Shown here one piece after another: positions 1 to 34,850 of a stretch of DNA of 34,850 bases. The translations under genes were made by a program, and so were the position numbers. Location: IMG/VR virus record IMGVR_UViG_3300030107_000353, positions 1 through 34,850 of that record, one strand, 5' to 3'. The first letter of the stretch is position 1; each line of letters starts with the position of its first letter. This DNA comes from a virus. Under the pieces are notes generated by a model that ran no database searches, was not told the DNA's origin, and saw nothing but the letters and a program-made list of their open reading frames with translations.

Positions 1-207
1 TATATGCAATCACGTATTGCACAAACTCTAGGACTTGGAGCAGTAAGTGCGAGTAGGAAACTTATCGACCTATCTAGTGGAGCTAGATCTGAGTACGTTC
101 AGCTCGAAGCTTCCAGAGATATACTCGATAGAGTAGGAATGAGAGCACCAGACAAGGTAGCTCACAACATACAGGGCGATATTAAGATCAATATCGACCT
201 TAGTTAA
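1..207 (+). CDS. terS: Terminase small subunit, C-terminal part (5' end cut by window)
   Basis: The reading frame is open from the first base and ends at the TAA at 205-207, so this is the last 68 residues of a longer protein. The visible part has an Ala/Ser-rich helical stretch followed by SEYVQLEASRDILDRVGM, a tail often seen in phage terminase small subunits and related HTH packaging proteins: the gene product recognises viral DNA and feeds it to the large subunit. The large subunit gene lies about 1 kb downstream on the same strand, with only small genes between, which supports the call. The DNA-binding N-terminus is outside the window. An ATG at 4 lies in frame but is probably internal. 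GC is visibly higher than in most genes to the right. A generic HTH protein is the main alternative. Confidence 0.7.
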   Translation, partial: YMQSRIAQTLGLGAVSASRKLIDLSSGARSEYVQLEASRDILDRVGMRAPDKVAHNIQGDIKINIDLS

Positions 208-208
208 T

Positions 209-255
209 GTCGGTACTACCGACTATTTGACCACACCTCGAGGTACGAGGGGTGG
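209..255 (+). other. Two hairpins directly after the terS stop
   Basis: GTCGGT (209-214) pairs with ACCGAC (218-223) around a 3-base loop. Next to it, CCACACCTCG (231-240) pairs with CGAGGGGTGG (246-255) around AGGTA with one mismatch. Neither is followed by a T-run, so they do not look like classical intrinsic terminators. They could be mRNA processing or stability structures, or packaging-site structure near the terminase genes. The role is not known. Confidence 0.5.
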
Positions 256-376
256 GGGCAAAAACAACCCATCGTAGATGACTAGTGATGTCATACAAAC
301 AATAGGGGTTGAAAAAAGCATTCGGTATTGCATACCTCAATTTTTTAGGTCTTGCAAAAGGTTCGTTATATTAGTT

Positions 377-532
377 ATGGCAAAGAAAAAAAATAATTTA
401 CTTGCGAAAATAGAACACGAGTCGAGGGCAAAGTTTAAGAAAACCTCTGTTGCTAAAAGAAGACCTAAGAAGTCATCAATGAATAAATCCAAAAAAAGAA
501 GTTTTAAAGCTTATAATAGACAGGGCAGGTAA
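377..532 (+). CDS. Small highly basic protein, 51 aa
   Basis: I place the start at ATG 377 (MAKKKNNLLAKIEHESRAKF) rather than the in-frame ATG 278, because the upstream extension is hydrophobic and compositionally unlike the rest. The protein is very rich in Lys and Arg and ends in a KKRSFKAYNRQGR-like tail, so it may bind nucleic acid, but no known domain is recognisable. It lies between terS and terL in a cluster of small genes, all rightward. No strong ribosome binding site precedes either start. I am fairly sure it is a gene because coding continues cleanly between two short noncoding gaps. The function is unknown. Confidence 0.5.
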   Translation: MAKKKNNLLAKIEHESRAKFKKTSVAKRRPKKSSMNKSKKRSFKAYNRQGR

Positions 533-563
533 GTGCGTTTCTATTTCTATACTAATTGTATAG
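532..563 (+). promoter_or_regulatory. AGTGCGT motif and short inverted repeat before the 591 gene
   Basis: AGTGCGT at 532-538 is a one-base variant of the TGTGCGT heptamer found at several other gene-cluster starts in this window. It is followed by the perfect inverted repeat CTATAC-TAATT-GTATAG (547-563). This may be a promoter or operator for the 591-2769 cluster. The evidence is positional only. Confidence 0.3.
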
Positions 564-590
564 TTAGATTGTTCCAACAAAAGAGGTCTA

Positions 591-791
591 ATGTATTATT
601 TAGTAAAAATATGGAACAACTACGGCAATGAGTTAAAGAAAGAAATTTTATACCAAGCGGAGAACGATGTTATTGCAATGCAAAAAGCAAGTGCTGCTAC
701 ACCTGATGGCTGCCGAGCAACTTATGAATCAATCAATAAGGAAGAATATGAAAAAACCAAAGAAACCGAAAAAGCCGAAGAAGCCGCCTAA
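591..791 (+). CDS. Hypothetical protein, 66 aa, acidic tail
   Basis: The ATG at 591 follows a good ribosome binding site (AAAGAGGT), which fixes the start. The N-terminus (MYYLVKIWNNYGNELKKE) is strand-like. The C-terminus is a charged Lys/Glu-rich tail built from EKTKETEKAEEA-type sequence, probably disordered or helical. No family is recognised. It is the first gene of the rightward run that leads into the HNH nuclease and terL, with short gaps between genes, so it is probably cotranscribed with them. No catalytic motif or membrane segment is seen. Confidence 0.6.
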   Translation: MYYLVKIWNNYGNELKKEILYQAENDVIAMQKASAATPDGCRATYESINKEEYEKTKETEKAEEAA

Positions 792-802
792 ACCAAAAAA
801 GA

Positions 803-1072
803 ATGGCTACTAAAGCTGAAAAGATACATATGGATAAGGTAGCTAGTCTTGGATGCTATGTATGTTTAAGACCAGCTTCCTTACATCATATAAGATATAA
901 AGGATTAGGAATGGGTAAAAGATCATCTCATTTTGAAGTAATTCCTCTTTGCTATGACCATCATCAAGGTAAAAACTCAATTCATTTAGATAAAAAAAAT
1001 TTCGAAAAGAATTTCGGCTCAGAAAAAGAAATACTTAAAAATGTACTGGAGAGATTAAATGAGCTTTCTTAA
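803..1072 (+). CDS. Ref-like HNH nuclease (RecA-dependent nuclease family), 89 aa
   Basis: The 89-aa protein carries the compact Cys/His pattern of the Ref family, whose founding member is the phage P1 recombination enhancement nuclease: C18-x2-C21, the HH pair at 28-29 in SLHHIRYKG, then the PLCYDHHQG core with C50, H53 and H54, and the downstream SIH and FGSE segments. This matches the usual length for the short phage members. Family members cut DNA with help from RecA, or act as HNH nucleases; in many phages an HNH gene sits beside the terminase and assists packaging. The 165-base distance to terL fits that second role. It overlaps the next gene by 14 bases. The product is cytoplasmic. I am confident of the family, less so of which role applies. 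Confidence 0.8.
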   Translation: MATKAEKIHMDKVASLGCYVCLRPASLHHIRYKGLGMGKRSSHFEVIPLCYDHHQGKNSIHLDKKNFEKNFGSEKEILKNVLERLNELS

Positions 1073-1247
1073 TGGTTTATCTTTAAAAGATAGAAAACGA
1101 TTAAGAACAATAGTTAAGAAAACTCACTTAAGTTATTACCCTACACACATGATAACTGATTATGAAGCTGATAAATTAATAGAAGCTTTTAGTGAAGAAG
1201 TTATCTACAAAATGCTTAAAGCAAATGTAGGTACTAATGTCGATTAA
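1059..1247 (+). CDS. Hypothetical protein, 62 aa, upstream of terL
   Basis: This short protein (MSFLNGLSLKDRKRLRTIVK start) has a basic helical N-terminal half and an acidic helical C-terminal half containing DYEADKLIEAF. Its start overlaps the end of the HNH nuclease gene by 14 bases and its end overlaps terL by 11 bases, so translation of the three is probably coupled. No domain is recognised. Its fixed place between nuclease and terminase suggests an accessory packaging or regulatory part, but that is inference. Confidence 0.65.
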   Translation: MSFLNGLSLKDRKRLRTIVKKTHLSYYPTHMITDYEADKLIEAFSEEVIYKMLKANVGTNVD

Positions 1248-2769
1248 TTTTTCCTATAAACCAGAAGGACAAACATTAAAAACCTTTATGAAGTCTAATG
1301 ACTTCTTTAGAGGAATGAGAGGGCCAGTTGGTTCTGGCAAATCAGTTGCTTGTTGTATTGAAATATTTCGTAGAGCTTTGTTACAAGAAAAAAACAAAGA
1401 AGGTAAAAGAAAAACAAGATGGGCAGTAATAAGAAACACAAATCCACAACTTAAAACTACAACTATTAAAACATGGCTTGATTGGTTTCCTGAAGATACT
1501 TGGGGAAACTTTGCATGGTCAGTACCTTATACCCATAGAATTATAAAAGGTGATTTAGAAATAGAAGTTATATTCTTAGCTCTTGATAGACCAGAAGACG
1601 TAAAGAAATTACTATCTTTAGAACTTACTGGTGTATGGATTAATGAAGCTAGAGAAATACCTAAATCAATTATAGATGCTTGTACTATGAGGGTAGGAAG
1701 ATTTCCCTCAATGAGAGATGGAGGTGCAACATGGTATGGAGTAATAGCTGATACCAATGCACCTGAAGAAGATCATTGGTGGCCGATAATGGCAGCAGAT
1801 GTTCCTGTACCAGATCACATATCTAGAGATGAAGCTTTAATGTTAATTAAACCTGATAACTGGTCTTTCTATTCTCAACCTCCTGCATTAACTGAGAAGA
1901 AAGATAAAGATGGAATGACTACTGCTTATGATCCAAATGATCTTGCAGAAAATAAAAAAAACCTAACACCAAAATATTATTCAAATATTATTAGGGGTAA
2001 AACAAAAGGATGGATAGATGTTTATGTTTTAAATAAACTAGGAAGTATAGAAGAAGGTAAACCTGTATATCCAAACTTTAAACAAGAATTACATTGTGCT
2101 GTTGAAACTTTAGAACCAAATATAACACAACCTATATTTATAGGAATTGACTTTGGTTTAACACCTGCAGCAGTCTTTGCTCAAAGATTAGTTACTGGAA
2201 GATGGCATATCTTAAATGAACTAGTATGCTTTGATATGGGTGTTATGAGATTTTCAGAATTACTTCGTGGTGAAATAAGAAAATCATATAGAAATTTTGA
2301 TGTTCAAATATACGGAGATCCTGCTGGAGATTTTAGATCACAAACTGATGAAAGAACTCCTTTTCAAATTATGAGAAACAATGGATTAAAAGCATTACCA
2401 GCTCCTTCTAATGATCCTGCTTTAAGAGTTGAAGCAGTAGATACAACATTACAAAGATTGCTAGATGGTAAAGCTGGTTTCTTGCTAGACAAAAAATGTA
2501 TTAATTTAAAAAAAGGATTTAATGGTGGTTATCATTATCGAAGACTTCAAACATCAGGAGATAGATATGATGAGAAACCATTTAAAAATAGATACTCTCA
2601 CGTACATGATGCTCTCCAATATTTAATGATGGGAGCTGGTGAAGGTAGAACACTTCTATCAGGTAAATCTCAATCTAAACCTACTATTGTTAAAAAGGAA
2701 TGGGATGTATTTGCTGGACAAAAAAGAAAGACAAGAAAAGTATGGGATCTATTCAAACGGAATGGTTAA
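1237..2769 (+). CDS. terL: Terminase large subunit (packaging ATPase/nuclease)
   Basis: This is the packaging motor, which hydrolyses ATP to drive DNA into the procapsid and cuts the concatemer. The N-terminal ATPase has Walker A GPVGSGKS at residues 29-36 and a Walker B-like LTGVWINEAREI strand with acidic residues near residue 135. The C-terminal RNase H-like nuclease shows the expected acidic residues: D305 in GIDFGL, D361 in YGDPAGD and D458 in HVHDAL. The length of 510 aa is normal for a podovirus-type TerL. The start at 1237 overlaps the preceding small gene by 11 bases. It acts with the TerS fragment at the left edge and the portal at 4096. All catalytic motifs look intact. Confidence 0.95.
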   Translation: MSINFSYKPEGQTLKTFMKSNDFFRGMRGPVGSGKSVACCIEIFRRALLQEKNKEGKRKTRWAVIRNTNPQLKTTTIKTWLDWFPEDTWGNFAWSVPYTHRIIKGDLEIEVIFLALDRPEDVKKLLSLELTGVWINEAREIPKSIIDACTMRVGRFPSMRDGGATWYGVIADTNAPEEDHWWPIMAADVPVPDHISRDEALMLIKPDNWSFYSQPPALTEKKDKDGMTTAYDPNDLAENKKNLTPKYYSNIIRGKTKGWIDVYVLNKLGSIEEGKPVYPNFKQELHCAVETLEPNITQPIFIGIDFGLTPAAVFAQRLVTGRWHILNELVCFDMGVMRFSELLRGEIRKSYRNFDVQIYGDPAGDFRSQTDERTPFQIMRNNGLKALPAPSNDPALRVEAVDTTLQRLLDGKAGFLLDKKCINLKKGFNGGYHYRRLQTSGDRYDEKPFKNRYSHVHDALQYLMMGAGEGRTLLSGKSQSKPTIVKKEWDVFAGQKRKTRKVWDLFKRNG

Positions 2770-3179
2770 TATATTTTCATCCAGCTAGAACAGAAAGATA
2801 TTCTAAATGGACTAAATGGTGGTGTAGAAAACCTAATTTTGGGCATTGTGGTGCTTTACAATATTTACCAGATCAAAAGATTTGGATTGATTTACAAGGT
2901 AATCATTCAGGTATTAGTCTAGATATATTAACTGAAGATGAAGCTACTAATAAATTAAGCTACTTATATCCTTATAAAATTTTAATATGTCCAGTTAAGC
3001 ATGATTGGCATTTTGCAAATCTTAATCTTTTAAGCTGCGTATCATTTATGATGAAGCTTATTGGTTTTTATAGATGGTGGATCATCACTCCTTACCAATT
3101 ATATTGTGCGTTGCGTAATGCTGGATATTCGTCATTTTGGAAAAAAAGGGAAAATCATGGCAAAAAAATTAACACCTGA
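2742..3179 (+). CDS. Conserved hypothetical protein after terL, 145 aa
   Basis: I start this at ATG 2742 (MGSIQTEWLIYFHPARTERY); an earlier in-frame ATG at 2700 would add 14 Lys-rich residues read out of frame from terL. It overlaps the terL end by 28 bases, suggesting coupled translation. The protein is rich in Trp, Tyr and Cys, with WTKWWCRK near residue 25 and a C-terminal hydrophobic stretch (KLIGFYRWWIITPYQLYC). I recall similar proteins next to terminase genes in marine phages, without a known function. The compact C-terminal half could contact membrane or another packaging component. The 3' end overlaps the next gene by 23 bases and contains a TGTGCGT motif at 3105. Confidence 0.75.
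   Translation: MGSIQTEWLIYFHPARTERYSKWTKWWCRKPNFGHCGALQYLPDQKIWIDLQGNHSGISLDILTEDEATNKLSYLYPYKILICPVKHDWHFANLNLLSCVSFMMKLIGFYRWWIITPYQLYCALRNAGYSSFWKKRENHGKKINT
3105..3111 (+). promoter_or_regulatory. TGTGCGT motif inside the 3' end of the preceding gene
   Basis: An exact TGTGCGT lies 46 bases before the start of the 3157 gene and points with transcription. It is one of nine copies in the window. A role as internal promoter or transcription-related element is inferred from the set, not from this copy alone. Confidence 0.3.
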
Positions 3180-3321
3180 ACAAATCTTTGAAAAATTAGA
3201 AGAACTTCACGATCAAGAAAATGAGCTTTTAGAAAGATTAAAAGAGCAAGTTTGCAAATGCGATGATGAAGATGATGATGATTTAGATGCAGATTTTGAT
3301 GATGAGGATTTTAATGAGTAA
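3157..3321 (+). CDS. Small acidic coiled-coil protein, 54 aa
   Basis: The start at ATG 3157 (MAKKLTPEQIFEKLEELHDQ) is preceded by an AAAGGGA ribosome binding site. The longer frame from 3061 reads across the end of the previous gene and is unlikely. Residues 5-37 form a strongly predicted helix with heptad-like Leu spacing, followed by a CKCDDEDDDD stretch and a very acidic tail. No known family. The acidic tail and coiled coil could serve a binding or chaperone role during head assembly, which fits its position before the portal, but no function can be assigned. Confidence 0.7.
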   Translation: MAKKLTPEQIFEKLEELHDQENELLERLKEQVCKCDDEDDDDLDADFDDEDFNE

Positions 3322-3919
3322 TGATACAAGCGGACATAGTGGAGGAGGATCACCAAATACTGGCCCAGCAGGAATGACTGGTGTTAAGTATGATATGACT
3401 GGACAAAAATATAAAGTCTATGGTACTAAAAAAGATGCTGAACAAGCAAGATTAGATAACTTTGAACAGTCTAGAAAAAACAAAACAAAAGCAAATTTAA
3501 AAAAAGCCCCTTTTGCTGTCAAAGTTGGAGGACAATTTTTTATATCTGGAGCAGGAAAAACTGCTCAATTTTTTACAGACAAAGTTTTATCATCCAGTAA
3601 ATCTAAAAAAAATATTGGTTATACTCGATCAGAATTTGCTAATCTTTCATTAGAACAACAATCTAAAGTTTATGAAAAATACATGGAAAGTAGAATGTCT
3701 GGTAAAACAGATGCTTATGGCAATGTCAATCCTAATTATGGTAAAGATGATGTTCCTAGAAAAACACAAGAACAAATAGAAAAAGAAAATAAAGAAGCAG
3801 AAGATGGAGAAGGTGAAGTTAAAATATCCGAAGAAGAATATAAAAAACGTAGAGGATTAAAAGGATCAAGATCAATGTTTGGATATGCAGGTGGTCGTGG
3901 TTACTTTGATACAGTATAG
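3314..3919 (+). CDS. Hypothetical protein, 201 aa, Gly-rich ends
   Basis: The start at ATG 3314 (MSNDTSGHSGGGSPNTGPAG) overlaps the end of the preceding acidic gene by 8 bases. The protein has a low-complexity Gly/Ser/Thr N-terminus, a basic central part, a charged Lys/Glu-rich segment around residues 155-180, and a Gly/Arg-rich C-terminus with RRGLKGSRSMFGYAGGRGYF. That terminal pattern recurs in small virion-associated proteins of podoviruses near the portal, so a minor head or neck component is possible. No enzyme motif is present. The family is not recognised with confidence. Confidence 0.7.
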   Translation: MSNDTSGHSGGGSPNTGPAGMTGVKYDMTGQKYKVYGTKKDAEQARLDNFEQSRKNKTKANLKKAPFAVKVGGQFFISGAGKTAQFFTDKVLSSSKSKKNIGYTRSEFANLSLEQQSKVYEKYMESRMSGKTDAYGNVNPNYGKDDVPRKTQEQIEKENKEAEDGEGEVKISEEEYKKRRGLKGSRSMFGYAGGRGYFDTV

Positions 3920-3927
3920 GAGATATA

Positions 3928-4095
3928 ATGGGCGATTGGTCAGATAAAAGTTATACATCAAAAAAAAAGGTAATTGATTTAAGTACCAAAGAAGGAGAAG
4001 CTTATTTAAAAAAGCATAATCCTGGACTTACAAGAGAATCAAGAGATTTACCACCTTGGACAATAATACCAAAAAAAAAACCAAAGATAAAATAA
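3928..4095 (+). CDS. Small basic protein, 55 aa, before portal
   Basis: This short frame (MGDWSDKSYTSKKKVIDLST start) fills the gap between the 3314 gene and the portal. It is preceded by a TAGGAGATATA ribosome binding site 6 to 8 bases from the ATG, and its TAA touches the portal ATG directly, so translation is probably coupled. It ends in a Lys/Pro-rich stretch (WTIIPKKKPKIK). No family is recognised. The tight packing and good ribosome binding site argue that it is real. Confidence 0.65.
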   Translation: MGDWSDKSYTSKKKVIDLSTKEGEAYLKKHNPGLTRESRDLPPWTIIPKKKPKIK

Positions 4096-5658
4096 ATGGA
4101 ATATATAGACGCAGCAGATGTTCCTATAACTAGCTCATCCGATAAAGCTAGTGCAATACTTAAAAAGTATAAGGAAGCTCAAAACATAAAAGATTATTGG
4201 AAAGATAAATTTGAAGAAGCTTATGAATATTGTCTTCCTAATAGAGAATCTTTTTACGATGAATCTCCAGGTCAAAAAAGATCTGATAAAATATTTGATG
4301 AAACTGCAGTAGTTGGAGTACAAGAATTTGCATCTAGATTACAAGCAGGTATTACACCTACATTTGCTAGATGGGCAGATTTTCAAGCTGGATCAGAAAT
4401 ACCAACTGAACAAAAATCTTTTATTAATTTAGAATTAGATAAAATTACTGATTACGTTTTCCAAGTATTACAACAATCAAACTTTAACCAAGAAATACAT
4501 GAAGCATTTATGGATCTTGCTATTGGCACAGGAGTTATTCTTGTTGAAGAAGGAGATGCAGTTAATCCTATTAAATTTACATCAGTACCTCTTACAAGAG
4601 TATGTTTAAATAATGGGCCTGATGGAAAAATAGATACTATTTACAGAACAAGAATGTGTAAACCAGATGAAATAAATATTTTATATCCTAAAGCTAAATT
4701 ACCAGAAAATTTTGATCCATTAAAACAAAAGAAAAAAATTAAATTAATTGAAGCTATTTATAAAGTTTATGAAGACAATGTAGAAAAATATAAATTCTGT
4801 GTTGTTATGGAAAATCCTAAAGCAGTATTATTAGAAGAATATTATGAAGGCGAAGGTTCTAACCCTTATTTAGTATTTAGATGGAATAAAGCATCTGGAG
4901 AAGTTTATGGTAGAGGGCCAGTCTTTAATGCAATGGGAGCAATTAAAACTTGTAACCTTACAATAGAATTAATATTACAAAATGCACAGATGTCTGTAAG
5001 TGGAGTTTATACTTACGAAGATGATGGCGTAATAAATCCTGATAACATTTCCCTTGTACCTGGATCTCTAATTCCTGTAGCTCCTGGATCTAGAGGTTTA
5101 TTACCAATTCAGGCAGCATCTAATTTTGATGTTGCCCAATTGGTATTAAATGATATGCGACAGAATATTAAAAAAGCTTTATACATGGAAGCATTAGGAA
5201 GACCTGAAGGAACTCCTATGACTGCTACCGAAGTTTCAGAAAGAATGGCAGATTTATCTAGACAGATAGGATCTTCTTTTGGAAGACTTCAATCTGAATT
5301 AATTACTCCATTGTTAAAAAGAATAATTAGAATTTTATCTAAACAAGGTAGAATTGACATTCCTAAAGTAAACGGTAGGGAAGTTAAAATAGCACCACGT
5401 TCACCTCTAGCACAAGCTCAACATTTACAAGATGTTGCAGATGTAACTCGTTTCAATGAAATAATAGCAGGAACATTTGGCCCACAAATGATTAATTTAA
5501 TTGTGGATCAAAATGAAACTGCAAAATATTTAGCTGAAAAGATGAATTTACCTGAAAAACTTATTAGAGATGAACAAGAGCAAAAAGAATTAATGGATCG
5601 TTTACAACAATTAAATCAAAATCCAGAAGAAGGAGGAGAAGCTCCACCAGGAGCATAA
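4096..5658 (+). CDS. Portal / head-to-tail connector protein, 520 aa
   Basis: This is the podovirus-type connector that forms the dodecameric ring at the head vertex through which DNA enters and leaves. The length of 520 aa matches the T7 gp8-like family. Recognisable family segments include an N-terminal helix with DYWKDKFEEAYEYCLPNRES, the QEFASRLQAGITPTFARWAD segment, the FMDLAIGTGVILVEEG strand region, and the crown-side helix with PMTATEVSERMADLSRQIG. The C-terminus is Gln/Glu/Pro-rich. The gene is followed after 1 base by the Bbp19-like gene and then by scaffold and capsid genes, the normal head-gene order. Confidence 0.93.
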   Translation: MEYIDAADVPITSSSDKASAILKKYKEAQNIKDYWKDKFEEAYEYCLPNRESFYDESPGQKRSDKIFDETAVVGVQEFASRLQAGITPTFARWADFQAGSEIPTEQKSFINLELDKITDYVFQVLQQSNFNQEIHEAFMDLAIGTGVILVEEGDAVNPIKFTSVPLTRVCLNNGPDGKIDTIYRTRMCKPDEINILYPKAKLPENFDPLKQKKKIKLIEAIYKVYEDNVEKYKFCVVMENPKAVLLEEYYEGEGSNPYLVFRWNKASGEVYGRGPVFNAMGAIKTCNLTIELILQNAQMSVSGVYTYEDDGVINPDNISLVPGSLIPVAPGSRGLLPIQAASNFDVAQLVLNDMRQNIKKALYMEALGRPEGTPMTATEVSERMADLSRQIGSSFGRLQSELITPLLKRIIRILSKQGRIDIPKVNGREVKIAPRSPLAQAQHLQDVADVTRFNEIIAGTFGPQMINLIVDQNETAKYLAEKMNLPEKLIRDEQEQKELMDRLQQLNQNPEEGGEAPPGA

Positions 5659-5659
5659 T

Positions 5660-5941
5660 ATGACTTGGGATGCATTAAAGAAAGACAAACCAAAGATTGC
5701 AAATAGTGTAGATGGATATGTTAGAACAGAAGAAGATGAAGCTAAATTAAATAAACATTTTGCTACTCTCTTTAAAGGAGATGATGGTAAAGTTGTTCTA
5801 GACTACTTACAATCAATAACTACAGAAGCTGTTGCTGGGCCAAACATTACTAGCAACCAATTATTTCATATTGAAGGTATGAGATTCTTAGTAGGTATAA
5901 TCAAATCAAGAACCAAAAAAGGAGAACAAGATGGCAGATGA
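5660..5941 (+). CDS. Bbp19-like phage protein, 93 aa
   Basis: The central segment, with HFATLFKGDDGKVVLDYLQ and the downstream LFHIEGMRFLVGIIKSRTKKG, matches the small phage family typified by Bbp19 of Bordetella phage BPP-1, which is nearly always found beside the portal or scaffold gene. The biochemical function is not established. The start follows the portal stop by one base and there is an AGGAGC ribosome binding site upstream. The 3' end overlaps the scaffold gene by 11 bases. The family assignment is by recall of the pattern. Confidence 0.7.
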   Translation: MTWDALKKDKPKIANSVDGYVRTEEDEAKLNKHFATLFKGDDGKVVLDYLQSITTEAVAGPNITSNQLFHIEGMRFLVGIIKSRTKKGEQDGR

Positions 5942-6683
5942 TAATGTTGAAACTTCAGCACCAATCGCTACAGAAACACCTTCTGAAGCAACTAAACCTG
6001 AATATGTGCAGGATAAGTTTTGGGATGAAAATACTAAACAAGTTAACATAGAAAACTTAGCGTCAAGTTATAACTCACTTGAATCTAAATTAGGATCTAG
6101 AACAGAAGATTTAACTAAACAAATTAGAACAGATCTTGAAGCTGAAAAACTTAAAAATGTTCCAGAAGCTTATAAATTAAATGTTCCAGAAATGGAAAAC
6201 ACTAAATTAACTATATCTGAAGATATGCCTATAGTTAAATGGTGGGGAGAAACTGCAAAGTCTGCAGGATTATCTCAAGATCAATATGATAATGGTGTAA
6301 AAGCATTTATTGATAATGCAGTTGCTAATTTACCTAATCCAGAAATTGAAAAACAAAAACTTGGAGATGCAGGTAAAGAAAGAATAGAAGCAGCAAGTAT
6401 GTGGTCTAAAAAACATTTAAGTCCAGAAGGTTATTCTACAATAGCTGATTTAGCTAATACTGCTAATGGTGTAAAAGTTATTGAAGAATTAATGAAACTT
6501 AGTAAAGACACAAGTATGCCTACTTCACCAACACAAGTAGATGTTGCAGCTACCCAAGACGATTTAAAATCAATGTTAAATGATCCTCGTTATTGGGATA
6601 GTTCTAGACGTGATCCTGCGTATGTAAGACGAGTAACGGAGTTATATGAGAAAGCATACAAAGGACAAAGCAACCAAAGCTAA
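5931..6683 (+). CDS. Capsid assembly scaffolding protein, 250 aa
   Basis: This acidic, helix-rich protein lies directly upstream of the major capsid gene, the position of T7 gp9-type scaffolds. It has a disordered Thr/Ala/Glu-rich N-terminus, a PEYVQDKFWDENTKQVNIEN segment, a long helical middle, and a C-terminus with DDLKSMLNDPRYWDSSRRDP followed by a short basic helix, as scaffolds commonly have for binding capsid protein. It should be absent from mature virions. The start overlaps the preceding gene by 11 bases and follows a GGAG ribosome binding site. The end overlaps the next gene by 38 bases. Confidence 0.85.
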   Translation: MADDNVETSAPIATETPSEATKPEYVQDKFWDENTKQVNIENLASSYNSLESKLGSRTEDLTKQIRTDLEAEKLKNVPEAYKLNVPEMENTKLTISEDMPIVKWWGETAKSAGLSQDQYDNGVKAFIDNAVANLPNPEIEKQKLGDAGKERIEAASMWSKKHLSPEGYSTIADLANTANGVKVIEELMKLSKDTSMPTSPTQVDVAATQDDLKSMLNDPRYWDSSRRDPAYVRRVTELYEKAYKGQSNQS

Positions 6684-6918
6684 ATTTAAATATAAGAAAT
6701 TAAAAAAACCTATAAAGTGGCTTGATTGTGTAAGTCAAACAGGTTGGATTAGCGAAAAAGATATTGACTCTGCTAAACCAGCTACTTGCATAACAGGCGA
6801 CTTTTGGGTTTATAAAGATACAGATGATTTTATTACTCTTTTTGGTACTTATTCTTACGATGAAAAAGGTGAAATAGAATTTGGTGAAGTTATAACTATC
6901 CCTAAACAATGGATTTAA
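6646..6918 (+). CDS. Conserved small protein, 90 aa, between scaffold and capsid
   Basis: The N-terminal 20 residues are very basic (KHTKDKATKAKFKYKKLKKP). The rest has a compact beta-rich pattern: WLDCVSQTGWISEKDI, an AxPATCITGDFW segment and a terminal VITIPKQWI. Similar short proteins ending in an IPK-type motif are scattered through marine phages; the function is unknown. It overlaps the scaffold reading frame by 38 bases, which makes the exact start uncertain; a shorter form is possible. It could be expressed with the scaffold by coupling. Confidence 0.7.
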   Translation: MRKHTKDKATKAKFKYKKLKKPIKWLDCVSQTGWISEKDIDSAKPATCITGDFWVYKDTDDFITLFGTYSYDEKGEIEFGEVITIPKQWI

Positions 6919-7064
6919 TGTGCGTTGCCAACATTATCCATAATACAATATTTATTTATTAAGACCTTTAAAATGTTCAATGTTTGCCCTTAATTCTAAG
7001 GACAACAAACCCCTGCATTAGAAAGATAATCGGTAAATTAACACTTAACAAAAAGGACATATAA
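6919..7064 (+). promoter_or_regulatory. Leader region of the major capsid gene with TGTGCGT motif
   Basis: This is one of the larger gaps inside the rightward arm (146 bases). TGTGCGT occupies 6919-6925, immediately after the preceding stop. AT-rich sequence with ATAATACAATATT follows (about 6940-6951). A hairpin is formed by TTGCCCTTA (6984-6992) and TAAGGACAA (6997-7005) with one mismatch and a 4-base loop. An AAAAAGGA ribosome binding site lies ahead of the ATG at 7065. A dedicated promoter for the most abundant protein is the natural reading, but the start site cannot be fixed by eye. Confidence 0.5.
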
Positions 7065-7889
7065 ATGGCAAGTTCAATAACAAATGCCTTTATTACTCAG
7101 TTCGAAGCTGAAGTTCATATGGCTTACCAAAGAATGGGAAGCAAATTGAAAAACTTAGTTAGAACAGTTAATGGTGTTAACGGAAGTTCTGTTAAATTTC
7201 AAAAAGTTGCAAAGGGTTCTGCAAATACTAAAGCAAGACATGCTGAAGTAGTTGCTATGGATCTTTCACATACAGCAGTATCTGCAACTTTAACTGATTA
7301 CTATGCAGCAGACTACGTTGACAAGTTAGACGAGTTAAAGGTAAACATTGACGAAAGACAAGTAATTGCACAATCGGCTGCTTACGCATTAGGAAGAAAA
7401 ACTGATGATGTAATCATAGACGTTCTGAAAGGTGCAACTTCAATCGCAAATAACGTAAACAGTTCAGCAACTGGTATGAGTTTGATTAAAGCGAAAAACA
7501 TGATGGAAACATTCAACACGAATGATGTTCCAGATGACAATCAAAGATACTGGGCAGTTGGGCCTAAACAATGGTCAGATCTATTATCAGTAGATCAGTT
7601 TTCTAGAGTAGAATACGTAGGGCCACAAGATCTTCCATTCGCTAATGGCATGACTGCTAAAAGATGGATGGGCTTCTTGTTCTTCGTACACTCTGGTTTA
7701 ACAGTAGCGACTGACAGACAAACTTTAGCATTTCACAAATCTGCTTTAGGTTTAGGCGTTGGAACTGATGTTAAAACTGAAGTTAACTATGTACCAGAAA
7801 AAGTTTCTCACTTAATCACTTCAATGATTTCGTTAGGAGCTGTTGAAATAGATGGCGACGCTGCAAGAGTGCAGTTGTGTGCAGAATAA
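7065..7889 (+). CDS. Major capsid protein (HK97-fold type), 274 aa
   Basis: The main shell protein follows scaffold and precedes the tail tubular genes. The sequence pattern is that of short podovirus major capsid proteins: an N-terminal FITQFEAEVHMAYQRMGSKL helix, the Gly/Ser-rich NGVNGSSVKFQKVAKG loop segment, the spine helix around RQVIAQSAAYALGRKTDDVI, and a C-terminal domain with ALGLGVGTDVKTEVNYVPEK. No protease or long delta domain is visible, consistent with a separate scaffold. Third codon positions carry more G and C than in neighbouring genes, as expected for a highly expressed gene. It has its own leader region and a strong ribosome binding site. Confidence 0.9.
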   Translation: MASSITNAFITQFEAEVHMAYQRMGSKLKNLVRTVNGVNGSSVKFQKVAKGSANTKARHAEVVAMDLSHTAVSATLTDYYAADYVDKLDELKVNIDERQVIAQSAAYALGRKTDDVIIDVLKGATSIANNVNSSATGMSLIKAKNMMETFNTNDVPDDNQRYWAVGPKQWSDLLSVDQFSRVEYVGPQDLPFANGMTAKRWMGFLFFVHSGLTVATDRQTLAFHKSALGLGVGTDVKTEVNYVPEKVSHLITSMISLGAVEIDGDAARVQLCAE

Positions 7890-7913
7890 TAACAATAGGA
7901 GAAAATATATATT

Positions 7914-8165
7914 ATGGCTTATGCATTAGACAATCCTGTTAAAAAAATCGCACAGATGGGCCCATCAAATTCAATGTGGTACTATACTGACGGTGATGCA
8001 ATAGGAGATATCGATAACGATGATTACTTCATCTTATCATACAGAGAGTTATCTGCTGGAGATATTATAATTGTAAATAGCGGTGGTTCAAACGCAGTTG
8101 TAGATATTTTAATAGTATCTGTAAATGACGGTGGAACAAACCTAAATACAGTTATTCTAGCGTAA
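7914..8165 (+). CDS. Small beta-rich protein, possible head decoration protein, 83 aa
   Basis: This 83-aa acidic protein (MAYALDNPVKKIAQMGPSNS start) follows the capsid gene by 24 bases with an AATAGGAGA ribosome binding site. It is predicted to be mostly short beta strands, with Gly/Asn turns and repeated hydrophobic DIIIVNSGG and VVDILIVSV-like strands. Its position between capsid and terminator, together with its size, suggests a capsid decoration or head-completion protein expressed at the same level as the capsid. No family is recognised, so the role is inferred from context. Confidence 0.7.
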   Translation: MAYALDNPVKKIAQMGPSNSMWYYTDGDAIGDIDNDDYFILSYRELSAGDIIIVNSGGSNAVVDILIVSVNDGGTNLNTVILA

Positions 8166-8178
8166 TTCTAGAATCATA

Positions 8179-8211
8179 CTAAGGGGGAGAAATCCCCCTT
8201 GGTGCTTTTTT
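8179..8211 (+). terminator. Intrinsic terminator after the capsid genes
   Basis: CTAAGGGGG (8179-8187) pairs with CCCCCTTGG (8194-8202), nine pairs including one wobble, around a six-base loop. TGC and a run of six T (8206-8211) follow. This is the clearest Rho-independent terminator in the window. It separates the head genes from the tail genes, and the tail tubular A gene starts 8 bases later. Confidence 0.9.
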
Positions 8212-8218
8212 AAAAATT

Positions 8219-8818
8219 ATGGCAACAACAGATATAGACATATGTGCAAGAGCTTTAGTGATGATAGGTGCACAACCAATATCATCATTTTCAGATGGAA
8301 GCACAGAAGCATTAGTTGCCTCAAATATTTATTCTGATATTACAGAAGCATCTTTAACTAGACATAGATGGAGATTTGCAACTACACAAGCATCTCTTTC
8401 ACTTTTAACAAATACACCAACAGGAAGATATAGTTATGCTTATCAAATGCCTACATCTCCTGAAGTGTTACAAATTATTTCAATAACAGTAAACGATTAC
8501 GTTATTCCTTATTCACGATACCAAGATTATATTTATGTAAATGATTATGGTTCATCTAATACACTTGTAATGGATTATATTTACAAAGTAGGTGAAGCAT
8601 ATTTTCCACCTCATTTTAGATTAGCTTTAGAATATGAACTAGCTTCAGTATTTGCAGGTTCGGTTGCAAGAGATTCTGCTATGATTAGACAGTTTAAAGA
8701 ATTATCTGAAAGACAATTTCTTGTAGCTAAAAATATAGATTCTCAAGAAACTACTACAAAAGTTTTAGATACAAATAGATTTATTAACTTGAGAAAATCT
8801 ACAAGAACGGATGTATAA
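8219..8818 (+). CDS. Tail tubular protein A (gp11-like), 199 aa
   Basis: The length and pattern match the T7 gp11 family, which forms the ring under the portal and bridges it to the nozzle. Characteristic are the N-terminal DIDICARALVMIGAQPISSF segment, SNIYSDITEASLTRHRWRFA, and the later GEAYFPPHFRLALEYELASV helix. It follows the terminator at once and overlaps the next gene (tail tubular B) by one base at TAATG, so the two are translated together. Product is a virion tail component. The family call is firm. Confidence 0.9.
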   Translation: MATTDIDICARALVMIGAQPISSFSDGSTEALVASNIYSDITEASLTRHRWRFATTQASLSLLTNTPTGRYSYAYQMPTSPEVLQIISITVNDYVIPYSRYQDYIYVNDYGSSNTLVMDYIYKVGEAYFPPHFRLALEYELASVFAGSVARDSAMIRQFKELSERQFLVAKNIDSQETTTKVLDTNRFINLRKSTRTDV

Positions 8819-11025
8819 TGGTAAGAACGCTAAGACAGGTTATAACCAATTTTTCATCAGGAGAACTTAATCCTTTATTAGCAACTCGTACTGATGTTTC
8901 ATCTTATTTTCAAGGTGCTAAAGAATGTAAAAATTTTGCTTTATTAGCAGAAGGTGGTTTAATGAGAAGACCAGGTACTTCTTATTTAGCAACACTTCCA
9001 GCAGAAAGTAGAATTATTCCATTTATATTTTCTGATGATGAAGTAGCTATTATTGTATTATCTAATAATAGAATGGATGTATATAATACATCTGGAACAG
9101 CTTTAACATCAAACTATACAACTAATTGTAATTGGACTACAGCTCAATTATTTGAATTAAACTTTGCTCAATTTGGAGATACAATTTTTGTAACTCATAG
9201 AGAAAATCCAATTAGAAAAATATTTAGAGCATCAGCATCTTCATTTACTGTATCTGCATTTACTTTTGCAACTCATTCAACTGGTTATCCAAGATACCAA
9301 CCTTATTTTAAATACGAAGATAGTGCAGTAACTTTAACTCCTGCAGCAACTTCAGGTTCAAGTGTTAATATAACTGCATCAACAACTATATTTGATTCTG
9401 ATGCTAATTGGGTAGGTAAAACTATTCGTATTGGTAAAAAAGAAATTGATATTACATCAAGATCTAGCACAACAGTAGTTGTAGGAAATATACGTGAAAC
9501 ATTAGCTGGTACAGGAGCAACTGCAGATTGGGATGAAGAAGCTATGTCAGCTCATAGAAAATATGCTCAAGCTATTACATTCCATGCAAAAAGATTATGG
9601 TTAGGAGGATTGTTTTCTAGACCTGCTGCCGTACTTGCTTCTAAAATTTCTGAATATACTAACTTTGATGTTGATGATGCAGATTCAGCAGATGCTATTG
9701 ATGTAGATATTTCAGGAGATCAAGTTAATGAAGTAAGACATATGTTATCTGGTAAAGACTTACAAATCTTTACTGATGGTGGAGAATATTATGTACCACC
9801 AGCAACAGATAATACTATTACTCCTTCTAATATTAGTATTCAAAGACAAACTCCATACGGTATCTCTAGGACAGCTCCTAAAATGTTTGATCTTGCAACT
9901 GGATTTGTTCAAAAGAACGGAAAGGCAATTAGAGAATTTATTTATTCAGATCTTGAAGATGGTTATAAATCAACTTCTGTTTCAATTCTTGCACAACATT
10001 TAATAGATAGCCCTAAAGAAATTGCTATTATGAAAGGTAATAATACAAGACCTGAACAATATGCTTTTTTCTTAAATAATGGAACAACACATCCAGGTAA
10101 GTTATCTGTATTTCATTCTGTAAGAGATGAAAAAATAGCAGGATGGGTACAATGGTCAACAAGAACAGGAGATACTTTTCAATCAATAGCAGCTCTTAAT
10201 GAAAATTTAATTTGTATTGGTAAAAGATCTTTAAATAGTTCTACTGTATATACATTAGAAAAATTTGCTGATGATGATAGTACAACACTTGATTGCCAAA
10301 CAACTTCAACATTAAGTCAACGTGGTACTCCTTTAGTTAAAGGAGCATCTCAATCTACATCTGGAAATGTTTTAATAACTGATGGATTTAGTTCAGCACC
10401 TAAAGTAAATGAAACTTTCACTATAGCTGGTAACGCAACTGAATATACAATTTCATCTTTAGTAGATAATGGTAGCACAACATACACATTAACATTAGAT
10501 AGAAATTTAGCAGCATCTCCTGCAGATAATGCAGTTATAACTTTAACAAAAGGTTATCTTCATACGGTAAATGGAATATATACAGCAGAATCAGTTAATG
10601 TAGTTGAAGGTAATAGTTCAATTGGAACATTTACGGTATCAGGTTCTGATACAATTACACTTGTAAACGCACCTAAAGCAACAGCTCTTAAAGTTGGATT
10701 TAATTATACACCAACTTTAGAAACTATGCCTATAGATAAAGAATTAGATGAAGGCCCATTAACAGGTCTTCCAAGAAGAATCTCAAGAGCCATTGTAGAT
10801 CTTAACTCTACCCTAGATATGACTATTAAAGCAGCAGACAGCACCTCTAAAGCTTTAATAGTACAACAAGTTAGTTTTACAGGTGGCTCTGACCTAGTTC
10901 CAGTTACATCTAAAAAAGAATTTTTCTTTTTAGGTTATGACAAAAGTCCAACAATAACAATATCCCAAGATGATCCTTTACCTATGAAAATCTTAGGAAT
11001 GGCAGTGGAGGTAGTTTTTGCATGA
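8818..11025 (+). CDS. Tail tubular protein B (gp12-like nozzle), 735 aa
   Basis: This is the large beta-propeller nozzle of podovirus tails. The N-terminus has the hallmark pattern of a short NFSSGELNPLLATRTD segment followed by GAKECKNFALLAEGGLMRRP, close to that of T7 gp12 and P22 gp10-like proteins. The size (735 aa) is within the family range. The middle carries insert-like Thr/Ser/Asp-rich strands (about residues 480-620) that may be an added beta domain. It overlaps tail tubular A by one base and overlaps the next gene by 4 bases (ATGA). Confidence 0.9.
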   Translation: MVRTLRQVITNFSSGELNPLLATRTDVSSYFQGAKECKNFALLAEGGLMRRPGTSYLATLPAESRIIPFIFSDDEVAIIVLSNNRMDVYNTSGTALTSNYTTNCNWTTAQLFELNFAQFGDTIFVTHRENPIRKIFRASASSFTVSAFTFATHSTGYPRYQPYFKYEDSAVTLTPAATSGSSVNITASTTIFDSDANWVGKTIRIGKKEIDITSRSSTTVVVGNIRETLAGTGATADWDEEAMSAHRKYAQAITFHAKRLWLGGLFSRPAAVLASKISEYTNFDVDDADSADAIDVDISGDQVNEVRHMLSGKDLQIFTDGGEYYVPPATDNTITPSNISIQRQTPYGISRTAPKMFDLATGFVQKNGKAIREFIYSDLEDGYKSTSVSILAQHLIDSPKEIAIMKGNNTRPEQYAFFLNNGTTHPGKLSVFHSVRDEKIAGWVQWSTRTGDTFQSIAALNENLICIGKRSLNSSTVYTLEKFADDDSTTLDCQTTSTLSQRGTPLVKGASQSTSGNVLITDGFSSAPKVNETFTIAGNATEYTISSLVDNGSTTYTLTLDRNLAASPADNAVITLTKGYLHTVNGIYTAESVNVVEGNSSIGTFTVSGSDTITLVNAPKATALKVGFNYTPTLETMPIDKELDEGPLTGLPRRISRAIVDLNSTLDMTIKAADSTSKALIVQQVSFTGGSDLVPVTSKKEFFFLGYDKSPTITISQDDPLPMKILGMAVEVVFA

Positions 11026-11447
11026 GTGCTGATCCAATAACATTAATTACTATAGGTAAAACTTTATTTGATATTAAATCCTCTAGAGATCAAGCTAAAC
11101 TTGAAGCAAAACAATATGCAGCTAGAAGAGAAGCTGCAAGAATTAGAGCTTTAGAAGATGAAGCTGATCGTAAAAAACAATGGAAATTACAAGAAGCTCA
11201 TAACTTAGCAATACAAGCTAGTGGTGGTTTTAGTATCGATAGTAAATCATTTTTAAATATTCAAGATCAAGGTGAAAATTTGATGAAAAAAGATATTGCA
11301 ACAATAAGACTTAATCTTGCTCAAGATATTAATCAATTATCTTTAGCAGCTCAAATGGCTAAAAAAACTAGAAAAAAACAAGAATTTGGTAGTTGGTTAA
11401 GTATTGGTTCTACTTGGTATGAATCTAAAAATAAGGAAAAAGTTTAA
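11022..11447 (+). CDS. Small internal virion / core-like protein, 141 aa
   Basis: The gene starts with an ATGA overlap on tail tubular B and sits just ahead of the two giant internal protein genes, the position of T7 gp14. The sequence fits: an N-terminal hydrophobic segment (LITIGKTLFDIKSS), then a long Ala/Arg/Glu-rich helix (about residues 25-70), then Ser/Gly-rich ASGGFSIDSKSF and a second helix. T7 gp14 is ejected early and forms a pore in the outer membrane. The length here is shorter than T7's 196 aa. The assignment rests on position and composition, not on a sharp motif. Confidence 0.65.
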   Translation: MSADPITLITIGKTLFDIKSSRDQAKLEAKQYAARREAARIRALEDEADRKKQWKLQEAHNLAIQASGGFSIDSKSFLNIQDQGENLMKKDIATIRLNLAQDINQLSLAAQMAKKTRKKQEFGSWLSIGSTWYESKNKEKV

Positions 11448-11491
11448 TGAATAAATTTATATTAATATTTTTTTTTGGAGTTTATCAGTAA
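11447..11491 (+). CDS. Possible 14-codon coupling ORF
   Basis: ATG at 11447 overlaps the preceding stop (TAATGA) and its stop overlaps the start of the next gene (TAATGG), encoding MNKFILIFFFGVYQ. The peptide is hydrophobic. The next gene's GGAG ribosome binding site (11477-11480) lies within it. It could be a translational coupler, or simply chance in a T-rich spacer. Confidence 0.25.
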   Translation: MNKFILIFFFGVYQ

Positions 11492-14400
11492 TGGCATTAG
11501 AAAAAGGCAAAAAAGAAGTTTTTAGAAAAACTATAGATACACAAGTTCCTTATGTACCTGCTAAAAGTTATGCAAGTATAGCTTTTGATAGTCTTAAACC
11601 TACATTAAATAGAATACAAGCTGATGAAGAAAAAACTAAACAAGCAAATTACTTTTTTGATTTTCAAATAAAAACTAGAGAATTTTTTGATCAAGCTAGA
11701 ATAGATAATCAATTTGATGCTGCTGCTATGAAACAAACAGTAGATACATATTCTAAAAATTTATTAGATCAAGTTCCTCCAAAATATAAAATACAAGCTG
11801 CTGCTATGTTAGCAAATTACAGCATGTCTTCTATTAATTATGCTGCTACTCAAAAACATCAAAAAGATCTTAATATAAAAGCAGGAAATAGAGATAAAAA
11901 TTGGGAAAATTTTAATACAGAAGCAGAATTTAGTATGAATAATTTTACAGATCATCCATTAGATTCTGGTATTGTTGGTATTAATGAAACTTTTATAAAT
12001 GGTTTAAAAACTGCTAATGAATTATTTCATGAAGATAATATAAATTTTGTAGAAACAAATGAATTAAATAAAAAAATTCATAATAAAAATATAAAAACGC
12101 AAATTAAAAATTTAGCTATTGCTAGAGGTTATAACATAATGAAACTTATGTATAAAAATAATATGGAAGTTGAAGCTTTTAATTGGTTAAATGATCTTAA
12201 TCAAGGTGCAGATAAAACACCATTAAATCCTAGTAGAGAAATGTTAGAAAACCCAGTTTGGAAAGAGTTATCATTAATTATGAATGATGCTCAGGGAAGA
12301 CAAGAAGTAGTTGCAGGTATTAAAAAATTATATTTAGGATTTCACCATGAAAATATATTTGGTAAATCTAAAAAAACAAATGTTGATTTAGATTATTTTA
12401 AACAACCAGGAGAAATATTATCTTTAGAAAAATTTAAAGGTGGAGCTGTAGATAGTAATGATATTGCTGAAATACTTGGTATTGAAATAGGTTCTAGACA
12501 ACATACTGAATTACAAGAATATGTAGCTAAAGCTAATAATGCTGCAAGAGTTGTTGCAATGAGTATGCAAAATCCTAACAAACGTATTAATTGGGCAGAT
12601 GAAGATGTCACACCAGAATTATGGGCTCAATCATTGTTAGCTATGAATGGCATACATAAAGTTAGATTTAGTGATTTAGATAGTGATAGTTTTAAAACAG
12701 CTATTAATTTAATGGCTTTACAAGATTATTATCCTTCTCAATTAGCAGATGCTTTGAAAATAAATAATTCTGGTAATTGGAAAGATGAAGGTACTTTAAA
12801 TAAATTTAAAGACCAAGCATTAATATATCAATATGTTAAAAATTTATTTCCAAATGAAGAATTTCCACCATTATATGAACAAGCTTTAGAAGGTGGAGCT
12901 ATTGATGAAATAGTTAATGGAAATTTTTCTACAGCTACAAATATTATGGAAGGTATTAAAAGCGAAGATACTCCTAAAAGATTTCAAAGTATTATTCAAA
13001 ATGAAAATAGCGAAGAGAATTTTAGAAATTATTTAAAATCAAAAAAAAAATCTCCTAATTGGTTATTTAAAATTTTTGCAAATGAAAAAGATCCATTACA
13101 TAAACATTTATTATCTTCAGCAGATCAAACAACTATATTTGCTATTGATGTAACTAAAATTATACCTCCTGCAGCATATAAAGAATTTCAAGAAATATTT
13201 TATCAAACTATAGCTAATATGACTGTAGGAACAGAAATTGATCCTTGGAAATCTGGTAATGAACAATTATTAAATCAAGCTTGGAATATAAGTAGTAGAA
13301 AATTAAAACAATCAGGATGGGGTATTGAAACTAATACACACGATGGTAAAGCTAAATTAGTTAAAAATCCTTATTGGCATACTTATGGAACACCTGATAA
13401 TAATGATAAATATTCTCATATATATAGTGAATTTAGTCAAATGTCTAATGATGAAAAAATGGATTTATTTGGCACAAGTAAATGGGAAGACATAAAAAAA
13501 ATATTATATCAAAATTTTAATAATCCTGAAGGTAATGTAAAAATTTCACTAGATAGACGAACTTATAATGATGAAAATGGTAACCCTGCATATAAATTAA
13601 GTATATGGCAAGGTGATTTGGTTATTCCAATTGAAGGTAATTTTAAACCTGCTGGATGGGTAGATTATTCTAAAAAAGATAGCAAAGGTAGTATGGCTCA
13701 AATTGTTAATGATACTACTGATCAAATTTATAAAGAATGGGAACAATCAACTTGGTTTCAAAATTTACCTGAAGATAAAAAACATTGGTCTAAAAGAGCA
13801 ATTCATAGTGTTATTAGAAATGGTATAAAATTATCTGATTTTAAATATTATCCTGATATTAATTTACCAAAAAGTAAATTAGCTCAAAGTTTAATGGTAG
13901 CTGCTCCAGCATTAAGTAAAGCTTTAGCTGGTGATAATGTTACAACATTAGTAGCTGAAACTAGACCTTTTGCTTGGATTGCAAAAACAATGGGTTTTGA
14001 TGGAGATCTTAGAGAAATACAAGCAGAATTAAATGCGGCAGCAGATATTGCAAATAATAATTTAAGTTTACAAAAAAAAATTAATCTTAATAGAAATTTA
14101 AGTGATAAAGAAAAAATTAATGAATCATTATACCCACCTGAAAAAATGGTACTAAGTAATAATGCAATGAGTTTAAATTTTAAACATTATGCATTAACTA
14201 ATTATAATAATACTGATTTAAGATTAACACATAGAACAAATAATTGGACAGCAATTAGTTCTGATAATTGGGATGGTGAAATACCACTTAATTATAAAAG
14301 AGATAGCAGACACTTTGCAGTATTTTCACATCCTAAAGATAGTATTAGAGCTGTAACTAAATTATTTTTAAATCATTCTACATTAACTGAAAATATAAAT

Positions 14401-14715
14401 GGCGATAAAGTACCTAGTGTTTATGGTTCAGAACCAACAATATTAGAAATATTAACTAAAACAAAATATGCTACAAATATGAAATCATATATAGATGCAT
14501 TAGAAGATCATTCTACATTAGATAAAGATACTATAATTAATTTAATGGACGCTAATCAAATGCACGAATTATTAAAATTTATTACAATACACGAAATGGG
14601 TAGTGAATATTTTAATGAAAAATTTGGTACAACAAATGCTTATGTTGATTCCGTAATTTATGCAGGATTTAATGAAGCTATTAATTCATATAATGGTGAA
14701 TTAGGCAAATTATAA
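11491..14715 (+). CDS. Large internal virion protein (gp15-like), 1074 aa
   Basis: A huge, helix-rich, AT-coded protein between the small core protein and a second giant protein, as T7 gp15 is placed before gp16. The N-terminal 700 residues are helical repeats without enzyme motifs. The C-terminal part (about residues 880-1060) resembles a module seen in other phage virion proteins: an HFAVFSHPKDSIRAVTKLFL segment, then TILEILTKTKYATNMKSYID, LMDANQMHELLKFIT and IHEMG. In those proteins the module begins with an Asn/Arg-rich W-containing loop and is linked to peptidoglycan-binding or cleaving virion parts; here the front end is degenerate. It is probably ejected with DNA to form the periplasmic conduit. 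It overlaps the next gene by one base. Confidence 0.75.
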   Translation: MALEKGKKEVFRKTIDTQVPYVPAKSYASIAFDSLKPTLNRIQADEEKTKQANYFFDFQIKTREFFDQARIDNQFDAAAMKQTVDTYSKNLLDQVPPKYKIQAAAMLANYSMSSINYAATQKHQKDLNIKAGNRDKNWENFNTEAEFSMNNFTDHPLDSGIVGINETFINGLKTANELFHEDNINFVETNELNKKIHNKNIKTQIKNLAIARGYNIMKLMYKNNMEVEAFNWLNDLNQGADKTPLNPSREMLENPVWKELSLIMNDAQGRQEVVAGIKKLYLGFHHENIFGKSKKTNVDLDYFKQPGEILSLEKFKGGAVDSNDIAEILGIEIGSRQHTELQEYVAKANNAARVVAMSMQNPNKRINWADEDVTPELWAQSLLAMNGIHKVRFSDLDSDSFKTAINLMALQDYYPSQLADALKINNSGNWKDEGTLNKFKDQALIYQYVKNLFPNEEFPPLYEQALEGGAIDEIVNGNFSTATNIMEGIKSEDTPKRFQSIIQNENSEENFRNYLKSKKKSPNWLFKIFANEKDPLHKHLLSSADQTTIFAIDVTKIIPPAAYKEFQEIFYQTIANMTVGTEIDPWKSGNEQLLNQAWNISSRKLKQSGWGIETNTHDGKAKLVKNPYWHTYGTPDNNDKYSHIYSEFSQMSNDEKMDLFGTSKWEDIKKILYQNFNNPEGNVKISLDRRTYNDENGNPAYKLSIWQGDLVIPIEGNFKPAGWVDYSKKDSKGSMAQIVNDTTDQIYKEWEQSTWFQNLPEDKKHWSKRAIHSVIRNGIKLSDFKYYPDINLPKSKLAQSLMVAAPALSKALAGDNVTTLVAETRPFAWIAKTMGFDGDLREIQAELNAAADIANNNLSLQKKINLNRNLSDKEKINESLYPPEKMVLSNNAMSLNFKHYALTNYNNTDLRLTHRTNNWTAISSDNWDGEIPLNYKRDSRHFAVFSHPKDSIRAVTKLFLNHSTLTENINGDKVPSVYGSEPTILEILTKTKYATNMKSYIDALEDHSTLDKDTIINLMDANQMHELLKFITIHEMGSEYFNEKFGTTNAYVDSVIYAGFNEAINSYNGELGKL

Positions 14716-17700
14716 TGGCAGTTTTTTTTCCAAATCCGATTACAACAGATTATTTAAAATCTCAAAAAACTGAAACAGTTAAATTTAATTGGTGGAAAGA
14801 TTTTAAAGGTGGATTTGAAACAGAAAATTTACCTACAATGATTTATCAACATATGATTGATAATTCAGATTTTGTACCTGAGGATAATTATATTCCATCT
14901 CAAGATCCTCAATTGCAAGGTTATGAAAACCATATGCATTTATTTTATTTTAGCCAAAGTAGAGCAGAAACTTCAGCTATAATTAATAAATATAAAAAAC
15001 ATCAAGAATTAAATTATGCATCACCATGGCATTATATAGGTAAAATAACAGGAGCTGTTTTAGATCCTTCAACTGCATTATTTTTTACTAAATTTGGTCA
15101 AGCTGCAAAAATAGTAGGAACTTCAATGGTAGCAGAAGAAATAGGAAAACAAAATTTAGATCCATTAAGAAGTGATAGTTATTTACCATTAATAGCAGCT
15201 TATGGTTATTCAATTCCTTTTTTATTAAATAAATTAAGTGCTGCTCCAGGATTAAAAACACAACAAAAAATTAAAGCATATGATGAGCAATGGATTAGCA
15301 ATACATCTTCTAAAACTTCTATTAAAGAAGGTGATATAGCTATAGATGGTACTTTTGTTAGTCCTAATGCTAAAGAATTATCAGGAGGTACAGTAGGAGC
15401 TGCTGGAAAATATCCTGCTGGAACAATTTTTAAAAAAGGCGATAAAATAATTATTAATGATAAAGGTCAAACTGCAACTGTTGTTAATTTTAATAAAACT
15501 AATGTAAAATTAGGAAATATGAATGACACTTATGTTGTTAAATTAGACGAATCATCCAAAGTTACTTCTACTCAAAAAGATACTATGGTTTTAAGTAAAG
15601 AAATTGTAGATAGCCATAATGTATTACCTAAAAGAACAACTATTAGTCAACAAATGCATGGCGAAAAATTTGTTAAATCTAATTTAAAAATATTTGGAGA
15701 AGATGGGCCATGGACTCCTGTCTTTAGAGTTATAAATCAAAACACTTCTTTAACTGCAAGAAAAATAATGGGAGATTTATTAGATACTCCATTACTTAAA
15801 TTAAAAAATACTAAAGCATGGGGATTTAATGCAACAGGCAAATCAATAGAAACTGATATGCGTATGATGAGAGTAGGTGAAATAGAATCTCATAAAATGA
15901 TTAAAGACCAATATCTTAAATATGTTCAAAGACAACAATTAGAAACAGGGGCTACTGTACCTTCAACTGATTTTATGATGATGTTTAAAAATAGAGGTAA
16001 GGATGCTCAATCTCAAGGATGGTTAAATCAAACTCAATTTTCTAAAGAAATAACTATTGCAAGATTAAATAGTTTTGACCATGCAATACCTGAAGTAGCT
16101 GAAGCTGCTAGAATTACTCAAAAGAAAGTTTATGAACCTTTATTTAAAGAAGCTAACTTACTTAAAATTAGAGAATTACCTGTTGAATCCGAATTAAAAT
16201 TTTGGCAAGACACATTAAAAGATATTAGAAAAAAAGGTTTAGGTTCTAGAACCTTTAAATCTAAATACGGAGATCCTGATGAAGTTTATTCTATTTCAAG
16301 AATAGAATCTACAATTGATAAATTAACAGAAAGATTAAAAAGAATACAAAAAGGTAAAGGAGTTAAAGATTATATTAATATTGTTTATATTAAAAATGCT
16401 ATTGATAAAAATAAAGATCATTTTAGAGGTATCATAGAAAGATTTTATCAAAGACAAGGTATTCAAATTAACAAAGCTGATTTAGATCAGTTAGTTAAAG
16501 ATTTATCAAATCATTTTCCTTTTGTTAAACCAAGAAAAGGAGATTACGATCTTAATCAAAGATATGTATTTAAAGATCCAAGATACGCAAGAGCTAATAG
16601 AGCTAGAGAATTAAATTTAGATAAACAAGCTCAATTAGAATTAATAGAAGCAGGTATGATTATGTCTGACATATTTGCTTTACAAAAAATATACGCAAGA
16701 CAAATGATACCTGACATTTTACTTACAAGAAAATATGGAGATCCTAATGGTTTAGGATTTAAATTAATTGAAGATAATTTAGCTCCATTTGAATCTGGTC
16801 TAATGACTGTTGCTAATGAATATAATGCTAAAATAGCAATGGGTAAAAAAGTTAATAGATCTAAATTACTTAAAGAAAGAGATCAAATATTAGATGATCT
16901 TGAAGCAGCAATAGAACTTATAAAAGGAACATATGGTTTACCTGCTAATCCTCATGCATGGACTTCAACAGCAATGAGAACTGCTAAACATTATAACGCA
17001 TTAACTATGCTTACTGGTTTCTTTGCAGCAATACCAGATGTAGCTCGTATTACTATGACTTCAGGAATTAAAAGAGGTTTTGCAACTCAATTTGAAATGT
17101 TAGGTAATTTCCTTGGTGATGGAAAACTATTTAAGATGGGTAAAAAAGAAGCTCAATCTTTTGGTGAAGCAGTAGATATGGTTACAGGTCAAAGAGCAAT
17201 GTTATTTGCAGATGTAGGAGATATGTTTGGTTTAGCAAATAGACTTGAAGGAGCTATGGGTAAAGTATCAGCAATTAATTTTATGTATGTTAACCTTATG
17301 TCTAGATGGACAGAAATGGCTAAGTCTATGGCATCAGTTACTATAGGTTCTAGAATTATAGAAGATTCTATTTCTTGGAGTAAAGGTACTTTAGGAGATA
17401 AATGGAAAACAGCATTATCATCTTCAGGTATTGATAAAGATATGGCTAGAAGAATAGCTGTTCAATTTGAACAGTATGGTAAAAAAACAAAACATAATTT
17501 TATGGCTAATACTTCTCAATGGAAAGATGCTCAAGCTATTGATGCTTTTGGTGCAGCTCTTAATAAAGATATTAATATTACAATTGTTACTCCAGGTTTA
17601 GGAGATACTCCTAAATGGATGAGTACAGAATTAGGTTCTACTTTTGCTCAATTTAAAAAATTTGCTATGTCAGCAACACAAAGAATGTTGATGAGGGGTA

Positions 17701-18152
17701 TGCAAGAACGTGATTTAGATTTTTTATTTGGTGCAATGTTATTAATGGGATCAGGTATGTTAATTGATAGCGTATATCATAAATTTAGATTTAATAGAGA
17801 TTATTCTAAATTATCATTAACTCAAAAATTACTTAATGCTTTTGATAGATCAGGATTAGCTGGAATATATACAGATGTTAATAAAGCTATAGAAACTTTA
17901 TCAGATAATAGAATTGGTATATCTCCTATCTTAGGAGAAAAAAGACCATACGGATCTTCTGGAAGATGGAAAGCAGGAACTATGTTTGGCCCAACTGGAG
18001 GTCAAATTTATAATATTGCCGACATATTATTTGATGTTGGAGGAAACAAATATAACCATCACACAGCAAAGAATGTGCGTAGATTGATACCGTTTCAGAA
18101 TGTATGGTATCTCGATTGGTTGTTTGACGACATTCAAAAAGGATTAAATTAA
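14715..18152 (+). CDS. Very large internal virion protein (gp16-like), 1145 aa
   Basis: This is the longest gene in the window. Its place after the gp15-like gene and before the tail fibre is that of T7 gp16, the ejected inner-core protein. I see no lysozyme or transglycosylase active site at the N-terminus. The middle (about residues 180-290) contains a Gly/Lys/Asp-rich beta segment with GTVGAAGKYPAGTIFKKGDK. The C-terminal 250 residues have the conserved pattern common in marine podoviruses: a STELGSTFAQFKKFAMSATQ helix, a hydrophobic LFGAMLLMGSGMLIDSVYHK stretch that could insert in membrane, and RPYGSSGRWKAGTMFGPTGG. The gene overlaps both neighbours by one base. Confidence 0.78.
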   Translation: MAVFFPNPITTDYLKSQKTETVKFNWWKDFKGGFETENLPTMIYQHMIDNSDFVPEDNYIPSQDPQLQGYENHMHLFYFSQSRAETSAIINKYKKHQELNYASPWHYIGKITGAVLDPSTALFFTKFGQAAKIVGTSMVAEEIGKQNLDPLRSDSYLPLIAAYGYSIPFLLNKLSAAPGLKTQQKIKAYDEQWISNTSSKTSIKEGDIAIDGTFVSPNAKELSGGTVGAAGKYPAGTIFKKGDKIIINDKGQTATVVNFNKTNVKLGNMNDTYVVKLDESSKVTSTQKDTMVLSKEIVDSHNVLPKRTTISQQMHGEKFVKSNLKIFGEDGPWTPVFRVINQNTSLTARKIMGDLLDTPLLKLKNTKAWGFNATGKSIETDMRMMRVGEIESHKMIKDQYLKYVQRQQLETGATVPSTDFMMMFKNRGKDAQSQGWLNQTQFSKEITIARLNSFDHAIPEVAEAARITQKKVYEPLFKEANLLKIRELPVESELKFWQDTLKDIRKKGLGSRTFKSKYGDPDEVYSISRIESTIDKLTERLKRIQKGKGVKDYINIVYIKNAIDKNKDHFRGIIERFYQRQGIQINKADLDQLVKDLSNHFPFVKPRKGDYDLNQRYVFKDPRYARANRARELNLDKQAQLELIEAGMIMSDIFALQKIYARQMIPDILLTRKYGDPNGLGFKLIEDNLAPFESGLMTVANEYNAKIAMGKKVNRSKLLKERDQILDDLEAAIELIKGTYGLPANPHAWTSTAMRTAKHYNALTMLTGFFAAIPDVARITMTSGIKRGFATQFEMLGNFLGDGKLFKMGKKEAQSFGEAVDMVTGQRAMLFADVGDMFGLANRLEGAMGKVSAINFMYVNLMSRWTEMAKSMASVTIGSRIIEDSISWSKGTLGDKWKTALSSSGIDKDMARRIAVQFEQYGKKTKHNFMANTSQWKDAQAIDAFGAALNKDINITIVTPGLGDTPKWMSTELGSTFAQFKKFAMSATQRMLMRGMQERDLDFLFGAMLLMGSGMLIDSVYHKFRFNRDYSKLSLTQKLLNAFDRSGLAGIYTDVNKAIETLSDNRIGISPILGEKRPYGSSGRWKAGTMFGPTGGQIYNIADILFDVGGNKYNHHTAKNVRRLIPFQNVWYLDWLFDDIQKGLN
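18074..18080 (+). promoter_or_regulatory. TGTGCGT motif before the tail fibre gene
   Basis: An exact TGTGCGT lies inside the end of the gp16-like gene, 72 bases ahead of the tail fibre start and pointing towards it. It belongs to a set of nine copies. The local GC is a little higher than in the rest of this long AT-rich gene. Confidence 0.3.
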
Positions 18153-19576
18153 TGGCTATTACTATATCTGATACAGAACCTAGGGTTCAATATACAGCTT
18201 CAAGTGGACAGACTGCGTTTTCTGTTCCTTTTGAATTTTTTACAACATCAGATATTAAAGTTTATAATGGTACTTCATTATTAACATATAATGCATCACC
18301 ATCATCAGCTTCACAATATTCGGTAACAGGAGCAGGAGTTTCTGGTGGTGGATCAATTACATTAGGGGGTGGGGCTACTCTTAATGATGTAATTACAATT
18401 TATAGAGATTTAGGAATAGCTAGATCAACAGACTTTCCAACTTCAGGTGCTTTTCAAATAGATTCATTAAATACTGAACTAGATAAAATTATTGCTATGA
18501 TTCAGCAAGTAGAAAGAGATTTAAAATTCTCTCCTAAAGCTGCAGCTACAACGTCAAACACATACAATCTTACCTTACCAAATCTTGTAGCAAATAAAAT
18601 TCTTTCCGTTAATTCTTCAGGAACAGCTTTAGAGTTTGACCAATCAATAACTGATGTTGCAACTGTAGCTGGGATTGCTGCTAATATTTCAACAGTTAGT
18701 GGGATTGCAGCAAATGTTACTACAGTTGCAGGAATTTCATCTAATGTTACAGCAGTTGCTGGAGATGCAACAGATATTGGTGCAGTAGCAGCAAAAGCAA
18801 CAGAAATTGGAAGACTTGGTACTGCAGATGCGGTAGCAGATTTAGCTTTACTTGGAACTTCAGCAGTAGTTACTGATTTAGATTTATTAGCAACTTCTGC
18901 AAATGTAACAGCAATGGGGCATCTTGGTACTTCAGCAAATGTTACAGCAATGGGATTACTTGGTACTTCTGCTGTTGTTACAGATATGGGATTATTAGGA
19001 ACTACAGATTGTGTAGCAGATATGGCATTACTTGCGGATTCAGCAGTTATAGCTGACATGGCTTTACTTGCTACATCTGATGTAATTGCAGATATGAATA
19101 CACTTGCTACTTCAGATATAGTTTCAGATTTAAATACTTTAGCAACATCTGACATCGTTTCAGATCTTAATCAATTAGCAACTTCAGATTTTGTATCTGA
19201 TTTAAATGCTATTGAAGGAATAAAAACTAAAGTTACAACTGTTGCTGATAATATTGCAGGAGTTACTAGCTTTGCTGATAGATATAGAGTTGCAAGTTCT
19301 GCACCTGGATCAAATAATGATGCAGGAGATTTATATTATAATACCAGTGCTAATACATTAAATTATTATAACGGTAGTTCTTGGGCAGCAATTACTACAG
19401 ATACAGATGTTAAAGTTTTAGTTAGTTCTAATGATTCCACAGCAGGATATTTAAATGGTAAATTAGTAGCTGGAACAGGAATTTCTTTTACAGAAAGTAA
19501 TGATGGCAGTAATGAAACTTTAACAATAACAAACACAGGAGAAGATCCGACAGCATTAGCAATTGCTCTCGGCTAA
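18152..19576 (+). CDS. Tail fibre protein with T7 gp17-type N-terminus and two repeat arrays, 474 aa
   Basis: The first 150 residues match the T7 gp17-like N-terminal attachment domain: RVQYTASSGQTAFSVPFEFF, then YRDLGIARSTDFPTSGAFQI and NTELDKIIAMIQQVERDL. Residues 172-221 form five 10-residue units of the VAGIAANxxT type. Residues 222-353 form eleven 12-residue units of the LGTSAVVTDMGL / LATSDIVSDLNT type. These probably build a trimeric coiled or beta-helical shaft. The C-terminus has a short beta domain (DLYYNTSANTLNYYNGSSWA) typical of marine fibres. It lacks an obvious large receptor-binding head; the following fibre-like genes may supply it. Start overlaps the previous gene by one base. 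Confidence 0.88.
   Translation: MAITISDTEPRVQYTASSGQTAFSVPFEFFTTSDIKVYNGTSLLTYNASPSSASQYSVTGAGVSGGGSITLGGGATLNDVITIYRDLGIARSTDFPTSGAFQIDSLNTELDKIIAMIQQVERDLKFSPKAAATTSNTYNLTLPNLVANKILSVNSSGTALEFDQSITDVATVAGIAANISTVSGIAANVTTVAGISSNVTAVAGDATDIGAVAAKATEIGRLGTADAVADLALLGTSAVVTDLDLLATSANVTAMGHLGTSANVTAMGLLGTSAVVTDMGLLGTTDCVADMALLADSAVIADMALLATSDVIADMNTLATSDIVSDLNTLATSDIVSDLNQLATSDFVSDLNAIEGIKTKVTTVADNIAGVTSFADRYRVASSAPGSNNDAGDLYYNTSANTLNYYNGSSWAAITTDTDVKVLVSSNDSTAGYLNGKLVAGTGISFTESNDGSNETLTITNTGEDPTALAIALG
18665..19210 (+). repeat. Tandem repeats in the tail fibre gene (30-base and 36-base units)
   Basis: 18665-18814 holds five units of 30 bases (10 residues), and 18815-19210 holds eleven units of 36 bases (12 residues), joined without a gap. 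The last three 36-base units are the most alike at protein level (LATSDIVSDLNT-type), suggesting recent expansion at that end; earlier ones have diverged. Confidence 0.85.
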
Positions 19577-19591
19577 CAAAGGAGAAAATAA

Positions 19592-19957
19592 ATGGCTAAC
19601 ACGTTCAAATGTGTAACTTTTGCAGCAGAACCTAATTCAGCAGGTACACCTTATACTATGTACACAGTTGCTGGAAGTACAACTACTGTTATTCTTGGTT
19701 TGATACTTACTAATATTCATTCTTCAGCAGTTACTGTTGAAGTAGAATTAGAAAGTGATACAGCAAACCGAAATGGAAATAACAACGCTGTAAATACAAC
19801 ATCATTTTTAGTAAAAGATGTAACTATACCAGCAGGAAGTTCATTAGAGCTTTTATCTGGAGGAAAAGTAGTTATGGAAACAACAGATGTACTAAAAATA
19901 GATTGTTCAGTTGCAGATAAAGTTTCAGGAACATTGTCTATAATGGAGATAACATAA
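19592..19957 (+). CDS. Beta-rich virion-type protein, 121 aa
   Basis: This small protein follows the fibre by 15 bases with an AAAGGAGA ribosome binding site. The sequence runs as alternating beta strands: YTVAGSTTTVILGLILTNIH, AVTVEVELES, a Gly/Asn-rich loop, then FLVKDVTIPAGSSLELLSGG and VLKIDCSVADKVSGTLSIME. I recall this pattern as a frequent small structural protein next to fibre genes in marine phages, probably a jelly-roll or Ig-like fold. It overlaps the next gene by one base. Likely a virion surface or fibre-associated protein; not proven. Confidence 0.7.
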   Translation: MANTFKCVTFAAEPNSAGTPYTMYTVAGSTTTVILGLILTNIHSSAVTVEVELESDTANRNGNNNAVNTTSFLVKDVTIPAGSSLELLSGGKVVMETTDVLKIDCSVADKVSGTLSIMEIT

Positions 19958-21141
19958 TGTCTTATATTGGCAAATCACCTACAGCAGCACCTTTAACTAG
20001 CTCTGATATTACAGATGGAATTATATCTACAGCCAAATTAGCTGACGATGCTGTAACAACAGCAAAGACATCTTACAATGATATTCCATTTAGAAATTTA
20101 GTTATTAATGGAGATATGCAAATTGCTCAAAGAGCAACTTCAACTGCTTCTATTACTGGAAATGGTTATCACACAATAGATAGATGGCAAACAAATTGTA
20201 CTGCTGGAGGAACATGGACACAATCACAAGACACAACTGTTCCAACAGGTCAAGGTTTTGCAAAATCTTTAAAAATGGATTGTACTACTGCTGATGGCTC
20301 TTTGGCTGCTGGAGATAGACTTATAATACAACAAGCAATCGAAGGTCAAAATTTACAACATTTAAAAAAAGGAACTTCAAGTGCCGAAAGTCTTACAGTT
20401 TCTTTTTGGGTATATGCTACAAAAACTGGAACAAATATTTGTGAGTTATATGATGCAGATAATACAAGACAAATTTCTAAAAGTTATACAATAGATACTA
20501 CTAATACTTGGGAAAAGAAAACTATAACTTTTGCTGGAGATACTACTGGAGCTTTTGGAAATGATAATGGTGCAAGTTTATATTTAAATTTTTATCTTTG
20601 TGCTGGATCAACTTATTCTAGTGGTACTTTAAACACAAGCTGGGCATCAAATACAAATGCAAACAGAGCAGTAGGTCAAGTCAATCATGCTGACAGCACA
20701 TCAAATAATTTTTATATAACTGGAGTTCAATTAGAAGTTGGTCAAACAAGTTCGGATTTTGAATTTGTACCTCATGATATTAATTGGTTAAGATGTTTAA
20801 GATATTGTATAGCAATTGGAAATGCTCCAGGTGGTACTACATATAATTATGCAGACAATAGTATTATAGGTTACTATTACAATAATACAGATTTTTATCC
20901 AAATTATTTTTATCCAGTACCTATGAGAGCAACACCAGGAGTTACTTTTAGTGGAACAGGCTCTGGATTAGGTGTTGTTTATTCTGATAGTGCTGGAGAT
21001 ACTACTACCAGCAATGGAACGAATGTTACAAGTAATACAAACTTAAATTTTAGATGTTCAACATCTCAATCTAATCAAACCTATGGAGGAGCTTTTGATT
21101 TTTCAGCAGATCAATATGCTCTTTTAAGTGCGGAGTTATAA
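19957..21141 (+). CDS. Fibre-like adhesion protein with carbohydrate-binding-like module, 394 aa
   Basis: The N-terminus MSYIGKSPTAAPLTSSDITD with a following GIISTAKLADDAVTTAK stretch is the short attachment and coil segment shared by many marine phage fibre proteins. From residue 45 comes the FRNLVINGDMQIAQRAT module, a jelly-roll-like domain found in phage adhesion proteins, ending near ITGVQLEVGQTSSDFEFVPH. Residues after 270 are Gly/Thr/Asn-rich, probably the variable receptor-facing end. It is translated with its neighbours (overlap of one base upstream, 2-base gap downstream). Its role as host recognition protein is inferred from family and place. Confidence 0.8.
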   Translation: MSYIGKSPTAAPLTSSDITDGIISTAKLADDAVTTAKTSYNDIPFRNLVINGDMQIAQRATSTASITGNGYHTIDRWQTNCTAGGTWTQSQDTTVPTGQGFAKSLKMDCTTADGSLAAGDRLIIQQAIEGQNLQHLKKGTSSAESLTVSFWVYATKTGTNICELYDADNTRQISKSYTIDTTNTWEKKTITFAGDTTGAFGNDNGASLYLNFYLCAGSTYSSGTLNTSWASNTNANRAVGQVNHADSTSNNFYITGVQLEVGQTSSDFEFVPHDINWLRCLRYCIAIGNAPGGTTYNYADNSIIGYYYNNTDFYPNYFYPVPMRATPGVTFSGTGSGLGVVYSDSAGDTTTSNGTNVTSNTNLNFRCSTSQSNQTYGGAFDFSADQYALLSAEL

Positions 21142-21143
21142 AT

Positions 21144-21329
21144 ATGAATATTGATGAAATTATATCTGTAGAAAAACATTATAATATGAAAAATGAATTT
21201 GCAGATTATAAAACTACTTTATCTAATGGCAAAATTTGGTTCATACCTTTAGACGAAGCAAATACAGATTACCACATAATCCAACAATGGATAGCAGATG
21301 GTGGAACAGTAATAGATAATGGAGAATAA
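21144..21329 (+). CDS. Small fibre-associated protein, 61 aa
   Basis: MNIDEIISVEKHYNMKNEFA starts a compact acidic protein with YKTTLSNGKIWFIPLDEANT followed by a YHIIQQWIADGGT helix. Short proteins with a KTTLSNGKI...PxDEANxDYxxIQxWIADG pattern commonly follow fibre genes in marine phages and may be fibre chaperones or tail-assembly factors. The function is not established. It lies 2 bases after one fibre-like gene and 3 bases before the next, so it belongs to the same transcription unit. Confidence 0.7.
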   Translation: MNIDEIISVEKHYNMKNEFADYKTTLSNGKIWFIPLDEANTDYHIIQQWIADGGTVIDNGE

Positions 21330-21332
21330 TTT

Positions 21333-22337
21333 ATGGCATATATAGGAAAAGAACCAATAGTAGGAAACTTTCAAATGTGCGATGCTATTAGTGTCGTTAA
21401 TGGACAAGCTACTTACGCATTACAAGTAGGAGGAGCTGCGGTATATCCAGAAAGTTCTTCTCATGTACTTTGCAGTTTAAATGGAGTTTTGCAGAAAAGC
21501 GGCAGCTCATTCTCAATAAGCTCTTCAAATATTGTGTTTTCATCAAACTTGGCGACAGGCGATGTTATAGACTTTGTGATGTTGTTAGGTAATGTGTTAG
21601 ACTTGGGGACTGTTTCGGATGGGACGATTACAACAGCTAAATTAGCTTCAACTTCTGTTACAGGTGCAAAAATAAATAATGATATTATATCTGCACAAAC
21701 AGCTTTAACCTCTCTGCCTGCAGACACAGACGAATTATTAATTTCAGATGCAGGCACAATTAAAAGATTAGATTTTTCTTTAACTAGAGGTATGGATAAA
21801 TTAGCATCAACAGCAGTATCAAGTGATGTTCCTTCTGTTACATTTGATGTCAACCACAACAATGATAGTACCTTTAACAATTACTCACACTATATACTTT
21901 ATATAGCAAATTTTTTAGGTGATGGAGCTGGAGGAGAATTAAAATTTAGAATTGGAGTATCTAGTTCTTCTGATATTAAAACAGCAGATTATATGAACCA
22001 ACTTTTTCAATATAAACCAAATGGTGGATCAACAATTATTGCTGGTGCTGATACTGGTGCTGGCGATATTAGAATGGGGAATGATGTAGATTTTGATAAT
22101 ACATCAAGACCAATGTTTGGTGAAGTTCATTTTTATAAAAAAGGAAATGTAGGCTCTTCTTATAAACCAGCAGCTTATGGATTTTTCTATGCAGAAAATA
22201 CAAATGGATATTTTGGAACATGGCATTTTCATGGAAGTTATGAAGTTGCTGTTGATACTAATTATGTTCAAATTGTTCCAAGCACAGGAAATATAGCTAA
22301 AGGAGAGTTTACATTATTTGGAGTGAGAAATACATAA
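21333..22337 (+). CDS. Second fibre-like adhesion protein, 334 aa
   Basis: The protein opens with MAYIGKEPIVGNFQMCDAIS, the same MxYIGKxP start as the 19957 gene, then a beta domain (about residues 20-95) with HVLCSLNGVLQKSGSSFSIS typical of marine tail fibres, then a GTITTAKLASTSVTGAKI coil and a C-terminal beta-rich domain. The two genes therefore share an attachment end and differ in the distal part. Roughly the first 280 bases after the start are richer in G and C than the rest, as if this domain were exchanged as a unit. Its role in receptor binding is inferred. Confidence 0.78.
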   Translation: MAYIGKEPIVGNFQMCDAISVVNGQATYALQVGGAAVYPESSSHVLCSLNGVLQKSGSSFSISSSNIVFSSNLATGDVIDFVMLLGNVLDLGTVSDGTITTAKLASTSVTGAKINNDIISAQTALTSLPADTDELLISDAGTIKRLDFSLTRGMDKLASTAVSSDVPSVTFDVNHNNDSTFNNYSHYILYIANFLGDGAGGELKFRIGVSSSSDIKTADYMNQLFQYKPNGGSTIIAGADTGAGDIRMGNDVDFDNTSRPMFGEVHFYKKGNVGSSYKPAAYGFFYAENTNGYFGTWHFHGSYEVAVDTNYVQIVPSTGNIAKGEFTLFGVRNT

Positions 22338-22645
22338 TGAAAAAATTAATAGTTACAAGACAAGGCAGTCAACTTGTAGACATGACACCTGAAGAAGAAG
22401 CATTAAAATTAAAAGAAGAACAAGATTATTTGGCATCAAGACCAAGTGAATTTGATATTGCTATAGGAAATTTAAGAGATAAAAGAAATAGACTTTTAGC
22501 TGAAACAGATTTTTATGCTTTATCAGATGTTTCAATGTCAGAAGCTATGACACAATATAGAAAAGATTTAAGAAATTTACCATCTGGATTAGATACAGTT
22601 GAAAAAGTGGAAGCAAAAGAATTTCCAACCAAACCGAAGGAGTAA
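22337..22645 (+). CDS. Tail-assembly-chaperone-like protein, 102 aa
   Basis: The central pattern LRDKRNRLLAETDFYALSDV followed by MTQYRKDLRNLPSG and a terminal EFPTKP matches the phage tail-assembly chaperone family often found right after fibre genes (RNxLLxxTDW...YRxxLRxLP...WPxKP). Here Trp in both diagnostic places is replaced by Phe. Such proteins help fold or attach fibres and are not expected in the virion. The gene overlaps the fibre-like gene upstream by one base and the next gene starts 3 bases after its stop, consistent with service to both. Confidence 0.75.
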   Translation: MKKLIVTRQGSQLVDMTPEEEALKLKEEQDYLASRPSEFDIAIGNLRDKRNRLLAETDFYALSDVSMSEAMTQYRKDLRNLPSGLDTVEKVEAKEFPTKPKE

Positions 22646-22648
22646 TCA

Positions 22649-23167
22649 ATGTCAATAGTAAAATTAAATTCAAGAAGTGGCGCTGGAACAAGTCATTATA
22701 CTACCTTTCGTCTAACTTCAAATTACACTATTTCTTCTACGAGTACCTGGGAATATTTTACTGCAAACTTATCTAGCACAATGACTGCTCCTAGTGGAGT
22801 TTGTAATTTAGGCGATGTCGTAACAGAAAGTAGTGGAGTATTTACTTTTCCTGAAACTGGCATTTGGAAAGTAGGAATGAATATATATGCTTTTAGAGCT
22901 GGCGATAACTGGGATCAAGCATATTGCAAAGCATTTGTTACAATAAATAATAGTAGTTATAGTGAATTTTTACAAACTGCTGAAAGTGTAAATGCTGGCT
23001 CAGGTTCAAGAGAAACAATTATGAATGGTACTGGTTTATTAGATGTAACTGATACAGCTAATGTTAAAGTAAAATTTGGCATATATTCTACTGCCGCAAT
23101 AAGTGCTTGGGCTCATGCAAGTAGAAACGGAACTTATTTTACATTTGAAAGAATTGCGGCTACTTAA
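22649..23167 (+). CDS. C1q/TNF-like beta-sandwich protein, 172 aa
   Basis: The sequence resembles the C1q-like jelly-roll proteins found as phage distal adhesins: a strand segment with TSHYTTFRLTSNYTISSTST, a GVFTFPETGIWKVGMNIYAF core, which is the family's most recognisable part, and a C-terminal strand ending in NGTYFTFERIAAT. The fold trimerises and binds surface ligands. It is the last gene of the fibre cluster, followed by a 91-base gap. A receptor-binding or accessory fibre role is likely; the ligand is unknown. Confidence 0.75.
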   Translation: MSIVKLNSRSGAGTSHYTTFRLTSNYTISSTSTWEYFTANLSSTMTAPSGVCNLGDVVTESSGVFTFPETGIWKVGMNIYAFRAGDNWDQAYCKAFVTINNSSYSEFLQTAESVNAGSGSRETIMNGTGLLDVTDTANVKVKFGIYSTAAISAWAHASRNGTYFTFERIAAT

Positions 23168-23217
23168 ACAAAAGACAAATATCCTAAACTATAAACTAAA
23201 TTTAACCGACTCTTTAA

Positions 23218-23254
23218 TGTGCGTTTATCAATAGTTGCATTTTATGTAGCAACT
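23218..23254 (+). promoter_or_regulatory. TGTGCGT motif and hairpin before the lysis block
   Basis: The gap 23168-23258 holds TGTGCGT at 23218-23224, preceded by TTTAA as in the capsid leader copy, and then the inverted repeat AGTTGC (23233-23238) / GCAACT (23249-23254). This looks like a start or control point for the lysis and accessory genes. No T-run is present, so it is not an intrinsic terminator for the fibre cluster. Confidence 0.4.
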
Positions 23255-23258
23255 TATA

Positions 23259-23480
23259 ATGAGTTTTATTCTTACATTAATAATGTGTTCTTACACAACA
23301 GGAATTTGTCTTCCTCCTTATCAATGGCCTGAAACATTTGAAGATGGTTATACATGTATGATTGCAGGTAATAAAGAATCAATTAATAAATTTATTGAAA
23401 TGGGAGCTGAAGAAGTTAACAAACATAAAATCTATATTAAATTTCATTGTACTGAAAATTTAAGAGGAGATCCTGCATAA
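23259..23480 (+). CDS. Small Cys-containing protein with hydrophobic N-terminus, 73 aa
   Basis: The N-terminus (MSFILTLIMCSYTTGICLPP) is hydrophobic and could be a secretion signal or short membrane anchor. The mature part has four Cys in total, at about residues 10, 17, 33 and 64, including TFEDGYTCMIAGN and IKFHCTENLRGD, so disulfides in the periplasm are possible. I recall similar small proteins in the lysis neighbourhoods of marine phages without known function. The 3' end overlaps the next gene by one base. Product location in the periplasm is inferred. Confidence 0.65.
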   Translation: MSFILTLIMCSYTTGICLPPYQWPETFEDGYTCMIAGNKESINKFIEMGAEEVNKHKIYIKFHCTENLRGDPA

Positions 23481-23716
23481 TGGCTAATAAGAGGATAACA
23501 TCTAAGCAATATAGCGATATGGTTACTTCAGTTAGATTATCTTCTCATGAAAAATTATGTAGCGAAAGAATGAAAGCATTAATTAAAACTCTAGATGAAT
23601 TAAAAAGGGATGTGAAAGAAATGAAATCGGATATGAATAAGTGGAAAGGTGCAGGTGGTATTATTATTTTACTTGGTGGACTTATTGGATCTGTTTTCTA
23701 TTTCTTTATGAAATAG
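23480..23716 (+). CDS. Coiled-coil protein with C-terminal membrane anchor, 78 aa
   Basis: Residues 20-55 form a charged coiled coil (SSHEKLCSERMKALIKTLDE onward). Residues 57-77 are one clear transmembrane helix (GAGGIIILLGGLIGSVFYFF). This topology, cytoplasmic coil followed by a single C-terminal TM segment, is seen in XhlA-like hemolysin/holin accessory proteins. It is the first membrane protein of the lysis region, so a holin partner or membrane-tethered regulator is plausible. Start overlaps the previous stop at TAATGG. The family name is not certain. Confidence 0.7.
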   Translation: MANKRITSKQYSDMVTSVRLSSHEKLCSERMKALIKTLDELKRDVKEMKSDMNKWKGAGGIIILLGGLIGSVFYFFMK

Positions 23717-23718
23717 AT

Positions 23719-24480
23719 ATGTTTAAAGGACACAGAATAATAGTAATAGGTGATGCACACGATAGCCCAAATATAAAACAAAATAGATTTAAATGGATAG
23801 GTAAATACATTAAAGAATGTAAACCTGATTATATAATTCAAATAGGTGATTGGGCTTCTTTTGATAGTCTAAGTTATTTTCAGAAAAATTCTTCTCAAGC
23901 TGGTAAACTTAAAGATGCTTATATGGTAGATATAGATTCTTTAAGAAAATCTATAGATATATTAGATAAAGCTATTGATAATCCTAGAATCCCTAGACAC
24001 GTTACATTTGGTAATCACGAACAAAGAGTATTTAAATTTGAAGAAGGTATTCCAGAAATACAAGGAATGATGAAAAAAGAACTACATGATACTTTTATTC
24101 AACGTAATTGGAAATTTTCTCCTTATGGAGCATTTAAAATTATAGGTGGAGTATCATTTACTCATTGTCCATTAAATATTATGGGTAAAGAATATGGTGG
24201 AAAGAATTGTGAAGTACAAGTAGCAAATGATGCAACTAATGACATTGTATTCGGACATACTCACAAATTTAGAGATTGGAAAGCCCCAAAAATAGGGGAT
24301 AAAAACTTTGTTAGAATAATTAATGTAGGATGTGCGTTGCCATTTGGGCATGTTGAGGAGTACGCTAGATTAAACCTAACGGGATGGTCATGGGGAATAG
24401 TTGAACTAGGTATATGGGATAATCATATCCAAGAAAGTCAATTTATTTCAATGGACAGATTGGAGAAACAATATGAGTAA
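23719..24480 (+). CDS. Calcineurin-like metallophosphoesterase, 253 aa
   Basis: The start at ATG 23719 (MFKGHRIIVIGDAHDSPNIK) gives the family's normal N-terminal strand. The longer open frame from 23641 only reads the preceding TM region out of frame. All metal-binding motifs are present: D12 and H14 in GDAHD, D44 in QIGDW, N99-H100 in GNHEQ, H149 in FTHCP, and H180/H182 in FGHTHKF. The enzyme uses two divalent metals to cleave phosphomonoesters or phosphodiesters; the substrate cannot be told. It sits between membrane protein and endolysin genes. Phage members are often placed with nucleotide metabolism, so a site among lysis genes is notable. It contains a TGTGCGT motif at 24331. Confidence 0.9.
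   Translation: MFKGHRIIVIGDAHDSPNIKQNRFKWIGKYIKECKPDYIIQIGDWASFDSLSYFQKNSSQAGKLKDAYMVDIDSLRKSIDILDKAIDNPRIPRHVTFGNHEQRVFKFEEGIPEIQGMMKKELHDTFIQRNWKFSPYGAFKIIGGVSFTHCPLNIMGKEYGGKNCEVQVANDATNDIVFGHTHKFRDWKAPKIGDKNFVRIINVGCALPFGHVEEYARLNLTGWSWGIVELGIWDNHIQESQFISMDRLEKQYE
24331..24337 (+). promoter_or_regulatory. TGTGCGT motif inside the metallophosphoesterase gene
   Basis: An exact copy pointing with transcription, about 140 bases ahead of the start of the small basic protein and endolysin pair. A role in boosting lysis gene expression would fit, but this copy is inside coding sequence and could be coincidental. Confidence 0.25.
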
Positions 24481-24580
24481 TTTTAAAGAATGGTTACATA
24501 GAAAATTAAAACCAGTACAAGCTTTTTTTCATAAAGTAGGTAATTGGTACTATGCTAAAGTTTGGAAAAAGTTTATATGA
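24473..24580 (+). CDS. Small basic amphipathic protein, 35 aa
   Basis: ATG 24473 lies in the end of the metallophosphoesterase gene (8-base overlap). The stop TGA at 24578-24580 overlaps the endolysin ATG, the usual ATGA coupling. It encodes MSNFKEWLHRKLKPVQAFFH plus 15 further basic and aromatic residues (NWYYAKVWKK). The helix would be amphipathic, with four Trp/Tyr-rich contacts on one face, which suits membrane-surface binding. The gapless coupling argues for a real gene. Function unknown; a lysis helper is a guess. Confidence 0.6.
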   Translation: MSNFKEWLHRKLKPVQAFFHKVGNWYYAKVWKKFI

Positions 24581-24987
24581 TAACTTCAGTAGAACAATGG
24601 GATGGCAGCAGATGGCCAAATTTTAATCCTGAAGAATTTCAATGTAAATCAAGCGGAGAATTAAAAATATCTGAAGCTCTTTTAGATTTTTTACAAGCTT
24701 ATAGAAATGTATTAGGTAAAGGAGTTTCTATTAACTCTGGTTATAGATGCCCTGAACATAATAACTCGGTATCATCTACAGGTTTAGATGGGCCACATAC
24801 AACAGGATGGGCTATTGATATTTCTACTAATAGCCAAACTCAATATCAACTACTAAAATTTGCAATGTCATATAATCCACAACCATTAGGTATTGGAATT
24901 GCTAAAACATTTACTCATATTGATTTTTGTAATGTAGATATGAATGACAAATTTTTAGTAAGACCTAATGTTTGGAGATATGCTTAA
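24577..24987 (+). CDS. Endolysin, peptidase M15A family, 136 aa
   Basis: This enzyme cuts peptide cross-links of peptidoglycan at lysis. The M15A zinc site is complete: the SGYRCPEHN segment (54-62), H74 and D81 in GPHTTGWAIDI, and H114 in THIDF. The length of 136 aa is typical for the single-domain phage and GTA type. ATG 24577 is chosen over an in-frame ATG at 24562 because it forms a 4-base overlap with the upstream stop. No signal peptide is seen, so it needs the holin encoded just downstream to reach the wall. It overlaps the holin gene by 8 to 20 bases. Confidence 0.92.
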   Translation: MITSVEQWDGSRWPNFNPEEFQCKSSGELKISEALLDFLQAYRNVLGKGVSINSGYRCPEHNNSVSSTGLDGPHTTGWAIDISTNSQTQYQLLKFAMSYNPQPLGIGIAKTFTHIDFCNVDMNDKFLVRPNVWRYA

Positions 24988-25363
24988 TTTTATTTTACCT
25001 TTATTAAAGAATCCTCTTACTCGAATGATCGGTTCGAAGGTCATTGGAGGAATACAACATAAATTACAAAAAGATAAAATAATTAGAGCTAAAGAAATAG
25101 AAGCTGCATCATCACTTGATATAGCTAAAGTTGGAGTTCAAATGGAACAAGTTCGTCAACAAGAAAACTCATGGAAAGACGAATATTTAGTTTTGTTCTA
25201 TACAACTATTTTTGGATTACATTTCTTGCCATGGACACAACCTTGGTGTGATAAAGCATGGGATGCTCTCCAAAAAGCAGATCCTATGTTTTGGTATATT
25301 ATTTTGACAATGGTGGGGGCTTCATTTGGGGTAACTACTTTAAACAAGATTAAGAAGAAGTAA
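24980..25363 (+). CDS. Holin of the three-TM superfamily (GTA type), 127 aa
   Basis: The sequence has an N-terminal hydrophobic helix (MLNFILPLLKNPLTRMIGSK), a basic helical middle, and the diagnostic SWKDEYLVLFYTTIFGLHFL segment followed by a final TM helix in MFWYIILTMVGASFGVTTLN and a KIKKK tail. This is the 3TM holin family first named from gene transfer agents. It makes the inner-membrane lesion that lets endolysin out. The start is between ATG 24968 and ATG 24980. I choose 24980, which has GGAG close upstream and starts the hydrophobic helix directly, but 24968 cannot be excluded. Confidence 0.85.
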   Translation: MLNFILPLLKNPLTRMIGSKVIGGIQHKLQKDKIIRAKEIEAASSLDIAKVGVQMEQVRQQENSWKDEYLVLFYTTIFGLHFLPWTQPWCDKAWDALQKADPMFWYIILTMVGASFGVTTLNKIKKK

Positions 25364-25364
25364 T

Positions 25365-25556
25365 ATGAATGACAAAATCATCACCGCATTACTTGCTATT
25401 CTCATTGCTCTTGGCGGATGGACATTATCCAGAACCTTCTCGCTTTCACAAGATATGGTGCTTGTTAAAGAAAAAGTATCGCAAATCGAAAAAGTTATGG
25501 ATCAACTTTCTCAAAAAAAGAAATCGCCTAAAAAAAAGAAAAATAAAAACAAATGA
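25365..25556 (+). CDS. Inner-membrane spanin-like protein (i-spanin candidate), 63 aa
   Basis: One N-terminal TM helix (residues 4-20, IITALLAILIALGGWTLSRT) is followed by a periplasmic coiled coil and a Lys-rich tail (KKKSPKKKKNKNK). That topology, plus a downstream lipoprotein gene that overlaps it by 4 bases, fits the i-spanin of a two-component spanin pair, which joins inner and outer membranes at the last step of lysis. At 63 aa it is short for an i-spanin. It is clearly paralogous to the 25810 protein (shared IALGGWxLSRTFxLS). Start lies 1 base after the holin stop. Confidence 0.7.
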   Translation: MNDKIITALLAILIALGGWTLSRTFSLSQDMVLVKEKVSQIEKVMDQLSQKKKSPKKKKNKNK

Positions 25557-25702
25557 AATATCTAATAGCTTTATTAATTTTTTTAAGTGGTTGCGGTTAT
25601 AATCTTAAACCAGATACTACAACAGTTGATTATACTTCTACAGCTAACGGTGATGAAAAGATTAAAAAGGGTGTAAAACAAACTTTTAAATGGAGTAAAT
25701 AA
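25553..25702 (+). CDS. Outer-membrane lipoprotein (o-spanin candidate), 49 aa
   Basis: ATG 25553 overlaps the preceding stop at ATGA. The product starts with a lipoprotein signal, MKYLIALLIFLSGCGYNLKP, with the lipobox LSGC placing the lipidated Cys at 14. The mature part is only 36 residues, Thr-, Asp- and Lys-rich. Small lipoproteins placed in or against an i-spanin gene after holin and endolysin are the o-spanin arrangement. It was easy to miss because it is below 60 codons. The lipobox is firm; the spanin role is inferred from context. Confidence 0.75.
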   Translation: MKYLIALLIFLSGCGYNLKPDTTTVDYTSTANGDEKIKKGVKQTFKWSK

Positions 25703-25813
25703 ATGACAATACCTGATTTTATATTAAAGGTAGATACATTTTGGCGTAGAAGATCAGTACGTGCTAAATGGTCTATTGTGATTTCGGCAGCAATAATTTT
25801 GTTTTTGCTATGA
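25703..25813 (+). CDS. Small single-TM protein, 36 aa
   Basis: ATG 25703 comes directly after the lipoprotein stop. It encodes MTIPDFILKVDTFWRRRSVR followed by a TM helix (about residues 23-36, WSIVISAAIILFLL) ending at the stop. The stop overlaps the next start (CTATGATGG). A basic cytoplasmic face and a C-terminal TM anchor are clear. It could modulate the holin or the spanin-like proteins on either side. No family recognised, but packing without gaps makes it likely to be real. Confidence 0.6.
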   Translation: MTIPDFILKVDTFWRRRSVRAKWSIVISAAIILFLL

Positions 25814-26061
25814 TGGAAAAAATACTAACTATGTTAGTTGGCCTTCTAATTGCATTAGGAGGTTGGAGTCTATCCAGAACTTTTGAACTTTCAACATTTC
25901 AAGCAGTACATAATAATCAAATAGATAAACTTGAAAGAAAAGTAGAAAAATTACAAGACCAAATGGATCGTATGATGGATTCAGATGAAGAAATTATGAA
26001 ACAACATGAACAGTTATTTAAAAAATTAGATCAAGGCAACACAGGATATAGTTATAACTAA
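25810..26061 (+). CDS. Second TM/coiled-coil protein, paralogue of the i-spanin candidate, 83 aa
   Basis: I start at ATG 25810 (MMEKILTMLVGLLIALGGWS), overlapping the previous stop; ATG 25813 is also possible, and the longer frame from 25768 is out-of-frame reading of the small TM gene. One TM helix is followed by LSRTFELS and a long coiled coil (KLERKVEKLQDQMDRMMDSD). The TM and following segment are nearly identical to the 25365 protein, so the two arose by duplication, while the tails differ (acidic here, Lys-rich there). One of the two may be the true i-spanin. Overlaps the next gene by one base. Confidence 0.7.
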   Translation: MMEKILTMLVGLLIALGGWSLSRTFELSTFQAVHNNQIDKLERKVEKLQDQMDRMMDSDEEIMKQHEQLFKKLDQGNTGYSYN

Positions 26062-26474
26062 TGGCACTTAAAATTTCAGAACAAGCAGCAGTTCAAATGC
26101 CTATGAAGACGGTAGCGTCTTTGATTTGCATGGTAGCAATTGGAACATGGGCATACTTCGGTATCATTGAGACGCAAAACAAAATTTCTACAACACTAGA
26201 GCTGATGGAAAAAGACTTAACTGAGAATACAGAGTTTAGAATCAAATGGCCAAGAGGTCAACTTGGTTCATTGCCCGCCGATTCTGAGCAGTTCATGATG
26301 ATTGAGGATCTTTATAAGACCACGGACAAGTTAAACAAACACATAGAATCTATGGCATTAAACAAAGTCAACATAGAATTTTTAACAAAACAAATGGATA
26401 AAGTTTTAACTGATATTGAAAAATTAAAAGATGCATCTAGAGAGATGAAATATACTAACGGAAGCGCACATTGA
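26061..26474 (+). CDS. Membrane-anchored coiled-coil protein, 137 aa
   Basis: A TM helix (about residues 16-36, TVASLICMVAIGTWAYFGII) is preceded by a short cytoplasmic N-terminus and followed by a helical periplasmic domain with a conserved-looking FRIKWPRGQLGSLPADSEQF segment and a second coil. I recall this segment in proteins of many marine phages, usually near lysis or tail genes, function unknown. About the first 280 bases are richer in GC than the rest. Start overlaps the previous stop by one base. It may work with the spanin-like proteins at the envelope. Confidence 0.7.
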   Translation: MALKISEQAAVQMPMKTVASLICMVAIGTWAYFGIIETQNKISTTLELMEKDLTENTEFRIKWPRGQLGSLPADSEQFMMIEDLYKTTDKLNKHIESMALNKVNIEFLTKQMDKVLTDIEKLKDASREMKYTNGSAH

Positions 26475-26680
26475 CCGAGATTGTTTTTGCCCTACTGATG
26501 TTCGTAAACGGAGAAATTAAGGAACACCTTATTCAAGACTCGATGGCGGCATGTCTTCGTGGTAAACGTACAGCAGAAAGACAATATAGCGAATCTATAT
26601 CCTATAAATGCTATAAAGGTAAAGCTGAAACTGAAATATATCAGGGAAGAAAAAACATTAGAGCTTTAATCCTTGAATAA
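26471..26680 (+). CDS. Small hydrophobic-N-terminus Cys protein, 69 aa (TTG start)
   Basis: The frame uses TTG at 26471, overlapping the preceding stop by 4 bases. An internal ATG at 26498 would remove part of the hydrophobic N-terminus (TEIVFALLMFVNG), so I prefer TTG. The rest has MAACLRGKRTAERQY and SISYKCYKGKAETE, with two Cys that could pair in the periplasm, and is basic. Small proteins with an MxxCLxxKRxAER...YxC pattern are common beside lysis genes in marine phages; their role is unknown. No full signal peptidase site is obvious. Confidence 0.6.
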   Translation: MTEIVFALLMFVNGEIKEHLIQDSMAACLRGKRTAERQYSESISYKCYKGKAETEIYQGRKNIRALILE

Positions 26681-26837
26681 GAAAATTTCTAAAAAGAAAA
26701 GGACTTATAAGAAACTCATAGAACACGCAGATGATATTACTTATGAAAATGAAATTGATAAATCCTTTTTGGATGACTTATTAAATAATACTCCTCATGA
26801 AGAACAATTTAAAGAAGAAGACCTGGGTAAAAAATAA
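26673..26837 (+). CDS. Small charged protein, 54 aa (TTG start)
   Basis: A frame from TTG 26673, overlapping the previous gene by 8 bases, encodes MNKKISKKKRTYKKLIEHAD followed by an acidic half with SFLDDLLNNTPHEEQF. Basic front and acidic back, no Cys, no membrane segment. It overlaps the next gene by 41 bases. There is no ATG, so the start is inferred from coupling to the upstream stop. Coding is plausible because it fills a gap in an otherwise gapless gene series. Function unknown. Confidence 0.45.
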   Translation: MNKKISKKKRTYKKLIEHADDITYENEIDKSFLDDLLNNTPHEEQFKEEDLGKK

Positions 26838-27024
26838 AAAACAAGTTTACAATTGCGGTCAATGCGATTGGTGTAATAAAGAATTAACCTCAGATATGGG
26901 AGGTTGGATCATAAATGCTGAAAAAAAGCATTTTTGCCATGATGGTGTAAATAAGCTTTGTTTTGACCATTATTTGGATTCTAGGAAGCCCATATCTCAA
27001 CGTAGAGAGCCTTCGGCAGCATAA
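26797..27024 (+). CDS. Zinc-finger-like small protein, 75 aa
   Basis: After a basic N-terminus (MKNNLKKKTWVKNKKQ) the protein has CGQCDWCNKEL, with three Cys in C-x2-C-x2-C spacing, then HFCHDGVNKLCFDHYLD with a further Cys/His set. That is enough for one or two zinc sites of a treble-clef or ribbon type. Small phage proteins like this bind DNA or host RNA polymerase; which applies cannot be told. It is the last gene of the rightward lysis block, before the regulatory gap. It overlaps the 26673 frame by 41 bases. Confidence 0.65.
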   Translation: MKNNLKKKTWVKNKKQVYNCGQCDWCNKELTSDMGGWIINAEKKHFCHDGVNKLCFDHYLDSRKPISQRREPSAA

Positions 27025-27170
27025 TATGATACTTGGTATGCGTAGAATTAAATCTTAATTATAGACTCTATTAGACTCCTTTAAGCATATATTTGAAGTT
27101 ATTAACATAATTGGGGGAAACTTTTACCCTATTCTTTACTATATGTGCGTAATATTATAATTTTATAATT
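27025..27170 (+). promoter_or_regulatory. Control region ahead of the 27171 HTH gene
   Basis: This 146-base gap holds two direct repeats of TAGACTC at 27062-27068 and 27072-27078 (10-base period), a TTTACTATATGTGCGT stretch with TGTGCGT at 27144-27150, and an inverted repeat ATTATAA (27154-27160) / TTATAAT (27163-27169) that touches the ATG. The direct repeats one helical turn apart and the inverted repeat at the start look like operators, perhaps for the HTH protein encoded next. The exact promoter elements are not fixed. Confidence 0.5.
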
Positions 27171-27743
27171 ATGAATAAAGTTATTAAATTAGATAAAGAT
27201 ATTAAAAATAGATTCTCGGAAGAACAGTTAACAAGAGCAACAACAATTATAAATAAATTAAAACCTATTTATAAAAAGATTATTGTAGATCATCATTGTA
27301 AATTAGAAAACATAGATAAAGTTTTAAATATGACTAAAGACTTTACTGAACTTAATTTAAAAGCTTATGAAAATGTTTATTCTAATAACATACTTAAATA
27401 TTTTTTTGATAATAAAGATAAATGGTTATTATTAAATGAAATAGTAAAAGCTTCAGCAGCAGGTGAACTTGTTTATAAAGAAAGTTTATCTAAGAAATTA
27501 GGTGTTTCAGCTAAAACATTAAATAAATATATAGATGAAGCTTTAGAAGGTGATTTATTTATTGTAATGAATCCTCATTCTATGAAGAAAAAAGATAATA
27601 GAATAGTTAATATTAGACCGTCTGTTGAATTAACGGTAGCTTATATAGATTATAATGTATCTAAAATAATTGATAATATAAATTTTTTAGAAAATTATAG
27701 TAAATACCATGAACAATGTAAGTTACTAAAAAGTGTTAGTTAA
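27171..27743 (+). CDS. Helix-turn-helix DNA-binding protein, probable regulator, 190 aa
   Basis: Residues 103-131 (KESLSKKLGVSAKTLNKYID within) form a winged-helix-type HTH: a helix, a GVSxKTLNKY recognition helix, then EGDLFIVMNP as wing strands. The N-terminal 90 residues are helical and may dimerise. It has its own control region with operator-like repeats, while the preceding genes end in a gap, and it stands next to the strand switch. All this suits a phage transcription regulator that sets the balance between the rightward and leftward arms. The 3' end overlaps the leftward 27736 gene by 8 bases, tail to tail. Confidence 0.7.
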   Translation: MNKVIKLDKDIKNRFSEEQLTRATTIINKLKPIYKKIIVDHHCKLENIDKVLNMTKDFTELNLKAYENVYSNNILKYFFDNKDKWLLLNEIVKASAAGELVYKESLSKKLGVSAKTLNKYIDEALEGDLFIVMNPHSMKKKDNRIVNIRPSVELTVAYIDYNVSKIIDNINFLENYSKYHEQCKLLKSVS

Positions 27744-28008
27744 GTTTTTTTCCGTCTTCTGTATATTTTTCAGCTTGAATTGTAGCTAAAGCTGAAGATA
27801 ATAAATCAATTACAAATTGTTTCTTTTTATACCATCCTGCAATATTCATTGTAGTTGAAATTAATGCGACTAAAGATGCATCAACATTTCCACGTTTAAG
27901 TAAATCAATCGTTATAAAATCATTAAGTTCTTCTACAGAATTTGCACATTCAGTAATTTTAAGATTTCTTTTTTTAAACTCTTTTTTTAAATCTAAAATA
28001 GATTTCAT
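27736..28008 (-). CDS. Hypothetical protein, 90 aa
   Basis: A leftward helical protein (MKSILDLKKEFKKRNLKITE start) with an acidic ANSVEELNDFITIDLL segment and a hydrophobic VALISTTMNIAGWYKKKQFV helix that is amphipathic rather than a TM. No family recognised. It is isolated: convergent with the HTH gene on the left and divergent from the 28050 gene on the right, with a TGTGCGT motif on its strand at 28042-28048, 34 bases ahead of its start. That suggests separate control, perhaps an early or moron-type gene. Confidence 0.6.
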   Translation of the reverse strand: MKSILDLKKEFKKRNLKITECANSVEELNDFITIDLLKRGNVDASLVALISTTMNIAGWYKKKQFVIDLLSSALATIQAEKYTEDGKKLN

Positions 28009-28009
28009 A

Positions 28010-28048
28010 TTGACAGGGTAGGGGTTTCTATATTAATTTAAACGCACA
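28010..28048 (+). promoter_or_regulatory. Divergent promoter region: sigma70-like promoter (+) and TGTGCGT (-)
   Basis: On the + strand TTGACA (28010-28015) is followed after 17 bases by TTAATT (28033-28038), a good host-type promoter whose start would fall within a few bases of the 28050 ATG, giving a nearly leaderless message. On the - strand TGTGCGT occupies 28048-28042 and points to the 28008 gene. The two elements overlap in space, so the two directions may compete. Confidence 0.5.
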
Positions 28049-28049
28049 A

Positions 28050-28289
28050 ATGTCTGACTATCATTACCGTAAATTATATGAAATATCTGAAGAAATTGAA
28101 TATTTAAGAAAACAAATCAATTTAATTTGCAAAAGAATGGGTATTGAACATCAAATCAAAACTAATAAAAATTATTTAGGATATGATGTTGATGTATTTG
28201 AAGGAATATTTGGTGATGATGGTTTAAAATTAGAAGACAACTCTAAAGAACACACCAATATCATAAATTACTTTGATAAAAAAAAGTAA
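28050..28289 (+). CDS. Hypothetical protein, 79 aa
   Basis: MSDYHYRKLYEISEEIEYLR begins a helical, charged N-terminal half (coiled coil to about residue 35), followed by a GYDVDVFEGIFGDDG acidic segment and a Lys-rich end. No family recognised. It is the only rightward gene in the strand-switch zone, has a host-like promoter directly ahead and no room for a normal ribosome binding site if the promoter is right. Its stop lies in the left arm of the 12-base inverted repeat that opens the noncoding island to its right. Confidence 0.6.
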   Translation: MSDYHYRKLYEISEEIEYLRKQINLICKRMGIEHQIKTNKNYLGYDVDVFEGIFGDDGLKLEDNSKEHTNIINYFDKKK

Positions 28290-28366
28290 ACAAGTGGTGT
28301 GAACCGTAAGTTTAGCTTTACCTATTACCTATACACACTTTGTTATCATGGTAACACTTGTTTACT
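28285..28366. repeat. 12-base inverted repeat flanking a 14-base near-palindrome
   Basis: AGTAAACAAGTG (28285-28296) is the exact reverse complement of CACTTGTTTACT (28355-28366). Directly inside the right arm lies GTTATCATGGTAAC (28342-28355), a near-perfect palindrome with one wobble pair. The arms are 58 bases apart, so they could be a protein-binding pair or the base of a long stem. Confidence 0.7.
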
Positions 28367-28789
28367 AATGGTCTTCTTTTCCGAATCAGCAGGACTTTAG
28401 CTTTAAATTGTTAATTACCAATTTAAATACAGGGTCTAGCTTACCTATTTGTCGTCACAAATTCTGTAAAAAAAGTAAGTAATAGGCATTTTTTATAAAG
28501 TGCTTTTATACCAGTTTATGCAGACAAACGTACACATAACTTAGTACACTCCCAGGAATAATATTAATTGGTTTTCCTGATTTCATTATCCAAACCTAAT
28601 TGCTTACTTTGGGGTTTTATTCCACAGGAAACCCCAACCTGTTGTTTAGACAGATTCCGATGTTTCAATCGATCGAATCTGTACTGGAATTTTTTAGCTA
28701 GGCGAAATGCTTTTTCAAGCCAACCGCCTAGCCGAAAGGAGCCAATCTAATGATTAGCTATTTGCAGGATGAAATAACCTACAAATTCT
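28290..28789. other. Hairpin-rich noncoding island (~500 bases) between convergent genes
   Basis: No convincing gene lies here. Hairpins in order: TTTAAATTG/CAATTTAAA (28402-28427, 9 pairs); TTTGT/ACAAA (28448-28461); TTGGGGTTT/AAACCCCAA (28609-28637, 9 pairs, 11-base loop); ACAGATTC-C-GAT/ATCGAATCTGT (28650-28682, 11 pairs with one bulge); GCTAGGCG/CGCCTAGC (28697-28732, 8 pairs, enclosing a GCTT/AAGC hairpin). TTTAGCTTTACC and CTAGCTTACC segments recur near 28310 and 28435. None has a T-run placed as in an intrinsic terminator. The stretch may encode a structured RNA or be an origin or attachment region; no tRNA is recognisable. Confidence 0.6.
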
Positions 28790-29173
28790 TTAAAACTGAT
28801 TATTAAAATCACCATCTTTATTACTTGATGGTGCAGTTCCTCCAGATTCTTTAGGTGAAACCATTTTGACTACACCTGAATATCTAGGAACAACTACTTC
28901 TGTTACATATCTTTGATTGTCATTAGCATCTTTATAAGATCTAGTTTCAATCTCGCCTTCAACATATAACATAGTACCTTTTTTAGCATACTTGCCCATC
29001 GTATCAGCGATACGAGGATCAAATACTACAACTTTATGCCAAGTAGTTTTTTCTTCTTCTTTAAACTTCTTGTTAGTTGCTAAAGATAGATTAGCCATGC
29101 TATCACCTTTTTTGGTTTGTTTAACCTCTGGATCAGCACCTAATCTACCCACTAGGATTACTTTGTTTATCAT
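28790..29173 (-). CDS. ssb: Single-stranded DNA-binding protein, 127 aa
   Basis: A standard SSB: OB-fold N-terminus MINKVILVGRLGADPEVKQT, the WHKVVVFDPRIADTMGKYAK and GTMLYVEGEIETRSYKD segments, a disordered Ser/Pro/Gly linker and a short acidic tip ending in DGDFNNQF that docks partner enzymes. It coats ssDNA during replication and recombination. The start overlaps the end of the Sak-like gene by 29 bases, so the two recombination partners are co-expressed. It is the most distal gene of the leftward arm; no terminator is seen after it, only the hairpin-rich island. Confidence 0.93.
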   Translation of the reverse strand: MINKVILVGRLGADPEVKQTKKGDSMANLSLATNKKFKEEEKTTWHKVVVFDPRIADTMGKYAKKGTMLYVEGEIETRSYKDANDNQRYVTEVVVPRYSGVVKMVSPKESGGTAPSSNKDGDFNNQF

Positions 29174-29684
29174 CTTTCTTACTCCTTAATTGAGAAGGAT
29201 CTATTACTTTTACATTACTTTGTTCAGTAGATCCATTAGAACTGAATTTAGTTTTCATTTCTGAAACATATTTATTATTGTCAAATAAACCTAAAAATAC
29301 ATCTGCAGATACACCTAAATATGACATTGCTTTTGTTAAAGCATCTGTTGTAGCTTTCTTTGGTGCTTCATCATCCAAACTACCATTCTTTTTATATAAA
29401 GCTTGGACACTACAAATAGGGCCATAAGCATACCATTGCTCATTTTCTTTCCATTGTAATACAACTTCTGCAAATACATTTTGATCTGTATATGTAAAAG
29501 TATTTTTAAATCTCCAACCTTTACCAACTGGGCCAAACTTACCTGTCATACACATCACTTGATACATTGGATCAATTGTTGTTAAATTTTTTCCAAATTT
29601 TGGAAAAGGTTTTGTATGTTCAGGATCAGTATGTTTTAACTCATCCCAAATATAAAAGTTTTTGGTATTTCCTGTTCTAGCCAT
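29145..29684 (-). CDS. ssDNA-annealing recombinase (Sak/Rad52/ERF-like), 179 aa
   Basis: The key pattern is DEAPKKATTDALTKAMSYLG (105-124) followed by ADVFLGLFDNNKYV (127-140), which is the conserved core of Sak/Rad52-like and related annealing proteins; the rest of the N-terminal domain (ELKHTDPEHTKPFPKFG, then FTYTDQNVFAEVVLQW) agrees. The C-terminal 40 residues are a disordered linker that may contact SSB. It promotes single-strand annealing of ends made by the exonuclease encoded two genes upstream. Flanked by SSB and the winged-helix protein. The exact subfamily (Sak, ERF, DUF1071) cannot be decided by eye. Confidence 0.8.
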   Translation of the reverse strand: MARTGNTKNFYIWDELKHTDPEHTKPFPKFGKNLTTIDPMYQVMCMTGKFGPVGKGWRFKNTFTYTDQNVFAEVVLQWKENEQWYAYGPICSVQALYKKNGSLDDEAPKKATTDALTKAMSYLGVSADVFLGLFDNNKYVSEMKTKFSSNGSTEQSNVKVIDPSQLRSKKDDKQSNPSG

Positions 29685-29685
29685 T

Positions 29686-30021
29686 TTATACTCCTTTTTC
29701 TGTGTATTGATTATTTACATGCTCTTTACTGACTACATACACATAAGCCATAGCACCGCTTGAGTTTTTTCTTCTATCGATTCTTTGAATTTTACTTTGT
29801 TTGTATAATTCAGTTACTCTTGGTCTAACTGTAAAAGGACTCAAAGCTAATAATTCAGCAACCTCATCAGCAGTAGCACCAAAATTTCCTTTATTGATAA
29901 TTACATCAAATACTTTTCTTCTTATAGTTTCAGCTCCAGCTTTTATTAATTCTGCAGCTTCTAAAGAAGTACCGTTTTCCTTATTACCTGGCGACAACGG
30001 GTATGACTGTTCTACCTTCAT
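29686..30021 (-). CDS. Winged-helix DNA-binding protein, 111 aa
   Basis: The start is ATG at 30021 (MKVEQSYPLSPGNKENGTSL) with AAAAGGAA just upstream; the longer frame from 30048 adds nine residues with no such site. Residues 38-90 form a winged helix: ETIRRKVFDVIINKG, GATADEVAELLALSPFTVRP, and RRKNSSGAMAYVYVV as the wing. This sort of phage HTH often regulates or assists replication/recombination genes. It is embedded between exonuclease and annealing genes, overlapping the exonuclease by 38 bases, and ends 1 base before the annealing gene's start. Confidence 0.75.
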   Translation of the reverse strand: MKVEQSYPLSPGNKENGTSLEAAELIKAGAETIRRKVFDVIINKGNFGATADEVAELLALSPFTVRPRVTELYKQSKIQRIDRRKNSSGAMAYVYVVSKEHVNNQYTEKGV

Positions 30022-30622
30022 TAAATTCCTTTTCGTTAAAATTATCAAAACTAATATAATCAGGTGGAGCTTTCTTTGTTGTTACAAAGTGCCAGAATAA
30101 TATTTCTGCGTTTTCTAATTTGTCTTGAAACTCTTTATCTTCAGTTATTTCCATAATTTCATGTTTTAAGTTTCCAAAAAAAACCGATAAATAAATTCTC
30201 TTACTTTTTACACACATTAAATAATGTTGTAATTGAGCTTTATATTTATCAGTTACCTTTTTAGGATTACTAAATGCATTAGTATGTTTACACTCTAATA
30301 TTGAAACACCTAAATCTGTCTTTGATTTTAAATCTTCTTTATCAGGCATTATTAAGCCATCAACATGAGCATACATAAATTTATATTTTTCATGAAAAAA
30401 TGTTTCTTGTTTTCCATGTACTTCTAATCCAGTTTGTTTTTCAAACCATTGAATGTTAAATGATTCAGTATGTATTCCCATTTGTACTGGTAACACATCA
30501 CTTAAATCAGGATATTCTGACTTACCAAGCTTTTCTTCCCAAAGCTGATACCAATCACCTTCATACAATCTTGTTGCATCAGATCCACCAATGCCTTGTT
30601 TTCTATCGAACTCTTTATTCAT
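29984..30622 (-). CDS. YqaJ-type (lambda exonuclease-like) recombinase exonuclease, 212 aa
   Basis: A PD-(D/E)XK nuclease of the YqaJ/lambda Exo class. Visible motifs: GIGGSDA (11-16), the conserved acid E54 in MGIHTESF, D88 in AHVDGL, E110-x-K112 in ILECKHTN and the YKAQLQHYL helix with Q130/Q132. It digests 5' strands of double-stranded ends and pairs with the annealing protein at 29145 as a Red-type recombination couple. The length is normal for the family. The leftward gene order is exonuclease, winged helix, annealing protein, SSB. The first ATG fits; a TATGAA context precedes it, with GGAGGAACGATATG as ribosome binding site. Confidence 0.88.
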   Translation of the reverse strand: MNKEFDRKQGIGGSDATRLYEGDWYQLWEEKLGKSEYPDLSDVLPVQMGIHTESFNIQWFEKQTGLEVHGKQETFFHEKYKFMYAHVDGLIMPDKEDLKSKTDLGVSILECKHTNAFSNPKKVTDKYKAQLQHYLMCVKSKRIYLSVFFGNLKHEIMEITEDKEFQDKLENAEILFWHFVTTKKAPPDYISFDNFNEKEFNEGRTVIPVVAR

Positions 30623-30649
30623 ATCGTTCCTCCAACTTTATAAAAATCT

Positions 30650-30967
30650 TTATCTTTCTTCCGAACCTCTTTTAATAATATTTCTAATCTTGATTCCCAT
30701 AGGTTCTGCACCTTTTGCTTGGATTTTTTTCCATCTTTCTTTTTTTTCTTTTTCATGTTTTAACCTCAACTTTTCTATTTCATTTACATATTTGTAAGGT
30801 AGAGTACCTTCCAATATCTTTTGAGCATTGACATGATATACGTTTTCATCATATTCAATGTTTTTATAAAACTTCAACAACCTCATTCGGAAAAACATCT
30901 GTCTATTATGAGGAGCTGAATAATCTATGTTAGATTTTTTCTTCAGACTGTTCAGTAGATTTTTCAT
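30650..30967 (-). CDS. Hypothetical protein, 105 aa, very basic
   Basis: I use ATG 30967 (MKNLLNSLKKKSNIDYSAPH); a TTG at 30973 is closer to the GGAAGGAA site and may be the true start. The protein has NRQMFFRMRLLKFYKNIEYD, then a long Lys/Arg/Glu helix (LRLKHEKEKKERWKKIQAKG) and a basic C-terminus. It is probably nucleic-acid binding. No family recognised. It overlaps the MazG-like gene by 38 bases upstream and is followed by the exonuclease after 27 bases. Confidence 0.6.
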   Translation of the reverse strand: MKNLLNSLKKKSNIDYSAPHNRQMFFRMRLLKFYKNIEYDENVYHVNAQKILEGTLPYKYVNEIEKLRLKHEKEKKERWKKIQAKGAEPMGIKIRNIIKRGSEER

Positions 30968-31253
30968 TAACAAATGTTCCTTCCTTAAATTTAGCTAACA
31001 TGGCATCTAATTCTTTTTCTTTAACTTTAAACTTATCCGTTATCGTTCTAGCTTTAACGAGATAGTGAATTGCATCTATTAATTCTTCAATAGTTTCTGC
31101 AATCCATTCATCAAGAGGTCTATCGTTAGAGTCCATTGTCTTGCCAAATTTTTCCATACCTTGCATATGGCGATTAACTATTATGTCGATCACCTTATTT
31201 ACGATAGGATCATTTGTTATTTGATCTGGTCTAATTTCAGGATTTACTGTCAT
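30930..31253 (-). CDS. MazG-like (all-alpha NTP pyrophosphatase fold) protein, 107 aa
   Basis: The segment QGMEKFGKTM then LDEWIAETIEELIDAIHYLV (48-67) has the acid spacing (E53, E56, E57, D60) of the all-alpha NTP pyrophosphohydrolases, in the short variant common in phages, where Gly-x-x-K-[FY]-G comes before. Members hydrolyse non-canonical or surplus dNTPs. Only one of the two acid helices is clear, so activity is not certain. The tail is acidic and variable. The gene overlaps the XRE gene upstream by 17 bases and the basic protein downstream by 38. Confidence 0.6.
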   Translation of the reverse strand: MTVNPEIRPDQITNDPIVNKVIDIIVNRHMQGMEKFGKTMDSNDRPLDEWIAETIEELIDAIHYLVKARTITDKFKVKEKELDAMLAKFKEGTFVNEKSTEQSEEKI

Positions 31254-31488
31254 TTTTTTGCACCTTTGGAGTTAACGTGATTTGCATACCTAGAGCATCT
31301 GCCCAACAGCAAAATAACCAACCACTAGGTTTTCTAATTCCACATTCCCATTTAGAAACTAATCCCTTGGCTACCCCCAAGACTTCATCCATTTCTAATT
31401 GTGAAATTTTTAATTTTTTTCTAGCAGCTACAAATTGCGGTATTATAGCATTGTGAAATACAGGGCCTAATGCTTCATAACTAGGCAT
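31237..31488 (-). CDS. XRE-type HTH regulator, 83 aa
   Basis: I start at ATG 31488 (MPSYEALGPVFHNAIIPQFV) because GGGGGA lies 4 bases ahead; a TTG at 31500 is the alternative. Residues 20-70 form the Cro/CI-like fold: AARKKLKISQLEMDEVLGVA, KGLVSKWECGIRKPSGWLFC. The WECGxRKPSG turn is typical of small phage XRE proteins. It follows the 31501-31861 control region on the same strand and is the first gene of the early run 31488-28790, so it may be its regulator. Confidence 0.8.
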   Translation of the reverse strand: MPSYEALGPVFHNAIIPQFVAARKKLKISQLEMDEVLGVAKGLVSKWECGIRKPSGWLFCCWADALGMQITLTPKVQKNDSKS

Positions 31489-31678
31489 TAATTCCCCCAA
31501 TATTTACTCTTGATATTGTAACTATTGTTGATTTAATGAGAACATTAAATGAACGCTTAAAAGCTTCAAAAGTTATCGGTAGTAATTTAAGGTAATTATT
31601 TCCTTGATTCTGTATTACATTTCCGATAATTAATGGACATTGGTAACGATAATTAATTGTTTCCAAGCAAATCAACAT
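31481..31678 (-). CDS. Doubtful 65-aa ORF in the control region
   Basis: This frame (MLICLETINYRYQCPLIIGN start) fills the space between the leftward TGTGCGT copy and the XRE gene, which it overlaps by 8 bases. Against it: no family, no ribosome binding site, and it contains a pair of direct repeats that look like operator DNA. More likely it is the leader of the early operon. I keep it only as a possibility. Confidence 0.25.
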   Translation of the reverse strand: MLICLETINYRYQCPLIIGNVIQNQGNNYLKLLPITFEAFKRSFNVLIKSTIVTISRVNIGGINA

Positions 31679-31861
31679 ATACTCACCATACGCACAAAGA
31701 ATACTATATATAGAGTAAATGTTTCCTGTATGTTCTTACGGAATCTTTTACCTATTGTGCGTACTATCCACTCTCGCTTAAGTACACAACAATAGGGAGA
31801 ATTTATTGCAATATTTTAAGACCTGCGAGTTCTCAAAAACAGTCTTTCGTAAGCCGTAGAT
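31501..31861. promoter_or_regulatory. Control region between the two XRE genes
   Basis: About 360 bases. It holds two direct repeats of CGATAATTAAT at 31624-31634 and 31647-31657 (23-base period, about two helical turns); TGTGCGT on the - strand at 31697-31691 with TATATATAG about 8 bases upstream; and TGTGCGT on the + strand at 31756-31762, so the two point away from each other. The - copy drives towards the early genes. The + copy points into the 3' side of the 31862 gene, where no rightward gene exists; an antisense or small RNA is possible. AAGAC/GTCTT with an inner GAG/CTC pair forms a stem at about 31820-31850. Confidence 0.55.
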
Positions 31862-32131
31862 CTAACTTAATGGCTGCGTTAGCTTACTATCAAGGTCTGA
31901 AACGGATGACTCCGATGCCTTAAATTCTGTTATATTCCAACCATTTAATTCACATAATTGAAGTAATTGATGAGCAAATATTCGGTTTTGCCCATTCTCA
32001 AATTTTTGTATTTGTTGGAACGATACATTTAATTGATCTGCTAAATTTGATTGTGTGAGTTTAGATTTCTTTCTAAGTACTCTAAGATGCTCTCCGATTT
32101 TATTGTTATATTCATTTTTGGCTTGTTTCAT
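31862..32131 (-). CDS. XRE/Cro-CI-type repressor-like protein, 89 aa
   Basis: A textbook HTH_3 domain: IGEHLRVLRKKSKLTQSNLA (12-31), the recognition helix in NVSFQQIQKFENGQNRI (35-51) and a closing HQLLQLCELNGWNI helix. Outside the fold there is only a short Ser/Asp-rich tail, so it lacks a CI-type cleavage domain and is more like Cro or an antitoxin-style regulator. It lies just right of the control region with paired direct repeats. It overlaps the DnaA-like gene upstream by 20 bases, so replication and regulation genes are co-translated. Confidence 0.88.
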   Translation of the reverse strand: MKQAKNEYNNKIGEHLRVLRKKSKLTQSNLADQLNVSFQQIQKFENGQNRIFAHQLLQLCELNGWNITEFKASESSVSDLDSKLTQPLS

Positions 32132-32582
32132 TAATTAATTCCTGTTTAAGCTTATTATAAATTGCATGATTATTCGGTATCTTCCAATTACCTTTCTTAT
32201 TAATTCTTAAACTTACATGATAAATTAAACTTGTATGATCTCTTTCTGTTAACTTTGATAATTGAGGATATGAAAATCCTGTTAACTCTCTAGACAAATT
32301 AATTGCTATAGATCTCGGTATCACTAAATATTGATTTCTAGTTTTACCAAATAATTCTTTTTGTGGTATTTTAAAATAATTACAAACTTTAAATTTTATT
32401 TTTTCAAATATATCAGGACTATTAATAGGTGATACATCAGGAACAAATTTAAAAGGTTTTTCATTTGATTTCATACCAGCAGTATAACCAGCTTGGTATA
32501 TTGCTTGTTCTCTATCAGTTAATAAATGATATACCGTGTTAACAGCTTTTATTAAAGGGTTATTGTTTATAGGAATTGTCAT
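32112..32582 (-). CDS. DnaA domain IV-like replication protein, 156 aa
   Basis: I start at ATG 32582, where the ATGA overlaps the preceding gene's stop. Residues 57-130 match the DNA-binding domain IV of DnaA: IFEKIKFKVCNYFKIPQKEL, RNQYLVIPRSIAINLSRELT, then FSYPQLSKLTERDHTSLIYH. The RDHTS element (114-118) is the DnaA-box contact loop, RDHTT in bacteria. The AAA+ ATPase domain is absent; the 55 residues in front are unlike DnaA. Proteins of this build could bind DnaA boxes in phage or host DNA to recruit or block the host initiator. It is followed by an XRE gene and preceded by unknown early genes. Confidence 0.85.
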   Translation of the reverse strand: MTIPINNNPLIKAVNTVYHLLTDREQAIYQAGYTAGMKSNEKPFKFVPDVSPINSPDIFEKIKFKVCNYFKIPQKELFGKTRNQYLVIPRSIAINLSRELTGFSYPQLSKLTERDHTSLIYHVSLRINKKGNWKIPNNHAIYNKLKQELINETSQK

Positions 32583-32896
32583 TGTATATTTCCTTTTCTT
32601 CTTGAAGCTTCCAATGTTCTCCAAACATCTATTCTTGTTACAGATAAAGCTCTTTTATTTCTTAAAATAGATACCATTTCATCTAATTTAGAAAATTCAT
32701 CTTGATAAGATTTATATTGTTCAGAAGCATAAAAATGTTGTTCTGCTTTTGAAACAGGCATATTTGAATGTTCAACAATAAATTTACCTTTAATATGTTT
32801 TAAATCGTGAACGTGTTTTGTTAATCTAGCAGTACCTTTTGAATAAGCTTCATCAGTTTCTGCTAAATAATGTAAATCTTTTTCAATATCCATCAT
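32579..32896 (-). CDS. Hypothetical protein, 105 aa, helical
   Basis: Mostly helix: MMDIEKDLHYLAETDEAYSK, then a middle with SKAEQHFYASEQYKSYQDEF and a C-terminal RIDVWRTLEASRRKGNIQ. The pattern, with a tyrosine-rich middle and a terminal IDVWR(T/S)xxxxRRxG, occurs in other phage early regions in my recollection, but no function is attached. The start may be either of two adjacent ATGs (32896 or 32893). It overlaps the DnaA-like gene at ATGA and the next upstream gene by 14 bases, so it is part of the same translationally linked run. Confidence 0.65.
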   Translation of the reverse strand: MMDIEKDLHYLAETDEAYSKGTARLTKHVHDLKHIKGKFIVEHSNMPVSKAEQHFYASEQYKSYQDEFSKLDEMVSILRNKRALSVTRIDVWRTLEASRRKGNIQ

Positions 32897-33173
32897 TTTT
32901 CATCCTTAAATCATCAGTTGTTGTTTCAATATCAGTAATTGTTTCTTTAACAATTTTAGAAAATTTATCTAATCTATCTAAATCAGATTTTATTCTTTCT
33001 ACTCTTTTATTGGTATATTCTTTATCATCAGTAAAATGTTGTGCATACCAATCAGATTTTAAAATCTTTTTAAATGCTCTACGAACATATTCGTCAGGCA
33101 TATCTGATACTGGTAACCATTTACCTTTAGAATTACTAAAGTAATGTGCTTCAAAACTTGCTGGTTTATCCAT
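32883..33173 (-). CDS. Hypothetical protein, 96 aa
   Basis: MDKPASFEAHYFSNSKGKWL starts a protein with VSDMPDEYVRRAFKKILKSD and WYAQHFTDDKEYTNKRVERI, then a C-terminal coiled coil (KSDLDRLDKFSKIVKETITD). No known domain. It lies 8 bases after the end of the 33182 gene, in a run of leftward early genes, with AAGGAATTATATG ahead of the start as ribosome binding site. A role in host takeover is possible but not shown. Confidence 0.65.
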   Translation of the reverse strand: MDKPASFEAHYFSNSKGKWLPVSDMPDEYVRRAFKKILKSDWYAQHFTDDKEYTNKRVERIKSDLDRLDKFSKIVKETITDIETTTDDLRMKNDGY

Positions 33174-33181
33174 ATAATTCC

Positions 33182-33787
33182 TTAATGTGTTTTTTTGTTT
33201 GGTTTTTGTCCTTGGACAATCATATTTTCTTTACCAAATGTTTTGCTTAACATTTCACCAATTTGTCCAACCATTTGTTTTTCTGACATTTGATTTGGAT
33301 CTCTTTTACTTGGATTGTAATAAGGATGTTTATTTATTAAAATAAATTTAGTTAAATAATATAATCTTGAAGATTCTATTTTTCCATTCATTACTATTTC
33401 ATCCCAATGATCTTTAGGTGCTTTAATAGATTTAGAAGTTGCCACATACCATTTATTATTTTTAAATAAATAAACAAATTCTATAAATACATCGCCACTT
33501 AATTCACTTAAAAAAGAATACTCGTTATTATAAATTTTTGCTGGATCTTCTTTTCTGTTCCAATCTCTTGAATAAAATGAACAATCTTTTAAAGTTTCTC
33601 CCAAAAAAGAACAATCTCCATATTCAAATAATTTATATGCTTTGTCATAATTATTATAATAACTTAATAATGTATGTCCTACACCATCAGGATAACCATC
33701 TGAATGAACATATATTGCTTTAATATTTTTACTTTTATGTTTTGAATTTGCAGGTAATTCAATTGCTATAAAACTTCTAGTTGACAT
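33182..33787 (-). CDS. Conserved phage/plasmid protein with MSTRSxIxIE..DGYP motif, 201 aa
   Basis: The N-terminal pattern MSTRSFIAIELP, IKAIYVHSDGYPDGVGHTLL, and KLFEYGDCSFLGETL is shared by a widespread family of phage and plasmid proteins (MxTRSxIxxx...YxHxDGYPxxxGxxL) of unknown biochemical role. The rest has FIEFVYLFKNNKWYVATSKS and a Lys-rich tail. No catalytic residues can be assigned. It overlaps the DUF932 gene by 11 bases; the two often occur together in phage and plasmid genomes, as far as I recall. Early expression is likely from position. Confidence 0.7.
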   Translation of the reverse strand: MSTRSFIAIELPANSKHKSKNIKAIYVHSDGYPDGVGHTLLSYYNNYDKAYKLFEYGDCSFLGETLKDCSFYSRDWNRKEDPAKIYNNEYSFLSELSGDVFIEFVYLFKNNKWYVATSKSIKAPKDHWDEIVMNGKIESSRLYYLTKFILINKHPYYNPSKRDPNQMSEKQMVGQIGEMLSKTFGKENMIVQGQKPNKKTH

Positions 33788-34715
33788 ATAATTCCTCCCA
33801 ATAATTAGATCGCATCATTTCTGCGACTTGTTTCTCTCGTTTTCTTGATACATTGTGTATAGCTCCTCTAGTGATTGGGTGGGTTGCCCAGTCAGTTGCT
33901 GTTTGGTAAACCGCAAAAATTGTAGAACCGTATTTACTACAATACTGATCCCATAAGTGATCCAAATGCTTAAGGACAAGCATACTGTTGTCATCAATAT
34001 CAAGCTTTGTTTTACGGTTTGCCAAAGTTTTCCTAAATAAGTTTGTGACTGCATTGTTAGTTACCTTTCTTTGCATCATTTTAAATAGATCTTCACCTAA
34101 TTCCTTATGAGCTGTAACACCCATTTTAAAATCATTCATAGTGAAAGATATATCTCGTTTATCGTTATGTTTATTATAGACAACAAATGTCCAATCAGGT
34201 CTTACCATTCCATTTAAACAAACTACATAAACAGAAGACCACATGATTTGTTGTCCCCATCTTCCATCCATAGATGAATAGATTCTTAATTGTGGTATGA
34301 TTTTTTCTTCAGTACCTTTGATATGAAATCCACCATCCTTATAGTTATTTATATCAATAGCATCATCCCAAAAATTAATTGTACGAATGAACTTTTTACC
34401 ACCTTCAAGAACTTGGTCTTTAGGTGTAATAGTAAATCTTTCGTAATCAGGTACGGCTTCAACAATTACTTCATTAACCTTTTCTGCTAATTCAGAATAT
34501 GGTCTAATTATGTAATCATCTGTATGAATACCTAGTAATTTACCTGTATCTTTTCTTACTAAAGCATATCTATTTACATATTCATCTTCAGGTATTTCTT
34601 CTCCAGTTTCGGCATCAACTGGATAATATTTTAACTGTCTTTTAACAGTTTCAAAATACGCACTTTTATCTATTGTGAGTTTATTATTTGATTGCATTTG
34701 TATAGCTGTTTGCAT
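33777..34715 (-). CDS. DUF932 (phage/plasmid-like) protein, 312 aa
   Basis: The pattern is that of DUF932, a family found in phages, plasmids and mobile elements: NRYALVRKDTGKLLGIHTDD, a central LRIYSSMDGRWGQQIMWSSV segment, VVCLNGMVRPDWTFVVYNKH, and a helical C-terminus ending in SRKREKQVAEMMRSNYWEEL. The function is unknown; it is usually an early, replication-associated gene. A GTGCGT on the same strand lies at 34663-34668 just inside the gene, and a GC-rich hairpin lies 31 to 52 bases upstream of the ATG. The start at 34715 is preceded by GAAAGAGGTGTT, a good ribosome binding site. Confidence 0.85.
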   Translation of the reverse strand: MQTAIQMQSNNKLTIDKSAYFETVKRQLKYYPVDAETGEEIPEDEYVNRYALVRKDTGKLLGIHTDDYIIRPYSELAEKVNEVIVEAVPDYERFTITPKDQVLEGGKKFIRTINFWDDAIDINNYKDGGFHIKGTEEKIIPQLRIYSSMDGRWGQQIMWSSVYVVCLNGMVRPDWTFVVYNKHNDKRDISFTMNDFKMGVTAHKELGEDLFKMMQRKVTNNAVTNLFRKTLANRKTKLDIDDNSMLVLKHLDHLWDQYCSKYGSTIFAVYQTATDWATHPITRGAIHNVSRKREKQVAEMMRSNYWEELYVN

Positions 34716-34745
34716 AACACCTCTTTCTTTCTTTCATATCGAGTC

Positions 34746-34767
34746 AGCTCCCACATTCGTGGGGGCT
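34746..34767 (-). other. GC-rich hairpin between leftward genes
   Basis: AGCTCCCAC (34746-34754) pairs with GTGGGGGCT (34759-34767) around ATTC, nine pairs with one wobble on the + strand. It sits after the stop of the right-edge gene and before the DUF932 gene. No T-run follows on the - strand, so it may attenuate, protect or separate transcripts rather than terminate fully. Confidence 0.55.
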
Positions 34768-34776
34768 AACAATTAA

Positions 34777-34850
34777 TTAGAACCATTCGGCAGCATCAGC
34801 TACCTTCCATTCAATGTTTTTTTTAAACTTATTTCGTTTACCATAATCTT
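34777..34850 (-). CDS. C-terminal end of a leftward gene cut by the window edge
   Basis: On the - strand an open frame enters at the right edge and ends at TAA (34777-34779). The last 24 residues include KRNKFKKNIEWKVADAAEWF. The composition is coding-like: mixed charged and aromatic residues, and spacing to the DUF932 gene that fits the leftward run. Too little is visible for a function. Confidence 0.5.
   Translation of the reverse strand, partial: DYGKRNKFKKNIEWKVADAAEWF

Follow-up and report, generated by a model that had tools for sequence, protein, structure and literature searches.

A probable modular 3' untranslated region of structured RNA elements behind the ssb gene of a marine phage

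Structured elements lie between or behind phage genes, and the T7 RNase III processing sites and the lambda sib retroregulator are examples. The 500-base island described here is likewise structured and near phage genes, and it is known from sequence alone; unlike those elements, its modules vary between close relatives. With intrinsic (Rho-independent) terminators it shares a stem plus U tract that closes the island, but the apical regions are here often about 40-90 nt long and carry conserved motifs, and extra modules lie upstream. In organisation, as far as the available portions of the literature go, the nearest analogy is with BIME/REP sequences, which likewise combine hairpin units into mosaics within non-coding gaps. 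Roles of REPs in ending transcription and in stabilising mRNA have been hypothesised (PMC3733652, PMC2817692). The present case differs in being from a phage and in consisting of RNA domains with conserved loops, mostly at one locus and not as high-copy repeats: where REP/BIME sequences have many copies per genome, the model of module M3 finds one solid copy per locus, most of the loci being genome fragments. No description of this locus was found in the literature, which was covered in part.

The DNA analysed, here called the window, is a linear virus record of IMG/VR (IMGVR_UViG_3300030107_000353) of 34,850 nucleotides. On its rightward arm are virion genes for a terminase, a portal-like protein (head-tail adaptor) and an endolysin-like protein; the leftward arm is given over to recombination and replication. 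By protein, the nearest cultured relatives are Pelagibacter phages: Hodr EXVC031P, at 57% for the portal-like protein, and HTVC035P and Lederberg, at 55-58% for the single-strand-annealing protein. This makes a SAR11-type host likely. A protein with a DnaA C-terminal domain is encoded at 32112-32624 (minus strand), although the window has fewer perfect DnaA boxes than expected by chance. The protein of the 90-aa gene beyond the island has no match in PHROG, nothing above the cut-off in Pfam and nothing significant among PDB folds; on the Pfam and PDB results, a role for this neighbour as an RNA-binding protein was rejected. The features of the island and its surroundings are given below, with related loci denoted by L numbers.

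28790-29173, minus strand: ssb, with the island at its 3' side (phrog_44, E 2e-38; the anchor in relatives)
28290-28789, minus strand: the island, a probable modular structured 3' UTR and terminator region of ssb (folding, relatives)
28760-28786, minus strand: M1, a small hairpin directly behind the ssb stop codon (fold; similar in L151)
28740-28759, minus strand: M2 hairpin A, AGCTAATC/GATTGGCT (stem rewritten in many relatives, adjoining CTCCT kept)
28734-28741, minus strand: CUCCUUUC, an anti-Shine-Dalgarno-like, mostly single-stranded linker overlapping the end of hairpin A (single occurrence in the window)
28696-28733, minus strand: M2 hairpin B with internal loop GTTG/ATTT, the GCTAGGCG/CGCCTAGC helix of the initial annotation (relatives; G-U 57 against A-C 15)
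28650-28682, minus strand: hairpin ACAGATTC/GAATCTGT (fold; shorter in L151)
28611-28635, minus strand: hairpin GGGG/CCCC (fold)
28486-28595, minus strand: M5, a CAGGAA..TTCCTG hairpin plus a GGGAGTGTAC..GTAT.AAAGCACT domain (other order in L152/L157; other gene gap in L112/L113)
28468-28610, minus strand: terminator-like stem enclosing M5 (arms 28599-28610 and 28472-28483, one mismatch; U7 at 28468-28474)
28386-28462, minus strand: M3, a covarying RNA domain (covariation; model R1, 86 bits, E 3.4e-17, an in-sample score, and scores of training sequences are not independent evidence)
28278-28366, minus strand: final intrinsic-terminator-like element (stem 28285-28296/28355-28366; U8 at 28278-28285)
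28050-28289, plus strand: 79-aa gene, its stop codon abutting the U tract (only in some relatives)
27736-28008, minus strand: conserved 90-aa orphan gene, predicted all-helical, beyond the island (neighbour in most relatives)

The initial annotation placed the island where the rightward and leftward arms meet, and this needs correcting: the leftward arm continues past the island on the minus strand, with the 90-aa gene beyond, and the rightward 79-aa gene between them is present only in some relatives. That the island carries no convincing gene is borne out. Its only ORF of at least 50 aa, a 60-aa TTG ORF (28568-28750, plus strand), is partly absent from the near-identical relative L151. Compared with 100 dinucleotide shuffles, both strands fold better (z -3.84 and -4.00). 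Sliding 150-nt windows pick out only the part next to ssb and not the island as a whole, and therefore the case for the rest of the island rests on comparative evidence. The helices reported at the outset are present (GCTAGGCG/CGCCTAGC around GCTT/AAGC), as are the TTTAGCTTTA and TTACCTATT repeats, and there is a perfect 12-bp pair at 28285-28296/28355-28366.

Ninety-four distinct islands were taken from loci encoding relatives of SSB, of the adjacent single-strand-annealing protein and of the 79-aa protein. The gap between ssb and the 90-aa gene occupies the same place in most of these relatives, and island length ranges from about 130 to over 500 bases. Among 52 non-redundant islands the mean folding z is -4.33 in the ssb sense and -3.80 on the other strand, a small sense-strand advantage (p 0.016); z falls below -2 in 50 and 47 of the 52, respectively.

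Are any of the hairpins intrinsic terminators? The claim that none is an ordinary one does not stand, as two helices precede U tracts on the minus strand. The perfect 12-bp pair, with U8 next on that strand, qualifies by sequence as a predicted intrinsic terminator, and the helix at 28472-28483/28599-28610 is followed there by U7. Both are intrinsic-terminator-like with long apical regions, and both were missed by a simple scan because it was limited to loops of up to 8. A hairpin running into a U tract is present in 55 of the 94 islands in the ssb sense and in 8 antisense; in about 40% of islands the scan used gave no clear U-tailed hairpin, and therefore termination is not universal. In L109, L101 and L097 the island is reduced to a short hairpin and U8.

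Pairwise comparison of islands reveals conserved pieces that recur in different order; M5, for example, comes after M2 in the window and before it in L152/L157. A simple motif scan gave 35 module arrangements, on motif definitions that are our own and incomplete, and found no M2 in the islands of many relatives. Whole modules often distinguish the islands of phages with 97-100% identical ssb 3' ends. In the pairs L102/L109, L097/L111 and L128/L129, the basal hairpin of the longer island is separated from its U tract by an extra 194, 173 and 205 bases, respectively. Between the window and L082 the flanks on either side are 93% identical, but about 320 bases of the island cannot be aligned except for a 46-base piece of M3. 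How might such turnover come about? Recombination at T tracts would explain it, and a dedicated mechanism is not needed.

In module M2 a hairpin, CUCCU(UUC) and a second hairpin follow each other, the stems being rewritten among relatives and the linker kept. Hairpin A reaches 7 bp in 75% of cases (3% when shuffled) and hairpin B reaches 10 bp in 80% (6% when shuffled). The sequence GCTCCTTTC is found in 18 islands, its reverse complement in none. M3 spans 77 bases in the window and consists of a 6-bp hairpin, a conserved AGGUAAGCUAGNACCUGUA, a freely rewritten stem and a conserved GCUAAAGUCCUGCU; a long-range pair varies between C-G, G-C and U-A. Over 32 sequences, 89.2% of M3 paired cells are filled by pairs (65.3% shuffled), and 10 of 12 pairs have changed on both sides. 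The covariation score is 0.571, compared with 0.148 for shuffled and at most 0.126 for slid versions, a comparison that somewhat favours the structure over the slid versions since it was read from the same 32 sequences. Compensatory changes, suggested early on as a check in relatives, thus exceed both the shuffled and slid controls, and M3, with its clear covariation, is a predicted structured RNA.

To which strand does the structure belong? Of the cells that are not Watson-Crick pairs, G-U outnumber A-C 36:5 in M3, 23:9 in M2 hairpin A, 57:15 in M2 hairpin B and 32:5 in the terminator stems, a total of 148 to 34; the M2 and terminator stems were picked by a rule without preference for either. 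G-U pairs are A-C mismatches in RNA of the opposite strand, and therefore the structure belongs to the ssb-sense RNA. The U-tract word TTTTTTTTA occurs in 35 islands and its reverse complement in 2.

The M3 model, built from the 32 sequences, matches loci of several gene contexts. M3 lies upstream of a homologue of the window's DUF932 gene (33777-34715) in L176, L183, L184 and L190, between two small genes in L181 and L192, and in L164 and L188 with no ssb nearby, the L164 copy being at a convergent junction. In L112, M5 sits in a gap that precedes an HTH gene. At the inspected loci, M3 and M5 both have the orientation of the preceding gene. Another module, M8, was not found in the window and occurs in islands of some relatives and in many contexts, including directly behind a promoter-like sequence in L204/L208. 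At these two loci a first promoter-like box precedes M8 and a second precedes a hairpin with a U run, both being short folded stretches, and the arrangement looks like two small RNA genes in tandem.

The window has further folded regions. A second mostly non-coding, hairpin-bearing gap (CCTATTGTTGTGTACT..AGTACGCACAATAGG) lies at 31501-31861 (minus strand), flanked by two leftward HTH genes; its folding z over the whole gap is only -1.80, and the M5-bearing gap of L112 is similarly placed. A strong fold is present inside a coding ORF at 6676-6825 on the plus strand (z -8.5 from 25 shuffles in the scan; -3.7 for 291 nt) and another near the left end at 76-300 (z about -4 to -5).

Rfam 15 at gathering thresholds gave no matches in the window or in 20 relatives; sub-threshold matches on the island were read as chance. 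M8 of L204 (1234-1313, minus strand) weakly matches positions 1-62, the full model, of GP20-b RNA (RF03003, Cis-reg), with which it has in common a CGUUAAAG-like loop and UAAAAAAGC; at 19.7 bits it is below the gathering score of 36.2, and M8 of L210 is not among the matches listed. M8 therefore resembles GP20-b weakly without belonging to that family, and a wider GP20-like family may exist. With the island and a module-bearing relative locus as queries, blastn against 50,697 phage records returned no match. Among the nearest cultured pelagiphages, the HTVC035P and Lederberg regions and the whole Hodr record gave no match to M3. The M3 pattern had two matches in 84,980 bacterial and archaeal species (one genome each); neither had the M3 hairpin, and both were taken as chance matches.

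The island is probably the 3' untranslated region of the leftward ssb transcript, ended by a terminator and built of interchangeable RNA modules. At the computational level, its conserved helices fit RNA of ssb sense, its end is a terminator-like hairpin and U8, and modules are gained, lost and reordered among close relatives. The structured noncoding RNA envisaged in the initial annotation is supported by the conserved position, the covarying helices and the G-U bias to one strand. Leftward transcription would pass through ssb into the island, and RNA polymerase would halt at the hairpin-U8 element before colliding with rightward transcription. The modules would then give the mRNA a compact, protective and regulatory 3' end, and their conserved internal loops and unpaired stretches could be bound by protein or RNA. 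Some relatives manage with a short island of one hairpin and U8, and termination is therefore probably the basic function. The conserved internal loops go beyond the needs of a plain terminator; inserted modules are probably added regulatory domains, and the modules probably act in cis on the transcript that carries them.

Could the island instead give rise to a stable small RNA acting in trans, either freed from the 3' UTR of ssb or transcribed from a promoter of its own, in which CUCCUUUC is unpaired and would bind Shine-Dalgarno sequences in phage or host mRNAs? The retention of GCTCCTTTC, always in one orientation while the flanking stems are rewritten, would suit such a putative RNA, as would a related module in L204/L208 directly behind a promoter-like TTGACT-17-TATATT, and the anti-Shine-Dalgarno-like linker may allow a trans-acting role. 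It is made rather doubtful by the absence of M2 from many islands and by an island start with no convincing promoter, where promoter-like matches are not above chance. A further, doubtful proposal is a phage RNA-cassette locus, with modules captured, lost and shuffled at a terminator U tract from a pool shared by marine phages, under fast selection such as an arms race with host defences that sense or degrade RNA.

The order of module, terminator and gene, in one orientation, recalls transcription-attenuation leaders, and aptamer-like modules plus a terminator might form an attenuator controlling the downstream 90-aa gene. M3 and M5 also occur upstream of other genes, and the M8 of relatives is weakly like a Cis-reg family. 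This cis-regulatory leader is unlikely, however, as the modules preceding the 90-aa gene may be exchanged or missing, and in the window the antisense 79-aa gene separates it from the terminator.

A DNA-level element (an origin, a site of recombination or mobile hairpins of REP/BIME type that work as single-stranded DNA) would accord with a mosaic, hairpin-rich, fast-changing island and with M2 hairpin A, which on the plus strand is a GGAG-tagged palindrome. The cumulative GC skew, proposed as a check for an origin, does peak at the island, but skew tracks gene orientation. The G-U bias, U tracts, structure and module orientation are strand-specific and M3 has its single solid copy per locus, and so a DNA role is very improbable; the suggested origin, resolution or attachment locus finds no support. 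A DnaA-dependent origin was rejected, with one perfect DnaA box in the window, at 30206, against 6.7 expected by chance. A hidden small protein, for which the 60-aa TTG ORF on the plus strand was the candidate, was rejected and is scarcely credible, as the ORF is not kept in L151, the closest relative, and the modules that distinguish islands can have any length.

Annotation of phage genomes normally proceeds one gene at a time and passes over short gaps. The gap behind ssb, read as a probable modular 3' untranslated region, holds several predicted structured RNA modules new to Rfam, M3 among them with strong covariation. Almost identical phages differ by whole modules. If functional, the modules would point to a further level of RNA regulation in marine phages that are still uncultured, and these differences would offer a natural swap set for testing it.
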